The translations under genes were made by a program, and so were the position numbers. The notes under the pieces are model-generated. The model made no database searches. It had not been told where the DNA came from and saw nothing but the letters and a program-made list of their open reading frames with translations. Positions 1-64,000 of a DNA stretch of 64,000 nt are shown piece by piece. This DNA comes from Mycobacterium simiae (GTDB lineage Bacteria; Actinomycetota; Actinomycetes; Mycobacteriales; Mycobacteriaceae): positions 4,030,001-4,094,000 of the forward strand of contig NZ_AP022568.1 in assembly GCF_010727605.1 (NCBI RefSeq), read 5' to 3'. Position 1 is the first letter of the stretch. Each line of letters begins with the position of its first letter.

Positions 1-5
1 CGGAC

Positions 6-410
6 GTGCCCACCCAGATCGTCGTTGCCGCAGCTGTACTCAACGGCGGCACCGTGCTGTTGGCGCAACGGCTGCGTCCGCCGCAGTTGGCCGGCCGCTG
101 GGAACTTCCCGGCGGCAAGGTTGCCCCCGGGGAGACCGAGCGCGCGGCGTTGGCTCGCGAGCTGGCCGAGGAGTTGGGCGTCGAGGCCGGTGACGTGCTG
201 GTCGGTGAGCGGCTGGGCGACGACGTCGCGCTGAATGCGACAACGACGCTGCGGGCCTACCGGGTTCGCCTGGTCGCCGGCGAACCGCATCCGCATGACC
301 ACGGGGCGCTGCGGTGGGTCACCGCGGCTGAATTGCCCGCGGTCGAGTGGGTGCCCGCCGACCGGGAATGGCTCGCCGCGCTGACCGAAGCTCTCACCGC
401 TGGCTGCTGA
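6..410 (+). CDS. mutT2: MutT2-type Nudix hydrolase
   Basis: This 134-residue protein is a nucleotide-pool sanitising Nudix pyrophosphohydrolase. The mycobacterial MutT2 family acts on dCTP/5-methyl-dCTP and oxidised nucleotides. The full Nudix box is visible at about residues 36-58: GGKVAPGE, seven residues, then RELAEELGV, with the metal-binding glutamates in place. Length and the N-terminal (V/I)VVA start match MutT2 (Rv1160). The start is a GTG five bases from the window edge, so the ribosome site is not visible and a slightly earlier start cannot be excluded. The downstream neighbour is typA after 115 bp of non-coding sequence. Confidence 0.9.
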   Translation: MPTQIVVAAAVLNGGTVLLAQRLRPPQLAGRWELPGGKVAPGETERAALARELAEELGVEAGDVLVGERLGDDVALNATTTLRAYRVRLVAGEPHPHDHGALRWVTAAELPAVEWVPADREWLAALTEALTAGC

Positions 411-525
411 GGGTCCGCAGACCAGGCGCCGGCCGCGCGCCGGATCCGGATCGCGGCATCGACTGTCGTGCCGCGGTGAGCTGCCGGTTGGCCAACCAGA
501 GCCCGCCGCTGCCACAATCACCGAC

Positions 526-2412
526 GTGCCATTCCGCAATGTCGCCATCGTTGCTCACGTCGACCACGGTAAGACGACCCTCGTCGACGCGATGCTGCGC
601 CAATCCGGAGCGCTACACGAGCGTGGTGAGCTGCAAGAACGCGTCATGGACAGCGGCGACCTGGAACGCGAAAAGGGCATCACGATCCTGGCCAAGAACA
701 CCGCGGTACACCGCCACCATCCGGACGGCACGGTGACAGTGATCAACGTCATCGACACCCCTGGCCACGCCGACTTCGGCGGTGAGGTTGAGCGCGGGCT
801 GTCCATGGTCGACGGCGTGCTGCTCTTGGTCGACGCGTCCGAGGGACCGTTGCCGCAGACCCGGTTCGTGTTGCGCAAGGCGCTACAGGCGCATCTGCCG
901 GTGATTCTCGTCGTCAACAAGACCGACCGGCCGGACGCGCGCATCGGCGAGGTGGTCGACGCCAGCCACGATCTGCTGCTCGACGTGGCGTCCGACCTCG
1001 ACGCCGAAGCCGCCAAGGCGGCCGAACACGCACTGGGTCTGCCGACGCTGTACGCATCGGGGCGCGCGGGGATCGCGAGCACCGAACAGCCCGCCGACGG
1101 CGAGATCCCCGCCGGCGACAACCTCGACCCGCTGTTCGACGTGCTGATGGAGCACATCCCTGCGCCCTCGGGTGATGCGGGGGCTCCGCTGCAGGCATTG
1201 GTCACCAACCTGGACGCGTCCGCGTTCCTCGGCCGACTCGCCCTGATCCGCGTTTACAACGGCAAGCTGCGCAAGGGGCAGCAGGTGGCGTGGATGCGGG
1301 AGGTGGCCGGCGTACCGGTGATCACCAGCGCCAAGATCACCGAGCTGCTCGCCACCGAAGGCGTCGACCGCCGCCCGACGGACGTCGCGGTGGCCGGTGA
1401 CATCGTGGCGGTCGCGGGGATTCCCGAGATCATGATCGGCGACACCCTGGCCGATCCGGAACACGCGCACGCGCTGCCGCGCATCACCGTCGACGAGCCG
1501 GCGATCTCGGTCACCGTCGGCACCAACACCTCACCGCTGGCGGGCAAGGTGTCCGGCCACAAGCTGACCGCGCGCATGGTCCGCAACCGCCTCGACCAGG
1601 AATTGGTGGGCAACGTGTCGATCCGGGTGGTCGATATCGGCCGGCCCGACGCCTGGGAGGTGCAGGGGCGCGGGGAGCTCGCGTTGGCCGTGCTGGTCGA
1701 ACAGATGCGACGGGAGGGCTTCGAACTCACGGTCGGTAAGCCCCAGGTGGTCACCAAGACCATCGACGGCAAGCTGCACGAGCCGTTCGAGGCGATGACG
1801 ATCGACTGCCCGGAGGAGTTCGTGGGCGCCATCACCCAGTTGATGGCCGGCCGCAAGGGCCGCATGGAAGAAATGGCTAACCACGCTGCCGGCTGGGTCC
1901 GGATGGATTTCATCGTGCCCAGCCGCGGGCTGATCGGCTTCCGCACCGATTTCCTGACCCTCACCCGCGGCACCGGCATCGCCAACGCGGTGTTCGACGG
2001 CTACCGGCCGTGGGCGGGGGAGATCCGCGCCCGCCACACCGGCTCGCTGGTGTCCGACCGCAGCGGCACCATCACGCCGTTCGCCATGATCCAGCTCGCC
2101 GATCGCGGCCAGTTTTTCGTCCAGCCGGGCCAGGACACCTACGAAGGCATGGTCGTCGGGATCAACCCGCGCCCGGAGGACCTCGACATCAACGTCACCC
2201 GGGAAAAGAAGCTGACCAACATGCGGTCCTCGACCGCCGACGTGATCGAGACCCTCGCCAAGCCGCTCGAACTCGACCTGGAGGGAGCCATGGAGTTCTG
2301 CGCGGCCGACGAGTGCGTCGAGGTGACCCCGGAGATCGTGCGGGTACGCAAGGTCGAGTTAGCCGCCACGGCCCGGGCCCGCAGCAAAGCGAGAGCCAAG
2401 GCCCGGGGCTAG
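526..2412 (+). CDS. typA: Ribosome-associated GTPase TypA/BipA
   Basis: TypA is a translational GTPase related to EF-G that binds 70S ribosomes and aids growth under stress. The 628-residue length is normal. G-domain motifs are intact: [10 protein letters not shown] (G1, residues 9-18), the REKGIT switch I region, DTPGHADFG (G3) and NKTD (G4). The C-terminal part carries the family's EF-G-like domains and a basic tail rich in Arg, Lys and Ala. Translation starts at a GTG ([15 protein letters not shown]). The lipoprotein gene follows immediately, so the two may be co-transcribed. Confidence 0.95.
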
Positions 2413-2473
2413 CTCCTTGTTGCCCATCGCCCGCAGGATTCACCGAGCCGCTGGGCAGGCGGTCGATACCCTG

Positions 2474-4387
2474 ATGGTCGTGCTGCACCGGGCCCGCCAC
2501 TTCTTTCTGGTGGCCGGCGTGCTGCTCACCGTGGCGGGCCTTACCCTGGCCGCTTGCACCGTCAGCCCGCCGCCGGCGCCGCAGAGCACCGATACCCCGC
2601 ACAGCGCGCCGCCCCCGCCGCAGCGGGTAACACAGATCATCGTGGGCATCGACTCGATCGGTGCTGGGTTCAACCCGCATCTGCTCTCGGATCTGTCGCC
2701 GGTCAACGCCGCGATCAGCGCCCTGGTGCTGCCCAGTGCGTTCCGGCCGGTGCCCGACCCCACCACGCCGACGGGATCCCGGTGGGAGATGGACCCGACG
2801 CTGCTGGTGTCCGCCGAGGTGACCAACCAGAACCCGTTCACGGTGACCTACAAGATCCGACCCGAGGCGCAATGGACCGACAACGCGCCGATCGGTGCGG
2901 ACGACTTCTGGTACCTGTGGCATCAGATGGTCACCCAGCCCGGTGTGGTCGACCCGGCGGGCTACGACCTGATCACCGGCGTGCAGTCACTCGAGGGCGG
3001 CAAGCAGGCCGTCGTCACCTTCGCCCAGCAGTATCCGGCGTGGAAGGAACTGTTCAGCAACCTGCTGCCGGCCCACATCGTCAAGGACGTCCCGGGCGGG
3101 TTCGCGGCCGGTCTGGTCCGGTCCCTGACGGTCACCGGCGGGCAATTCCGAGTGGAGAACATCGACCCGCAGCGCGACGAGATCCTGATCGCGCGCAATG
3201 ACCGCTACTGGGGGTCACCCGCCAAGCCGTCTCTGATCCTGTTCCGGCGGGCGGGCGCGCCGGCGGCCCTGGCCGACTCGGTACGCAACGGCGACACGCA
3301 GGTGGCCCAGGTGCACGGCGGCTCGGCGGCGTTCGCTCAGCTGTCGGCGATTCCCGAGGTCCGGACCGCGCGGATCATGGCGCCGCGGGTCATGCAGCTC
3401 ACGCTGCGGGCCAACCAGCCCAAGCTCAGCGACGCCGGGGTGCGTAAGGGAATTTTGGGACTACTCGACGTCGACCTGCTCGCGGCGGTGGGCGCCGGCA
3501 GTGACAACACCATCTCGCTGGACCAGGCCCAGATCCGGTCCCCGAGCGATCCCGGTTACGAACCGACCGCGCCGCCGGCGATGAGCAAGCAGGCCGCGCT
3601 GGCGTTGTTCTCGGCGGCGGGCTACCAGATCGAAACCAGCGCGTCGGTGTCACCGACACCCGAGCCCCCCACCCCCAACGCCGGACCGCCGGAGGTGACC
3701 CGCGGCCGCATCAGCAAGGACGGCAAGCAGTTGACGTTGATCATCGGGGTGGCGTCCAACGACCCCACCTCGGTCGCGGTTGCCAATACCGCCGCCGACC
3801 AGTTGCGCAATGTCGGCATCGCCGCGTCGGTCTCCGCGCTGGACCCCGTGACGTTGTACCGCGACGCGCTGACCAACAATCAGGTGGACGCGATCGTCGG
3901 CTGGCATGAGGCCGGCGGCAACCTGGCGACGTTGTTGGCCTCGCGTTTCGGCTGTCCCGCCCTGCAGGCGACCACCGTCCCGACCACCAGTACGCCGACC
4001 ACCACCCCCGCCGGCTCGACGACGCCGTCCCCGTCGGTCAGCACGTCGACGACACCCACGGCCACGCCCGCGTCCACGTCGACGTCCACAGCGCCCAGTC
4101 GGCCGCCCGACCCGGGTGCTTTGGTGCAGGCGCCGTCGAACCTGACCGGGATCTGCGATCGCAGCATTCAGTCCAACATCGATGCCGCCCTCAACGGCAC
4201 CAAGAGCATCAACGAAGTGATCACGGCGGTGGAGCCGCGATTGTGGAACATGTCGACCGTGCTGCCCATCCTGCAGGACACCACGATCGTCGGCGCGGGT
4301 CCCAGCGTGCAGAACGTCAGCCTCTCCGGTGCGGTCCCGGTCGGCATCGTCGGCGATGCCGGGCAGTGGGTGAAGACCGGGCCCTAG
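2474..4387 (+). CDS. lpqW: LpqW-like lipoprotein, SBP family 5
   Basis: This is a lipoprotein built on the oligopeptide-binding (SBP_bac_5) fold. The M. tuberculosis/M. smegmatis LpqW proteins control the branch between phosphatidylinositol mannosides and lipoarabinomannan, rather than acting as a simple solute receptor. The ATG at 2474 gives a basic start, a hydrophobic stretch and the lipobox LAAC with the lipidated Cys at residue 28. The longer frame from a TTG at 2417 would bury the signal peptide, so ATG is preferred. A Ser/Thr/Pro-rich low-complexity insert lies around residues 500-550. The stop codon overlaps that of the convergent TetR gene by two bases. Confidence 0.85.
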
Positions 4388-5007
4388 CTCGCGCCGTCGC
4401 CAGGTGGCGCCGACCCGCGGGGCGGAATGACGGTGTCGACGATCATCGCCAGCTCGCGTCGGTTCGGCGGTTCACCGGCCAGCAGGAAATGCTGGTTGAT
4501 CAGTGCCGGGCCGATGCGGGGGGTCAGCGGCGTCAGGGTGGCCGGATCGAGGTCACCGGCCTCGACGGCGGCCTGCAGGATGGAATCGATCAGCTTCAGC
4601 CGGGGCCCCACCACCGCGTCGGCGAAGATCGCGCGCATCTCGGGTTCGTGCAGCAGCTGGTGAACGATGTCCAGCCCGGGGAACGCCGTTTTGCCGGCTA
4701 GCACGTCGCGGTGCGCGGTGAACACCGTGAGCAAGGCCTCGCGCGGCGACCGGCCGGACCGCGGCTCGGGTACCGGCGGCAGCGCGAAAACCAGGGCGGC
4801 ATGCACCAGGTCGTGTTTGCTGCACCAGCGCCGGTACAACGCCGCCTTGCCGGTCTGGGCGCGCGCGGCGATTCCTTCCATCGTCAGCCCGCCGTAGCCC
4901 ACCTCGGTCAGCTCGGCCAGCGTGGCCTCGTAGAGCGCCCGCTCGAGGACCTCGCCTCGCCGGCGGCTCCGAACCGAGCCCGACACTGCCTGGGTGGCTT
5001 GCGACAT
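4384..5007 (-). CDS. TetR-family regulator (Rv1167c homologue)
   Basis: This 207-residue TetR-type repressor has its helix-turn-helix at about residues 20-65: [21 protein letters not shown]. The C-terminal ligand domain resembles TetR_C_11-type regulators. The frame stays open upstream for about 95 codons, but that part runs into the mshB promoter and coding region. The ATG at 5007 is preceded by a GAGA stretch and gives the normal family length. It is divergent from mshB and convergent with lpqW, whose stop codon it overlaps (CTAG). The ligand and targets are unknown. The divergent position makes mshB or self-regulation possible, but no clear palindrome was seen. Confidence 0.8.
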
Positions 5008-5115
5008 TTCTCGATAGTAGCCGTCGGCGTTCCTATTGGTGCGGCAATCGTCCGCCCCACCGGCCGAGGTCGCCGGCTCGGGTGCGCGATCTCGGGTGGG
5101 GGATAGAGTGCGTCC

Positions 5116-6021
5116 ATGCCCGACACTCCGCGGCTGTTGTTCGTGCACGCGCACCCCGACGACGAAAGCCTCAGCAACGGCGCCACCATCGCCCATTACA
5201 CCGCCCGCGGGGCGCAGGTGAGTGTCATCACCTGCACGCTCGGCGAAGAGGGGGAGGTGATCGGCGAGCGCTGGGCCGGGCTTGCGGTCGATCACGCCGA
5301 CCAGCTGGGCGGCTACCGGATCGGTGAACTGACCTCGGCGCTACAGGCGTTGGGTGTCGACGAACCTGTTTATTTGGGCGGGGCGGGGCGCTGGCGAGAC
5401 TCCGGCATGGCGGGCACCGAGGCGCGGCGTCGCCAGCGGTTCGTCGATGCCGACGAACACGAGGCCGTCGGCGCGCTGGTCGCGCTCATTCGCGAGCAAC
5501 GCCCCCACGTCGTCGTCACCTACGACCCCAACGGCGGATACGGCCACCCCGACCACATCCACGCCCACACCATCACCACGGCGGCGGTCGCCGCCGCGGC
5601 GGGATCCACCGCCTACCCCGGGCAGCCCTGGGCCGTGCCGAAGTTCTACTGGACGGTGCTGGCCGCCGCCGCCTTCGTGGCCGGCTGGCAGGCGCTAGGG
5701 CCCGAGGATCTGCTGCCGCAGTGGACGATCCCGCCGCCGCAGGACTTCGACTTCGGCTACCCAGACGAGAAAATCGATGCCGTCGTGACGGGGACACCCG
5801 AGGCGTTGGCCGCCAAGGTGGCGGCGCTGGCCGCGCACGCCACGCAGGTCGTGCTCGGGCCGACGAGAAGGGCTTTCGCCTTGTCCAACAACCTGGCGTT
5901 GCCGATTCTGGGCGACGAACACTACGTGCTCGTCGCCGGTTCCGCGGGGCTCCGCGATGGCCGCGGCTGGGAGACGGACCTGCTCGCGGGACTGGATTTT
6001 GACGGGTGGGACGCGGAGTAG
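5116..6021 (+). CDS. mshB: GlcNAc-Ins deacetylase MshB (mycothiol synthesis)
   Basis: MshB deacetylates GlcNAc-Ins to GlcN-Ins, the second chemical step of mycothiol biosynthesis in the cytosol. It is a zinc LmbE/PIG-L-family enzyme of 301 residues. The metal motif AHPDDE sits at residues 12-17 (His13 and Asp16 are the family's ligands), and the third zinc His lies in [12 protein letters not shown] near residue 145. Length and motifs match M. tuberculosis Rv1170. A 35-codon open frame with its own good ribosome site begins 33 bases downstream. Confidence 0.93.
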
Positions 6022-6054
6022 GCTGCCAAGAAGGCAGCCACGGAAGGATTTTTC

Positions 6055-6162
6055 ATGGACCCCGACCTGGACCCTAACCTGCAGCACTGGCAGGACCGGC
6101 TGGACAGCCTGCAGTGGGTTATCGGCTCCATCCTGTCCAACGTCGACAGCGTCCCGACCTGA
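6055..6162 (+). CDS. Candidate 35-residue microprotein downstream of mshB
   Basis: This ATG frame encodes 35 residues beginning MDPDLDPNLQHWQDRLDSLQ and ending VDSVPT. A strong Shine-Dalgarno sequence (GGAAGGA) lies seven bases upstream of the ATG. The peptide is acidic at the N-terminus and could form an amphipathic helix over its middle. Its TGA overlaps a possible CTG start of the next gene, which would allow translational coupling. I do not recognise the family. The case rests on the ribosome site and spacing, not on homology. Confidence 0.5.
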   Translation: MDPDLDPNLQHWQDRLDSLQWVIGSILSNVDSVPT

Positions 6163-6572
6163 CCGAAACCAAGCCGCGTACCGCACCCGTCGAGGACGTC
6201 GGCACGACAGACCCAGCAATTCGCGTCGTGGTGTTGGCTCTCTTGGCGGTGGACGGGGTGTTATCCGCACTAGCCGGGGCCCTCCTGCTGCCTTCCTATA
6301 TCGGCACCGTTCCCTTTCCGATCAGCGGCCTGATCAGTGGCCTGGTCAACGCTGCCCTGGTCTGGGCGGCCGCGCGGTGGACCAGCACGGCGCGCGGGGC
6401 GGCGTTGCCGCTGTGGACGTGGTTACTGACCGTGGCGGTGCTGAGCATGGGTGGACCCGCCGACGACATCATCCTGGGAGGTAGGGGCCTGCTGGCTTAC
6501 GGCGCGTTACTGCTGATCGCCCTGGGCGTGACGCCGCCCGTCCTGGTCATGCTGCGGCGCGGCGTCCGCTAA
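6114..6572 (+). CDS. Membrane protein (Rv1171 homologue)
   Basis: This small integral membrane protein of unknown function has four predicted hydrophobic helices, beginning around VVVLALLAVDGVLSALAGAL, and a short basic C-terminus. The listed GTG start lies inside the upstream 35-codon frame. A CTG at 6159, overlapping that frame's stop, would give a more natural N-terminus (TETKPRTAP) and a protein of about 137 residues. The position between mshB and fbiC matches Rv1171. No catalytic motif is visible. Confidence 0.65.
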   Translation: MGYRLHPVQRRQRPDLTETKPRTAPVEDVGTTDPAIRVVVLALLAVDGVLSALAGALLLPSYIGTVPFPISGLISGLVNAALVWAAARWTSTARGAALPLWTWLLTVAVLSMGGPADDIILGGRGLLAYGALLLIALGVTPPVLVMLRRGVR

Positions 6573-6638
6573 GGCTTCTTGGGGCGCATGAGGGAGTGAA
6601 AGCGACGACCGGCGCTACTGTTTTCGTACAGCATCGCT

Positions 6639-9311
6639 ATGGTTGCCGAAACGCAGATGTTGGGACATCCGGATGAAATTCGATCGCGGGGAAGTTACAC
6701 CAAGGTGCCAGTGACACCGAGGCCTCCGGGCGAGGAGCCCACTGTTCTGCCGAATCCCGTCTTTCCGAAGGCCAGCGACTCTGTGCCGAAGGTCGGCGCG
6801 TCTGCACTACGGCGCGTGCTGCGCCGGGCCCGCGACGGCGTCGCACTCAACGTCGACGAGGCGGCCGTGGCGATGACTGCCCGCGGCGACGACCTTGCCG
6901 ACTTGTGCGCGAGCGCGGCACGGGTGCGCGACGCCGGTCTGCAGTCTGCGGGCCGGCGCGGGCCGCAGGGCCGGCTGCCGATCACGTATTCGCGCAAGGT
7001 GTTCATCCCAGTGACCCACCTGTGCCGGGACAACTGCCATTACTGCACCTTCGTCACCGTCCCGGGCAAGCTGCGCGCCCGGGGCGCCGGGATGTACCTG
7101 GAGCCCGACGAGATCCTTGACATCGCCCGTCGGGGCGGCGAACTGGGTTGCAAGGAAGCATTGTTCACCCTCGGCGACAGACCGGAGGACCGCTGGCCGG
7201 AGGCCCGCGAGTGGCTCAGCGAGCGCGGCTACGACTCGACGCTGTCCTATGTGCGCGCGATGTCGATCCGGGTGCTGGAGGAGACCGGCCTGTTGCCGCA
7301 CCTGAATCCGGGCGTGATGAGCTGGTCGGAGATGTCGCTGCTCAAGCCGGTGGCGCCGTCGATGGGCATGATGCTCGAAACGACGTCGCGACGGCTCTTC
7401 GAAACGAAAGGGCTTGCGCACTACGGCAGTCCGGACAAAGACCCGGCGGTGCGGCTGCGCTCGCTGACCGACGCGGGCCGGTTGTCGATTCCCTTTACCA
7501 CCGGCCTGCTGGTCGGCATCGGCGAGACGTTGGCCGAACGCGCCGACACGCTGCACGCGATTCGCAAGTCGCACAAGGAATTTGGCCACGTTCAAGAAGT
7601 CATTGTGCAGAATTTCCGGGCCAAGCAGCACACCGCGATGGCCGGCGTTCCCGACGCCGGTATCGAGGACTACCTGGCGACCATCGCCGTCGCACGACTG
7701 GTACTCGGCCCCGACATGCGGATTCAGGCGCCGCCGAATCTGGTGTCACGTCAGGAATGCCTGGCGCTATTGGCCGCGGGAGTCGATGATTGGGGCGGCG
7801 TTTCACCGTTGACGCCCGATCATGTCAACCCCGAACGGCCCTGGCCGGCTTTGGATGAGCTCGACGCGATCACTTCCGAAGCCGGATTCGATCTGGTGCA
7901 GCGGTTGACTGCCCAGCCCAAATACATCCAGGCCGGGGCCGCGTGGATCGATCCGCGGGTGCGCGGTCACGTTGTGGCACTGGCCGACCCCGCGACAGGC
8001 CTGGCGCGCGACGTCAACCCCACGGGGCTGCCGTGGCAGGAGCCCGACGACGCGGAGTCGTCGGGCCGGGTGGACCTCAACGCCGCGATCGACACCGAGG
8101 GGCGCAACTCCGAAGCGCGCAGCGACCTCGACAGCGCATTCGGCGACTGGGAATCCATCCGCGCGCATGTGCGTGAGCTGGCTGTCAGGGACAGTAACGC
8201 TCCCGAACGGATCGACACCGATGTGCTGGCCGCGTTGCGCTCCGCCGAGCGCGACCCGGCCGGCTGCAGCGACGACGAATACCTGGCACTGGCCACCGCC
8301 GACGGACCGGCCCTGGAAGCCGTTGCCGCACTGGCGGATTCTCTGCGCCGGGACGCCGTCGGCGACGATGTGACGTTCGTGGTGAACCGCAACATCAACT
8401 TCACCAACATCTGCTACACCGGATGCCGGTTCTGTGCGTTCGCGCAGCGCAAGGGCGACGCCGACGCGTACTCGCTGTCCGCCCAGGAGGTCGCCGACCG
8501 AGCCTGGGAGGCACACGTGCAGGGCGCGACCGAAGTGTGTATGCAGGGTGGGATCGACCCCGAGTTGCCCGTCACCGGCTACGCCGACCTGGTGCGCGCG
8601 GTCAAGAACCGGGTGCCCTCGATGCACGTGCATGCGTTTTCGCCGATGGAGATCGCCAACGGGGTGACCAAGAGCGGCCTTTCCGTTCGCGAATGGCTGA
8701 TCAGCCTGCGCGAGGCCGGGCTGGGGACCATCCCGGGCACCGCGGCCGAAATCCTCGACGACGAAGTGCGCTGGGTGCTGACCAAGGGCAAACTGCCGAC
8801 CTCGATGTGGATCGAGATCGTCACCACCGCACACGAGGTGGGCCTGCGATCGTCGTCGACGATGATGTACGGACACGTCGACAGTCCGCGGCATTGGGTC
8901 GGCCACCTGAACGTGTTGCGCGAAATCCAGGACCGCACCGGAGGATTCACCGAGTTCGTGCCGCTGCCTTTCGTGCATCAAAGCTCGCCGCTGTATCTGG
9001 CCGGCGCGGCCCGGCCGGGGCCGACCCACCGCGACAACCGGGCGGTCCACGCCCTGGCGCGAATCATGCTGCACGGCCGCATTTCCCAGATCCAGACCAG
9101 CTGGGTCAAGCTCGGTGTCGAACGTACCCAGGTGATGCTCAACGGTGGCGCCAACGACCTGGGTGGGACGTTGATGGAGGAGACCATCTCGCGGATGGCC
9201 GGCTCCGAACACGGCTCGGCCAAAACGGTCTCGGAATTGGTCGCCATTGCCGAGGCCATCGGCCGCCCGGCGCGGCAGCGGACCACCGACTACAGCCCGC
9301 TCGCCGCGTAA
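6639..9311 (+). CDS. fbiC: FO synthase FbiC (F420 biosynthesis)
   Basis: FbiC fuses the CofG and CofH radical-SAM enzymes that convert 5-amino-6-ribitylamino-uracil and tyrosine into FO, the deazaflavin core of coenzyme F420. Both halves are intact. The first 4Fe-4S motif is CRDNCHYC at about residues 129-136, and the second is CYTGCRFC at about 592-599. At 890 residues it is roughly 30 longer than the M. tuberculosis protein, the excess being a poorly conserved N-terminal extension before [14 protein letters not shown]. The true start may therefore be an internal GTG around 6705-6711. Upstream, TACTGTTTTCGTACAG (6615-6630) has TAC/GTA symmetry but is not a clear promoter. Confidence 0.95.
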
Positions 9312-9384
9312 CCTGCCGCGCCGCGGGTATATCGACGGCCGTGAACGCAGTCAGCGGCCGCACCATCGACGGCGACCGGTGCGG

Positions 9385-9582
9385 ATGGCCACGCTGACCG
9401 AGCTTGTCGCCGCGGCCGACGCCATGTCTGCGGACACCGACGACGTCGTCATCGACGCGCGCGCCGACCGCAGCAGCATTCGGATGGACGCACCGGTCGG
9501 ACCGGCGAATCCGTCGCGGATCTGCAGCCGCGCCGACCCGGAAGCCCTGGGCCGGCTGCGGCTACTGCTTAGTGGTTACTGA
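9385..9582 (+). CDS. Candidate small protein after fbiC
   Basis: This is a 65-residue open frame, MATLTELVAAADAM onward, ending in LRLLLSGY. Codon third positions are almost all G or C, as in real genes here. The composition is soluble and acidic-to-neutral with no membrane segment. A GTG two codons earlier (9379) is an alternative start, and the ribosome site is weak. It stops three bases before the convergent TB8.4 gene ends. I do not recognise a family and know of no annotated gene at this position in M. tuberculosis, so it may be non-functional. Confidence 0.4.
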   Translation: MATLTELVAAADAMSADTDDVVIDARADRSSIRMDAPVGPANPSRICSRADPEALGRLRLLLSGY

Positions 9583-9585
9583 GAC

Positions 9586-9921
9586 TCAGTAGTTGTTACA
9601 GACGACCGCGACTTGCTGGATCGTGTTGAAGTACTTCGCGGCCGCCGGCATGCCCTGAATCTGGGCAGCCATCTGCTGGCGCTTGGGCGGCGGTGCGGCC
9701 AGGAACTGGCGAATGTAGTTCTGCGCGAACGGCGACTCGTTCAACTGCTGCGCAGTTGCCGGGTCATTCGCGTTGAGTGCGGCGATCACCTGCCCGTAGT
9801 TGCAGGTCGTGTTGATGATCGGATCCAGGGGGTCTGCCGAGGCAACCCCCGCCGCGGCGCTCAACGCCACCGCCGCGCCGCCGACCGCGGCTGCCAGTTT
9901 GCTCAACGACAGCGTCATCAT
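9586..9921 (-). CDS. Secreted antigen of the TB8.4 family
   Basis: This 111-residue secreted protein is homologous to the low-molecular-weight T-cell antigen TB8.4 (Rv1174c). The first 29 or so residues form a Sec signal peptide ending in ASA-DP. The mature part carries the family's NTTCNYGQVIAALNA stretch, the AAPPPKRQQMAAQ segment and the C-terminal CNNY, so two cysteines are present and could form a disulphide. The ATG at 9921 has a GGGGAAGG ribosome site nine bases upstream; the frame continues upstream without support. The function of the family is not established. Confidence 0.88.
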   Translation of the reverse strand: MMTLSLSKLAAAVGGAAVALSAAAGVASADPLDPIINTTCNYGQVIAALNANDPATAQQLNESPFAQNYIRQFLAAPPPKRQQMAAQIQGMPAAAKYFNTIQQVAVVCNNY

Positions 9922-10359
9922 GCTTGGACACCTTCCCCGGAAAGTTATTGCAACGCCAACGACGGCTACGTGATCTGCACTACCGGCTGCCGTCTGGGAC
10001 GAGATTACCAGCCGCCGCGGGCGTTCTTTGCTTTCACCGTTATTCGGAAATCCGGCGCAAAATGTGACCGCCGGCGAACAAACGGCAGGGTGATGTTCGT
10101 CACACGGGCGCACTCGCCGGCGGGAACGTCGCCGGGCGGTCGCGTGGCGGGTTCGGATACCGGGTACGAGGACGGACATGGCTGCGAGACTGCCCGTACC
10201 GAAAGTCCGCCGAGTCCGGGCGTGCCCGGTAGTTGACGTGTATGTGCAACGTCTAGTATCAGTAACCGAAAGCTTTGCTTATGGCCGCCCAAGGCGCCGC
10301 GGCGAGGCAATCAGCAGCCCACATGAGCAGTACATCGACACAACGTTGAGGAGACGTCC
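9922..10359. other. Intergenic region between TB8.4 homologue and fdxC
   Basis: These 438 bases separate two divergent genes. Short open frames here lack ribosome sites and look spurious. The recalled M. tuberculosis neighbours fadH (Rv1175c) and Rv1176c are absent. The only feature I can support is a promoter-like pair before fdxC, listed separately. The stretch near 10105-10150 is very GC-rich and may fold, but no single convincing hairpin was found. Confidence 0.5.
10233..10259 (+). promoter_or_regulatory. Candidate fdxC promoter
   Basis: TTGACG at 10233-10238 and TAGTAT at 10254-10259 resemble sigma-A -35 and -10 elements. The 15-base spacer is shorter than ideal. Transcription would begin near 10266, leaving a leader of about 95 bases before the GTG of fdxC. 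A GAGGAG-type ribosome site sits at 10348-10353. Confidence 0.35.
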
Positions 10360-10686
10360 GTGACGTACACGATCGCCGAACCCTGCGTCGACATCAAGGA
10401 CAAGGCGTGTATCGAAGAATGCCCGGTTGACTGCATTTATGAGGGCGCGCGGATGCTGTACATCCATCCGGACGAATGTGTGGACTGCGGCGCCTGCGAG
10501 CCCGTGTGCCCCGTCGAGGCGATCTACTACGAAGACGACGTGCCCGACCAGTGGAGCCAGTACACCCAGATCAACGCCGACTTTTTCGCCGAGCTCGGCT
10601 CGCCGGGGGGTGCGGCCAAGGTCGGGATGACCGAGAATGATCCTCAAGCGGTCAAGGATCTGCCGCCGCAGGGCGAAGGAGACTGA
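10360..10686 (+). CDS. fdxC: 7Fe ferredoxin FdxC
   Basis: FdxC is a small soluble electron carrier holding one 3Fe-4S and one 4Fe-4S cluster. Cluster cysteines lie in CIEECPVDC (about residues 14-22) and CVDCGACEPVCP (about 41-52). The 108-residue length and the long acidic C-terminal arm match Rv1177. Translation starts at a GTG six bases after GAGGAG. dapC begins ten bases after the stop, so the two genes form a likely operon, as in other mycobacteria. Confidence 0.95.
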   Translation: MTYTIAEPCVDIKDKACIEECPVDCIYEGARMLYIHPDECVDCGACEPVCPVEAIYYEDDVPDQWSQYTQINADFFAELGSPGGAAKVGMTENDPQAVKDLPPQGEGD

Positions 10687-10696
10687 GGGGGAACCA

Positions 10697-11830
10697 GTGC
10701 AGCAGGAGCCCGCGGGGGGCCGGACTGCCGTGTCGGCTTTCCTGCCGGAGTTTCCCTGGGACACCTTGGCTGAGGCCAAAGCCGCGGCCGCAAGGCATTC
10801 CGATGGCGTCGTCGATCTGTCCATCGGCACTCCGGTTGACCCTGTTGCGCCGGTAATCCAGGAGGCGCTGGCCGCCGCCGCCTTCGCCCCCGGCTATCCC
10901 GCCACCGCCGGCACATCCGAGCTGCGTGCATCGGCGGTTGCGGCCCTGCGTCGACGCTTCGGCATCACCGGGGTGGCCGAGTCCGCCGTGTTGCCGGTGA
11001 TCGGTTCCAAGGAACTGATCGCTTGGCTCCCGACGCTGCTGGGTCTCGGGCCCGCCGACCTGGTCGCCGTTCCCGAGTTGGCGTATCCCACCTACGACGT
11101 CGGGGCCCGGCTCGCGCGGGCGCAGGTGGTTCGCGCCGACTCGCTGACACAGCTGGGGCCCCGGTCCCCGGCATTGGTGTACCTGAACTCGCCGAGCAAC
11201 CCAACCGGACGGGTGTTGGGCGTCGATCACCTGCGCAAGGTGGTCGGATGGGCACGCGAACGTGGCGTGGTGGTGGCGTCCGACGAGTGCTACCTGGGGC
11301 TGGGGTGGGATGCCGAGCCGTTGTCGGTGTTGCATCCCGAGGTCTGCGACGGCGACCACACCGGATTGCTCGCCATCCATTCGCTGTCGAAAAGCTCATC
11401 GCTGGCGGGATATCGGGCCGGCTTCGTCTGCGGCGACGCCGACCTGATCGCCGAACTGCTGGCTGTGCGCAAACACGCCGGCATGATCGTGCCGACACCG
11501 GTGCAGGCCGCCATGGTCGCCGCGCTGGACGATGACGATCACGAAAAGGTGCAGCGCGAATGCTACGCCCGGCGGCGGGCGGCGCTGGCCCCGGCGCTGT
11601 GCGCCGCGGGTTTCACGATCGACGATTCCGAGGCGGGGCTGTACCTGTGGGCCACCCGCGGCGAGCCGTCCCGCGACACCGTCGGGTGGTTGGCGGACCG
11701 AGGCATCCTGGTGGCACCGGGTGAGTTCTACGGCCCGCGCGGCGGGCACCACGTCCGGGTGGCGTTGACCGCCACCGACGAACGGATCGACGCCGCAGTG
11801 CAGCGGCTCACCGCCTCGCCCGCATCCTGA
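10697..11830 (+). CDS. dapC: Succinyldiaminopimelate aminotransferase DapC
   Basis: DapC is a PLP enzyme that converts N-succinyl-2-amino-6-oxopimelate to N-succinyl-LL-diaminopimelate, in the succinylase branch feeding lysine and peptidoglycan. It is a fold-type I (class I/II) aminotransferase of 377 residues. The PLP lysine lies in SLSKSSSLAGYR, and the cofactor-contact motifs NSPSNPTGRV and SDECYLGL are intact. The GTG at 10697 has a GAGGGGGAA ribosome site. An in-frame opening further upstream only overlaps fdxC. The other pathway genes dapD and dapE are at 35050-37118. Confidence 0.92.
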   Translation: MQQEPAGGRTAVSAFLPEFPWDTLAEAKAAAARHSDGVVDLSIGTPVDPVAPVIQEALAAAAFAPGYPATAGTSELRASAVAALRRRFGITGVAESAVLPVIGSKELIAWLPTLLGLGPADLVAVPELAYPTYDVGARLARAQVVRADSLTQLGPRSPALVYLNSPSNPTGRVLGVDHLRKVVGWARERGVVVASDECYLGLGWDAEPLSVLHPEVCDGDHTGLLAIHSLSKSSSLAGYRAGFVCGDADLIAELLAVRKHAGMIVPTPVQAAMVAALDDDDHEKVQRECYARRRAALAPALCAAGFTIDDSEAGLYLWATRGEPSRDTVGWLADRGILVAPGEFYGPRGGHHVRVALTATDERIDAAVQRLTASPAS

Positions 11831-11932
11831 TCGAGAAATCGGCATCGATGCGCCCATCGATCCGCCGCATCCCGACGACGCGGCAGAATGCATCGCAGCA
11901 TTACCCAACCGCTCGGGGTGAGGAACGATGTC

Positions 11933-14293
11933 GTGACAACTTCGGCCAGCAAGCTGCGCCTTCCACTGTCCATCGAGGACGTAGCCAAGCGGGTCTTCCT
12001 GGGCAAGCCGCTGATCACCGAGAACTTGCGGGCCGAACGGCTGTCGAATCCCGTTGCGCTGGGCGCCCTTTCACCCGACGCCATCTCGTCGACGGCGTAC
12101 GGTCCCGAGCAGATCCTGATCGAACTACTGCCCGCGGCGGGCCTGGCCGCGTTTGCGCTGCTGTTGCCGATCACCGGCGTCATCCTGCTGATCCTGGTGC
12201 TGGTCGCCGCGTCGTACCGGCAGGTTGTGATGACCTACACCCGGGCCGGCGGGTCCTACATCGTGGCCCGGGAGAATTTCGGACCGCGCGTGGCCCAGGT
12301 CGCGGCCGCAGCGCTGTTGATCGACTACGTGGTCACGGTCGCTGTGCAGTCGGCGGCCGGCACGGTGGCGGTGGTGTCGGCGATCCCGTCGCTGGGGCCG
12401 CACAGTCTGCAGATCACGGTCGGGGTGGTGCTGATCATCTGCTTTTTGAATCTGCGCGGGCTGAAGGAAGCGGGACTGCCGTTCGCGCTGGCCACCTACT
12501 TCTTCATCGTCATGGTCGGCCTGACGATCATCGTCGGCGTCGTGCGCGCGCTCGCGGGCGATCTGCCCGTCTACGATCCCGCGCACCTGCCCGGAACGGT
12601 GCCCGTGCACAAGGCCGACGGTCTCGTGATGGGTGCGACGGTGTTGACGCTGCTGCGCTCGTTCGCCAACGGCGGGTCATCCCTGACCGGCGTCGAAGCC
12701 ATCTCCAATACCGTCGATGTGTTCCGGAAACCACAGGGCCGCAATGCTCGTCGCGTACTGACCACGATGGCGACGGTCCTCGGACTGTTACTGGCCGGGG
12801 TCGCCTACCTGGCTTATGAGACCCACGCCACGCCGTACCGGAGCGAATATCCCTCGGTGCTGTCGCAGATAGCCCGCGCGGTGTTCGGCGGCGGGACCGT
12901 CGGCAACATCTTTTACATCCTGGTGCAGACGGCGACGGCGGCCATCCTGTTCACCGGGGCGAACACCAGTTTCAACGGGTTCCCGGCGCTGGCAAGCTTC
13001 GTCGCCGAAGACCGGTTTCTGCCCCGGCAGTTGATGAAACGCGGTCACCGCCTGGTGTTTTCGAACGGGATCATCACGCTCACCGCCTTGTCGGTAGTTC
13101 TGTTGCTGGCCACCGGCGGCTCGGTCAACGCGCTGGTCCCGTTCTATGCGATCGGCGTGTTCACCGGATTCTCCATGGCCGGTTACGGCATGACCAAACA
13201 CCATCTGACACATCGCGAGGCCGGCTGGCGAGGCCGGCTGGCCATCAATCTGTCGGCGGGAATCCTGTCCACGATCGTGGTCGGCATCTTCGCGGTCGCG
13301 AAGTTCACCGAGGGTGCCTGGCTGGTCGTGGTGGTCTTTCCCATCCTGGTATTTCTGCTGATCCGGTTGAACCGCGAATATCGGGCCGAGGCAGCGATTC
13401 TGGAGATGTTCCGCACCGACCGCCCCGATCTGGTGAAGTACGCGCGGCACAAAGTTTTCGTGTTCGTCAACTCGGTCGATCTCGCCGTGATCGAAGCGCT
13501 GCGGTATGGCAAGGGATTGCGGGCCGACGAGATGATCGCGGTGCACTTCATGGTCGACGCGGCACTGGCCACGCAGATCCGCAAGCGGTGGGACCACTTC
13601 GAACTCGACACCCGGCTGCGGGTGGTGGACTGCCCGGACCGGCGCATCATCCGGGCCGCGCAACTGTTCATCGCCAAAGCGCGCGACGAGCATCGGGACA
13701 CCAACGTGACCGCGCTGCTACCCCGGCGTACCTACAACCCGTTGGTGGGCCGGCTGCTGCACGACCGCACCGCGGACAAGATCGCCCGGGCGGTCAGCAT
13801 GATTCCCGATGCGGCGGCCACGATCGTTCCCTACGACGTTCAAACCCGCATCGAAGAGGCCTACCCGGAACGGTTCGAACAACGCATCATCCGCGAGCTC
13901 GAACGACTCGGTGAATGGGTGACGCGCGGCGAGGACCAGGAGGTCGATGCCTACGAGCACCCCGACCCGTCTCGGTCGGTACTCACCGTGACGGGCCTGA
14001 TACCGGGACGCCGCGCGACGTTCGAAGGACGCGTCAACGAAGTGGAGGACACCACCAAGGGCAGGCGCACCCTGCGCACGGTTCTCGTCGGTGACCACAG
14101 CGGTGAGATCGAAGTGATCTTCCGGTCCGGCCACGGCGGGGCCGACATCCAGCCCGGTCAGCTGTTGCGCATCACCGGCAAGCCCAAGCAGAGCGGCAAC
14201 CGGCCGATGACGATGGTCGACCCGATGTACCACATCGTCGAAGACCCAGCCCGGGCCGGCAGGCCCGGCCCGGCAGAGGGCAGCAAAAGCTGA
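11933..14293 (+). CDS. KimA-like APC permease with C-terminal OB-fold domain
   Basis: This is a large amino acid-polyamine-organocation permease of about 786 residues. The N-terminal half has around twelve hydrophobic segments and the motif LSPDAISSTAYGPEQIL, typical of the KimA/YdaO potassium-uptake group. A cytosolic region follows from about residue 480. The last ~100 residues (LTVTGLIPGRRATFEGRVNEV through LLRITGKPKQSG) resemble a nucleic-acid-type OB fold. The GTG start has a GGGTGAGGA ribosome site; an ATG at 11888 is possible but weaker. Potassium as substrate and any second-messenger control are inferred from the family. No c-di-AMP riboswitch was seen in the 100 bases upstream. Confidence 0.8.
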   Translation: MTTSASKLRLPLSIEDVAKRVFLGKPLITENLRAERLSNPVALGALSPDAISSTAYGPEQILIELLPAAGLAAFALLLPITGVILLILVLVAASYRQVVMTYTRAGGSYIVARENFGPRVAQVAAAALLIDYVVTVAVQSAAGTVAVVSAIPSLGPHSLQITVGVVLIICFLNLRGLKEAGLPFALATYFFIVMVGLTIIVGVVRALAGDLPVYDPAHLPGTVPVHKADGLVMGATVLTLLRSFANGGSSLTGVEAISNTVDVFRKPQGRNARRVLTTMATVLGLLLAGVAYLAYETHATPYRSEYPSVLSQIARAVFGGGTVGNIFYILVQTATAAILFTGANTSFNGFPALASFVAEDRFLPRQLMKRGHRLVFSNGIITLTALSVVLLLATGGSVNALVPFYAIGVFTGFSMAGYGMTKHHLTHREAGWRGRLAINLSAGILSTIVVGIFAVAKFTEGAWLVVVVFPILVFLLIRLNREYRAEAAILEMFRTDRPDLVKYARHKVFVFVNSVDLAVIEALRYGKGLRADEMIAVHFMVDAALATQIRKRWDHFELDTRLRVVDCPDRRIIRAAQLFIAKARDEHRDTNVTALLPRRTYNPLVGRLLHDRTADKIARAVSMIPDAAATIVPYDVQTRIEEAYPERFEQRIIRELERLGEWVTRGEDQEVDAYEHPDPSRSVLTVTGLIPGRRATFEGRVNEVEDTTKGRRTLRTVLVGDHSGEIEVIFRSGHGGADIQPGQLLRITGKPKQSGNRPMTMVDPMYHIVEDPARAGRPGPAEGSKS

Positions 14294-14340
14294 CCGTTAA
14301 CGTGAAGACAGTTGTACCGGCGTTCGTGGGGAGGACAGCA

Positions 14341-15627
14341 GTGAAGCGACTGGGAGCCGTGCTGGCGTCCATAGTGGGTCTGGCCTTCACCGCAAACGGG
14401 TATCGGCCGTTGGGCAAGGGCGGATACGGCTCGGCTTTCTCGTTCGCCTACGGCGTCGTGGCGTCGGAGTTACCGATGCAGTCGCTCGGCGTCCAATTCA
14501 CCACGCTGGCCGCGCTGTCGCGCCGGTTGCCCGCGCGGACACTGAAATTCACCTGGCTGCTGTCGGCGGTGTCGTGGCTGGGCCTGCTGGGTCTGCGGCA
14601 TTTCGGGCACCAGGCCAACGAGCCGCTGACGGCGGCGCTGGACGCCGGCTTGGGCGCCGACCGGCGGCGGGAATCGGGTGATCTGTGGAAGCGCCCGGCG
14701 CCGGGCGGCGCGACGGCGAAGAAGCCCGGCGCGGCGCGGATGCTGCGCATCTACCGGGACTACGCCCACGACGGCGATATCAGTTACGGGGAGTGCGGTT
14801 CGCGCAACCAGCTGGACATCTGGCGTCGGCCCGACCTCGACCGCAATGGCCGGGCGCCGGTGCTGCTCCAGGTCCCCGGCGGCGCCTGGATGGTCGGAAA
14901 CAAACGCGGCCAAGCACATCCGCTGATGAGCCATCTGGCCGAACTGGGCTGGATCTGCGTCGCGATCAACTACCGGCTCAGCCCCCGGTCCACCTGGCCC
15001 GACCAGATTGTCGACGTCAAACGTGCGATCGCGTGGACGAAGGAGCACATCGCGGAGTACGGCGGTGATCCGGAGTGGCTTGCGATCACCGGTGGTTCGG
15101 CTGGCGGGCACCTGACCGCGTTGGCCGCGCTGACCCCCAACGATCCGCAGTTTCAACCGGGGTTCGAAGACGCCGATACCCGCGTGGACGTCGCGGTGCC
15201 GTTCTACGGCGTCTACGACTTCAACGCCACCGGCTCCGCGGTGCACCCGTTGATGGCGGCCATGGTTGCCAAGAATGTGTTCAAGGTCAGTCGCACCGAG
15301 ATCGCCGACCCGTTCCGCGCCGCGTCACCGATCACCTACGTCCGCCCGGACGCCCCGCCGTTTTTCCTGCTGCACGGAACCAATGACACGCTGGTTCCGA
15401 TCGAGCAGGCCCGTAGTTTTGTGGGGCGGCTGCGCGAGGTCAGCCAACAGCCGGTCGTGTACGCCGAATTGCCTTGGGCGCAGCATGCGTTCGATATCTT
15501 CGGATCCGCCCGCGCGGCGCACGCCGCGGTCGCGGTCGAACAGTTCCTGGCCGAAATGTATGTGCGCCGCGGGCCGCTGCACCCGAGGTCGACGATGGCC
15601 GCCGCGACCGGGACAGTGACACCGTAG
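14341..15627 (+). CDS. LipC/LipQ-type esterase
   Basis: This alpha/beta-hydrolase of the hormone-sensitive-lipase-like mycobacterial Lip group has about 428 residues. The nucleophile elbow is GGSAGG, the acid is in HGTNDTLVP and the catalytic His is in WAQHAFD. The oxyanion-hole motif reads VPGGAW instead of the usual HGGG/HGGA, as in the LipC-type subgroup. The N-terminal ~110 residues are hydrophobic and may anchor it in the membrane. The GTG at 14341 has a GGGGAGGA ribosome site six bases upstream; a GTG at 14302 in the same frame is poorer. It sits just after the permease and converges on the Sap-like gene. Substrate unknown, probably an acyl ester. Confidence 0.82.
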   Translation: MKRLGAVLASIVGLAFTANGYRPLGKGGYGSAFSFAYGVVASELPMQSLGVQFTTLAALSRRLPARTLKFTWLLSAVSWLGLLGLRHFGHQANEPLTAALDAGLGADRRRESGDLWKRPAPGGATAKKPGAARMLRIYRDYAHDGDISYGECGSRNQLDIWRRPDLDRNGRAPVLLQVPGGAWMVGNKRGQAHPLMSHLAELGWICVAINYRLSPRSTWPDQIVDVKRAIAWTKEHIAEYGGDPEWLAITGGSAGGHLTALAALTPNDPQFQPGFEDADTRVDVAVPFYGVYDFNATGSAVHPLMAAMVAKNVFKVSRTEIADPFRAASPITYVRPDAPPFFLLHGTNDTLVPIEQARSFVGRLREVSQQPVVYAELPWAQHAFDIFGSARAAHAAVAVEQFLAEMYVRRGPLHPRSTMAAATGTVTP

Positions 15628-15629
15628 CG

Positions 15630-16316
15630 TCATAGGCTGCGCGTTCCGACAAAGAGCAGAAGACAACCAGCGGCGGCCAGCGCGCCGGCCACCTCGACGC
15701 GCCGGCGCGAGCGGATCCAGATCTGCAGTGCAACCATGCCGGCGCGGGTCTGCCGGGGCGCCATCAGGTAGGCCAGCAGCGGGATCTCCACCAGCGCGAA
15801 CGCGACTACGTGGAACATCACCAGCGCGCCGAGCCGCGTCATGGCCGCGGTACCCGAGGCGACGATGGCGGCCAGCGCAGCCAGGTAATCGACGGACGGC
15901 AGCGCAATCCCTAGACCGGCCGCACCGGCCACCCACAGCGACCGCCCATGCAGCAGCCGTCGGGAAAACTTGCCCAAGCCGTGCTGCTCACGCAGGTCGA
16001 GTCGGTCGGCTTCCCGGCGCTCCCCGACCTTGCCCCGCCACCAGACCTGCGCGCTCAGCACGACCGCGACCAGTAGGGCCATCGCACCGATCAGGATCTG
16101 CAGTTTGGGCAAGGTGATGTGCGACGAATCGAGCAGTCGGCGCTGCAGACCGAACACCACGGCCAAGCCCACAGTCATACCCATCGCGAATCCGCCGCAC
16201 AGGAATGCGGACAGCTGCAGCACTGGCCGGGGGCGGTTGAGCATCAACACCGTCATGCCGATCCGGAATGGCTCGACGCTCATGGCAACGGCCATGAGCA
16301 GCAGGGTGATCCACAT
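15630..16316 (-). CDS. Sap/GAP-family lipid-addressing membrane protein
   Basis: This 228-residue polytopic membrane protein belongs to the GAP/SfLAP family (PF11139), by its N-terminal pattern of VEPFRIGM and RPRPVLQL. In mycobacteria the members Gap and Sap (sulfolipid-1-addressing protein) help move glycopeptidolipids or sulfolipid to the surface. About six hydrophobic segments are separated by a basic, charged loop at roughly residues 95-120. It follows the stf0-cysD-cysNC-YeiH run on the same strand after a 75-base gap, which suggests a role in placing a sulfated glycolipid. That role is inferred. Confidence 0.8.
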   Translation of the reverse strand: MWITLLLMAVAMSVEPFRIGMTVLMLNRPRPVLQLSAFLCGGFAMGMTVGLAVVFGLQRRLLDSSHITLPKLQILIGAMALLVAVVLSAQVWWRGKVGERREADRLDLREQHGLGKFSRRLLHGRSLWVAGAAGLGIALPSVDYLAALAAIVASGTAAMTRLGALVMFHVVAFALVEIPLLAYLMAPRQTRAGMVALQIWIRSRRRVEVAGALAAAGCLLLFVGTRSL

Positions 16317-16391
16317 ACCGGTCGTCCACGTTACCGCCCGGCCGGCCGGCGGGCGCCTCGGGCCCGCTGAAGCTTGTGAAGCCCTTTGCAG

Positions 16392-17522
16392 CTAGCTGGT
16401 TACGCCCCAATGGAATACACGCGATGTCAGCAACACAATGCCGAGGGAGACGGTCGCGACCACGGTCAGGCCGAGGACAGCAACGACGAGCGGGCGCCAT
16501 CCGGTGCGCGCGATTTGGCGGAAGTCGGTGTTGAGACCGACGCCAGCGAAGGTGAGCAGGAAGGCCCATTTCGACACGTTCGCCAGATTGGCGGTTTGCC
16601 CCTTGGTGAGCCAGCCCGCGGTGGCGATGGCAGACACCGCAAGAAACCCGAGCACGAACTTGGGGAACTGCTGCCAAACGAACGCGGCCTTGGCTGGTGC
16701 GCCGGCCGCGATTTCGTCGGCCTGCCCGCGGGCGGCCCAGTACAGTGCGAAGGCCAGCACCACGAACCCGATCAGCGCGTTGCGGGTCGACTTGACCAGG
16801 ACCGCGATCTTGCCGGCCTGATCGGAATACAGATAACCGGTCGCGGTTGTCTCGGCGGTGTTGTCCACCGACAGGCCCGCCCACAAACCGAATTCATGGT
16901 CGGTCAGTCCGATCGCGTGTCCCAACGGCGGCAACACGAACAACGACACGGCGCCCAAGGCCAGGATGGCCGCGATCGCGTAGCTGACGTCGGAGTTGCG
17001 GGCCCGGATGGCGCCCTTGGCGGCCACGATCGCCGAAACCCCACAGATCGAGGTGCCGATCGCCAACAGCGAGCCCAGTTTGCCGGACAACCCGAGGGCC
17101 CGCGCGACGACGATGATGACGGTGCCCGCGATCGTCATGTCCACCAGAATCTGAACCAGGCTGATGGCGCCGAGCTTGGCGATGTCGCCCAGCACGAATC
17201 GCGCGCCCAAGACCACGATGCCGACCTTGAGCCAGAACTCGTAGGTCTGCACACCCGGGCGGAAAATTCGGTGCAGTCCGACGGTGTTGGTGATGAGCAG
17301 CCCAATCACGAGCCCAATCACGATGGCCCACAACACGTATTCGATGTCGGGCACCCGCCAGTGCTCATGCTTGGCCAGCGTGTTCCACCAGATCTGGGTG
17401 TATTTGCCCAGCAGCCCGACCGCGATCAGCAACACGACGCCGGGCAGGTATTCCAGCGGTTGCCGGCTGGTGAATGCCGGTTCGTCCAGGACCTCTTCGG
17501 GTTCGGCTTTGGTGGTACTCAC
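16392..17522 (-). CDS. YeiH/UPF0324 family transporter (putative sulfate-linked)
   Basis: This integral membrane protein of about 376 residues and around ten hydrophobic helices belongs to the YeiH (UPF0324) family, often annotated as a putative sulfate exporter. Family stretches such as [14 protein letters not shown] and [17 protein letters not shown] are clear. The GTG at 17522 lies four bases after the stop of a 38-codon frame, so the two are probably coupled; the frame remains open to 17579 without a better start. Its place behind cysD-cysNC fits export or homeostasis of sulfate or a related anion, but the substrate is inferred from position and family naming only. Confidence 0.82.
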
Positions 17523-17526
17523 GGCG

Positions 17527-17643
17527 TCACCACGGAATCTTCGGCAGCGCGTCGGCCACCGCCAACGCGGCGATCGCACCGGCGACCAGCGTCGCCCACC
17601 AGTCCACCGACACCGAGCCGAGCCGCTCGCGCCAATCAGTCAC
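17527..17643 (-). CDS. 38-residue membrane microprotein between cysNC and YeiH
   Basis: This GTG-started frame encodes 38 residues: [20 protein letters not shown], then a hydrophobic Ala-rich stretch, ending ADALPKIPW. Residues 16-31 form one membrane helix, with a charged N-terminus and a Trp/Pro C-terminus. It is read in a frame different from its neighbours, with high third-position GC. Its TGA precedes the YeiH GTG by four bases (TGACGCCGTG). There is no strong ribosome site, so it may be read from the cysNC transcript or from a leaderless one. A subunit or regulator role for the transporter is a guess from position. Confidence 0.6.
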
Positions 17644-17698
17644 GCACGCATGGTTGCCCGCACGGCGCCGGCGGCCAAGTTATTGGATCGCGGTGAAT

Positions 17699-19627
17699 CT
17701 AGGTGCGGCGCGGGCTGCGCTGATTGAGCAGCTCGATGACCTGCGCGACCAGGTCGTCGAGGTCGGCACCGGTGGTGTCGATCACCAGGTCGGCGTCCTC
17801 GGGCGGCTCGTAGGGCGCGTCGACGCCGGTGAGTCCCTTCAATTCGCCGCTGCGGGCCCGCGCGTAGAGGCCCTTCGGGTCGCGCCGTTCGCATTCTTCC
17901 AACGAGGTCGCCACGTGCACCTCGATGAAGGGCAGCTTGGCGGCGTCGTTGAGCTCGCGGGCGATCTCGCGGTCGGACTTCAGCGGCGAGACGAGCGATG
18001 CCAGCGCGACCACGCCAGCGTCGGCCAGCAGGCGAGTCAAATGACCGACGCGCCGGATGTTTTCGGTGCGGTCACCGGGGGAGAAGCCAAGATCGTCAGA
18101 CAAGCCGTGGCGCAAGTTGTCGCCGTCAAGCAGATAGGCCACCCGGCCGGACTCGACGAGTGCACGCTCGACGGCCACCGCGACCGTCGACTTCCCCGAT
18201 GCGGGCAGCCCAGTGAACCAGATCGTGGCGCCCGGCTGCCCGGTGGCCTGCCAGCGGTGGGCACGGTCCAACGCCGACGGATGCCAGCGGATGTCGGTGC
18301 GGGCATGGCTGCCCGGCTTCACCTCACGGGCCTCGATGATGGTTCCGGCGCCGACGGTGTCGTTGGTCGTCTCGTCGATCAGAATGAACGCGCCGCTGTC
18401 GCGGTTGTCGGTGTAGCTGTCGGCGATGACGACGCTGCTGGTTCGCAGGGTGAGGGTGCCGATGTCGTTGAGCGCCAGGTCAACTGGCTGATCTAACTCT
18501 TCGAGCGTTTCGGGGTCCAGCCGGCTGTGTAGCTCCTGCACGGTGGCCCGCACGGTGTTGGTGGTCTGTTTGAGCGCCAACCGATCGCCGGCCCGCAGCG
18601 GGGCGTCGACGAACCAGCACACGGTTGCGTCGAGTTCGCGGGCCAGCACCGGCAGGACGGCGTCGTCGGCCCCGCTGACCAGCACATCGCCCCGGCCGAC
18701 GTCGATGTCGTCGGCCAGCTCGATCGAAACTGACAGCGGCGCAACAGCTGTGGTGCGTTCGTCGTCGAGGGTGTCCAGCGTTGTCACCGTCGAGCGGGTG
18801 CCCGAGGGCAGCGAGATCACCGGATCGCCGACGGACAGCGTGCCCGCGGCCAGCCGCCCGGTGTAGCGGCGGCGGGTGTCGGCGGTGGGCCGCGAAACCC
18901 ATTGCACGGGCAGCCGCAGCCGTGCCGGCTCGGCCTGCGGGGCGGCTAGCTCGACGCTTTCGAGGTAGTCCAGCAGCGTGGGTCCGCGGTACCACGGTGT
19001 GCGCTCGGAGCGATGCACGACGTTGTCGCCCAGCTTGGCCGCGAGCGGAATCACCGTGATGTCGATTTCACCCAACCGCGCCGCCAATGTCTGCACCTGC
19101 TGTTGTACTTCGGCAAATTTCGACTCGTCGAAGTCGACCAGATCGATCTTGTTGACCGCGGCGACAAAGTGCTTGATGCCCAACAGCTTTGCAATGCGGG
19201 CATGGCGGCGGGTCTGCCGCAACACCCCGGCGCGGGCGTCCACCAGCAGGATGGCCACGTGCGCGTTGGAGGCGCCGGTGAACATGTTGCGGGTGTAGCG
19301 CTCGTGACCGGGGGTATCGGCCAGGATGTAGCTTCGGGTTTGGGTGGAGAAGAATCGGTAGGCAACGTCGATGGTGATGCCCTGTTCACGTTCGGCGCGC
19401 AGCCCGTCGGACAACGCCGCCAGGTCGGCGACGCCTTCCTCGTCGGTGACCGCTTCCAGGTGGTCCAACGGCAGGCTGTCGGTATCGTGCAGCAACCGTC
19501 CGATCAGGGTGCTTTTCCCGTCGTCGACGGAGCCGGCCGTTGCGATCCGCAGCAGCTGGCGGGTCAAACCCCTGGGCGGCAACGTCTTTGGGGCGGCATG
19601 CGAAGCCGCCTGCTCGGTGCCGGTCAT
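17699..19627 (-). CDS. cysNC: Bifunctional sulfate adenylyltransferase GTPase/APS kinase CysNC
   Basis: This 642-residue fusion drives sulfate activation. CysN hydrolyses GTP to power APS formation with CysD, and CysC phosphorylates APS to PAPS. The GTPase domain shows AGSVDDGKSTLIGRLL (about residues 30-45), DTPGHERYTRNM and NKIDLVD. The kinase domain has WFTGLPASGKSTVAVAVE (about 465-482) and DGDNLRHGL. The fused form is as in M. tuberculosis Rv1286. Its ATG shares one base with the cysD stop (TGATG). PAPS is the donor needed by the sulfotransferase two genes upstream. Confidence 0.95.
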   Translation of the reverse strand: MTGTEQAASHAAPKTLPPRGLTRQLLRIATAGSVDDGKSTLIGRLLHDTDSLPLDHLEAVTDEEGVADLAALSDGLRAEREQGITIDVAYRFFSTQTRSYILADTPGHERYTRNMFTGASNAHVAILLVDARAGVLRQTRRHARIAKLLGIKHFVAAVNKIDLVDFDESKFAEVQQQVQTLAARLGEIDITVIPLAAKLGDNVVHRSERTPWYRGPTLLDYLESVELAAPQAEPARLRLPVQWVSRPTADTRRRYTGRLAAGTLSVGDPVISLPSGTRSTVTTLDTLDDERTTAVAPLSVSIELADDIDVGRGDVLVSGADDAVLPVLARELDATVCWFVDAPLRAGDRLALKQTTNTVRATVQELHSRLDPETLEELDQPVDLALNDIGTLTLRTSSVVIADSYTDNRDSGAFILIDETTNDTVGAGTIIEAREVKPGSHARTDIRWHPSALDRAHRWQATGQPGATIWFTGLPASGKSTVAVAVERALVESGRVAYLLDGDNLRHGLSDDLGFSPGDRTENIRRVGHLTRLLADAGVVALASLVSPLKSDREIARELNDAAKLPFIEVHVATSLEECERRDPKGLYARARSGELKGLTGVDAPYEPPEDADLVIDTTGADLDDLVAQVIELLNQRSPRRT

Positions 19628-20541
19628 CAGAAGTACCCCTCTCGCTTGCGGTCTTCCATGGCCGCGGCCGAGGTCCGGTCGTCCGCCCGCGTCTCGCCGC
19701 GCTCGGACACCGTGGCCGCCGAGATTTCGCGGATCACGCCTTCAATGTCGGTCGCCCGGGACCGCACCGCCCCGGTGATGGTGAGGTCGCCGACGGTGCG
19801 GTAGCGCACCCACTGCGTCGCCGCGGTTTCACCGTCCTGCGGGCCGGCGTATTGCGAGACGGCCAGCAGGATTCCGTCGCGTTCGAACACCTCACGCTCG
19901 TGCGCGTAGTAAATCGACGGTATTTCAAGGTCTTCCAGCTCGATGTAACGCCACACGTCCAGTTCGGTCCAGTTGCTCAGCGGGAACACCCGGACCTGTT
20001 CACCCTTCTTGATCCGGCCGTTGTACAGCGACCAGGGCTCCGGGCGCTGCGCACGGGGATCCCACTGGCCGAACTCGTCGCGGAAGCTCAGGATGCGTTC
20101 CTTGGCGCGGGCCCGTTCCTCGTCGCGACGCGCACCACCGAACGCCGCGTCGAAGCCGCCGGCCTCGAGCGCGTCGAGCAGGGTGCGGGTCTGCGCCCGG
20201 TTACGCGAGGCGTTGGGGCCGGGGTCGGGCACCCGGCCGTTGTCGATCGACTCCTGCACCGAGGCGACGATCAGCTTGTGACCCTGGCCGGTGACTCTGC
20301 GGTCGCGAAACTCGATGACCTCGTCGAAGTTGTGGCCGGTGTCCACGTGCAGCACCGGAAACGGCAGTGGTAGCGGCCGAAAGGCTTTCTCCGCCAAGCG
20401 AAGTAACACAATCGAGTCCTTGCCCGCGGAAAACAGCAGGACGGGCCGTTCCAGCTCGGCGACCACCTCGCGAATGATGTGCACCGCTTCTGCTTCCAGC
20501 AGCCGCAATTCGTCGACGCGGCGGGTCTGGGTGGCGGTCAT
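19627..20541 (-). CDS. cysD: Sulfate adenylyltransferase subunit 2 CysD
   Basis: CysD catalyses adenylation of sulfate to APS with ATP and works as a heterodimer with CysN. It is a 304-residue PAPS-reductase-fold protein. The P-loop-like [16 protein letters not shown] is at about residues 33-48, and the conserved [16 protein letters not shown] and [12 protein letters not shown] segments are present. The ATG overlaps the stf0 stop codon as ATGA. The frame is open further upstream, but that part lies inside stf0. The overlap ties APS/PAPS supply directly to the sulfotransferase. Confidence 0.95.
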
Positions 20542-21341
20542 GTCGGTAATCCCTCTTTCTCGGCGTCGGCCCGATACCGGTCCACCCATTCGTCGGAACG
20601 TTTGTCGGCTTGACGTTCCAGCACCGGCCGCGGGGCCAGCCGTGGATCGAGGCCCAACGTCTCGAGAATGGTGCCCACCACCTCGGTGAGGTTGCGCCAC
20701 AACACCGGATACGGGACTTCCATCGGTTTGACGTCTTCCGCGGCGAACCAGCTCTGCCAGCCCTTCTCCTGCTCGCGCAGCATCGTGACCACGTGCGCGA
20801 TGGCACCGGCGTGGTAGGTGGCGCGCGCATCGCGGGCCGGATCGGGCCGGCCCCGCCAGACCCGGGTCTGCACCGCACGCCAGAACGACACCGCCTGCGA
20901 GACGACGTCGGGCCGGTGGATGTGGATGAACAGCGGCTCCTCACCGACGACGTCGCGGATGGCGGCCAGCAGTCCCTCGCCCGACCGGTTCGGCAGTTCG
21001 CTCGCGCGATTCAACAGCAGCGGCGTCTGATTCCACATCAATTTGCCACCCCAGACACCGTTGGGCGTCCGGCCGACGGTGCGGATGTAGTCGCGCCAGA
21101 TCTCGGCGGGTGCCAGGTCGGGCTTTCCCGCATCGAGGGGATCGAGCAGCTGCAGGATCGACTCGTCCTCGACCCCGGCGAACCACTCGCGGGGCTGCGG
21201 GGCCTGGCTGGTGCCGGGCAGGTATTGGAAGAACTCCTGCGGCTCGCCGGCGACGCCGGTCGCCCGCAGCGATTCGACGAGCAATGTGCTGCCGCTGCGC
21301 TGGGAAGCCAGCACCAGATACGACGACGGACGGTGAGTCAC
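20538..21341 (-). CDS. stf0: Trehalose 2-sulfotransferase Stf0
   Basis: Stf0 transfers sulfate from PAPS to the 2-position of trehalose, giving trehalose-2-sulfate, the core of sulfolipid-1 in M. tuberculosis. The 267-residue sequence closely resembles known mycobacterial Stf0. The PAPS 5'-phosphosulfate loop [11 protein letters not shown] is at residues 11-21. [11 protein letters not shown] and GGKLMWNQ, and the [19 protein letters not shown] stretch with its 3'-phosphate-binding residues, are intact. It is the first gene of the run stf0-cysD-cysNC, overlapping cysD by four bases. Confidence 0.93.
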
Positions 21342-21586
21342 TACCGCAGACTAACCGGCCGGAAATGCGGTGCAACACGAGCAATTACGTTCACGATGAT
21401 TCCAAAGTCGGTTTGCTGTGTTCAGCGGCCCGACACAGCCGCGCAGACGTCAGCGCCTATCCTGGAAATCATTGACCGCTCCTCATCCTGGATTTGCTCC
21501 CGCAGGCCTCACACTGCGCATCGCCGAGTGCCCGTTTGCCGCACCGGTCAAACCCGGGCGCGGCACAGGATTTTTGGCAGGCACCG

Positions 21587-23191
21587 CTAGTCGTCGTCGA
21601 GAACCCGTAAGCCCAGCGAGAACAGCAGTCGCACTTCGGGATCGGCCAGTGAGGCAGCCAACAATTTCTCGATACGGCGCACCCGGTAGCGAACCGTGTT
21701 GGGATGCACCTGCAACCATGCGGCGGCCAGGCCGACGTCGCCGAAACTGTCCAGGTACGCCCGTAGGGTCTCGACCAGCACCGGATCACGCGCCCGCAGC
21801 TCGCCGAGCCGCGGATCGACCAACCGTTCGTCCGAGCCGATCAGGGTGACTATTTCGTCGAGCAAGACGGTGGTTCGCGCCTCCGCCAGCGAGGTTACCC
21901 GGCCGATCGAAACCGGATGTCGCGCAGCGCTGTCCAGCACGCGATCGACCTCGGCGCGCGCCGCCGCGACACCCGCCAGGCCGTCGGCCGGTACCGCGAT
22001 CACCGCCCGCAGCTCGACACCGAGTTCGGTGCGCAGCGCGCCGATCGTGCCGCGCACCCACGACGTCACCGACCGGGCTGTCGAGGTCTGTGGCAGCAAG
22101 ACATAAGTGCGCGAGGCCTGCGAGGCTACCTGTGCGTCCGGACGAAAAGCGCTGGCGCTCAATGCGATCACATCGGCGAGCCGGGTATGCCCGGGTTGGG
22201 CGTCGGTGGTGGCATAGCCGATCAGGGTGGCGCCGCGGTCGGCGGGCAGGCCCAGCTCGCGAGTGATCGCGCCGACGTCGGCGGGGTCGCCGTCGGTCAG
22301 GCCGAGGAGTTGTTGGACGCGCCGCGCGTGTGTCGACGGCCGGGCGGCGAGCCGGGACATGATGCGGGCGGCCAGGACCGCCGCGCCACGCAGGATCTCC
22401 TCGGCGTCGTCGGCCAACGGCTGCGATCCCTGCTGCACCCAGATGGTGCCGACGAACTCCGGCATTCGGCGCGCGCCGGTCGAGGGATGGTGAATGCCGA
22501 TCGCCAGGCGCGGGCGCAACCCCAATTCGGGGCGCGCGTCGATGTGTACCACCTCGCCACCAGCCCGCAGCGCGTCGAAGATGCCCCACTGGTTGATCCA
22601 CGTTAGATGCTCAGCCGGTCCGGCCCGGCCCAGGATGGACAGCCGGCGCAGCTCGTCAGCTTCGTCGTTGGAGGCCGAGTAGGCAAGCACATGCGACTGA
22701 GCGTTTTCGATGCTGACCATGCCGTGGATGCGGTCGGCCAGCGACTGCGCCAGGCCGAACAGATCGGTTCCGGAATCCTCCGTCGGGTCGGTTCGGTCGC
22801 CATGGTGCTCCAAAACGTGATTGACCAACTGATAGAGCCGCTCCCACCGGGCCTGCGGCTCCACCGCGACCACCGCCGTCCCGACCGCGGCGGCCTTGGC
22901 CACCAACGCCTCGGCCGGCTTCTTGGCGAAGATCGCCACGGGCACCCGATCCTGCGCCTGCTTGTCGATCCACCGCAGCGCCTCGGCGTCGCCGACGCCC
23001 AGCAGGAAGAAGACGTCGGCCGAGCTTGCCGCGGCGGCCAAGCCGAGCCGGACGTCGTCGGAATCGATCAGCGCCGCCGAGCGCACCGGCAGATCCAGGC
23101 CGCGTGGGGCCCAACCGTCCGGGACCAGGCTGACCAGCGTCGTATCGAGCGCCAGCAACAATTGGCCGAGTCCGACCCCAGGCACCCGCAT
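21587..23191 (-). CDS. PucR/CdaR-type proline regulator (PruC-like)
   Basis: This 534-residue transcription factor is homologous to Rv1186c, reported as PruC, the proline-responsive regulator of the adjacent catabolic genes. The N-terminal ~160 residues look like a PucR N-terminal domain, a GAF-like region follows, and the C-terminal helix-turn-helix (PucR_C_HTH) is at about residues 480-525: DVGLAAAWLQVHPNTVRYRVRRIEKLL. The ATG at 23191 gives the normal length, and the frame upstream enters the pruA promoter. It is divergent from pruA by 84 bases containing two TTGTCCGAT repeats. Confidence 0.88.
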   Translation of the reverse strand: MRVPGVGLGQLLLALDTTLVSLVPDGWAPRGLDLPVRSAALIDSDDVRLGLAAAASSADVFFLLGVGDAEALRWIDKQAQDRVPVAIFAKKPAEALVAKAAAVGTAVVAVEPQARWERLYQLVNHVLEHHGDRTDPTEDSGTDLFGLAQSLADRIHGMVSIENAQSHVLAYSASNDEADELRRLSILGRAGPAEHLTWINQWGIFDALRAGGEVVHIDARPELGLRPRLAIGIHHPSTGARRMPEFVGTIWVQQGSQPLADDAEEILRGAAVLAARIMSRLAARPSTHARRVQQLLGLTDGDPADVGAITRELGLPADRGATLIGYATTDAQPGHTRLADVIALSASAFRPDAQVASQASRTYVLLPQTSTARSVTSWVRGTIGALRTELGVELRAVIAVPADGLAGVAAARAEVDRVLDSAARHPVSIGRVTSLAEARTTVLLDEIVTLIGSDERLVDPRLGELRARDPVLVETLRAYLDSFGDVGLAAAWLQVHPNTVRYRVRRIEKLLAASLADPEVRLLFSLGLRVLDDD

Positions 23192-23192
23192 G

Positions 23193-23233
23193 TTGTCCGA
23201 TCTTACTATCTGCCGGTGGACAGTTTGTCCGAT
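23193..23233. promoter_or_regulatory. Paired TTGTCCGAT repeats in pruC-pruA promoter
   Basis: TTGTCCGAT occurs at 23193-23201 and again at 23225-23233 in the same orientation, 32 bases start to start, about three helical turns. The first copy begins one base outside the PruC-type start codon. Two exact nine-mers in an 84-base divergent promoter suggest binding sites for the regulator. No experimental consensus was available to compare. Confidence 0.5.
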
Positions 23234-23275
23234 AAGCCAACAGTTGGGATACCCATCGCGAGGATCCTGAACAAC

Positions 23276-24907
23276 ATGGACGCCATCAGCCAGGTACCCC
23301 TGCCGGCCAACGAGCCGGTCCATGACTACGCCCCCCACTCGCCGGAACGTTCCCGGCTGCGCACCGAGCTTGCCGCACTAGCCGGCCATCCGATCGACCT
23401 GCCGCACGTGATTGGCGGTAAACACCGCATGGGCGACGGTGCGCGCATCGACGTCGTCCAACCGCACCGGCACGCCGCGACGCTGGGCACCCTGACCAAC
23501 GCCGGGAACGCCGACGCGGCCGCGGCCGTCGAGGCGGCGATGGCCGCCAAACACGACTGGGCGGCGCTGCCGTTCGACGAGCGCGCGGCGGTGTTCCTGC
23601 GCGCCGCCGACCTGCTGGCCGGCCCGTGGCGGGAGAAGATCGCGGCCGCGACGATGCTCGGCCAGTCCAAGTCGGCCTACCAGGCCGAGATCGACTCGCC
23701 CTGCGAACAAGTCGACTTCTGGCGTTTCAACGTCGCCTTCGCCCGCCAGATCCTGGCCCAGCAGCCGATCAGCGGGCCGGGGGAGTGGAACCGCAGCGAG
23801 TACCGCCCGCTGGACGGCTTCGTCTACGCGATCACGCCGTTCAACTTCACCTCGATCGCCGGCAATCTGCCGACGGCACCCGCGCTGATGGGCAACACCG
23901 TGGTGTGGAAGCCGTCGATCACCCAGACGCTGTCGGCGTATCTGACCATGCAGCTGCTCGAGGCCGCCGGACTGCCGCCCGGCGTGATCAACCTGGTCAC
24001 CGGCGACGGCTTCGCGGTCTCCGAGGTGGTGCTGGCCGACCCGCGACTGGCCGGCATCCACTTCACCGGGTCAACGGCCACCTTCCAGCATCTGTGGCAG
24101 CAGGTGGGCACCAATATCGGCCGCTACCATAGCTATCCGCGCCTGGTCGGCGAGACGGGTGGCAAAGACTTCGTGGTCGCCCACACCTCGGCACGCCCGG
24201 ATGTGTTGTGTACCGCCCTGATTCGCGGCGCCTTCGACTATCAGGGTCAGAAATGCTCGGCCGCATCCCGGGCGTTCGTTCCGCATTCGGTGTGGCAGCA
24301 CATGGGCGACGACTTCCTGGGCGCGGCGGCCGGGCTGAGCTACGGCGACGTCACCGATTTCACCAACTATGGTGGCGCGCTGATCGACCGTCGCGCCTTC
24401 ACCAAGAACGTCAACGCCATCGAGCGGGCCAAAGGCGCGGCCGGGGTCACCATCGCGGTGGGCGGCGAGTATGACGACAGCGTCGGCTATTTCGTGCGGC
24501 CGACCGTGCTGCTGTCCGACGACCCGACCGACGAAGCGTTCTGCACCGAGTACTTCGGGCCGCTGTTGTCGGTGCACATCTATCCCGACGACCACTACGA
24601 ACGCATCCTCGACGTGATCGACACCGGGTCGCCCTACGCGCTGACCGGTGCGGTGATCGCCGACGACCGTCGGGCCGTGCTGACCGCCCAGGAACGGTTG
24701 CGGTTCGCGGCCGGTAACTTCTACGTCAACGACAAGCCGACCGGAGCGGTCGTCGGCCGCCAGCCGTTCGGGGGCTCGCGCGGCTCGGGCACCAACGACA
24801 AGGCCGGATCGGTGCTGAACATGTTGCGCTGGACGTCGGCCCGGACCATCAAGGAGACCTTCGTCCCGGCCACCCAGTACACCTACCCGCACATGGGGTC
24901 CGACTAA
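23276..24907 (+). CDS. pruA: 1-pyrroline-5-carboxylate dehydrogenase
   Basis: This enzyme oxidises P5C (glutamate semialdehyde) to glutamate with NAD+, the second step of proline catabolism. It is an ALDH-superfamily protein of 543 residues, equal to Rv1187 (rocA). The NAD-binding stretch ITPFNFTSIAGNL, the general-base region LVGETGGKDFVVAH and the catalytic Cys in DYQGQKCSAASR are present. The ATG at 23276 is chosen because the longer frame runs through the pruC gene. The stop TAA shares a base with the proline dehydrogenase ATG (TAATG), allowing coupled translation and possibly substrate channelling. Confidence 0.94.
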   Translation: MDAISQVPLPANEPVHDYAPHSPERSRLRTELAALAGHPIDLPHVIGGKHRMGDGARIDVVQPHRHAATLGTLTNAGNADAAAAVEAAMAAKHDWAALPFDERAAVFLRAADLLAGPWREKIAAATMLGQSKSAYQAEIDSPCEQVDFWRFNVAFARQILAQQPISGPGEWNRSEYRPLDGFVYAITPFNFTSIAGNLPTAPALMGNTVVWKPSITQTLSAYLTMQLLEAAGLPPGVINLVTGDGFAVSEVVLADPRLAGIHFTGSTATFQHLWQQVGTNIGRYHSYPRLVGETGGKDFVVAHTSARPDVLCTALIRGAFDYQGQKCSAASRAFVPHSVWQHMGDDFLGAAAGLSYGDVTDFTNYGGALIDRRAFTKNVNAIERAKGAAGVTIAVGGEYDDSVGYFVRPTVLLSDDPTDEAFCTEYFGPLLSVHIYPDDHYERILDVIDTGSPYALTGAVIADDRRAVLTAQERLRFAAGNFYVNDKPTGAVVGRQPFGGSRGSGTNDKAGSVLNMLRWTSARTIKETFVPATQYTYPHMGSD

Positions 24908-25875
24908 TGGCGGGGGTCTTCGCCCACACGTTGCGGCCGGCAATCATTGCCGCGAGCCGGCGCGACGGGTTGCGCCGCGCCGCCGAGGGGCTGTCGGTGA
25001 CCAGGCAGGTGGTGCACCGCTTCGTGCCCGGGGAGACGATCGACTCCGCTATGGAAAGTGTTGCCGCGCTACGTGCGTCGGGCCGCTATGTCAGCATCGA
25101 CTATCTGGGCGAGGATGTCGAGAGCGCCGACGACGCCACGGCGGCGGTGCGGACGTATCTGGAGTTGATCGACCGGCTGGCCGACACGGCTGAGCCCGCC
25201 GGCGGGGCGGTGCATCCGCTGGAAGTCTCGGTGAAGTTGTCCGCCATCGGGCAGGCGCTGTCACGCGACGGCGCCAAGATCGCGCGAGAGAACGCCTGGA
25301 CGATCTGCGAGGCCGCCGGGCGTACCGGGATCTGGGTGACGGTGGACGCCGAGAACCACACCACGACCGATTCGACGCTGTCCATCGTTCGTGACCTGCG
25401 CACCGAATTCCCTTGGCTAGGCACGGTTTTGCAGGCCTACCTGCGGCGCACCTTGGCCGACTGCCGGGAATTCGCGGCGTCGGGGGCCCGAATCCGGCTG
25501 TGCAAGGGCGCCTACGACGAGCCGGCGTCGGTGGCCTATCGTGGGGCCCACCAGGTCACTGAGTCCTACCTTGCCTGCCTGCGCGAGCTGATGGCCGGGT
25601 CGGGGTACCCGATGGTGGCCTCCCACGACCCGGTGATCATCGGCGCCGTGCCTACGATCGCATCCGAATCAGGCCGCGGCACAGCAGATTTCGAGTATCA
25701 GATGCTGCACGGCATCCGCGACGACGAGCAGCGCCGGTTGGCCGGTCTGGACAACCAGATGCGGGTCTACGTGCCGTTCGGCACGCAGTGGTACGGGTAT
25801 TTCATGCGTCGGCTCGCCGAACGGCCGGCCAATCTCACGTTTTTTCTGCGGGCGCTCGCCCAACGCGGCCACTGA
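24907..25875 (+). CDS. pruB: Proline dehydrogenase (monofunctional)
   Basis: This FAD enzyme oxidises proline to 1-pyrroline-5-carboxylate and passes electrons to the respiratory chain. The 322-residue TIM-barrel matches Rv1188. The conserved segments VSVKLSAIGQAL, VTVDAENHT, RIRLCKGAY and the C-terminal YVPFGTQWYGYFMRRLAERP are present. It overlaps the upstream dehydrogenase by one base. Downstream is a 77-bp element that also occurs after fadD6. Confidence 0.94.
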   Translation: MAGVFAHTLRPAIIAASRRDGLRRAAEGLSVTRQVVHRFVPGETIDSAMESVAALRASGRYVSIDYLGEDVESADDATAAVRTYLELIDRLADTAEPAGGAVHPLEVSVKLSAIGQALSRDGAKIARENAWTICEAAGRTGIWVTVDAENHTTTDSTLSIVRDLRTEFPWLGTVLQAYLRRTLADCREFAASGARIRLCKGAYDEPASVAYRGAHQVTESYLACLRELMAGSGYPMVASHDPVIIGAVPTIASESGRGTADFEYQMLHGIRDDEQRRLAGLDNQMRVYVPFGTQWYGYFMRRLAERPANLTFFLRALAQRGH

Positions 25876-25885
25876 CCGACGGCGC

Positions 25886-25962
25886 GTGTGAATCCGCGGC
25901 TTTCAACGCTACGGCAGGGCGCCGACACGCCGAGCGACCCCGCCGGGGATTCACACTCGACG
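25886..25962. repeat. 77-bp intergenic repeat, copy 1
   Basis: The element begins with GTGTG and ends with ACACTCGACG. It shares length, end sequences and the core GGGCGYCGACACGCCG with a second copy at 41823-41899. Here GTGTGAATCC (25886-25895) is the inverse of GGATTCACAC (25947-25956), and a further GGATTCACAC lies at 25967-25976 inside the TetR gene. It begins ten bases after the proline dehydrogenase stop and covers the last codons of the convergent TetR gene. Confidence 0.55.
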
Positions 25963-26562
25963 CCGAGGATTCACACCCGACGCGGCAAAGCCGCGCACCG
26001 CATGCGCGCGGACAAACTCGGCGACGACGTCGGGGTCGTCCATATCCAGGGTCGACGACGGTGTGCTGAACAACGAGAACAATATTCGGGCGAACCACTC
26101 GCCGGCCGCCTCGACGTCGAGATCCTTGCGGACTTCCCCAGTCAGCTTGGCCGCGGATAGATACGGCGACAGAAAGTCCACACATTCGCCCAGCAACACC
26201 GCGGCGTCCTTGGTCAGCAGCAGGCTGATCGCGTCTTCGTCGAAGTACTTCTCCGAGGAGATGACCCGGCGTGCCTGGGTTACGAACACCGCCGCCGAAC
26301 ACAACTTCTCCTCGAGGCTGCCGCCCCGGTCCATCGCCTTGGTCATCTCGCGATAGAACCGCTGCGAGGCATGCTCGGCGCAGGCCTCGACGATGGCGGC
26401 CTTGTCGCGGAAGTACTCGTAGATGGTGCTGCGCGACACCCCGGCCCGCTTGGCGATGTCGACGATCGTCGCCTTCTGCAAACCCTGCCTGCCGAAACAC
26501 GCGAACGCCGATTCGACGATGAGCTCGCGGGTGTCGGCCAGCGCGGCGTGCTGGGCGGTCAT
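25951..26562 (-). CDS. TetR-family regulator of the igr-like operon
   Basis: This 203-residue TetR regulator has its HTH at about residues 28-55 (TIVDIAKRAGVSRSTIYEYFRDK). The ATG at 26562 gives MTAQHAAL and a normal length; the longer frame overlaps the thiolase gene. It lies 27 bases downstream of the thiolase and is probably co-transcribed with it. By position it may control this lipid- or sterol-degradation cluster, perhaps with an acyl-CoA ligand. Its last codons are formed by the GATTCACAC repeat sequence, so the extreme C-terminus (VNPRRRV) may be acquired. Confidence 0.82.
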   Translation of the reverse strand: MTAQHAALADTRELIVESAFACFGRQGLQKATIVDIAKRAGVSRSTIYEYFRDKAAIVEACAEHASQRFYREMTKAMDRGGSLEEKLCSAAVFVTQARRVISSEKYFDEDAISLLLTKDAAVLLGECVDFLSPYLSAAKLTGEVRKDLDVEAAGEWFARILFSLFSTPSSTLDMDDPDVVAEFVRAHAVRGFAASGVNPRRRV

Positions 26563-26588
26563 GGCACCAACGCTCCCCTCCGGCTCAT

Positions 26589-27755
26589 CTAGTCCGCGGG
26601 CGCGAGGATCAGCCCGCTGGTCGGCACGCCGGTGCCCGAGGTGACCAACACGTGTTCGACGTCGTCGACCTGGTTGTACGACGTGCCACGGATCTGGCGC
26701 ACGCCCTCGGTGATGCCGTTCATGCCGTGGATGTAAGCCTCGCCGAGCAGGCCGCCGTTGGTATTGATCGGCAACTCCCCACCCAGCGACAGCCGCTCGA
26801 CGGTGGCGAAGTCCTTGGCCTCGCCCCGTCCGCAGAACCCCAGCTCTTCGAGCTGGGTGAACACGAACGGCGTGAAATGATCGTAGATGAACGCGGTTTG
26901 GATGTCCTGGGGCTTGAGACCTGAGTCGCGCCAAAGCCGATCGGCGACCACACCCATTTCCGGGAGCCCGGTGATGTCGTCGCGGTAGTAACTCGTCATC
27001 ATCTCGCCGTTGGCCGCGGCCCCCTGCGCGGCGGCGGTGATGACCGCCGGCGGCTGCCGCAGATCACGGGCACGCTCGGCGCTGGTCACCACCAGCGCCA
27101 CCCCGCCGTCGCTTTCCTGACAGCAATCAAGCAGGCGCAGCACGGGTTCGACGATCCACCGCGAGTTCTGGTGGTCCTCCAGGGTGATCGGCCGCTGATA
27201 GAACCACGCATCGGGGTTGGTGGCGGCGTGCTTGCGGTCGACGACCGCGATGCGGCCGAAGTCCTCGTTACCGACGCCGTAGGTCGACATGTACCGCTGC
27301 GCGTGCATCGCGACCCACGCTGCGGGAGTGAGCAATCCGAACGGCGCGTAGTGCGCCATGAACAGCGGCGTCTCGGTCATGCTGCGGCCGCTGCCGCCGA
27401 ACCGAAACCCGGAACGTTCGTTGAACGCCCGCCAGCACACCACCACATCGGCGACGCCGGTCGCGACGGCCATGGCCGCATGAACCACGGTGCCGGCCGC
27501 CGCACCGCCGCCGTGATGCACGCGGGAGAAGAAGCTCAAATCGCCGATGCCGACATTGCGGGCGATGTCGATCTCGTCGCTGGAATCCATCGTGAAGGTG
27601 ACCATGCCGTCCACGTCGGCCGGTGACAAGCCCGCGTCGTCGAGCGCGGCACTGACCGACTCACACGCCAATTGCAGTTCGCTGCGCCCGGATTCCTTGG
27701 AGAACTCCGTCTGCCCGATTCCGACGATCGCGCAGCTGCCCGGAAGGCGACTCAT
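26589..27755 (-). CDS. Ltp2-like thiolase-fold aldolase
   Basis: This 388-residue thiolase-fold lipid-transfer protein strongly resembles Ltp2 (Rv3540c). Ltp2 works with the DUF35 part of ChsH2 as a retro-aldolase removing the last side-chain carbons of cholesterol as propionyl-CoA. Segments matching Ltp2 include AIVGIGQTEFSK, FTMDSSDEIDIAR, RKHAATNP and QNSRWIVEPVLRLLDCCQESDG. The tyrosine-containing motifs YDHFTPF and GEAYIHGMNG, active-site regions of Ltp2, are kept. The ATG overlaps the MaoC-like stop (ATGA). The substrate is probably a steroid or branched acyl-CoA, by inference. Confidence 0.86.
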   Translation of the reverse strand: MSRLPGSCAIVGIGQTEFSKESGRSELQLACESVSAALDDAGLSPADVDGMVTFTMDSSDEIDIARNVGIGDLSFFSRVHHGGGAAAGTVVHAAMAVATGVADVVVCWRAFNERSGFRFGGSGRSMTETPLFMAHYAPFGLLTPAAWVAMHAQRYMSTYGVGNEDFGRIAVVDRKHAATNPDAWFYQRPITLEDHQNSRWIVEPVLRLLDCCQESDGGVALVVTSAERARDLRQPPAVITAAAQGAAANGEMMTSYYRDDITGLPEMGVVADRLWRDSGLKPQDIQTAFIYDHFTPFVFTQLEELGFCGRGEAKDFATVERLSLGGELPINTNGGLLGEAYIHGMNGITEGVRQIRGTSYNQVDDVEHVLVTSGTGVPTSGLILAPAD

Positions 27756-28219
27756 GCGTGCCCGCCTGGAGAGGGCTCGTCGAGCAGGCTGAGGATGGCG
27801 GTGCCGGAGACATGATCACCCAGACTGTTGGAACCCGTGAAGGTCACTTCGACGAAGTTCTCGCCGCCAGTGCCCTCGCTCTTGGCGGTCACGCTGCCCG
27901 TGAAGCGCAGCGGATCGTCGGGAAAGCAGGGCACGCCGAGGCGAATCGACAGCTTCTTGACCATCGCCTCGGGTCCGGCCCAGTCGGTGAGGAACCGAAC
28001 GCAGTACCCGTTGGTGGTCAGGATGTTCATGAACAGGTTGGGCGAGCCCTGCTTGTTGGCGTAGTCGCGGTCGTGATGTACCGGCATGAAGTCGCGTGAG
28101 GCGATCGCGCCGGCCACGATCATCGTTGTGGTGATTGGGATTTCGAGTGCGGTGACCTCGTCACCGACGTTGATCTCCGCCCATGGCAGGGTCCTAGTGC
28201 GGTTCGCGGTTGTCGTCAT
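27752..28219 (-). CDS. MaoC-like hydratase, ChsH1-type subunit
   Basis: This 155-residue single hot-dog MaoC-like domain carries the hydratase motif region DFMPVHHDRDYANKQG with the catalytic Asp/His pair. In M. tuberculosis the equivalent ChsH1 (Rv3541c) pairs with the MaoC part of ChsH2 to hydrate the enoyl-CoA of the cholesterol side chain. It overlaps the DUF35 gene upstream (TGATG) and the thiolase downstream (ATGA), consistent with an obligate complex. Confidence 0.85.
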   Translation of the reverse strand: MTTTANRTRTLPWAEINVGDEVTALEIPITTTMIVAGAIASRDFMPVHHDRDYANKQGSPNLFMNILTTNGYCVRFLTDWAGPEAMVKKLSIRLGVPCFPDDPLRFTGSVTAKSEGTGGENFVEVTFTGSNSLGDHVSGTAILSLLDEPSPGGHA

Positions 28220-28641
28220 CAGTTTCCTTCTTCAAGGTAGGCGCTGCTGCTCGGCCGGAACTGGTGCAGCACCAGATCATTGTCGAATTCTTGATAGAAG
28301 ACCTCGACCGCCATCCCGACGGTGACGTCCGCCGGGTCCGTCTCGCACAGGTTGGACACCAGCCGCACGCCTTCGGCCAGCTCCACCAGCGCCACGATGT
28401 AGGGGTACTCGAAGAACGGGAACTTGGGTTCATGCGGCAGCACGTAGCTGTAAACCGTGCCGCGGCCGGACGATTCGACGGCCTCCCACGCCAGCGAACG
28501 ACAGCTCGGGCACATCGGCCGCGCCGGGTTGCGCAGCGTCCGGCATCCCGTGCAGCGCTGGATCAGCAGCTTGTGTTCGCGCAGCCCGTTCCAGAAGAAT
28601 TCGGTGTCCGGGGTGATCGCGGGTGCCAGGCGGGCGGTCAT
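28219..28641 (-). CDS. DUF35 OB-fold/zinc-ribbon protein (ChsH2 C-terminal half)
   Basis: This 140-residue protein has an N-terminal zinc ribbon with paired cysteines in CTGCRTLRNPARPMCPSC (about residues 35-52), followed by a DUF35 OB-fold. In ChsH2 (Rv3542c) this domain is fused behind a MaoC domain and is required for Ltp2 aldolase activity. Here it is a separate gene that overlaps the MaoC-type gene upstream by ATGA. That arrangement equals ChsH2 split at the domain boundary. Confidence 0.85.
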   Translation of the reverse strand: MTARLAPAITPDTEFFWNGLREHKLLIQRCTGCRTLRNPARPMCPSCRSLAWEAVESSGRGTVYSYVLPHEPKFPFFEYPYIVALVELAEGVRLVSNLCETDPADVTVGMAVEVFYQEFDNDLVLHQFRPSSSAYLEEGN

Positions 28642-29189
28642 GAGTTTTCCGGTTTGAACCGCAGGACCCGGAATCGCTGGCGCCCCAGCACCTCACCGTG
28701 CTGATCGGTGTAGGTAATAAGCCAGGTCAGGAAGAACCCAGCGCCCAGTGCAGTCTTCTTCTCCTCGGAGACTGACTCGAACACCGACGTCGAGCTGATC
28801 ACGTCACCTAGCCGCGGATAACGTTCAATCTCGAATTCCGAGTTGGTCGCCACCGTGCTGCTGTACCCGGCTTCGTCGAGGAACGCCGTCGGGTTGTTGG
28901 TGATTTCCATCGGTGCGCCGCCGCGCTCCCTGATGCCCTCCAGCTTCGGCGACGGCATGGTCCAGGTTTGCAACATCACCGGCGGTGACACGATCCCCCC
29001 GAAGCGGGACGCCTCGGCGAACTCAGGGTCCAGGTAGACCGGGTTCATGTCGTTGAGCGCGTAGGCCCAGTGCCGGATCATCGGCTGGTTGACCGGATCC
29101 GGTGCGATGCTGGGCTTCCCGCTGCCTCCGGTGGGGTGGCCGACAAGCCCGCGCAGCTTGGCGTGAAACTCGCTATCCAGGTCGGTCAC
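28638..29189 (-). CDS. MaoC N-terminal-type hydratase (ChsH2 N-terminal half)
   Basis: This 183-residue hot-dog-fold protein is of the MaoC_dehydrat_N type, lacking the clear D-H hydratase motif, as expected for the non-catalytic partner. It contains HWAYALNDMNPVYLDPEFA and GGIVSPPVMLQTW, as in the N-terminal half of ChsH2-like proteins. A GTG start (MTDLDSEFHAKL) overlaps the stop of the upstream acyl-CoA dehydrogenase remnant as GTGA. It probably forms the hydratase with the MaoC-like product of 27752-28219. Confidence 0.82.
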   Translation of the reverse strand: MTDLDSEFHAKLRGLVGHPTGGSGKPSIAPDPVNQPMIRHWAYALNDMNPVYLDPEFAEASRFGGIVSPPVMLQTWTMPSPKLEGIRERGGAPMEITNNPTAFLDEAGYSSTVATNSEFEIERYPRLGDVISSTSVFESVSEEKKTALGAGFFLTWLITYTDQHGEVLGRQRFRVLRFKPENS

Positions 29190-29428
29190 TGGCTGGATCC
29201 TCCTGACTTGTCGTCGTCTCGGCGTGGCGCACTGAGGTCGCGTGCCATACCCAGCCCGGCCGCGGCGATCGTGTCACGCTGAATCTCGTTGGCGCCGAAG
29301 GGAATGTCTTCATACTTTGGCAGCACACCGGCGCGATGGCGCGCAATAACGCGCAGCGGTGGATGAGTCTGCACGGCAAACGCCTCCCTAGCGATCGACA
29401 GGATCCACCATCCGTCCGGATCAGACAT
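29186..29428 (-). pseudogene. C-terminal remnant of an acyl-CoA dehydrogenase
   Basis: The 80-residue frame contains GANEIQRDTIAAAGLGMARD, which fits the acyl-CoA dehydrogenase C-terminal signature (G-T/A-x-EIQR-x-x-IA-x-x-x-LG-x-x-R). The preceding ~300 residues of a normal FadE are missing; the same frame is closed by TAA at about 29460 and a divergent ALDH gene begins at 29599. Its stop overlaps the next gene's GTG, as a full-length FadE would in an igr-type operon. The best reading is a truncated gene left after a deletion. A translated short peptide from the ATG at 29428 is possible. Confidence 0.65.
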
Positions 29429-29598
29429 TTTGCCGCCATGTGTCCTGCGACGTCGTGTTTACTCCCGGGCCGGCTGCTGTGTCAATAACTGCGTATCACC
29501 GCCTTACCGCCGCGGATATAGCCAGACCAGTGATTGACGCCACCATGAGCGCGGTGAACACTGATTGAGCAGGTGACCGACGTCGGGTGAGGAAGCAG

Positions 29599-31092
29599 AT
29601 GACCGAGCTACAAACCCGCGGGACTCTCGTCGACACCTACCAGCTCTACATCGACGGCAGCTGGGTAGCGCCGCAAGGCGGTCGCTACGACGACATTTCC
29701 CCGGCCACCGAGCGAGCGATCGCGTCCGCACCCGACGCGAGCGTCGACCAAGTCGGCGAGGCGATCGCGGCGGCGCGGCGCGCCTTCGATGCCGGTCCGT
29801 GGCCGTCGATGAGCCTGCAGGACCGCGCGGGTTGCCTCACTGCGCTCGGCGGGGCACTGCTGCAGCACGCCGACGAGTTCTTCGCGCTCTCCCAGCTGGA
29901 GTGGGGTTGCATCGCCAACGAACGCATCATGCAGATCGACGGCGCCGCCTACATGTCCATGCACGCGGCCCAGCTGACCACCCAGCTCACCGATCAGCCC
30001 GTCACCGGAATTGGGGTCGGCACAACGCTGCTGCGCCACGAACCGCTGGGGGTGGTGTCGATCCTGACGCCGTGGAACTTCCCGCACTGCCTCAACGTGA
30101 TGAAGCTGAACAACGCGCTGGCCGCGGGCAATACCGTGGTGCTCAAACCCTCACCGCTGACGCCGCTGGCGGGGTTGGCCCTGGCGCGGATCATCGACGA
30201 ATACACCGACATACCAGCGGGTGTCGTCAACGTGGTCACGCCCTCGGGTGTGGATGCGGCCAAGCTGCTCACCACCGATCCGCGCGTCGATATGGTGAGC
30301 TTCACCGGCAGTTCGGCGGTCGGCTGCCAGGTCATGTCCGCCGCGGGCGTCACGATGAAGCGCATCCTGCTCGAGTGCGGCGGCAAGTCGGCCAGCATCA
30401 TCCTCGACGACGCCGAGATCACCGACGAGATGCTGAAGAAGATGCTCTTCGACTGCTGCTCGCTACATGCCGGGCAGGCGTGCATCCTGCAGAGCCGGTT
30501 GCTGCTGCCGGCGTCCAAGCACGACGACGTCGTCGACCGGCTGGTGGCGCTGGCCCGCGAGGTCACAGTCGGCGACCCCACCGATCCGGATGTGCAGATG
30601 GGCCCGCTGATCAGTGCCGTGCAACGCGATCGCGTCGAAGCTCACGTGTCCCGCGCGCTCGATGACGGGGCGACGCTGGCGACCGGGGGCCGGCGTCCCG
30701 CCGGTCTGGACGTCGGCTACTACTTCGAGCCGACGATTCTGACTGCGGTGCAACCGGATTCGGTGATCGCGCAGGAGGAAGTGTTCGGACCGGTGCTGAC
30801 CGTGTTGGGCTATCGCGACGACGACGATGCGGTGGCCATCGCGAACAATTCCCAGTACGGCCTATCCGGTGCGGTGTGGGGCGGCGATGTGGACCGCGCT
30901 CTGGGTGTGGCCCGGCGGATCCGGACCGGCCAGATCGCGGTCAACGGCATCGGACCCGGCAATGCGCCGTTCGGCGGCTTCAAACTCAGCGGGTTCGGCC
31001 GCGAGGGCGGCGGCATCGGCGGACTGCACCAGTACATGGAGCCGAAGGCCATCGGGTACATGGAGCCGAAGGCCATCGGGATGCCCGCGTGA
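29599..31092 (+). CDS. NAD-dependent aldehyde dehydrogenase
   Basis: This 497-residue ALDH-superfamily enzyme oxidises an aldehyde to an acid. The NAD-binding ILTPWNFPHCLNVMKL, the general-base Glu in LLECGGKS (cysteine in place of the more usual LELGGKS) and the catalytic Cys in HAGQACILQSR are visible. The ATG at 29599 has a GAGGAAG ribosome site; a GTG at 29587 is in frame. The C-terminus carries YMEPKAIG twice because of a perfect 24-base tandem duplication. It is divergent from the igr-like operon, so it may act on an aldehyde from the same pathway. Substrate unknown. Confidence 0.88.
   Translation: MTELQTRGTLVDTYQLYIDGSWVAPQGGRYDDISPATERAIASAPDASVDQVGEAIAAARRAFDAGPWPSMSLQDRAGCLTALGGALLQHADEFFALSQLEWGCIANERIMQIDGAAYMSMHAAQLTTQLTDQPVTGIGVGTTLLRHEPLGVVSILTPWNFPHCLNVMKLNNALAAGNTVVLKPSPLTPLAGLALARIIDEYTDIPAGVVNVVTPSGVDAAKLLTTDPRVDMVSFTGSSAVGCQVMSAAGVTMKRILLECGGKSASIILDDAEITDEMLKKMLFDCCSLHAGQACILQSRLLLPASKHDDVVDRLVALAREVTVGDPTDPDVQMGPLISAVQRDRVEAHVSRALDDGATLATGGRRPAGLDVGYYFEPTILTAVQPDSVIAQEEVFGPVLTVLGYRDDDDAVAIANNSQYGLSGAVWGGDVDRALGVARRIRTGQIAVNGIGPGNAPFGGFKLSGFGREGGGIGGLHQYMEPKAIGYMEPKAIGMPA
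31033..31080 (+). repeat. Perfect 24-bp tandem duplication in the ALDH gene
   Basis: Bases 31033-31056 and 31057-31080 are identical. Each encodes YMEPKAIG, and the repeat preserves the frame just before the stop. ALDHs normally carry this C-terminal segment once. Confidence 0.95.
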
Positions 31093-31188
31093 CGAGACCC
31101 GCGCGGGTGCTACACGCGTGACGTCGAGGCCTGACGTCGGGGTGTGTGCGCATTTCGTAATCGGCACGTCACATGTCAAGCTGCTGAG

Positions 31189-32097
31189 ATGGTCTTCGAG
31201 ATCGCCCGTCCCAAGCTAGAAGGAAACGTTGCGGTCGGTGAAGACCGCCAGATCGGCTTCGCCGAATTCGGCGACCCGCAGGGCCGCGCGGTGTTCTGGC
31301 TGCATGGCACGCCGGGCGCCCGTCGGCAGATTCCCACCGAGGCCCGCGTCTACGCCGAGGAACGCCGGATCCGGCTGATCGGCCTGGACCGGCCCGGAAT
31401 CGGCTCCTCCACACCGCATCGCTACGAGAACATCCGGGCGTTCGCCGACGACCTGCGGACAATTGCCGACACCCTCGGCATCGACCGGATGGCGGTCATC
31501 GGCCTGTCCGGCGGCGGTCCGTACGCGCTCGCCGCGGCGGCGGCGCTCCCGGATCGCGTCGTGGCGGCCGGGGTGCTCGGCGGCGTGGCGCCCTTCGTCG
31601 GCGACGAAGGCATCGCCAGCGGACTGATGAATCTGGGCAAGCGGGTGGCGCCGCTGCTGCAACTCGGCGGTGACCCGCTGCGCATCGGTGCGAGCCTGGT
31701 GGTCCGGGCCATCCGTCCGGTCGCGAGCACGGCGTTGTACCTCTATGCGGCCATCTCGCCCGAGGCCGACCGGCGCCTGCTGACCCGGCCCGAGTTCAGC
31801 GCCATGTTCCTCGACGATCTGTTGAACGGGAGCCGCAAACAGCTCGCGGCCCCGTTCAACGACGTGATCTTGTTCACCCGGGACTGGGGATTCGGACTCG
31901 ACGAGGTCAAGGTCCCGGTCCACTGGTGGCATGGCGACAAGGACCACATCGTCCCATTCGCGCATGGTCAGCATGCGGTCTCGCGCCTGCCCGACGCCGA
32001 ATTATTCGTTCTACCTGGGGAAAGTCATCTGGCGGGGTTGGGTCGCGGGGAAGAAATCCTGGCCGCCCTAATGAAGATCTGGGACGAACGGGGGTAA
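31189..32097 (+). CDS. Alpha/beta hydrolase (Rv1191 homologue)
   Basis: This 302-residue alpha/beta-hydrolase-fold protein is presumably a cytosolic esterase or related enzyme. The nucleophile elbow GLSGGGPYAL, the oxyanion region WLHGTPGARR, the acid in HGDKDHIVP and the His in PGESHLAGLG are all present. Length and position match Rv1191. The ATG at 31189 is preferred over the open frame from 31144. fadD36 follows after 28 bases, so the two could share a transcript. Substrate unknown. Confidence 0.82.
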   Translation: MVFEIARPKLEGNVAVGEDRQIGFAEFGDPQGRAVFWLHGTPGARRQIPTEARVYAEERRIRLIGLDRPGIGSSTPHRYENIRAFADDLRTIADTLGIDRMAVIGLSGGGPYALAAAAALPDRVVAAGVLGGVAPFVGDEGIASGLMNLGKRVAPLLQLGGDPLRIGASLVVRAIRPVASTALYLYAAISPEADRRLLTRPEFSAMFLDDLLNGSRKQLAAPFNDVILFTRDWGFGLDEVKVPVHWWHGDKDHIVPFAHGQHAVSRLPDAELFVLPGESHLAGLGRGEEILAALMKIWDERG

Positions 32098-32125
32098 GCG
32101 CCGCTGTTCAACGCGGGTCGGTAAC

Positions 32126-33565
32126 GTGCTCACCGTGCTGCTGGAATCCCTTAACCCCGCCGCTGTCAACGCCACGGATATCCCCGACGCGATCAAGATC
32201 GATGGCACCACCCTGAGCCGCAGCGACCTGCTCGGTGGTGCGACGTCGGTAGCCGAGCGTGTCGCGGGCGCGCAGCGGGTCGCGATCTTGGCCACCCCGT
32301 CGGTGGCGACCGTGCTGGCGGTGGCCGGCTGCCTGATCGCCGGTGTGCCCTTCGTCCCGGTGCCCTCGGACGTGGGCGCGGCCGAACGCCGGCACATGCT
32401 GACCGACTCCGGCGCGAAGGTGTGGCTCGGACCCGAGCCGCCGCAAGACTCGGCGGACGAAGACCTGCCGCACATCCCGGTGCGCGTGCATGCGCGGTCC
32501 TGGCACCGTTACCCCGAGCCGGCGCCCGAGTCGACCGCGATGATCATCTACACGTCGGGGACCACGGGCTTGCCCAAGGGCGTCGTGGTGAGCCGGCGCG
32601 CGATCGCCGCCGACCTGGATGCGCTGGCCGAAGCGTGGCAGTGGACGTCCGACGACGTGTTGGTGCACGGATTGCCGCTGTTCCACATCCACGGCTTGGT
32701 GCTCGGCCTGCTCGGGTCCTTGCGGATCGGAAACCGCTTCGTGCACACCGGACGACCGACACCGGCCGGCTACGCGCAAGCCCGCGCGGAGTCCGGCGGC
32801 ACGCTGTTCTTCGCGGTGCCGACGGTGTGGTCACGGGTGGTCGCGGATCAGGCCGCTGCCGAGGCGTTGCGGCCGGCCCGGCTGCTGGTATCCGGAAGCG
32901 CGGCGCTGCCGGTGCCGGTCTTCGACCGGCTCGAAGCGCTGACCGGGCACCGGCCCATCGAACGCTACGGTGCATCGGAGTCATTGATCACGGTGTCCAC
33001 CCGGGCCGACGGTGAACGCCGGCCGGGCTGGGTCGGCTTCCCGCTATCCGGAGTGCAGACGCGCTTGCTCGACGACGCCGGTGACCCCGTTCCGCACGAC
33101 GGTGAAACGGTGGGGAAGCTTCAGGTGCGCGGTGCGACCCTGTTCGACGGGTACCTGAACCGGCCGGAGGCCACCGCCGAGGTGTTGGACGCCGACGGCT
33201 GGTATCGCACCGGCGACGTCGCGGTCATCGACGGCGGGGGCATGCATCGCATCGTGGGCCGCGAATCGGTCGACTTGATCAAGTCCGGCGGATACCGCAT
33301 CGGCGCCGGTGAAATCGAGACGTCGTTGCTCGGGCACCCGGGCGTGCAGGAGGCGGCGGTCGTCGGCGTTCCCGACGACGATCTGGGCCAGCGCATCGTC
33401 GCCTATATCGTCGGCTCGTCCGACCTCGACACCGACGAGCTGATCAACTATGTCGCCCAAGACCTTTCGGTACACAAGCGGCCGCGGGAAGTGCGGCTGG
33501 TGGACGCGTTGCCGCGCAACGCGATGGGCAAGGTCGTCAAGAAGCAGCTGCTAACCGAAGGGTGA
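32126..33565 (+). CDS. fadD36: Acyl-CoA synthetase FadD36
   Basis: This 479-residue AMP-forming ligase activates a carboxylic acid via an adenylate to its CoA ester. The phosphate-binding motif is IIYTSGTTGLPKGVV (about residues 137-151). ERYGASE, WYRTGDVAVID, the hinge region GRESVDLIKSGGYRI and the C-terminal lysine in NAMGKVVKK are intact. At this length it resembles short-acyl or malonyl-type ligases rather than long-chain FadDs. The GTG start at 32126 has another GTG three codons later. The acid substrate is not assigned. Confidence 0.9.
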   Translation: MLTVLLESLNPAAVNATDIPDAIKIDGTTLSRSDLLGGATSVAERVAGAQRVAILATPSVATVLAVAGCLIAGVPFVPVPSDVGAAERRHMLTDSGAKVWLGPEPPQDSADEDLPHIPVRVHARSWHRYPEPAPESTAMIIYTSGTTGLPKGVVVSRRAIAADLDALAEAWQWTSDDVLVHGLPLFHIHGLVLGLLGSLRIGNRFVHTGRPTPAGYAQARAESGGTLFFAVPTVWSRVVADQAAAEALRPARLLVSGSAALPVPVFDRLEALTGHRPIERYGASESLITVSTRADGERRPGWVGFPLSGVQTRLLDDAGDPVPHDGETVGKLQVRGATLFDGYLNRPEATAEVLDADGWYRTGDVAVIDGGGMHRIVGRESVDLIKSGGYRIGAGEIETSLLGHPGVQEAAVVGVPDDDLGQRIVAYIVGSSDLDTDELINYVAQDLSVHKRPREVRLVDALPRNAMGKVVKKQLLTEG

Positions 33566-33609
33566 GCGGCTTTCCGGTATCCGCAACGCAAACCAGATAT
33601 GCCGATAAG

Positions 33610-33625
33610 GTGACCAACACGTCAC
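33610..33625. promoter_or_regulatory. GTGAC-N6-GTCAC palindrome upstream of MFS gene
   Basis: A perfect five-base inverted repeat with a six-base spacer sits about 95 bases upstream of the MFS start, in the 154-base gap after fadD36. The spacing between GTGA and TCAC (eight) differs from a CRP site (six). The cognate regulator is unknown. Confidence 0.3.
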
Positions 33626-33719
33626 AACTTGGCTGGTGATCTGGGACTTCACCCGATATGCAGGACATTGCCAGGTTTTCCTGCAAGCGAGGGTTCGCGG
33701 CTTCGCATAGTTTCGTTGG

Positions 33720-35048
33720 ATGGACACGTACGAGTCGAACCGCACCGCGACCGGTGCGGCGACGATCACCGACGAGCCCCGGACCGCCCCGATGGCACGG
33801 GTGGCGGTCTCGTGTCTGGTCGGCTCGGCGATCGAGTTCTACGACTTCCTGATCTACGGCACCGCGGCGGCGCTGGTGTTTCCGGCGGTGTTCTTCCCGA
33901 ACCTCACCCCGGGCGTGGCCATGGTCGCTTCGCTGGGAACGTTTGCCACCGCGTTTCTCTCCCGCCCGGTCGGCGCCGCTGTTTTCGGGCATTTCGGCGA
34001 CCGGCTGGGCCGCAAGAAGACACTGATTTTCACGCTGCTGCTGATGGCGGTGGCGACCGTCGGCGTGGGCCTGGTGCCCAGCACCTCATCCATCGGGATG
34101 GCCGCGCCGTTGATTTTGATGGGCCTGCGGTTGCTGCAGGGGTTTGCGGTCGGCGGCGAATGGGCCGGGTCGGCATTACTGAGCGCCGAGTACGCGCCCG
34201 GCGGCCGGCGCGGCCGGTACGGCATGTTCACCCTGCTGGGCGGCGGCGTCGCCGGCATCATGAGCAGCCTGACCTTCCTGGCCGTCAGCGCCACGATCGG
34301 CGAGTACAGTCCTGCTTTCCTGCAATGGGGTTGGCGGGTGCCGTTCCTGATCAGCGGGCTACTGATCGCGTTGGCGTTGTACGTGCGGCTCAACATCGAC
34401 GAGACACCGGTTTTCGCCGATGAGAAGGCCCGCGACTTGGTGCCCAGAGCTCCGCTGGCCGAGGCGCTGCGGCTGCAGGGCCGGGAGATCTTCCTGGCCG
34501 CGGGCGCCGTGTTGGGCGGGATGTCGTTGTGCTACCTGGGCAACACGTATTTCGCCATGTACGCCCATTCGCACCTGGGCTACACCCGTAACTTCATCTG
34601 GACCGTCGGCGTGCTGAGTGGCCTGGTAAGCCTCATCGCCGTCGTCACCTCCGCGATGCTGTGCGATCGCTTCGGGCGCCGGCGGATGATGCTGATCGGC
34701 TGGTCGGCCTGCGTGCCGTGGTCGTTCGTGGTGCTCCCGCTGATCGACACCGGAAAGCCGATTCTGTATGTGCTCGCCATCGTCGGCATGTTCGCCCTGG
34801 CCGGAATTGGCAGCGGACCCACCGGGGCGTTCATTCCCGAACTCTTCGCGACCCGCTACCGCTACAGCGGCTCGGCGCTGGCGATCAACCTGGCCGGGGT
34901 GCTCGGTGGGGCGTTGCCGCCACTGCTCGCCGGAACGCTGGTCGCGAGCTACGGCAGCTGGTCGGTGGGTGTCATGCTCGCGGCACTGACACTGACGGGT
35001 GTGATCTGCACTTACCTGCTGCCGGAAACGCACGGCGCCAAGCTGTAG
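33720..35048 (+). CDS. MFS metabolite/proton symporter (Rv1200 homologue)
   Basis: This 442-residue, twelve-helix major facilitator belongs to the metabolite:H+ symporter family. The inter-helix signature GDRLGRKKTL follows helix 2, and GSAIEFYDFLIYG in helix 1 is typical of the proline/shikimate/dicarboxylate group. A second loop motif, CDRFGRRRMML, lies between helices 8 and 9. The ATG at 33720 gives a soluble ~25-residue N-terminus. The substrate is not predictable beyond a small organic acid or osmolyte. dapD is convergent one base downstream. Confidence 0.88.
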   Translation: MDTYESNRTATGAATITDEPRTAPMARVAVSCLVGSAIEFYDFLIYGTAAALVFPAVFFPNLTPGVAMVASLGTFATAFLSRPVGAAVFGHFGDRLGRKKTLIFTLLLMAVATVGVGLVPSTSSIGMAAPLILMGLRLLQGFAVGGEWAGSALLSAEYAPGGRRGRYGMFTLLGGGVAGIMSSLTFLAVSATIGEYSPAFLQWGWRVPFLISGLLIALALYVRLNIDETPVFADEKARDLVPRAPLAEALRLQGREIFLAAGAVLGGMSLCYLGNTYFAMYAHSHLGYTRNFIWTVGVLSGLVSLIAVVTSAMLCDRFGRRRMMLIGWSACVPWSFVVLPLIDTGKPILYVLAIVGMFALAGIGSGPTGAFIPELFATRYRYSGSALAINLAGVLGGALPPLLAGTLVASYGSWSVGVMLAALTLTGVICTYLLPETHGAKL

Positions 35049-35049
35049 A

Positions 35050-35994
35050 TCAGTTGGCGTGCAAGTCCTCGTTGAGGGCGATGCCCTGACCGCCGCGCGC
35101 CACCACTTCCACCGCCCCGCTCACGGAGTTGCGCCGGAACAAGAGATTGTTGCCCCCGGAGAACTCGACCGCCTTCATCGTTTTGCCTTCGGGAGTAAGG
35201 ACTTTCGTGCCTGCCGTCACGTACAAGCCGGCTTCGACGACGCAGTCGTCGCCCAGCGAGATGCCCAGGCCCGCGTTGGCGCCGAGCAGGCACCGCTTAC
35301 CGATCGAAATCACCTCGGTGCCACCGCCGGACAGGGTGCCCATGATCGAGGCGCCGCCGCCGACGTCGGAACCGTCGCCGACCACCACGCCGGCCGAGAT
35401 GCGGCCTTCTACCATCGACGCGCCCAGGGTGCCGGCGTTGTAGTTGACGAAGCCCTCGTGCATCACGGTGGTGCCCGCCGCCAGGTGAGCGCCGAGGCGT
35501 ACCCGGTCGGCGTCGGCGATGCGGACCCCGCTGGGCAGCACGTAGTCGACCATCCGCGGGAACTTGTCGATGCCGTAGACCGTCACCGGTGCCTTGCGCC
35601 GCAGCCGCGCGCGAACCGCCTCGAACCCCTCGATGGCACACGGTCCGTGATTGGTCCACACCACGTTGGTCAAGATCCCGAACAAGCCGCCGGCATTGAG
35701 CCCATGCGGCGCGACCAAGCGGTGAGACAGCAAATGCAGCCGCAGGTAGGCGTCGTACGCGTCGGCGGCGACGTCGTCCAGGCTTCCGATGACCGTGCGC
35801 ACGGCCACCGTCTCGGTGTTGCGGTCGTCGTCCCTGCCCACCAGCGCGGCCAATTCCGGCGGCACGTCGGACAGCGCGAGCCGCGACGTGCCGCTGGTGT
35901 CCGACTCGGTGAGTTCCGGTGCGGGAAACCATGTATCGAGGATCGATCCGTCGGAGGCGTGCGTCGCCAATCCGATGCCTGCAGCTCCAGTCAC
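35050..35994 (-). CDS. dapD: Tetrahydrodipicolinate N-succinyltransferase DapD
   Basis: DapD succinylates tetrahydrodipicolinate with succinyl-CoA in lysine/diaminopimelate synthesis. The 314-residue protein has the left-handed beta-helix hexapeptide pattern from about residue 165 on ([27 protein letters not shown] region) and matches the actinobacterial DapD form. The GTG at 35994 is used. It is divergent from dapE by 47 bases, so the two pathway genes share a promoter region. Confidence 0.93.
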
Positions 35995-36041
35995 GGCGGT
36001 CAGGTTACGGCATCTGCCTTACCGGCGATTAGGCTGGCTGT

Positions 36042-37118
36042 GTGCTGGACTTGCGTGGGGATCCGATCGAGTTGACCGCGGCGCTGGTCGACATCCCCAG
36101 CGAGTCACGACACGAAAAGCGCATCGCGGACGAGGTCGAGGCCGCGCTTCGGGCGCAGACATCCGATTTCGAAATCATCCGCAACGGTGATGCCGTGTTG
36201 GCACGCACCCGACGCAATCTGCCGACCCGGGTGCTGCTGGCCGGGCATCTGGACACCGTCCCGGCAGCCGACAACCTGCCCAGCCGTCGCTTGACCGATG
36301 CCGACGGCGATGTGGTGTACGGCTGCGGCACCGCGGACATGAAATCCGGCGACGCGGTGTTCCTGCATCTGGCCGCCACGGTGACCGAACCCGCCCACGA
36401 CCTGACGTTGGTGCTCTACGACTGCGAGGAAATCGAAGCGGCCGCAAACGGACTGGGCCGCATCGAGCGCGAACTGCCGGAGTGGTTAGCCGCCGACGTC
36501 GCCATCCTGGGCGAACCCACTGCCGGCTATATCGAAGCCGGTTGCCAGGGCACGTTGCGGGTCGCGGTCAGCGCCACCGGGACTCGTGCCCACTCGGCGC
36601 GATCTTGGTTGGGGGACAACGCAATTCACAAACTGGGCGCGGTACTCAATCGGCTGGCCGAGTACCCGGCACGAACCGTCGATATCGACGGTTGCCGCTA
36701 CCGCGAAGGACTGTCGGCGGTGCGTGTCGACGGCGGGGTGGCCGGCAACGTCATCCCCGACGCCGCCTCGGTCACCGTCAACTACCGGTTCGCTCCCGAC
36801 CGCTCGCCCGCCGAGGCACTGCGACATGTGCGCGAGGTCTTCGACGGGATTGACGTGCACATCGAGCAGACCGACTGCGCCGCTGGCGCGTTGCCCGGCC
36901 TGTCGCAGCCGGCGGCCAAAGCCCTGGTCGAGGCCGCGGGCGGGAACGTGCGGGCCAAATACGGCTGGACGGACGTGGCCCGGTTCGCCGCGTTGGGCAT
37001 CCCGGCGGTCAACTTCGGTCCCGGCGACCCCAACCTGGCGCACCGGCGCGATGAGCGGGTGCCGGCGGCGGCGATCACCGACGCCGTGGCAATGCTGCGG
37101 CCCTACCTGGCCGGCTGA
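36042..37118 (+). CDS. dapE: Succinyldiaminopimelate desuccinylase DapE
   Basis: DapE hydrolyses N-succinyl-LL-diaminopimelate to LL-diaminopimelate and succinate. It is a di-zinc M20-family amidohydrolase of 358 residues. The metal and catalytic motifs are [22 protein letters not shown], the general-base pair in YDCEEIEA, and the lid-domain TRAHSARSW. The GTG at 36042 gives [20 protein letters not shown]. The last 16 bases overlap the convergent ATPase gene. Confidence 0.93.
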
Positions 37119-39250
37119 GCGCGCTGCTCGGCCTGCGCGGCGGCATCGGCGGCTGCCGCATGCATACCGGCCGCGGTCAGCTCCTCGGCCACCCGGCGCA
37201 ATGCCGCGTCGTCGCCGGCGGCCAGTGCTTGCGCGTGTGAGAGGGCGAGTCCTCCTGCCGCGCAGTTAATTTCGCTGCATAGACGGGCCAGTGGATCAGC
37301 CGCACGGGGGTCTCCGAGCCGGACCGCCTCGTGCCAGACCCGCAGCGCCACGGCCGACTGCCCGCGGCGTTCGGCCATCCGGGCGGCGTCGCGGGCCGCG
37401 GCCACCGCGCCGTGCGTGTCCCGTCCGGCGGCCAGCCGCCACGCCCGCGCCACACCCAACTCCGGGCTGAACAACGCCGACTTGGTGCCATGTCGAGATT
37501 CGGCTCGACTCAACGCTTTTGCCGAGCTGGCGATGTCGCCCTGTTGGGCCAGTGCGGTGGCCAGCAGCATCAGCGACAGCGGTCCCCACGAATAGCCGGT
37601 GCGCTCCAAGGCGGCGGCGGCCGGCCCGAGCAAGGCGGCGGCATCGGCGGACCGGCCCGCGGCGATCAACGTGTTCGCCAGCAGCACTTCGCCGATTGCC
37701 CGGCCCGGTTGCTGCAACTCGGCGAAATCGGTGAACTGCTGGGCCAGTTCGGTCGCGGCGTCCAGACGACCGGTCATCAACAGCATCGTGGTCTCGCCCA
37801 GGCCGACGGTGAACCGCAGCAGCCCGGGGTGCTCGGCGCCCTGGGCCCGCCGCGCCAGCGGCGCGACGTCGGCGAAGCGACCCTGCCGCGCCGAACACAG
37901 CGTGGCCGCACTGGCCGCCCAGGCCACCGCCTGATCGTCGGCGGCGGGCGCGGCCAGCACCGTGCGCGCGATCTCGACTGCCCGCTCGATGTTGCCCGCG
38001 TTCATTGCGAAGGTGGCGCTGAGCGCGTCGAGGGTGAGCCGTGGACCGACATCGGGCACCCGGTTGCGGATGGTTTGCAAAAACGCGGTGGCCCGCTCCG
38101 GTTCGCTGAGCATGAAGAACTGATTAGCGGCCCGCAGCAGGGTCCAGGCCATCAGGTCGGTATCGGACAGCGTCGCGGGGTCGACCGCTGCCAGCAGCGC
38201 CTCGGCCTCGCGGCCACGGCCCTGGAAAGCAAGGGAATTCGCCAGCGCCAGCCGAGCCCCCAACGCTGGAGCGTCCGAGGACCGCTCCAGCGCCGCGCGC
38301 GCGAGTCGCTCACCCAGGGGCAGATCGCCGAGCCGCAGCGCCTGCTGCGCCGCGTCGACGACTTCGGCCACCGGCTGCGGCGCATCGCTGTCCAACGCAA
38401 CGGATGCCAGCCGGAGCCGGTCGCTGAGATGCTGCGGCGGATGCTTTGACCGCAGCCGGACGACTTCGGTGCGGCGCTGCCGGGCGCCGTCGGCGCCCAG
38501 CGCCGCGCGGGCGCGCTCGGCGAACAACGGATGTGCGGTGTAGACCACCGGTTCGTCGGAGTGTTCGTCGCGCACCCGGGTTTCGGCCGCACCCCAGTCC
38601 TGGGCCTCGGCGACGGCACCGTCGCCGGCCAGCGCGGTGAGGTCGGCCAGCGATAACGGCTCCTCGACGGCCAGATAGTCGAGCACCGCCCGCGCCGCGG
38701 CGGGCAACTCGGCGATGAACGTGTCGACCTCGGCGGTGGTGGTTGCCGCACCGGGCGCGTCGACGTCGATGCGGTCCAGCAGACCGTCGGTCCACAGCGC
38801 CGCGATGGCGTCGGGTGCCGCGTCCGCGCGTGCGGTAACGACCATCCGAGCGGTGCCGGCAAGCGCCAATTGGTAAACCAGCGTGGCCGACAGGATGTCC
38901 AGATCGTGGGCGTCGTCGACGATCAGCAGCAGATCGCCTTGGCGGTCGCGGCTCAGCGACGCCCGGGCAGCGCGCAACAACGCGGCCGGCTTGCCGATGT
39001 CGGCGATATCCACGACATGGCTGAAGGCGCCGAACGGAACCACTCGCTCGGTCGGTGTGCCGGTGACCCAGCGAATGAACGTCGACGGGCGCGCACTCGA
39101 ATAATGTTCGGCGGCCAGCCGCGCCAACGTCGACTTGCCGACCCCGTCCGGCCCCAGCACGACCGCGCCCGTGCGCACTCCGTCGGCCAGAGCGGCCTCC
39201 AGCTGTTCCAGCGTGGACGCGTGCTGCGGGACGTTCCATCGAATCGGCAT
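37103..39250 (-). CDS. LAL-like ATPase without DNA-binding domain (Rv1204c homologue)
   Basis: This 715-residue protein has an N-terminal AAA/NB-type ATPase: Walker [11 protein letters not shown] (residues 33-42) and Walker [12 protein letters not shown] (about 107-117). A long Ala/Leu-rich helical region resembling TPR solenoids follows. This is the architecture of LuxR-type LAL regulators, but the expected C-terminal LuxR helix-turn-helix is absent and the protein ends at AEQRAQPAR inside the dapE overlap. It may act as a signalling ATPase by protein contact. The start ATG at 39250 lies just before a repeat-rich intergenic stretch. Confidence 0.78.
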
Positions 39251-39258
39251 CGTCCGAA

Positions 39259-39290
39259 TTTTATTGCGGGACGTCTTTTATTGCGGGACG
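39259..39290. repeat. 15-bp repeat TTTTATTGCGGGACG, two copies
   Basis: Identical 15-mers occur at 39259-39273 and 39276-39290, with a period of 17 bases, immediately upstream of the ATPase start. They are unusually AT-rich for this genome, so they may mark a promoter or a duplication scar. Confidence 0.7.
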
Positions 39291-39300
39291 GATTGGCGGA

Positions 39301-39366
39301 CATTGGCAAGTCGACGTCAAGCCATTGGCAAGTCGACGTCAAGCCAACGTCAAGTCGACGTCAAGC
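39301..39366. repeat. 22-bp tandem array, about three units
   Basis: Units at 39301-39322 and 39323-39344 are identical. A third at 39345-39366 differs in three bases near its 5' end, and a partial CGACGTCGAGCC follows. Each unit contains TCGACGTCAAGC. The array lies in the 183-base gap between the divergent ATPase and LOG-protein genes. Confidence 0.85.
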
Positions 39367-39433
39367 CGACGTCGAGCCGGTGTGTCGGCCCATCGGTGCA
39401 CAGTCGCGTCGGCTTTGGTCTACCTTGACGGTT

Positions 39434-39997
39434 ATGCGCCCCGAAGGCGATACAGCAGGCGAATGGTCGGTATGCGTGTACTGCGCGTCCGGGCCGACAC
39501 ATCCCGAATTGCTTGACGTGTCTGGCGAACTCGGCGAAGCGATAGCCGAGCGCGGCTGGACGCTGGTGTGGGGCGGCGGCCACGTATCGGCGATGGGGGC
39601 GGTGGCGAGTGCGGCGCGGGCCCGCGGCGGCCGCACCGTCGGCGTCATCCCCGAACAGCTGGTGCGCCGAGAACTCGCCGACAGGATGGCCGACGAGTTG
39701 ATCGTCACCGACACCATGCGCGACCGTAAACGCATCATGGAAGACCGCTCCGACGCGTTCATCGTGTTGCCTGGCGGCATCGGCACCCTCGACGAGTTGT
39801 TCGACGCGTGGACGACAGGCTATCTGGGTATGCACGACAAACCGGTGGTGCTGCTCGATCCGTGGGGGCATTACGAGGGTCTGTGGCTGTGGCTGAACGG
39901 GTTGCTCGACAGCGGCTACATCTCGCAGGCAGCAATCGACCGGCTGGTGCTGGTCGATAAGGTGGGTGCCGCAATCGAGGCGTGCGCCCCTCGCTGA
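39434..39997 (+). CDS. LOG-family cytokinin-activating-type phosphoribohydrolase
   Basis: This 187-residue Rossmann-fold protein belongs to the LOG (Lonely Guy) family, which releases free base from nucleoside monophosphates. The homologue Rv1205 was linked to cytokinin production. The signature PGGIGTLDE (about residues 113-121) and RMADELIVTDTMRDRKRIM are intact. The ATG at 39434 matches Rv1205 in length; the frame stays open upstream only as a shadow of the ATPase gene. fadD6 follows after 33 bases. Confidence 0.9.
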   Translation: MRPEGDTAGEWSVCVYCASGPTHPELLDVSGELGEAIAERGWTLVWGGGHVSAMGAVASAARARGGRTVGVIPEQLVRRELADRMADELIVTDTMRDRKRIMEDRSDAFIVLPGGIGTLDELFDAWTTGYLGMHDKPVVLLDPWGHYEGLWLWLNGLLDSGYISQAAIDRLVLVDKVGAAIEACAPR

Positions 39998-40030
39998 GGT
40001 CGGCATGCGTCCAGGGGAATCGAGGAAGCA

Positions 40031-41815
40031 ATGTCCGATCACGCTCGGGGAGCGCGCAAACCCGTCGGCCTGACCGATATCGCGTCCGGGCTGCCCGACG
40101 TGCTGGCCGACCTGCCGGTGATCGTGCGCGGCGCGGTAACCGGTTTACTCGCTCAGCCGAACTCGAGGAAGTCGATCGGCAGCGTGTTCCAGGACCGCGC
40201 GGCCCGCTTCGGTGACCGCGTGTTCGTGCGGTTTGGCGACCAGCAGCTGACCTACCGCGACGCCAACGCCGCCGCCAACCGGTACGCCGCCGTCTTGGCC
40301 TCGCGCGGCGTCGGCCACGGCGACGTCGTCGCGATCATGCTGCGCAATTCGCCCAACACGGTGCTGGCGATGCTGGCCGCGGTCAAATGCGGCGCCGTCG
40401 CCGGCATGCTCAACTACCATCAGCGCGGCGAGGTGCTGGCCCACAGCCTGGGGCTGCTCGACGCCAAGGTGCTGATCGCGGAGACCGACCTGGTCAGCGC
40501 CGTCACCGAGTCCGGCTCGACGGCAACCGCGGCGACGCTGACCATCGAAGACCTCGAGCGCTTCGCCGTCGGCGCGCCCGCCACCAACCCCGACTCGGTG
40601 GCCGCCGTCCAGGCCCGTGACACCGCCTTCTACATCTTCACGTCGGGTACCACCGGCTTCCCCAAGGCCAGCGTGATGACGCACCAGCGCTGGCTCAAGG
40701 CGCTCGGCGCGTTCGGCGGGCTCGGGCTCCGGCTCAAGAGCGCGGACACCCTATACAGCTGTCTACCGCTGTACCACAACAACGCGCTGACGGTGGCGCT
40801 GTCGTCGGTGATCAACTCCGGGGCGACCCTGGCGCTGGGCAAGTCGTTTTCGGCGTCCCGGTTCTGGGACGAGGTGATCCAAAGTCGGGCCACCGCCTTC
40901 ATCTACATCGGCGAGATCTGCCGGTATCTGCTCAATCAGCCACCCAAGGACACCGACCGCAAACACCAGGTGCGGGTGATCGCCGGCAACGGGCTGCGCC
41001 CGGAAATCTGGCGAGACTTCACCGAACGCTTCGGCATCGCGCGGGTGTGTGAGTTCTACGCCTCCAGCGAAGGCAACACGGCCTTCATCAACATCTTCAA
41101 CGTGCCCGGGTCGACAGGCATCGCGCCGATGCCGTTGGTGTACGTGGAATACGACCCCGACACCGGAGATCCGGTCCGCGACGACAACGGCCGGGTGCGG
41201 CGGGTGCCGCCCGGCAAGCCCGGGCTGCTGCTCAGCCCGGTCAACCGGCTGCAGCCGTTCGACGGCTACACCGACAAGTCGGCGAGCGAAAAGAAGTTGG
41301 TGCGCAACGCTTTTCGTGAGGGTGACTGCTATTTCAACTCCGGCGACGTGATGAGCCCGCAGGGCATGAGGCACGCCGCGTTCGTTGACCGCCTCGGTGA
41401 CACCTTCCGCTGGAAGGGCGAGAACGTCGCCACCACCCAGGTCGAGGCGGCGGTGGCGTCCGACAATTCGGTCGAGGAGTGCACGGTGTTCGGGGTGGAG
41501 ATCCCCAACACCGGCGGCCGTGCCGGGATGGCCGCGGTGCAGCTGCGCGAGGGCGCGCAGTTCGACGGCAAGTCGTTGGCCCGCGCGGTGTACGACCAGC
41601 TGCCCGCCTACGCGCTGCCGCTGTTCGTGCGGGTGGTCAAGACCTTGGAGTACACCACGACCTTCAAGAGCCGCAAGGTGGAACTGCGTGAGCAGGCCTA
41701 CGGCTCCGACGTGCAGGACCCGTTGTACGTGTTGGCCGGTCGTGACGAGGGCTACGTGCCGTACTACGACGACTACCCGAGCGAGGTAGCGGCCGGCAAG
41801 CGACCCCGAGGCTGA
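40031..41815 (+). CDS. fadD6: Long/very-long-chain acyl-CoA synthetase FadD6
   Basis: This 594-residue ligase of the FATP/ACSVL type activates fatty acids to CoA esters at the membrane. The adenylate motif YIFTSGTTGFPKASVMTH (about residues 202-219), EFYASSEGN, the YFNSGDVM region and the hinge RLGDTFRWKGENVATTQVE are present. This is the mycobacterial FATP-like form (Rv1206). The ATG start has a GAGGAAG ribosome site. A copy of the 77-bp element follows the stop codon. Confidence 0.93.
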   Translation: MSDHARGARKPVGLTDIASGLPDVLADLPVIVRGAVTGLLAQPNSRKSIGSVFQDRAARFGDRVFVRFGDQQLTYRDANAAANRYAAVLASRGVGHGDVVAIMLRNSPNTVLAMLAAVKCGAVAGMLNYHQRGEVLAHSLGLLDAKVLIAETDLVSAVTESGSTATAATLTIEDLERFAVGAPATNPDSVAAVQARDTAFYIFTSGTTGFPKASVMTHQRWLKALGAFGGLGLRLKSADTLYSCLPLYHNNALTVALSSVINSGATLALGKSFSASRFWDEVIQSRATAFIYIGEICRYLLNQPPKDTDRKHQVRVIAGNGLRPEIWRDFTERFGIARVCEFYASSEGNTAFINIFNVPGSTGIAPMPLVYVEYDPDTGDPVRDDNGRVRRVPPGKPGLLLSPVNRLQPFDGYTDKSASEKKLVRNAFREGDCYFNSGDVMSPQGMRHAAFVDRLGDTFRWKGENVATTQVEAAVASDNSVEECTVFGVEIPNTGGRAGMAAVQLREGAQFDGKSLARAVYDQLPAYALPLFVRVVKTLEYTTTFKSRKVELREQAYGSDVQDPLYVLAGRDEGYVPYYDDYPSEVAAGKRPRG

Positions 41816-41822
41816 ACGCCGG

Positions 41823-41899
41823 GTGTGCGCTGGCGGCGTCGGTTGTGCCGTGCGGGCGTCGACACGCCGCAGCAACGAGCCCTGGCGTAACACTCGACG
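41823..41899. repeat. 77-bp intergenic repeat, copy 2
   Basis: It begins GTGTG and ends ACACTCGACG, with GGGCGTCGACACGCCG in the same relative position as in copy 1 at 25886-25962 (31 bases from the first base). Overall about seven of ten bases agree over the last 46 bases. It lies between fadD6 and folP2, seven bases after the fadD6 stop. Confidence 0.55.
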
Positions 41900-41945
41900 A
41901 CGTCCCCGGGCCGCGCCCGGTGCGGTGACCCGGCACTATGGACGA

Positions 41946-42821
41946 GTGCAGACAACCCTGTGCGGCCGGCCGGTCGCCGCGGATCGCGCGCTGGTCATGG
42001 CAATCATCAACCGCACGCCCGACTCGTTCTACGACAAGGGCGCGACGTTCGGCGACGAGGCGGCCCGGGGTGCCGCGCACCGCGCCGTGCAGGACGGCGC
42101 CGACATCATCGACGTCGGCGGTGTCAAGGCCGGCCCGGGCGAAAACGTCGACCCCGACATGGAGATCGCCCGGCTGGTGCCATTCATCGAATGGCTCCGC
42201 GACACCTACCCGGACCAGCTGATCAGCGTCGATACCTGGCGCTCCGAAGTCGCCAGGCTGGCCTGCGCGGCGGGTGCGGACCTGATCAACGACACCTGGG
42301 CGGGCATCGATCCGGCCCTGGCGGAGGTGGCGGCCGAGCTGGGTGTGGGTCTGGTGTGTTCGCATACCGGCGGCGCCCAGCCGCGCACGCGTCCGTTCCG
42401 GGTTCGCTACGGTACGACCACCCGGGGTGTGGTCGACGACGCGATCCGTCAGCTCACCGGTGCCGCCGACCGCGCCGTAGCGGCCGGGGTGGCCCCCGAT
42501 CGGGTGCTGATCGACCCGGCACACGATTTCGGCAAGAACACTTTCCACGGGTTGATGTTGTTGCGGCACGTGGACGAACTTGTTAATACCGGGTGGCCCG
42601 TGCTGATGGCTTTGAGCAACAAGGACTTCGTCGGGGAGACTCTGGGTGTGGAACTGACCGAACGGCTCGAGGGCACGCTGGCCGCCACCGCGTTGGCGGC
42701 CGCCGCCGGGGTGCGGGTATTCCGGGTGCACGAGGTCGCCGCGACCCGACGCGTGCTGGAAATGGTCGCCTCGATTCAGGGGACCCGTCCGCCGGCCCGG
42801 ACGGTGAGGGGGCTGGCATGA
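41946..42821 (+). CDS. folP2: FolP2, dihydropteroate synthase homologue
   Basis: This 291-residue TIM-barrel is related to dihydropteroate synthase. Mycobacterial FolP2 was reported not to have DHPS activity, so its role is uncertain. It shows MAIINRTPDSFYDKG, ADIIDVGGVKAGPG, NDTWAGIDP and the phosphate-loop-like SNKDFVGETLG. The start is uncertain: the GTG at 41946 gives VQTTLCGRPVAADRA, matching the homologous core. The in-frame opening upstream is the repeat element. The stop overlaps gpgS (ATGA), so these genes are coupled. Confidence 0.88.
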   Translation: MQTTLCGRPVAADRALVMAIINRTPDSFYDKGATFGDEAARGAAHRAVQDGADIIDVGGVKAGPGENVDPDMEIARLVPFIEWLRDTYPDQLISVDTWRSEVARLACAAGADLINDTWAGIDPALAEVAAELGVGLVCSHTGGAQPRTRPFRVRYGTTTRGVVDDAIRQLTGAADRAVAAGVAPDRVLIDPAHDFGKNTFHGLMLLRHVDELVNTGWPVLMALSNKDFVGETLGVELTERLEGTLAATALAAAAGVRVFRVHEVAATRRVLEMVASIQGTRPPARTVRGLA

Positions 42822-43810
42822 CCGCATCGGAGCTGTTCGCCGGCGAGCTGACCGGCAACGAGGTCGCCGCCGCGCGGCAGTGGCTGGCCAGCCGTAGCTG
42901 GACCCGCCCCACCTGGACGGTGCCCGAGCTGGAAGCCGCAAAAGGCGGCCGGACGGTCTCGGTGGTGCTCCCGGCACTCAACGAAGAAGAAACCATCGCC
43001 TCGGTCGTCGCCAGCATTTCGCCGCTGCTGGACGAGCTGGTCGACGAGCTGATCGTGTTGGACTCCGGGTCGACCGACGAGACCGAAATTCGTGCCATCG
43101 CCGCCGGTGCCCGGGTCGTCAGCCGCGAACAGGCGCTGCCCGGAGTGCCGCCCCGCCCCGGGAAGGGGGAGGCGCTGTGGCGCTCGTTGGCCGCCACCAG
43201 CGGCGACATCGTCGTGTTCGTCGACTCCGACTTGATCAACCCGCATCCGATGTTCGTGCCGTGGCTGCTCGGCCCGCTGCTCACCGGCGACGGCATTCAT
43301 CTGGTCAAGAGCTTCTACCGGCGGCCGCTGTCCGCCGGCGCGACGGGAGGCACCGGCGAGGCGGCCAGCGGTGGCGGCCGGGTCACCGAGCTGGTGGCCC
43401 GGCCGTTGTTGGCCGCGCTGCGCCCCGAACTCGGCTGCGTCCTGCAACCGCTGGGCGGCGAATACGCCGCCAGCCGGGAACTGCTGAGCTCACTGCCGTT
43501 CGCCCCCGGCTACGGCGTGGAGATCGGTCTGCTGATCGACACCTTCGACCGGCTGGGACTCGACGCGATCGCCCAGGTCAACCTAGGCGTGCGGGCGCAT
43601 CGCAACCGGCCGTTGGCCGAGCTGGGCGCGATGAGCCGCCAGGTCATCGCGACACTGCTCTCGCGCTGCGGCATTCCCGACTCCGGGGTAGGGCTGACGC
43701 AGTTCTTCGCCGCCGGGCCCGACGGCCCCGACGGCCCGAGCTATACGCAGCGCACCTCGCCGGTGTCGCTGGCGGACCGGCCGCCGATGAAGGTGCTCAG
43801 GCCACGCTGA
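42818..43810 (+). CDS. gpgS: Glucosyl-3-phosphoglycerate synthase GpgS
   Basis: GpgS transfers glucose from a nucleotide-glucose donor to 3-phosphoglycerate, starting methylglucose lipopolysaccharide synthesis. It is a GT-A family 81 retaining glycosyltransferase of 330 residues. The nucleotide-binding VVLPALNEEETI, LDSGSTDET and the metal-binding VDSD (in VVFVDSDLINPHP) are visible, with GKGEALWRS and LGGEYAASREL further on. The ATG overlaps the folP2 stop. Confidence 0.94.
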   Translation: MTASELFAGELTGNEVAAARQWLASRSWTRPTWTVPELEAAKGGRTVSVVLPALNEEETIASVVASISPLLDELVDELIVLDSGSTDETEIRAIAAGARVVSREQALPGVPPRPGKGEALWRSLAATSGDIVVFVDSDLINPHPMFVPWLLGPLLTGDGIHLVKSFYRRPLSAGATGGTGEAASGGGRVTELVARPLLAALRPELGCVLQPLGGEYAASRELLSSLPFAPGYGVEIGLLIDTFDRLGLDAIAQVNLGVRAHRNRPLAELGAMSRQVIATLLSRCGIPDSGVGLTQFFAAGPDGPDGPSYTQRTSPVSLADRPPMKVLRPR

Positions 43811-43870
43811 GCCCTCCGGTGCGGCCACACCGAGCGCCGGGTGTCGGTGGGATAGGGCACTATCGATGCC

Positions 43871-44224
43871 GTGGCGTTGGTTTTGCTCTACCTCGTGGTG
43901 TTGGTGCTGGTCGCCATCGTGCTGTTCGGCGCGGCGAGCCTGCTGTTCGGACGCGGCGAACAGTTGCCGCCGCTACCTCGCGGCACCACGGCCACCGTGC
44001 TGCCGGCCTACGGCGTCACCGGCAGCGATGTGGACGCGGTCAAGTTCACCCAGGTACTGCGCGGCTACAAGACCAGCGAGGTGGACTGGGTGCTGGACCG
44101 GCTGGCCCGCGAGCTCGAGGCGCTGCGCGGTCAGCTCGCCGCCGTCAGTGCCGCTTCCGACGCCGGCAGCGACGCGGGCGAACCAGCGCAGCACAAGGAC
44201 GCCGGGGGTGGGGATCCGGCGTGA
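43871..44224 (+). CDS. Small DivIVA-like membrane protein (Rv1209 homologue)
   Basis: The 117-residue protein has one N-terminal membrane helix (residues 2-26) followed by a soluble DivIVA-type segment (KFTQVLRGYKTSEVDWVLDRLARELEALRGQ), which is likely coiled coil, and an acidic, disordered tail. Length and position match Rv1209. A structural or cell-division-linked role is inferred only from the domain. The stop overlaps the tagA GTG as GTGA. Confidence 0.82.
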   Translation: MALVLLYLVVLVLVAIVLFGAASLLFGRGEQLPPLPRGTTATVLPAYGVTGSDVDAVKFTQVLRGYKTSEVDWVLDRLARELEALRGQLAAVSAASDAGSDAGEPAQHKDAGGGDPA

Positions 44225-44799
44225 GCGAGGACGGACTGATTCGCTGCGGCTGGGCGGTGGGCCGGCCCGGGCCCGATTTCGAGCTGTACCGCGACTACCA
44301 CGACCAGGAGTGGGGCCGCCCATTGCGCGGCGGGGTGGCGCTGTTCGAGCGGATGAGCTTGGAGGCCTTCCAAAGCGGCCTATCGTGGCTGACCATCCTG
44401 CGCAAACGGGAGAACTTCCGGCGCGCGTTCTGCGGGTTCGAGATCGACAAGGTGGCCCGCTTCACCGACGCGGACGTCCAGCGGCTGCTGGCTGATCCGG
44501 GCATCGTGCGCAACCGGGCCAAGATCGACGCGACGATCGCCAATGCGCGGGCGGCCGCGGAACTGGGCGCGCCGGACGATCTGTCCGACCTGCTGTGGTC
44601 GTTTGCACCCCCGCCGCGATCCCGCCCGGTTGACGGATCGGAAATCCCATCCGCCAGCGCCGAATCCCAGGCCATGGCCAAGGAACTCAAGCGGCGCGGA
44701 TTCCGCTTCGTAGGCCCCACCACCGCCTATGCGCTGATGCAGGCGACGGGGATGGTGGACGACCACGTCCGCGATTGCTGGGTCCCGGTGCCGCGGTAA
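44221..44799 (+). CDS. tagA: 3-methyladenine DNA glycosylase I TagA
   Basis: This 192-residue base-excision enzyme removes 3-methyladenine from alkylated DNA. It begins RCGWAVGRPGPDFELYRDYHDQEWG, the normal TAG N-terminus with the zinc Cys and the base-contacting Glu/Trp, followed by LFERMSLEAFQSGLSWLTILRKRENFRRAF. C-terminal zinc ligands are suggested by MVDDHVRDCWVP. The GTG at 44221 overlaps the upstream stop. Confidence 0.93.
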   Translation: MSEDGLIRCGWAVGRPGPDFELYRDYHDQEWGRPLRGGVALFERMSLEAFQSGLSWLTILRKRENFRRAFCGFEIDKVARFTDADVQRLLADPGIVRNRAKIDATIANARAAAELGAPDDLSDLLWSFAPPPRSRPVDGSEIPSASAESQAMAKELKRRGFRFVGPTTAYALMQATGMVDDHVRDCWVPVPR

Positions 44800-44824
44800 G
44801 GACCCGCGGCACCGGACACCGCCA

Positions 44825-44849
44825 GCCCTCCCCGGGACCCGCGGAGGGC
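44825..44849 (+). terminator. Candidate hairpin after tagA
   Basis: GCCCTCC at 44825-44831 pairs with GGAGGGC at 44843-44849 around an 11-base loop, 26 bases after the tagA stop. There is no T-run, which is common for mycobacterial terminators. Confidence 0.35.
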
Positions 44850-44871
44850 CGTAGGGACGGGTCTTGTGCAT

Positions 44872-44884
44872 TTAGTGACACTAA
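44872..44884. promoter_or_regulatory. TTAGTG-A-CACTAA palindrome upstream of Rv1211 homologue
   Basis: A perfect 13-base odd palindrome, AT-rich against its surroundings, overlaps a possible -10 region (CTAATAGGG at 44881-44889). It is about 128 bases before the next gene's start, and it is a candidate operator. Confidence 0.4.
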
Positions 44885-45011
44885 TAGGGAACAATGGAGG
44901 GGTGATTTGGCAGTTCAATGTCGGGTATGGCTGGAAATCCGCTGGCGGGGCTAGCTCGCCGCCGACCAAGCTCGCGAGGACGGGTCATCTCGAATCTGGA
45001 GGGAGCACTCG

Positions 45012-45179
45012 ATGGCGGCGATGAAGCCCCGGACCGGAGACGGTCCTCTGGAAGCGACCAAGGAGGGGCGCGGCATCGTAATGCGGGTACCACTGGAAGG
45101 TGGTGGTCGTCTCGTCGTCGAGCTGACACCCGACGAAGCCGCCGCCCTGGGCGACGAGCTCAAGGGTGTCACGAGCTAA
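45012..45179 (+). CDS. DUF3117-type small protein (Rv1211 homologue)
   Basis: This 55-residue protein begins MAAMKPRTGDGPLEATKEGR and ends VELTPDEAAALGDELKGVTS, a sequence highly conserved in mycobacteria and other actinobacteria. A strong GGAGGGAG ribosome site lies upstream of the ATG. It is soluble, with no cysteines and a short beta-rich middle (GIVMRVPLEGGGRLVVEL). Function unknown. It ends 24 bases from the convergent glgM stop. Confidence 0.85.
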   Translation: MAAMKPRTGDGPLEATKEGRGIVMRVPLEGGGRLVVELTPDEAAALGDELKGVTS

Positions 45180-45203
45180 GCCCCACGCGCCGCGGGTGCG
45201 ACG

Positions 45204-46367
45204 CTACGCCGACACTTTCCGGTACGTCTCCAGCGTCTGTTCGGCGACGTGCGCCCAGGAGAATTCCTCGATGCACCGCTGGCGCCCGGCGCGCCCGTAG
45301 CGGTCGGCCTTCCCGGGATCCGCGATGAGTTCGTTGACAGCTCGGGCCAATCCCGCCTGGTATCCGGTCGGGTCGTCGGCGTCGTAATGCACCAACGAAC
45401 CGGTGGTGCCGTCCACGACGACCTCCGGTATGCCACCGACGTCGGAGGCCACCACCGCGGTGCCGCACGCCATCGCCTCCAAATTCACGATTCCCAACGG
45501 TTCGTAGACCGAGGAACACACGAAAACCGTCGCAGCCGAAAGTATTTCGCGTAGCTCCGCGATCGGAAGCATTTCCCGGATCCAGAACACGCCGCTGCGC
45601 ACCCGGGCCAGCTCGGCCACGGCAGAGCGGACCTCCTCGGCGATCTCCGGGGTGTCGGGAGCGCCGGCGCACAACACCAGTTGCACCTCCGGGCTGAACC
45701 GATGGGCGGCGGCCACCAGGTGGCCCACCCCCTTCTGCCGGGTGATCCGTCCGACGAATGCCACCATTGGCCGGTTGGGGTCGACGCCGAGCTCGGCCAG
45801 CACCGACCCGGTGTCGGCCGCTCCAGCCGGATACCACACGTCGGTGTCCACCCCGTTGCGGATGACGTGGACCTGGCTGGGATCCAGGGTGGGGTAGACG
45901 CGTAGCACGTCCTCGCGCATGCCGGCGCTCACCGCGATGACGGCATCGGCGGCTAGCACCGCGGTGCGCTCCACCCACGTCGACACCCGGTAGCCGCCGC
46001 CGAGTTGCTCGGCCTTCCACGGCCGCAGCGGTTCCAGCGAGTGCGCGGTCAGCACGTGCGGGATGTCGTAGAGCAGCGCGGTCAGGTGTCCGGCCATGCC
46101 GGTGTACCAGGTATGCGAATGCACCACCGTCGCTTCAGCTGCGGCGTCGGCCATCACCAGATCGGTCGACAGCGTGCTCAACGCCGCGTTGGCGTTCTGC
46201 AGACGCGGGTCGGGCTGATGGGCGATCGCGCCCGGCCGCGGTTCACCCATGCAATGCACGTCGACCGTGCACAGCCGGCGCAGTTGGGCGACCAGCTCGG
46301 TCACGTGTACGCCGGCTCCGCCGTAGACGTCCGGTGGGTACTCCCGCGTCATCATCGCCACCCGCAT
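45204..46367 (-). CDS. glgM: Maltose-1-phosphate synthase GlgM
   Basis: GlgM joins ADP-glucose and glucose-1-phosphate to give alpha-maltose-1-phosphate, the substrate of GlgE for alpha-glucan synthesis. The 387-residue GT4 enzyme has the donor-loop YGGAGVHVTEL at residues 15-25, FVGRITRQKG at about 200-209 and the E-x7-E motif in SVYEPLGIVNLEA. The ATG at 46367 (MRVAMMTREYPPD) is used; the upstream opening has no support. It is divergent from glgC, which makes its donor. Confidence 0.94.
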   Translation of the reverse strand: MRVAMMTREYPPDVYGGAGVHVTELVAQLRRLCTVDVHCMGEPRPGAIAHQPDPRLQNANAALSTLSTDLVMADAAAEATVVHSHTWYTGMAGHLTALLYDIPHVLTAHSLEPLRPWKAEQLGGGYRVSTWVERTAVLAADAVIAVSAGMREDVLRVYPTLDPSQVHVIRNGVDTDVWYPAGAADTGSVLAELGVDPNRPMVAFVGRITRQKGVGHLVAAAHRFSPEVQLVLCAGAPDTPEIAEEVRSAVAELARVRSGVFWIREMLPIAELREILSAATVFVCSSVYEPLGIVNLEAMACGTAVVASDVGGIPEVVVDGTTGSLVHYDADDPTGYQAGLARAVNELIADPGKADRYGRAGRQRCIEEFSWAHVAEQTLETYRKVSA

Positions 46368-46460
46368 ACTCCGCACCGTAGTTCGCAGCCGGCACCGGCC
46401 GCGAATCGGATCGGAAAAGCGGCCGGACAACTCGGGCCGCTGGCCGCGCGTCTCCCACCA

Positions 46461-46476
46461 TCACCGATTACGGTGA
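46461..46476. promoter_or_regulatory. TCACCG-ATTA-CGGTGA palindrome between glgM and glgC
   Basis: A perfect 16-base palindrome lies near the middle of the 217-base divergent promoter region, about 94 bases from the glgM start and 108 from the glgC start. It could be an operator serving both genes or a small hairpin. Confidence 0.45.
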
Positions 46477-46584
46477 GAGGCGGCGCGCCGAGTTTGCCAA
46501 ATACGTTGACGGACAGCCCGTCAGAACGGCGGCCGGGGGGATTGCCCCTGGCAGCGGTTCGCGACGGCCGATAGGTTTGGAGCC

Positions 46585-47799
46585 ATGAGGGAAGCACCAC
46601 ACGTGCTGGGTATCGTCCTGGCCGGCGGTGAGGGTAAGCGGCTGTATCCGCTGACCGCGGACCGGGCCAAGCCCGCAGTTCCCTTCGGCGGCGCCTACCG
46701 CCTGATCGACTTCGTCTTGTCCAACCTCGTCAACGCCCGATACTTGCGGATCTGTGTTCTCACGCAATACAAGTCGCATTCGCTGGACCGCCATATTTCG
46801 CAGAACTGGCGGCTGTCCGGTCTGGCCGGTGAGTACATCACCCCGGTGCCGGCGCAGCAGCGCCTCGGGCCGCGCTGGTACACCGGCTCCGCGGACGCGA
46901 TCTACCAGTCACTGAACCTGATCTACGACGAAGATCCGGACTACATAGTGGTTTTCGGTGCCGACCACGTGTACCGGATGGATCCCGAGCAGATGGTCCA
47001 GTTCCACATCGACAGCGGGGCGGGGGCGACGGTGGCCGGAATCCGGGTGCCGCGCGCCGACGCCAGCGCATTCGGCTGCATCGATTCCGACGAGTCCGGG
47101 CGGATCCGCAACTTCGTCGAGAAGCCGCTGAAGCCGCCGGGCACTCCGGATGACCCGGAGACGACCTTCGTATCGATGGGCAACTACATCTTCACCACCA
47201 AGGTGCTCATCGACGCCATTCGCGCCGACGCCGACGACGATCACTCCGATCACGACATGGGCGGCGACATCATCCCGCGGTTGGTGGCCGACGGAATGGC
47301 CGCCGTCTACGACTTCAGCGACAACGAGGTGCCCGGCGCCACCGACCGGGACCGCGCCTACTGGCGTGACGTGGGGACGCTGGACGCGTTCTACGACGCA
47401 CACATGGATCTGGTGTCGGTGCACCCGGTGTTCAACCTGTACAACCGGCGCTGGCCGATTCGCGGCGCGACGGAGAACCTGGCGCCGGCGAAGTTCGTCA
47501 ACGGCGGCTCCGCCCAGGAGTCTGTGGTCGGTGCCGGCAGCATCATCTCGGCGGCCTCGGTGCGCAATTCGGTGCTGTCGTCGAATGTGGTGGTCGACGA
47601 CGGGGCGATCGTCGAAGGCAGCGTGATCATGCCCGGCGCCCGGGTCGGCCGCGGCGCGGTGGTACGCCACGCGATCCTGGACAAGAACGTCGTCATCGGG
47701 CCGGGCGAGATGGTCGGCGTGGATCTGGAGCGGGACCGGGAGCGTTTTGCGATCAGCGCCGGGGGCGTGGTCGCGGTGGGCAAGGGCGTCTGGGTCTAG
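46585..47799 (+). CDS. glgC: ADP-glucose pyrophosphorylase GlgC
   Basis: GlgC makes ADP-glucose from ATP and glucose-1-phosphate, the committed step for glycogen and GlgM-derived glucans. It has 404 residues. The nucleotide-binding [26 protein letters not shown] (residues 9-34), [11 protein letters not shown], the glucose-phosphate site FVEKPLKP and a C-terminal left-handed helix (VSVIM-type hexapeptides from about residue 300) are present. The ATG is preceded by GGAGCC. It is convergent with the RaaS-operon end. Confidence 0.95.
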
Positions 47800-47807
47800 C
47801 CGCGCGG

Positions 47808-48482
47808 CTACCAGACGTAGGGCAGCAACCGGTAGCGCACCCGCTGCGTGTACTCGCGATATCCGGTCAGTTGCTCGGCGAGCAGCTGCTCTTCGTCGCG
47901 GATCCGCACGACGAGCACCACAATTCCCGGGAGGACCAGCAACAATCCCCAGTACGAGCCCAGGGCCAGCGGAACACCGATCATCATGACCACGTTGCCG
48001 ACGTACATCGGGTGCCGGACGACCTTGTACAGACCACCGGAGACGACGTGCTGGCCGGTCTCGACCGTCACCGTGGCCGCGGCATAACCGTTTTGGATGA
48101 TCACCAACATCGCGATCCCCAGTCCGCAAGCCACCAGCAGATCGCCGAGCAGGCATACCCAGCTGGGAGGATGCGACCAGCCCATCCGATGGTCGTATGC
48201 GCTGAACGTCAACATCAGCAGGATTGCCAGCATTGCGCCGACGATCGCGATCTTCTGGATGCCTCTGGTCTCCGCCTTCGGGCCGGCATGCATGCGGCGC
48301 TGCAACGCGGCCGGGTTGGTCCTGGCGATGTAGAGGGTGGGCAGGATCGTCGCCGCCAGCGTGGTAGCGACGAAAACCCACGCCTGCCAATAGTTGAGCG
48401 TTCCGGCCGGCAGGAAGAGCAGCACGCCCAGGACGATCAGTCCGAACATCGACGACGACGCGGCCTTGATACCGGTGTTCAT
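47808..48482 (-). CDS. ICMT/PEMT-like membrane methyltransferase (Rv1216c homologue)
   Basis: This 224-residue polytopic protein of the isoprenylcysteine carboxyl methyltransferase-like family has about five hydrophobic helices. The cofactor-site motif is RHPMYVGNVVMMIGVPLALGS, with the C-terminal RDEEQLLAEQLTGYREYTQRVRYRLLP. The ATG overlaps the ABC permease stop (ATGA), so it is the last gene of the TetR-ABC operon. Its methyl acceptor is unknown; membrane lipids or the transported compound are possible. Confidence 0.83.
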   Translation of the reverse strand: MNTGIKAASSSMFGLIVLGVLLFLPAGTLNYWQAWVFVATTLAATILPTLYIARTNPAALQRRMHAGPKAETRGIQKIAIVGAMLAILLMLTFSAYDHRMGWSHPPSWVCLLGDLLVACGLGIAMLVIIQNGYAAATVTVETGQHVVSGGLYKVVRHPMYVGNVVMMIGVPLALGSYWGLLLVLPGIVVLVVRIRDEEQLLAEQLTGYREYTQRVRYRLLPYVW

Positions 48483-50113
48483 GATCGTAGGTCCCGCCGC
48501 CGGAATGCCATGGCGCCCAATATGATCAGCGCGGCATCGATAGTTGTGAGCCACAGCAGTGGCACGGCGGTGAAACCTGCGCCGACGCGAGGCACGTGCG
48601 CAAAGGGCTCCAGATCGAGCACCCATTGGCCGAAGCCCGCCAACGAACCGATCAGGTACAAGGCGATGAACCCGATCAGCACGCCCCAGGTCACCGGCGC
48701 GAAGCGTGGCGCCAGGCCCCACAACGCGATGGTGACCGCCGAGCCCAGCCAGACGGCCGGCAGCTGGACCGCCGCGGTGCCGATCACCATGACCATCTTG
48801 GATCCGACGGCGCCGGCGGCCATGCCGTAAAGCAGACCGCCCAGCGCTCCGGCGATCAGCATTGCCGCCGCGGAGCCGAGCAGGGCGCCGACCAGATGGC
48901 TTGCCAGCCAACGGGTCCGCGCAACAGCCCCGGCCAGGGTGGTCTCGGCCCGCAGGCTGGATTCCTCTTGATGCAGTCGCAGGGCGAGCGAGACGGCGAA
49001 CGCGGCGGCCACCATGCCCATCATCGCGAACGCCACCGCCAGGAAGGCTTCTTCCAGCGCGGTGGTGCCGCCCATCCGCGCGACGATGTCACGGGCCATG
49101 CCGCTGCCAATCTCGTCGCCGATGCCGTGCGCCACGCTGCCCATCACCATGCCGTACAGGGACAACCCCACCGTCCACAGCAGCAGCGCGCCGCGATCCA
49201 GGCGCCAGGCCAGGCCGAACACGTTGCGCAACCCGGCGGCGGCGGTGGCCGGACCGGCGCGCTCGGCGATGAGGCCGGCACCGACATCGCGGCCCGCGAG
49301 CAGTCGGTACGCCACAGCGGTCAGGACCGCCGCGGTAGCCAGGTGGAGCGACAGCACCCACCAGTGATCCCCCGCGTAGGGCCGCACCTGCAGCGACCAC
49401 CCCAGTGGTGAGAGCCAGGACAGCCCGCCGGAGCCGGCGTCGCCCATGGCGCGCAGCGTGAATGCGGCGGCCAGCACGGCGAAGGCGGCGCCGCGGGCGA
49501 AGCGCGCACTGGCCGACAGCTGTGCGGTCACCGCGGCCACGGCCGTGAACACCAGACCCGAACACGCCAGTGCGGCACCGAAGGCCAGCGATCCGCCGGC
49601 CGGGACGTCGGTGCCCAGCAGGCCGGCCGCACCCAGGGCCCCGGTGGTGAGGGAGGCGCCGAACGCCAGGAGCAGCGCCGCGGTCAGGCTGGCGTACCGT
49701 CCGACGCCGGTCGAGTCCACCAGCTCGGTCCGTCCGCTCTCCTCGTCGGCGCGGGTATGCCGGATCGCCGTCAGAATGACGGCCACCGCGATCAGCACGT
49801 GAAACATGCCGGCCTTCCACACCCCCACCGCGCCCAGGCTGTCGTTGTAGATCTGCCCGTACAGCGCGCGCTGAGCCGGACTGGCCATGATCGACGCCGC
49901 GAATCCGGCGCGGGCGGCCTGGGTGGGGTAGACCTTCTCGATGCTGCCGACGTAGACCGTGGCCAGCGGCAACGAGAGCAGCAGGATCCACAACGGCAGC
50001 GAGACGCGGTCGCGGCGCAGATACAGCCGCAGCATCCTCAAGGTGCCAGTGAAGTTCGAAACGCCCTGTGACGCTGCGTGGTCCGGACGGTCAAGGATGG
50101 CGGTGGCGATCAT
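48479..50113 (-). CDS. ABC exporter permease (Rv1217c homologue)
   Basis: This 544-residue integral membrane protein has about twelve hydrophobic segments, arranged as two related halves, without an ATPase domain. It resembles tetronasin/antibiotic-type ABC-2 permeases. It overlaps the ATPase gene upstream (ATGA) and the methyltransferase downstream. In M. tuberculosis the Rv1217c-Rv1218c pump is linked to multidrug efflux and long-term survival. The substrate here is inferred. Confidence 0.87.
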
Positions 50114-51030
50114 GCCGAGACCTTCGTTGTGCCGCGCCCGGTGTCGTAGTGGCGCAAGAAGAGCTCTTCGAGGGTGGGGGGCTGGCTGACCAGGCTGCGC
50201 ACGCCGGCATCCCCCAGCACGCGGATGAGTTCGCCGAGGCTTTCGCTGTCGACCTGCGCGCGTAGCGTGTTGCCGTCGACGCTGATGTCTTCGACTCCCT
50301 TGATGCGAGTGAGATCGCCTGGATCACCGGTCATTTCGGCTCTGATGGAAGTGCGGCTGAGGTGTCGCATCGAGTCCAGCGTTCCGGATTCGATGGTCTT
50401 GCCGGCCCGGATGATGGTCACGCGCTGGCACAGGGCTTCCGTTTCGGCCAGGATATGGCTGGACAGCAAGACCGTCGCGCCGCGGTCGCGCGCTTCGGCA
50501 ACGCATTGCTGAAAGACGTTCTCCATCAATGGGTCCAGGCCACTACTGGGCTCGTCAAGCAGCAGCAGGCTGGCGTGCGAGGAGAATGCCGAAATCAGCG
50601 ATACCTTTTGCCGGTTGCCTTTGGAGTAGGTGCGGGCTTTCTTGGTCGGATCCAGGTCGAAGCGCTCGATGAGTTCCCGACGGCGCGCGTCGTCGATACC
50701 GCCGCGCATGCGGGCCAGTAGGTCGATGGTCTCACCGCCGGTCAGCGACGGCCAGAGCGTGACATCGCCTGGTACATAAGCGATCTGTCGGTGCAGTGCT
50801 ACCGCGTCTGTCCATGGGTCACCGCCCAGCAACTTAACGGTGCCGCTGTCGGCGCGCACCAGGCCCAGCAGGATGCGGATGGTGGTGGACTTACCGGCCC
50901 CGTTGGGGCCGAGGAAGCCGTGTACTTCACCGGGGCGCACGGTCAGGTCGAGACCGTCCAGCGCGCGCACCGCCCCGAAGTTCTTGGTGAGGCCACGAAT
51001 TTCGATGGGGACGGCGTTGTCAACTCTCAT
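50110..51030 (-). CDS. ABC exporter ATPase (Rv1218c homologue)
   Basis: This 306-residue ABC ATPase powers the adjacent permease. Walker [11 protein letters not shown] is at about residues 42-51. The signature is degenerate ([12 protein letters not shown] in place of LSGGQ), and Walker [14 protein letters not shown] and the switch His in LSSHIL are present. The ATG at 51030 has AAGGAG six bases upstream; an earlier in-frame start lies within the TetR gene. The genes overlap by 11 bases, and the TetR gene is upstream. Confidence 0.92.
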
Positions 51031-51658
51031 CAGACTCTCCTTGATCGTCGGCCGCAAGGAATGCGTCGTACATGGTGCGGTCCGTCATCAGGCCTTCGGT
51101 GTAGATCTCGAGGGCGGGCAGCACCATTTCTTGGGCATAGTCGCGCAGGACGGCACGCAGATCCGTTGGTGTCGGGTGCATTTGGATGTAGAGCAACAGG
51201 CCCCCGCCGCCGGTGATGCCCAAGTATTTCGCCCTGGCGTGTGGGTCGCGGCTGGGCCTGATGGTCCCGGCGCGGACGCCCTCTTCCATATAGTCGTACG
51301 TGTTGTCGATCAGCCTGCGCCACAGCGTGTTCGCCAGCTCGCCACCGGTCTGCATGCTGCGGACCAGGTACGCCATCAGCGGTGCGTAGTCCTCGATCTC
51401 GGCCATCCGTGCGAACCAGGTGGCCGGGTCGTTGGACCGCATCGCCTCTGACTTGGTGCTGTAGATCTGTTCGGCGATGTAGTCCTCGCAGGCCTTGCGT
51501 AGGCCCGCTTTGGAGCCGAAGTGATGGATCACCAATGCCGCGCTGACGCCGGCCGCCTCGGCGATGGCGCGTAGTCCGACGCCGAAACCGTGCTGGCCGA
51601 ACTGCTCGATGGCCGCATCGCGGATGCGGGCGGCGGCCGTCAGGTCGGTTGAACGCAC
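51020..51658 (-). CDS. raaS: RaaS-like TetR repressor (Rv1219c homologue)
   Basis: This 212-residue TetR regulator is homologous to RaaS, which represses its own operon with the efflux pump and responds to acyl-CoA-type ligands. HTH at about residues 30-52 ([23 protein letters not shown]). The GTG at 51658 is only 11 bases from a 14-base palindrome. It overlaps the ATPase gene by 11 bases, so repressor, pump and methyltransferase form one four-gene operon. Confidence 0.88.
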
Positions 51659-51669
51659 GTTCAGGACAT

Positions 51670-51683
51670 TAAACGGTCGTTCA
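51670..51683. promoter_or_regulatory. Candidate RaaS operator TAAACGGTCGTTCA
   Basis: AACG-GT-CGTT is a perfect inverted repeat within a 14-base near-palindrome (one outer mismatch), of a kind typical for TetR repressors. CGTTCAG also occurs twice, at 51658-51664 and 51678-51684, 20 bases apart. The site lies immediately before the raaS start, so binding would block its transcription. Confidence 0.55.
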
Positions 51684-51769
51684 GCCGGCGGTCAAGGGGA
51701 AACACCGCAAAGAATCGGTAAAGAAATCGCATCACGTCCGGCAGGTATCCGGCCGGCTGTGGCAAACGG

Positions 51770-52438
51770 CTAGTCGCGGACGGCCGCCAACACGCCCTCG
51801 CCCAGCGGCACCAGCGCGGGCGTCAACCGCTCGTCCTCGGCGATCAGGCGCGCCGCCTCGCGCACCGCGAGCACGTCGTCGTCGCGCGCCGCCGGGTCGC
51901 CGGCACGCCCGCCGAGCGCGGCGCCGTGCACGACGATGACCCCGCCAGACCGCAGCAGCCGCACGCCCTCGACGACGTAATCGGGCTGATCGATCGGGTC
52001 GGCGTCGATGAACACCAGGTCATAGGACTCGTCGGCAAGGCGGGTGAGCACCTCCTGCGCGCGGCCGCTGATCAGCCGGGTGCGCGACGGGCCGATGCCG
52101 GCTTCGGAGAAGGCCTGCTTAGCCAGTCGCAGATACTCCGGCTCGATGTCGATCGTGGTCAGTACGCCGTCGTCACTCATCCCGGACAGCAACCACAGAC
52201 CACTGACCCCGGCGCCGGTCCCCACCTCGGCGACCGCCTTCCCGCCGGACAGCTTGGTCAGCATGCTCAGCAGCGCGCCGACCGCGGGCGTCACCGCCCC
52301 GGCGCCGATGTCGACGGAACGTTCCCGGGCAGCGGCCAGGATCGCGTCCTCGGATATCGAGCCCTCCGCATGCGCGGAGAGCGATTCGGCCCGGCTCGGC
52401 GCCGTCTGGCCGGAGGTTTCCTCGTCGCTGCCGTCCAT
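51770..52438 (-). CDS. O-methyltransferase (Rv1220c homologue)
   Basis: This is a 222-residue SAM-dependent methyltransferase of the catechol/caffeoyl-CoA O-methyltransferase type (Methyltransf_3). The SAM-binding [16 protein letters not shown] (about residues 69-84), TIDIEPEYL and the metal-site [14 protein letters not shown] are visible. The ATG at 52438 matches related proteins; a Met further in is an alternative. It is divergent from sigE with 188 bases between. Substrate unknown. Confidence 0.87.
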
Positions 52439-52566
52439 GCCCGCAGCGTATGCCATGCGATGGCGCGCCCGAGCCAGACGGATTCCGACACGCCCGACGC
52501 GCTCCACGCGGCGTAAGTCACGCCCGGGTGGGTACCCGCTGCTTACGGCAGGTAACGAAAAGGTTT

Positions 52567-52582
52567 CTCAGCCAAACCTCAG
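52567..52582 (+). promoter_or_regulatory. MprA-type box CTCAG-N6-CTCAG upstream of sigE
   Basis: CTCAG at 52567-52571 and at 52578-52582 form a direct repeat with an 11-base period, like the loosely conserved MprA box. MprAB is known to activate sigE under envelope stress in M. tuberculosis. The box lies 45-60 bases before the sigE start used here. Confidence 0.5.
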
Positions 52583-52626
52583 ATTGCTCCTATATCGCGC
52601 ATACGCCGATAGGCGACGGTGAGCGT

Positions 52627-53382
52627 ATGGAACGTGCAGCACGTTGGGTGGGGAATACCGATTGGCAGCCACGTGTTGCCGCAGACGACGAATTGTCAAT
52701 AGCTGACAACTCAACTTGTTCGGAGGATTCGATCAACACCACTCTGCTAAGCCCCAGCACCATGTCTCACGCTCAGGAGTTCGCCGACGACGAATGGGTC
52801 GAGCCCGTCGACGGATTACAGGGCACCGCCGTATTCGACGCGACCGGCGACAAGACGACGATGCCGTCCTGGGACGAGTTGGTGAGACAGCATGCCGACC
52901 GGGTGTACCGCCTGGCTTACCGGCTCTCGGGCAGCCAGCAGGACGCCGAGGATTTGACGCAGGAGACGTTCATCCGGGTGTTCCGGTCGGTCCAGAACTA
53001 CCAGCCCGGAACCTTCGAGGGCTGGCTGCACCGCATCACCACCAACCTGTTCCTCGACATGGTGCGCCGCCGGGCCCGGATCCGGATGGAAGCGTTGCCG
53101 GAGGACTACGACCGGGTGCCGGCCGACGAGCCGAATCCCGAGCAGATCTACCACGACGCCCGGCTCGGGCCGGATCTGCAAGCCGCCCTGGATTCGCTGC
53201 CGCCGGAGTTCCGCGCCGCGGTGGTGCTGTGCGACATCGAAGGTCTGTCCTACGAGGAAATCGGTGCCACCCTGGGCGTCAAGCTGGGCACCGTGCGCAG
53301 CCGGATCCACCGCGGCCGCCAGGCCTTGCGCGATTATCTGGCGGCGCACTCGGCGCCGGAGACCCACGCCAAATCGGCGTGA
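52627..53382 (+). CDS. sigE: ECF sigma factor SigE
   Basis: SigE directs transcription in response to envelope and detergent stress. The 251-residue protein has sigma-2 at about residues 79-150 ([37 protein letters not shown]) and sigma-4 at about 188-240, with the [31 protein letters not shown]. The start is less certain: the ATG at 52627 gives [12 protein letters not shown], and an internal ATG at 52762 (MSHAQEF) is also plausible, since SigE in M. tuberculosis has several start sites. rseA follows after 118 bases that can fold. Confidence 0.94.
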
Positions 53383-53415
53383 CCCGGTTCGCGGTACGGC
53401 GCATGGCCCGATGAT

Positions 53416-53453
53416 CGTGCGATTTCGTCGCACGCACGGAGGTGCGCAGCACC
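53416..53453 (+). terminator. Twin hairpins between sigE and rseA
   Basis: CGTGCGA-TTTCG-TCGCACG (53416-53434) is a perfect seven-base stem with a five-base loop, followed by GGTGC-GCA-GCACC (53441-53453). No T-run follows. They could act as an attenuator or as an mRNA-processing element tuning SigE to RseA ratios. Confidence 0.4.
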
Positions 53454-53500
53454 TTGTCGCGCTACATTCGAGGGGTACGTGGCGGCGAAAGGAGCTGGTG

Positions 53501-55583
<2,083 letters not shown>

Positions 55584-55973
55584 ATGTTCGGGAACCTGAG
55601 CTGGGAGCACATCCTCGTCCTCGTGGTGGTCGGGCTGGTGATCCTGGGGCCGGAGCGCCTTCCGGGCGCGATCCGATGGACGTCGACGTCGCTGCGGCAG
55701 GCGCGGGACTATCTCAGCGGGGTGACCACCCAGCTGCGCCAGGACCTCGGCCCCGAGTTCGACGACCTGCGCGGGCCATTGAGTGAACTGCAGACGCTGC
55801 GGGGGATGACGCCGCGCGCCGCCCTGACCAAGCATTTATTCGACGGGGACGACTCGTTCCTCACCGGCAATTTCGAGCGGCCGGTCAACGGCACCCCGGC
55901 GCCGCAACCGCAACCGCCGCAACCGCCGGTGCAGCAGCACGGGCCGGCGCCGTTCGACACCGACGCGACCTGA
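55584..55973 (+). CDS. tatB: Twin-arginine translocase subunit TatB
   Basis: TatB forms the signal-peptide receptor with TatC in the Tat protein-export system. The 129-residue protein has a typical short membrane helix (residues 7-21) ending in LGPERLP, then an amphipathic helix ([17 protein letters not shown]). The C-terminal tail is Pro/Gln-rich and probably disordered. The ATG directly abuts the htrA stop, so the two are likely co-translated. Confidence 0.9.
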
Positions 55974-55989
55974 TTGGCCGGAACGGGTA

Positions 55990-57150
55990 TCAGCGTCGAC
56001 TCGGGTCGAGCCCCAGCGATACGCCCGCCAAGCCGCGCTTGCGCGACGACAGCTTGTCGGCCACGCTGCGTAACTCCTTGCCCACCGCCGAATCCGGGGC
56101 GCTGAGTACGAGCGGCACACCCGAATCGCCGGCCGCCACCAGGGCGGGGTCCAGCGGGATTTGACCGAGCAACGGCACGTCGGCGCCGACTGCCCGGGAC
56201 AGCCGCTCGGCGACCTGCGCGCCGCCGCCCTCGCCGAACACGTGCAGGGTGGAACCGTCCGGCAAGGTCAGCCCGGACATGTTCTCAACGACGCCGACGA
56301 CGCGCTGACGGGTTTGCAGCGCAATGCTGCCGGCCCGCTCGGCGACCTCGGCCGCGGCCAACTGTGGTGTGGTGACGACCAGGATCTCCGCATTGGGCAG
56401 CAGCTGCGCCAGCGAGATGGCGATGTCGCCGGTGCCCGGGGGCAAGTCGAGCAGCAGCACGTCGAGATCGCCCCAGAACACGTCGGCCAGGAACTGCTGC
56501 AGCGCCCGGTGCAGCATCGGGCCGCGCCACACCACGGGCGTATTGCCCTGGGTGAACTGCGCGATCGAGATGACCTTCACCTCGTGCGCAATCGGCGGGA
56601 GGATCATCGATTCCACTTGGGTGGGCCGATCGGTGGTGCCCATCATGCGTGGGACGGAGTGGCCGTGGATGTCGGCGTCGAGCACGCCGACCGACAGGCC
56701 GCGGGCGGCCATCGCGGTGGCCAGGTTGACGGTGACGCTGGACTTGCCGACCCCGCCCTTGCCTGACGCGACGGCGTAGACCCGGGTCAGCGAGTTGGGT
56801 TGGGCGAAGGGGATAACCGGCTCGGCGGCATCGCCGCGCAGCTTCTTGCGCAGTTCCGTGCGCTGCTCGTCGCTCATCACGTCCAGGCTGACAGTGACCG
56901 CCCCGGTCCCCGGAACGTCGGCGACCGCTTGGCTAACGCGGTCGCTGATCTCGGTCTTCTTGGGGCAGCTGGCGGTGGTCAGGTAGATCCCGACATGCAC
57001 GCTGCCGTCGGGATTGGCGTCGATGCTCTTGACCATGCCGAGGTCGGTGATCGGACGCCGCAATTCGGGATCGATCACTTTGCCCAGTGCGCCGCGGATA
57101 GCGGCGTTCAGGTCGGCTTGCGAACCAGGGGAGTCATGACGAGACATCAC
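55990..57150 (-). CDS. mrp: Mrp/NBP35 Fe-S carrier ATPase
   Basis: This 386-residue P-loop ATPase helps assemble or deliver Fe-S clusters. It has an N-terminal DUF59/MIP18-like domain (VIDPELRRPITDLGMVK) and a deviant Walker A SGKGGVGKSSV at about residues 129-139. DADIHGHSVP and the LLLDLPPGTGD region are also visible. The C-terminal CxxC of some family members is not seen. A GTG at 57150 and an ATG at 57147 are both possible starts. It converges on tatB, and the transglycosylase gene is upstream. Confidence 0.92.
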   Translation of the reverse strand: MMSRHDSPGSQADLNAAIRGALGKVIDPELRRPITDLGMVKSIDANPDGSVHVGIYLTTASCPKKTEISDRVSQAVADVPGTGAVTVSLDVMSDEQRTELRKKLRGDAAEPVIPFAQPNSLTRVYAVASGKGGVGKSSVTVNLATAMAARGLSVGVLDADIHGHSVPRMMGTTDRPTQVESMILPPIAHEVKVISIAQFTQGNTPVVWRGPMLHRALQQFLADVFWGDLDVLLLDLPPGTGDIAISLAQLLPNAEILVVTTPQLAAAEVAERAGSIALQTRQRVVGVVENMSGLTLPDGSTLHVFGEGGGAQVAERLSRAVGADVPLLGQIPLDPALVAAGDSGVPLVLSAPDSAVGKELRSVADKLSSRKRGLAGVSLGLDPSRR

Positions 57151-57192
57151 CGCCGAGTGTAGGCGGCGCGACGTTCGCCCGGCCGGCTGGCG

Positions 57193-58518
57193 TCAGCGGA
57201 CGGGGGCGGGTAGTCCCGCGGCGGGCGGGCTTGCCGGCGCCGGAGCACCCGGCGGGCCGGCCACCGGATCCGGCGCGGCCGGAGCGGGCGGAGCGGCTGG
57301 GGGAGGTGGCGGTGGTGCGAACGGCGCCCACGGCGGGGCGGCGTTCGGCGGCGGGGCGAACGGCGCGAACGGCTGCGGTCCGGCCGGCGGGGTGTTCTGC
57401 GAGGTTATGCAGATCACGGTGCATCCCGGCATGTGGCCGTGCGTCGGGCCGGTGACCGGCGGCGGCGGGGCCATCCAGGGGAACATCGGCTGGGTGGGGC
57501 TGACCGCTTGCGGCTGGCCGGTCAGGTCGATCAGCGGCATCCGGGCCATGGGATCGTCCTGGGGCAGGCCGATCATGTTGATCGGCAAGCCGGGGCCGAG
57601 CCCCTCGGGGTGTTCGTCGTGCGCGTTGCCCAGCGGGGGTGGCGGTCCGGTGATCGGCGGTAGGTCGACCGGGACGACGCCGGTGGCGTACGCCGCGGCC
57701 CAGCCCAACACGTTCTGCGCGTAGGCGGTGGAGTTGTTGTAGCGCAGGATCGCGGCCATGACCTGAGCGGGGTCGCGCAGGTTCAGGCCGCCGCTGCACA
57801 GGTAACGGGCCGCCGTCAGGGTCGAGTCGAACAGGTTCTGCGGGTCCGCCAGGCCGTCGCCGTCACCGTCGGAGGCGTAGCGCGCCCACGTGCCGGGGAG
57901 GAACTGCATGGGGCCCATGGCGCGCGCGTAGGTGACGCGGTTGCCGACACTGCTGGAGATGATGACTTCGTTGCCGGGCAACGTGCCGTCCAGCGCCGGA
58001 CCGTAGATCGGCGTGACCGCGGTACCGCGGGCGTCGACGGCACCGCCGCCGGCATGCCCGGATTCGATCCGGCCGATGCCGGCCAACAGGTTCCAGCTGA
58101 CGCCGCAGCCCGGGTCGGACACGGCCATCTTCTGCTCGGCATTGCGGTAGGCGGTCAGCGCCATCATCGGAATGCCCAGTGCGCCAGGCGTATTCACCAC
58201 CATCGGCGGGGGCGGCGCCGACACGGCACCGGCCGCGACATGGAACGCCGTCGGCGCCCGGTCGATCGCGATGACGACCGGGCCGGACAGGTCGGGAACG
58301 CTCGGGGAGACCGCAGCGACCGGCGTGATGACCGCATGCACCGACGGGATCGGGCTCTTCGCACCGTGGGTGGGTTCGGGCGTCGCGCTGACGGCTCCGG
58401 CGAAAACCAGCGGACTGATCACCGCCACGCTGAACGCCTGTACCCGAGATGTGGGAAGCAGCCGCTTCCGCACCGCCGCGACGGCCGGGTGAGCACCCAA
58501 GCGACCCCCTACGCGCAC
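57193..58518 (-). CDS. Secreted lytic transglycosylase-like protein (Rv1230c homologue)
   Basis: This is a 441-residue exported protein with an N-terminal hydrophobic segment (about residues 25-45) ahead of a Pro/Val-rich linker. The SLT-type murein transglycosylase domain spans about 135-275; the catalytic Glu is in GIGRIESGHAGG and the family RAMGPMQFLPGTWARYASDGDGD is present. The last ~130 residues are Pro/Ala-rich and disordered, probably for wall spanning. The GTG start at 58518 has a CRP-like site about 65 bases upstream. Confidence 0.85.
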   Translation of the reverse strand: MRVGGRLGAHPAVAAVRKRLLPTSRVQAFSVAVISPLVFAGAVSATPEPTHGAKSPIPSVHAVITPVAAVSPSVPDLSGPVVIAIDRAPTAFHVAAGAVSAPPPPMVVNTPGALGIPMMALTAYRNAEQKMAVSDPGCGVSWNLLAGIGRIESGHAGGGAVDARGTAVTPIYGPALDGTLPGNEVIISSSVGNRVTYARAMGPMQFLPGTWARYASDGDGDGLADPQNLFDSTLTAARYLCSGGLNLRDPAQVMAAILRYNNSTAYAQNVLGWAAAYATGVVPVDLPPITGPPPPLGNAHDEHPEGLGPGLPINMIGLPQDDPMARMPLIDLTGQPQAVSPTQPMFPWMAPPPPVTGPTHGHMPGCTVICITSQNTPPAGPQPFAPFAPPPNAAPPWAPFAPPPPPPAAPPAPAAPDPVAGPPGAPAPASPPAAGLPAPVR

Positions 58519-58583
58519 TCCACCGTCCTAAGTATTTGGGCTATCGGAAGCCCTTGTGAGCCGCCGGAACCGCTGCTTAGCCT

Positions 58584-58599
58584 CGTGAACTAGATCACC
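58584..58599. promoter_or_regulatory. CRP-type site CGTGAACTAGATCACC
   Basis: GTGA-N6-TCAC is a perfect half-site pair with TAG in the spacer, close to the mycobacterial CRP (Rv3676) consensus TGTGA-N6-TCACA. It lies 66-81 bases upstream of the transglycosylase start, a usual position for cAMP-CRP control. Confidence 0.5.
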
Positions 58600-58712
58600 A
58601 TACATAACTCTTGTGACCAGAGTGGCGCAATGGTGGATTCGGTATTCAAGGGGATTCCTTACTGCTCCCAAAGCGGCCCGAACACCCCCAAAAAGGGCCC
58701 GGCAACTTGGCG

Positions 58713-59222
58713 CTACCGCTGCGCGGGAGGCTCCCCGGCCGGGGTCTGCAGGTCGCGGTCAGCCAGCAGGGCGCGCAGTTCGTCGAGCTCATCGCGCAGG
58801 TATTCGCGGGTGACGACCTCGCCGATGGCCAGCCGCAGGGCGGCCAGCTCGCGGGACAGATACTCCGTGTCGGCTTTGGTCTGGGCGGCGCGACGGCGGT
58901 CCTCTTCGAGCGCGACGCGGTCCCGGTTCTCCTGACGGTTCTGCGCCAACAGAATCAGCGGCGCGGCATACGCTGCCTGGGTAGAGAAGGCCAGGTTGAG
59001 CAGAATGAACGGGTACGGATCGAAGCGCCACTCGACCGCGATCAGGTTTATCGCGATCCACACCACCACCACCACGGTCTGAATCAGCAGGTAGCGCCCG
59101 GTGCCGAAGAAGCGCGCGATGGCCTCGGTGCTCTGCCCCACCGTTTCAGGGTCCAGGCGCAACGAAATTCCGCGCGACGTCCGGGGGGTGTACAGCCGCC
59201 GCGGTGCCGTTGGTCTGCTCAC
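58713..59222 (-). CDS. DUF1003 membrane protein (Rv1231c homologue)
   Basis: This 169-residue protein has two central membrane helices (about residues 45-65 and 75-95, QTVVVVVWIAINLIAVEW and ILLNLAFSTQAAYAAPLILL), with the DUF1003 core FGTGRYLLIQT and QNRQENRDRVALEEDRRRA. The C-terminal part is a charged likely coiled coil (REYLRDELDELRALLAD). The GTG at 59222 overlaps the stop of the upstream MgtE-like gene by GTGA. Function unknown. Confidence 0.84.
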   Translation of the reverse strand: MSRPTAPRRLYTPRTSRGISLRLDPETVGQSTEAIARFFGTGRYLLIQTVVVVVWIAINLIAVEWRFDPYPFILLNLAFSTQAAYAAPLILLAQNRQENRDRVALEEDRRRAAQTKADTEYLSRELAALRLAIGEVVTREYLRDELDELRALLADRDLQTPAGEPPAQR

Positions 59223-60529
59223 GAAGCCCCCTCGGTGGCGTTGGCGCGTCCGACCGCGGTGTTGAGCTCGTGGGCGTCCGCGCGCCAGTCGTGCGGCAAC
59301 AGGTGATCGAGCAGGTCGTCGACGGTGACGGCACCCAGCAGGTGCTTGGCCGCGTCGACGACGGGCCCGCACACCAGGTTGTAGGCGGCGAAGTAGCGCG
59401 TCACCGCGGCCAGGCTGGTCTCCGGGGCCAAGGTGAGCAGGTCACTGTCGACGATGCCGCCGATCAGCTCGCTCGGCGGTTCGCGCAGCAGCCGCTGCAA
59501 CGGCACGCAGCCTAGGTACTGCCCGGTGGGGGTGGCGGTCGGGGGACGCGTCACGAACACCATCGACGACAGCGCCGGGGTGAGGTCGGGGTTGCGGACC
59601 AACGCCAGCGCCTCGGCGACCGTGGTGTCCGCGGTCAGTACCACCGGATCGGAGGTCATCAACCCGCCCGCCGTGTCCGGCGAGTGCTTCAAAAGTCTTC
59701 GCACCGGGGCGGATTCGCCGGGATCCATTCGGGCGAGCAACAGTTCGGCATCCGTCGGGTTGAGCTCACCCAGCAGGTCGGCCGCATCGTCGGGATCCAT
59801 TTCCTCGAGCACATCGGCGGCGCGCTCGGTGCCCAGCTGCGACAGCGCGTCGGCCTGCTCGGACTCGGGCAGCTCCTGCAGGATGTCGGCCAATCGCTCG
59901 TCGCTCAGGGCCTGGAACACCTCGGTACGCCGTTTGGCCGGCAGCCCGCGGATGGCGTCGGCCACGTCGACGGCCCGGCGTCCCTCGAACTGGTTGAGCA
60001 GCTGCGCCACTGCCTGGCCCGGCATCGCCAAGGCTGACGGGGTCAATCCATGCACGCTCTGCCAGTCGACGACATGCACCGGCCCGCGCCGCCCCAGCCG
60101 TCGGTGGGTGCGCACCGCAATCCTGGTCACCATCCAGTCGCGGGTTCGGGACTGTTCGATGCCCAGATCGGTGATGACGACTTCGCGCCCGGCCAACTCC
60201 GGGAATTCGGGGTCGTTGACCGTGACCTGGGTGTCGAGAATCTGGCCGATCGCCAGCACCTCACCCGGGCGTTGCTCGAAGTGGCGCAGCGACACACTGC
60301 CGGTGTTCAGTGTCACGGCGTCGGGCTCGATCGCGGCCACCCGCAGAATCGGGATGAAGATGCTGCGACGGGTCGCCAGATCCACCACGAGTCCCAGCAC
60401 CCGCGGTTGCTGGCGGACGATGCTGATGCTGATTACGACATCGCGGATGCGCCCGAAGTTCTCGCCCATGGGCCCCAACACCAACATGCGCGCCAGCCGC
60501 GCGATGTACACCCTGTTGACCGATGCCAT
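59219..60529 (-). CDS. MgtE_N/CBS/PRC-barrel protein (Rv1232c homologue)
   Basis: This 436-residue soluble protein begins with a PRC-barrel-like region (VIDLATRR, ILDTQVTVNDPEF), followed by an MgtE N-terminal superhelix (RTEVFQALSDERLADILQELPESEQADAL, EMDPDDAADLLGEL) and a CBS pair. It resembles the cytosolic Mg2+-sensing half of MgtE without the membrane channel. The ATG at 60529 is used; the frame stays open through the next gene as an artefact of its frameshift. It may sense Mg2+ or nucleotide and act on a partner. Confidence 0.85.
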   Translation of the reverse strand: MASVNRVYIARLARMLVLGPMGENFGRIRDVVISISIVRQQPRVLGLVVDLATRRSIFIPILRVAAIEPDAVTLNTGSVSLRHFEQRPGEVLAIGQILDTQVTVNDPEFPELAGREVVITDLGIEQSRTRDWMVTRIAVRTHRRLGRRGPVHVVDWQSVHGLTPSALAMPGQAVAQLLNQFEGRRAVDVADAIRGLPAKRRTEVFQALSDERLADILQELPESEQADALSQLGTERAADVLEEMDPDDAADLLGELNPTDAELLLARMDPGESAPVRRLLKHSPDTAGGLMTSDPVVLTADTTVAEALALVRNPDLTPALSSMVFVTRPPTATPTGQYLGCVPLQRLLREPPSELIGGIVDSDLLTLAPETSLAAVTRYFAAYNLVCGPVVDAAKHLLGAVTVDDLLDHLLPHDWRADAHELNTAVGRANATEGAS

Positions 60530-60545
60530 GCAGTTGAGCCTAGGC

Positions 60546-60575
60546 AGCCGGCTGCCCGATGGCAGCGCGCCGGCT
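60546..60575 (-). terminator. Hairpin between Rv1233c and Rv1232c homologues
   Basis: AGCCG-GCTGCC, a CGAT loop and GGCAGC, then a four-base bulge and CGGCT, form an eleven-base-pair stem. A second hairpin (60571-60586) could compete with it. It sits just after the end of the frameshifted gene. No T-run. Confidence 0.35.
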
Positions 60576-60588
60576 CTGGCGAGCCGCC

Positions 60589-61159
60589 CTAATGGGAGTG
60601 CACCGCAAAGATCATCACGATCAGGCCCACGATGAGGGTCGCGACGCCGATCACGATGCCCGCCACGGCCATGCCGTACCCGTCTTGGCGGGTGCGCTTG
60701 ATCTGATCGAGCGCGATGGTGCCCAACACGATGCCGACGATGCCGCCGATGCCGCAGAGCAGACCGGTGAAGGAGGCGATCAGCGATGCGATGGCTAGCC
60801 CGTTGGTTCCGGCCGCGACGCCCTCGGACGGCCAGTAGTCGGCCGGATAGCCCGGCGCCGGGTAATACCCGCCTGGATACGGCGGGGGGACCGTAGCCGG
60901 TTGGGGGGCTGCCGAATTGCGGCGGTGCTCCTGGCGGGCCGGGTGGCTGCTGGTAGCCAAATGGCGGGGTGAACTGCGGGTAGTCGGCCAGGTAGCCGGG
61001 TTGTTCGCCGCCGGGGTAACCGGGCGGCACGGGCCCGGCGGGCGGCGGGGAATCCCAGGGCCCCGCCCAGCCCGGCTGGCCGGGGTGCTGACCGCCGGTC
61101 GCGCGCGCGTCCGCGGCGTTGTCGCCGCTGTCGCCGCTGCCGCCGCCTGGACCCGTCAT
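60589..61159 (-). pseudogene. Frameshifted DUF4190-type membrane protein (Rv1233c homologue)
   Basis: The gene is in two frames. The N-terminal part (MTGPGGGSGDSG, then Pro/Gly/Tyr-rich) reads from 61159. The C-terminal part, with two membrane helices (LAIASLIASFTGLLCGIGGI and AVAGIVIGVATLIVGLIV) joined by GTIALDQIKRTRQDGYGM, reads in another frame. The frames meet at a run of six C on the coding strand (60884-60889); five C would give an uninterrupted 189-residue protein like Rv1233c. A real mutation, phase variation or a sequencing error are all possible. The intact family has unknown function. Confidence 0.75.
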
Positions 61160-61244
61160 GGTGTTCAACCTAGCCTGCGACGGACCTCGATAGGGTGGGA
61201 GGTCCGGGTGAAAACACGGCCACGTCGGAGGAGAATGATCGCTG

Positions 61245-64000
<2,756 letters not shown>

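Follow-up and report, generated by a model that had tools for sequence, protein, structure and literature searches.

Trehalose sulfation coupled to its own sulfate-activating genes has been described in Rhodococcus qingshengii IGTS8, where, in the accessible text of the report, stf0 lies beside a second cysD and a fused cysNC (cysN2C-cysD2-stf0), CysD2 and Stf0 rise on dibenzothiophene, CysN2C was seen and left unquantified, and the authors propose that one benefit is the detoxification of sulfite (PMC8557817). That text also places the Rhodococcus YeiH at a distant gene number (peg446) and reports it as undetected in the proteome, which disfavours joint induction with the cluster in that organism (PMC8557817). 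The sulfolipid-1 pathway of M. tuberculosis, as the available portions of two papers present it, starts with Stf0 and includes a Sap-family protein (PMC3141025, PMC4183827). In Salmonella, yeiH is needed for sulfite resistance and its deletion leaves the cells sulfite-sensitive; the accessible sections of that paper fix no mechanism for YeiH, describe some orthologues as annotated putative sulfate exporters, and liken the protein to Na+/H+ antiporters (PMC12880088).

We compared these systems with a locus of Mycobacterium simiae lying within the window, by which we mean the whole stretch of 64,000 nucleotides analysed. The minus strand carries six genes in the order stf0, cysD, cysNC, a microprotein gene, a PF03601 transporter gene and a PF11139 gene, and all six were found where the original prediction had put them, on one strand and in that order. 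Relative to the IGTS8 cluster as the accessible text of its report gives it, a sulfatase gene adjoins by gene number in IGTS8 and YeiH is distant there, while the microprotein and Sap genes of the window go unmentioned for that strain.

The first gene, stf0 (20538-21341), encodes a protein that passes the NCBI equivalog model for trehalose 2-sulfotransferase (NF047724, 453.6 bits against a cut-off of 400), matches PF09037 at 355.5 bits, and aligns to the solved Stf0 structure 1tex, which we take to be from M. smegmatis, in one full-length match (residues 1-266, 501.9 bits), with no difference in kind seen between the two. Residue 36 of the translation is a Glu, presumably the proposed catalytic base of Stf0. 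Its nearest named counterpart among the best 80 of 308 loci is that of M. sherrisii (96%), a species we assume to belong to the M. simiae group. Following stf0 with a 4-nt ATGA overlap, cysD (19627-20541) encodes the small subunit of ATP sulfurylase (TIGR02039, 433.7 bits, cut-off 396.6) and meets cysNC (17699-19627) at a TGATG junction; the latter, a fusion of the ATP sulfurylase large subunit with APS kinase, scores 780.8 bits against NF004035 (cut-off 715) and is likewise above cut-off for the separate CysN and CysC models (TIGR02034, TIGR00455). Both overlaps, which the original prediction had listed, are thus present in the sequence, and they recur in relatives: among the 34 named loci where all three genes are present, an in-frame cysD start within the 4-nt overlap is available in 31 (the exceptions being L001, the closest relative, L010 and L051), and the TGATG string stands at the cysD stop in all 34, chosen as the cysNC start by the start picker in 29. 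This conservation of the junctions exceeds chance. With the family models passed and the junctions looking translationally coupled, the claim that the genes for making PAPS lie together with the Stf0 that uses it is supported. Taken at face value, the first three genes would sulfate trehalose with home-made PAPS, and free trehalose-2-sulfate would be the simplest product.

This three-gene core is not new, being in print for Rhodococcus, and it is widespread. NF047724 was above its cut-off in 107 of the 148 genus genomes sampled and in 79 of 251 genomes of the wider family. Drawing divergent loci from the 30 best matches among the 81 genomes hit, we found 17 whose stf0 is 55-68% identical to that of the window, presumably from outside the genus judging by identity alone, and every one of them (17/17) has adjoining cysD and cysNC, which argues that the core is old.

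Evaluating the cassette cysNC against relatives searched whole revealed two classes of CysNC. All 16 relatives carry a housekeeping form, about 50% identical to that of the window; seven of them have a cassette-type copy (85-97% identical) as well, and five others have in its place a free-standing hit to the APS kinase portion, which contains stops in one case. Against the PDB chains 4bzp and 4rfv, entered as 'bifunctional enzyme CysN/CysC' and taken by us to come from M. tuberculosis, the CysNC of the window scores 184 and 180 bits, and the housekeeping CysNC of the close relative M. sherrisii 322 and 349 bits. On this comparison the M. tuberculosis CysNC belongs with the housekeeping paralogue and the cassette copy is not its orthologue. 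We rejected the cassette cysDNC as the housekeeping set on the strength of the two classes and the weaker match to 4bzp and 4rfv. Because the M. tuberculosis-type CysNC is the other paralogue, the contrast drawn in the original prediction, that these genes are scattered in M. tuberculosis, sets paralogues side by side (322-349 against 180-184 bits) and is not a comparison of like with like.

Between the core and the transporter lies a 38-aa frame (17527-17643) with a single membrane span predicted by eye. Its conserved core is formed by the last 27 residues (17530-17610; consensus SxDWWATxVAGVIxALAVADVLPKIPW) behind a variable N-terminus, and D14, W16, A17, L27, A28, L33, P34 and W38 are invariant in 29 aligned microproteins. 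This core stands just upstream of a class-A transporter in 84 of 85 transporter rows, which include the window and some genomes twice and hold 74 distinct cores; the exception, L109, has a stop inside its transporter match. Over the 74 distinct cores pN/pS is 0.331, and the shifted frames give 1.28 and 1.49 (pairs without stops only). The frame is under selection as a protein, and a chance frame was rejected on the pairing and the pN/pS value. One candidate for a natural fusion of microprotein and carrier (P0082) was rejected, its microprotein part exiting the conserved frame midway.

The microprotein follows the transporter and not the sulfation genes. In 19 of the 85 rows (L082-L100) the pair is present and the stretch covered lacks both stf0 and cysDNC, two more pairs without stf0 or cysDNC nearby were found (L134, L135), and the microprotein also lies upstream of the carrier in L149-L153. 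Beside other PF03601 proteins, 26-35% identical to that of the window, it was seen in 0 of 14 cases. Membership of the sulfation genes was therefore rejected for this frame, which the original prediction had listed within its six-gene cassette: the microprotein belongs to the PF03601 transporter. A profile matched it at E <= 0.01 in 14 of 251 family genomes (one of these matches being weak and partial, interrupted by a stop and lacking a transporter in its vicinity), and there were matches in 3 of 296 phylum genomes. A database search returned 243 relatives at E <= 0.01, and among the 120 of these that were listed there is no Pfam domain, those bearing a name are nearly all 'hypothetical' or 'uncharacterized protein' with one 'RDD family protein', and Nocardia species occur. 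In the literature searched (the transporter in mycobacteria; a small membrane protein with YeiH), which took in few subscription papers, we found no microprotein-YeiH pair. What is new at this locus is the pairing of the microprotein with a PF03601 transporter, together with the attachment of that pair to the sulfation core.

The transporter gene itself (16392-17522) was said to be coupled to the microprotein; the two are closely spaced and do not overlap, as the start favoured by homologues, a GTG at 17522, begins 4 nt past the microprotein stop. The encoded multi-span protein matches PF03601 over the whole profile (1-304 of 304; 298.8 bits, cut-off 24.5) and fails the YeiH model TIGR00698 (119.5 bits, cut-off 232.6), as do 8 of the 8 other mycobacterial PF03601 proteins scanned, such that 'YeiH-type' is right in the wide sense of the family and wrong for the subfamily. 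Both it and the Salmonella protein are YeiH-type membrane proteins, the window's differing in missing TIGR00698 and in having a microprotein. Its predicted fold is NhaP/NapA-like, and along most of its length the model can be aligned to solved CPA/AT-type antiporters; it likewise matches citrate (CitS) and bile-acid transporters, with no PDB match in Foldseek at E <= 0.001; by sequence, neither the transporter nor the Sap protein has a solved relative at E <= 0.001. By hand tally, 45 high-scoring carriers in the 148 genus genomes include 17 away from stf0 and 5 in genomes without it. At 2 of 21 non-stf0 loci sulfatase and formylglycine-enzyme genes lie just upstream of the pair, and a sulfur theme is absent from most of the other scanned neighbours. 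We favour efflux of a sulfur oxyanion as the probable role of the transporter because Salmonella YeiH confers sulfite resistance, a result that transfers weakly since the carrier scores below the YeiH subfamily cut-off.

The last gene (15630-16316), separated from the transporter by 75 nt, encodes a membrane protein of the Sap/GAP family (PF11139, 190.6 bits, cut-off 35). Each of 8 relatives holds 3-7 PF11139 matches, so membership of the family by itself does not single out a sulfolipid-addressing protein and lends no support to the notion that this gene places or addresses a lipid. Of the 80 named loci, 21 have a Sap gene (counted at >=50% identity) next to stf0, a looser attachment to the cassette. 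Scans around the cassette with simple consensus patterns, which are weak for mycobacteria, gave no sigma-70-like promoter at 15500-21800 and, in the same interval, two terminator-like sites, both within genes and none between the cassette genes, against 3.3 in shuffles; no Rfam match fell within 14000-24000.

We assessed how common the arrangement is in 80 named loci, the best 80 of 308, so the rates apply to close relatives; some 'absent' states are limited by contig ends. All six genes occur in 10 loci, one of which (L035) is interrupted by a PPE gene after cysNC, ahead of the microprotein, and the same order without Sap occurs in 8. Other loci hold only stf0-cysD-cysNC (16), stf0-microprotein-transporter (19), the same plus Sap (9), stf0 alone (15), stf0 with Sap (2), or a cut after cysD (1). 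A fixed six-gene unit is therefore a minority state (10/80) in this comparison of gene order, a check that the original prediction had proposed. The block stf0-microprotein-transporter is kept without cysDNC in 28 of the 80, and 19 of these, lacking Sap, sit at a second chromosomal place with Mce/YrbE genes upstream in 16 and cysK downstream in 15, the remaining four ending first. Between them, on the opposite strand, lies a class-V aminotransferase gene in 12 of the 19, joined there in 9 of those 12 by a type 2A encapsulin gene (PF19307). For this second place, cysK, cysE and cysteine desulfurase are names that we assign, from family and context, to PALP, hexapeptide and Aminotran_5 matches.

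Tree comparisons, built as quick searches from short proteins with many weak branches, add a history to these counts. On the carrier tree the state 'beside stf0/cysDNC' takes 1 change and 'cysDNC in between' 5, and on the stf0 tree cysDNC takes 9 changes and the transporter 15. Of the 99 rows of the stf0 tree scored for both, 44 have cysDNC, and 28 of these also carry the transporter; of the 55 that lack cysDNC, 38 carry it. Presence of cysDNC and presence of the transporter are thus not positively associated. We read the single change on the carrier tree, against 9 and 15 on the stf0 tree, as one joining of the transport unit to the stf0 locus, after which parts of the cassette decayed; loss in preference to gain is our choice, which the counts do not prove. 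A single joining in an ancestor says less about function than repeated joinings would.

To combine these observations, we interpret the locus, at a probability of about 0.5, as a dedicated sulfation operon with a separate two-gene transport unit joined to it that would vent a sulfur oxyanion. PAPS would be made by CysD and CysNC, which form a second set distinct from the housekeeping one, and from it Stf0 would move sulfate onto trehalose to give trehalose-2-sulfate. The one-span microprotein may be a subunit or regulator of the carrier, and the carrier, with presumed substrate and direction, would export sulfite or sulfate as a small sulfur oxyanion. After a single joining to the stf0 locus, cysDNC would have been lost several times and the stf0-microprotein-carrier block retained. 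Overall the cassette would activate, transfer and vent sulfate. A bolder version, which we hold only tentatively, is that the PF03601 class needs a one-span microprotein (core DWWAT...LPKIPW) as a subunit or translational gate, and that the cassette may be an oxyanion relief device and not a lipid pathway, with Stf0 sulfation and microprotein-YeiH efflux as two outlets for excess sulfite or sulfate.

Other explanations share parts of this evidence. The same two-gene unit could instead export the Stf0 product, trehalose-2-sulfate, an option that we place second, behind oxyanion efflux, and consider unlikely: retention of stf0-microprotein-carrier without cysDNC, including the 19 loci at the second place, would fit it, as would a predicted fold shared with CitS and bile-acid transporters, which carry organic anions, but 5 of 45 carriers are in genomes without stf0, 17 of 45 are elsewhere than beside it, and 34 of the 80 named loci, some cut by contig ends, show no transporter next to stf0. 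In the accessible sections of its paper, moreover, Salmonella YeiH acts on sulfite stress (PMC12880088). Mere synteny would mean that a long-established sulfation operon came to lie beside a transport unit and a Sap paralogue on one occasion and that the three decay independently. This reading gains from the single joining on the carrier tree set against the many changes on the stf0 tree, and from the want of positive association between cysDNC and transporter; the intact block at the second place, the short gaps and the lack of terminator-like sites between the genes in the simple-consensus scan, weak for mycobacteria, speak against it, and we regard it as doubtful.

The microprotein could also be no subunit at all and serve as a cis-acting leader, that is, a nascent peptide or coupling device controlling translation of the carrier. 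A conserved block that follows a variable N-terminus and ends at the stop directly before the carrier would suit such a role, and the stop is TGA in 72 of 74 cores, hence TGGTGA could act as a ribosome site or start; the block nevertheless resembles a membrane helix with conserved flanks, the RNA fold at the window microprotein is ordinary (z -0.70), and two loci have TAA, so that we rate a leader as rather improbable. Least likely is the glycolipid story of the original prediction: a sulfated trehalose glycolipid would be made and placed by the six genes, its acyl groups coming from outside the cassette and Sap directing the lipid. In its favour, the cassette holds Stf0 and a member of the Sap family, and papA2 is reported, in the accessible part of the source, from Mycobacterium sp. 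UM_CSW (PMC4818103), whose locus L022 has the six-gene order. Against it, no acyltransferase was found in the cassette or in the scanned flanking genes, in line with the prediction's own remark that no PapA/Pks lies inside and leaving its 'glycolipid' unsupported, and the several PF11139 matches per genome and Sap beside stf0 in about a quarter of the named loci add to this. Compared with the sulfolipid-1 pathway, the cassette has neither an acyltransferase nor MmpL8, and its CysNC is no orthologue of the M. tuberculosis enzyme. We regard the glycolipid story as unproven.

Stf0 is known as the starter of an M. tuberculosis virulence lipid, and its breadth (107/148) together with its own PAPS genes at divergent loci (17/17) suggests that sulfated trehalose had an earlier use. 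The microprotein-transporter pair, for its part, is a concrete and cheaply testable candidate for sulfite or sulfate handling.

Among the best 80 of 308 homologous loci in relatives, we found stf0, the microprotein gene and the transporter gene together at a second chromosomal place in 19 (L005 and 18 others), where Mce/YrbE genes adjoin the trio in 16 of the 19 and cysK/cysE-like genes lie downstream. A type 2A encapsulin gene stands in between in 9 of these second-place loci, and a class-V aminotransferase gene in 12. The microprotein-transporter pair appears in other settings as well, being immediately preceded by MFS, sulfatase and formylglycine-generating-enzyme genes in two loci (L093 and L100), and following cysD and cysNC, with no stf0 ahead (order cysD-cysNC-microprotein-transporter), in another (L081), whose genome holds its stf0 on a different contig (L136), just 71% identical. 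Two further loci, L109 and L133, possess a broken transporter gene and are otherwise typical.

For the cassette in the window, a 436-codon open frame on the plus strand (16386-17696) runs antisense to the transporter and microprotein genes, and we interpret it as probably a high-G+C shadow frame. In five of the relatives without cassette cysDNC (G004, G006, G008, G009 and G014), the APS kinase part had a stand-alone match at 47-50% identity. Upstream of the cassette and on the same minus strand lies a PucR-type regulator gene (HTH_30; 21587-23338), which remains close to stf0 in many relatives.
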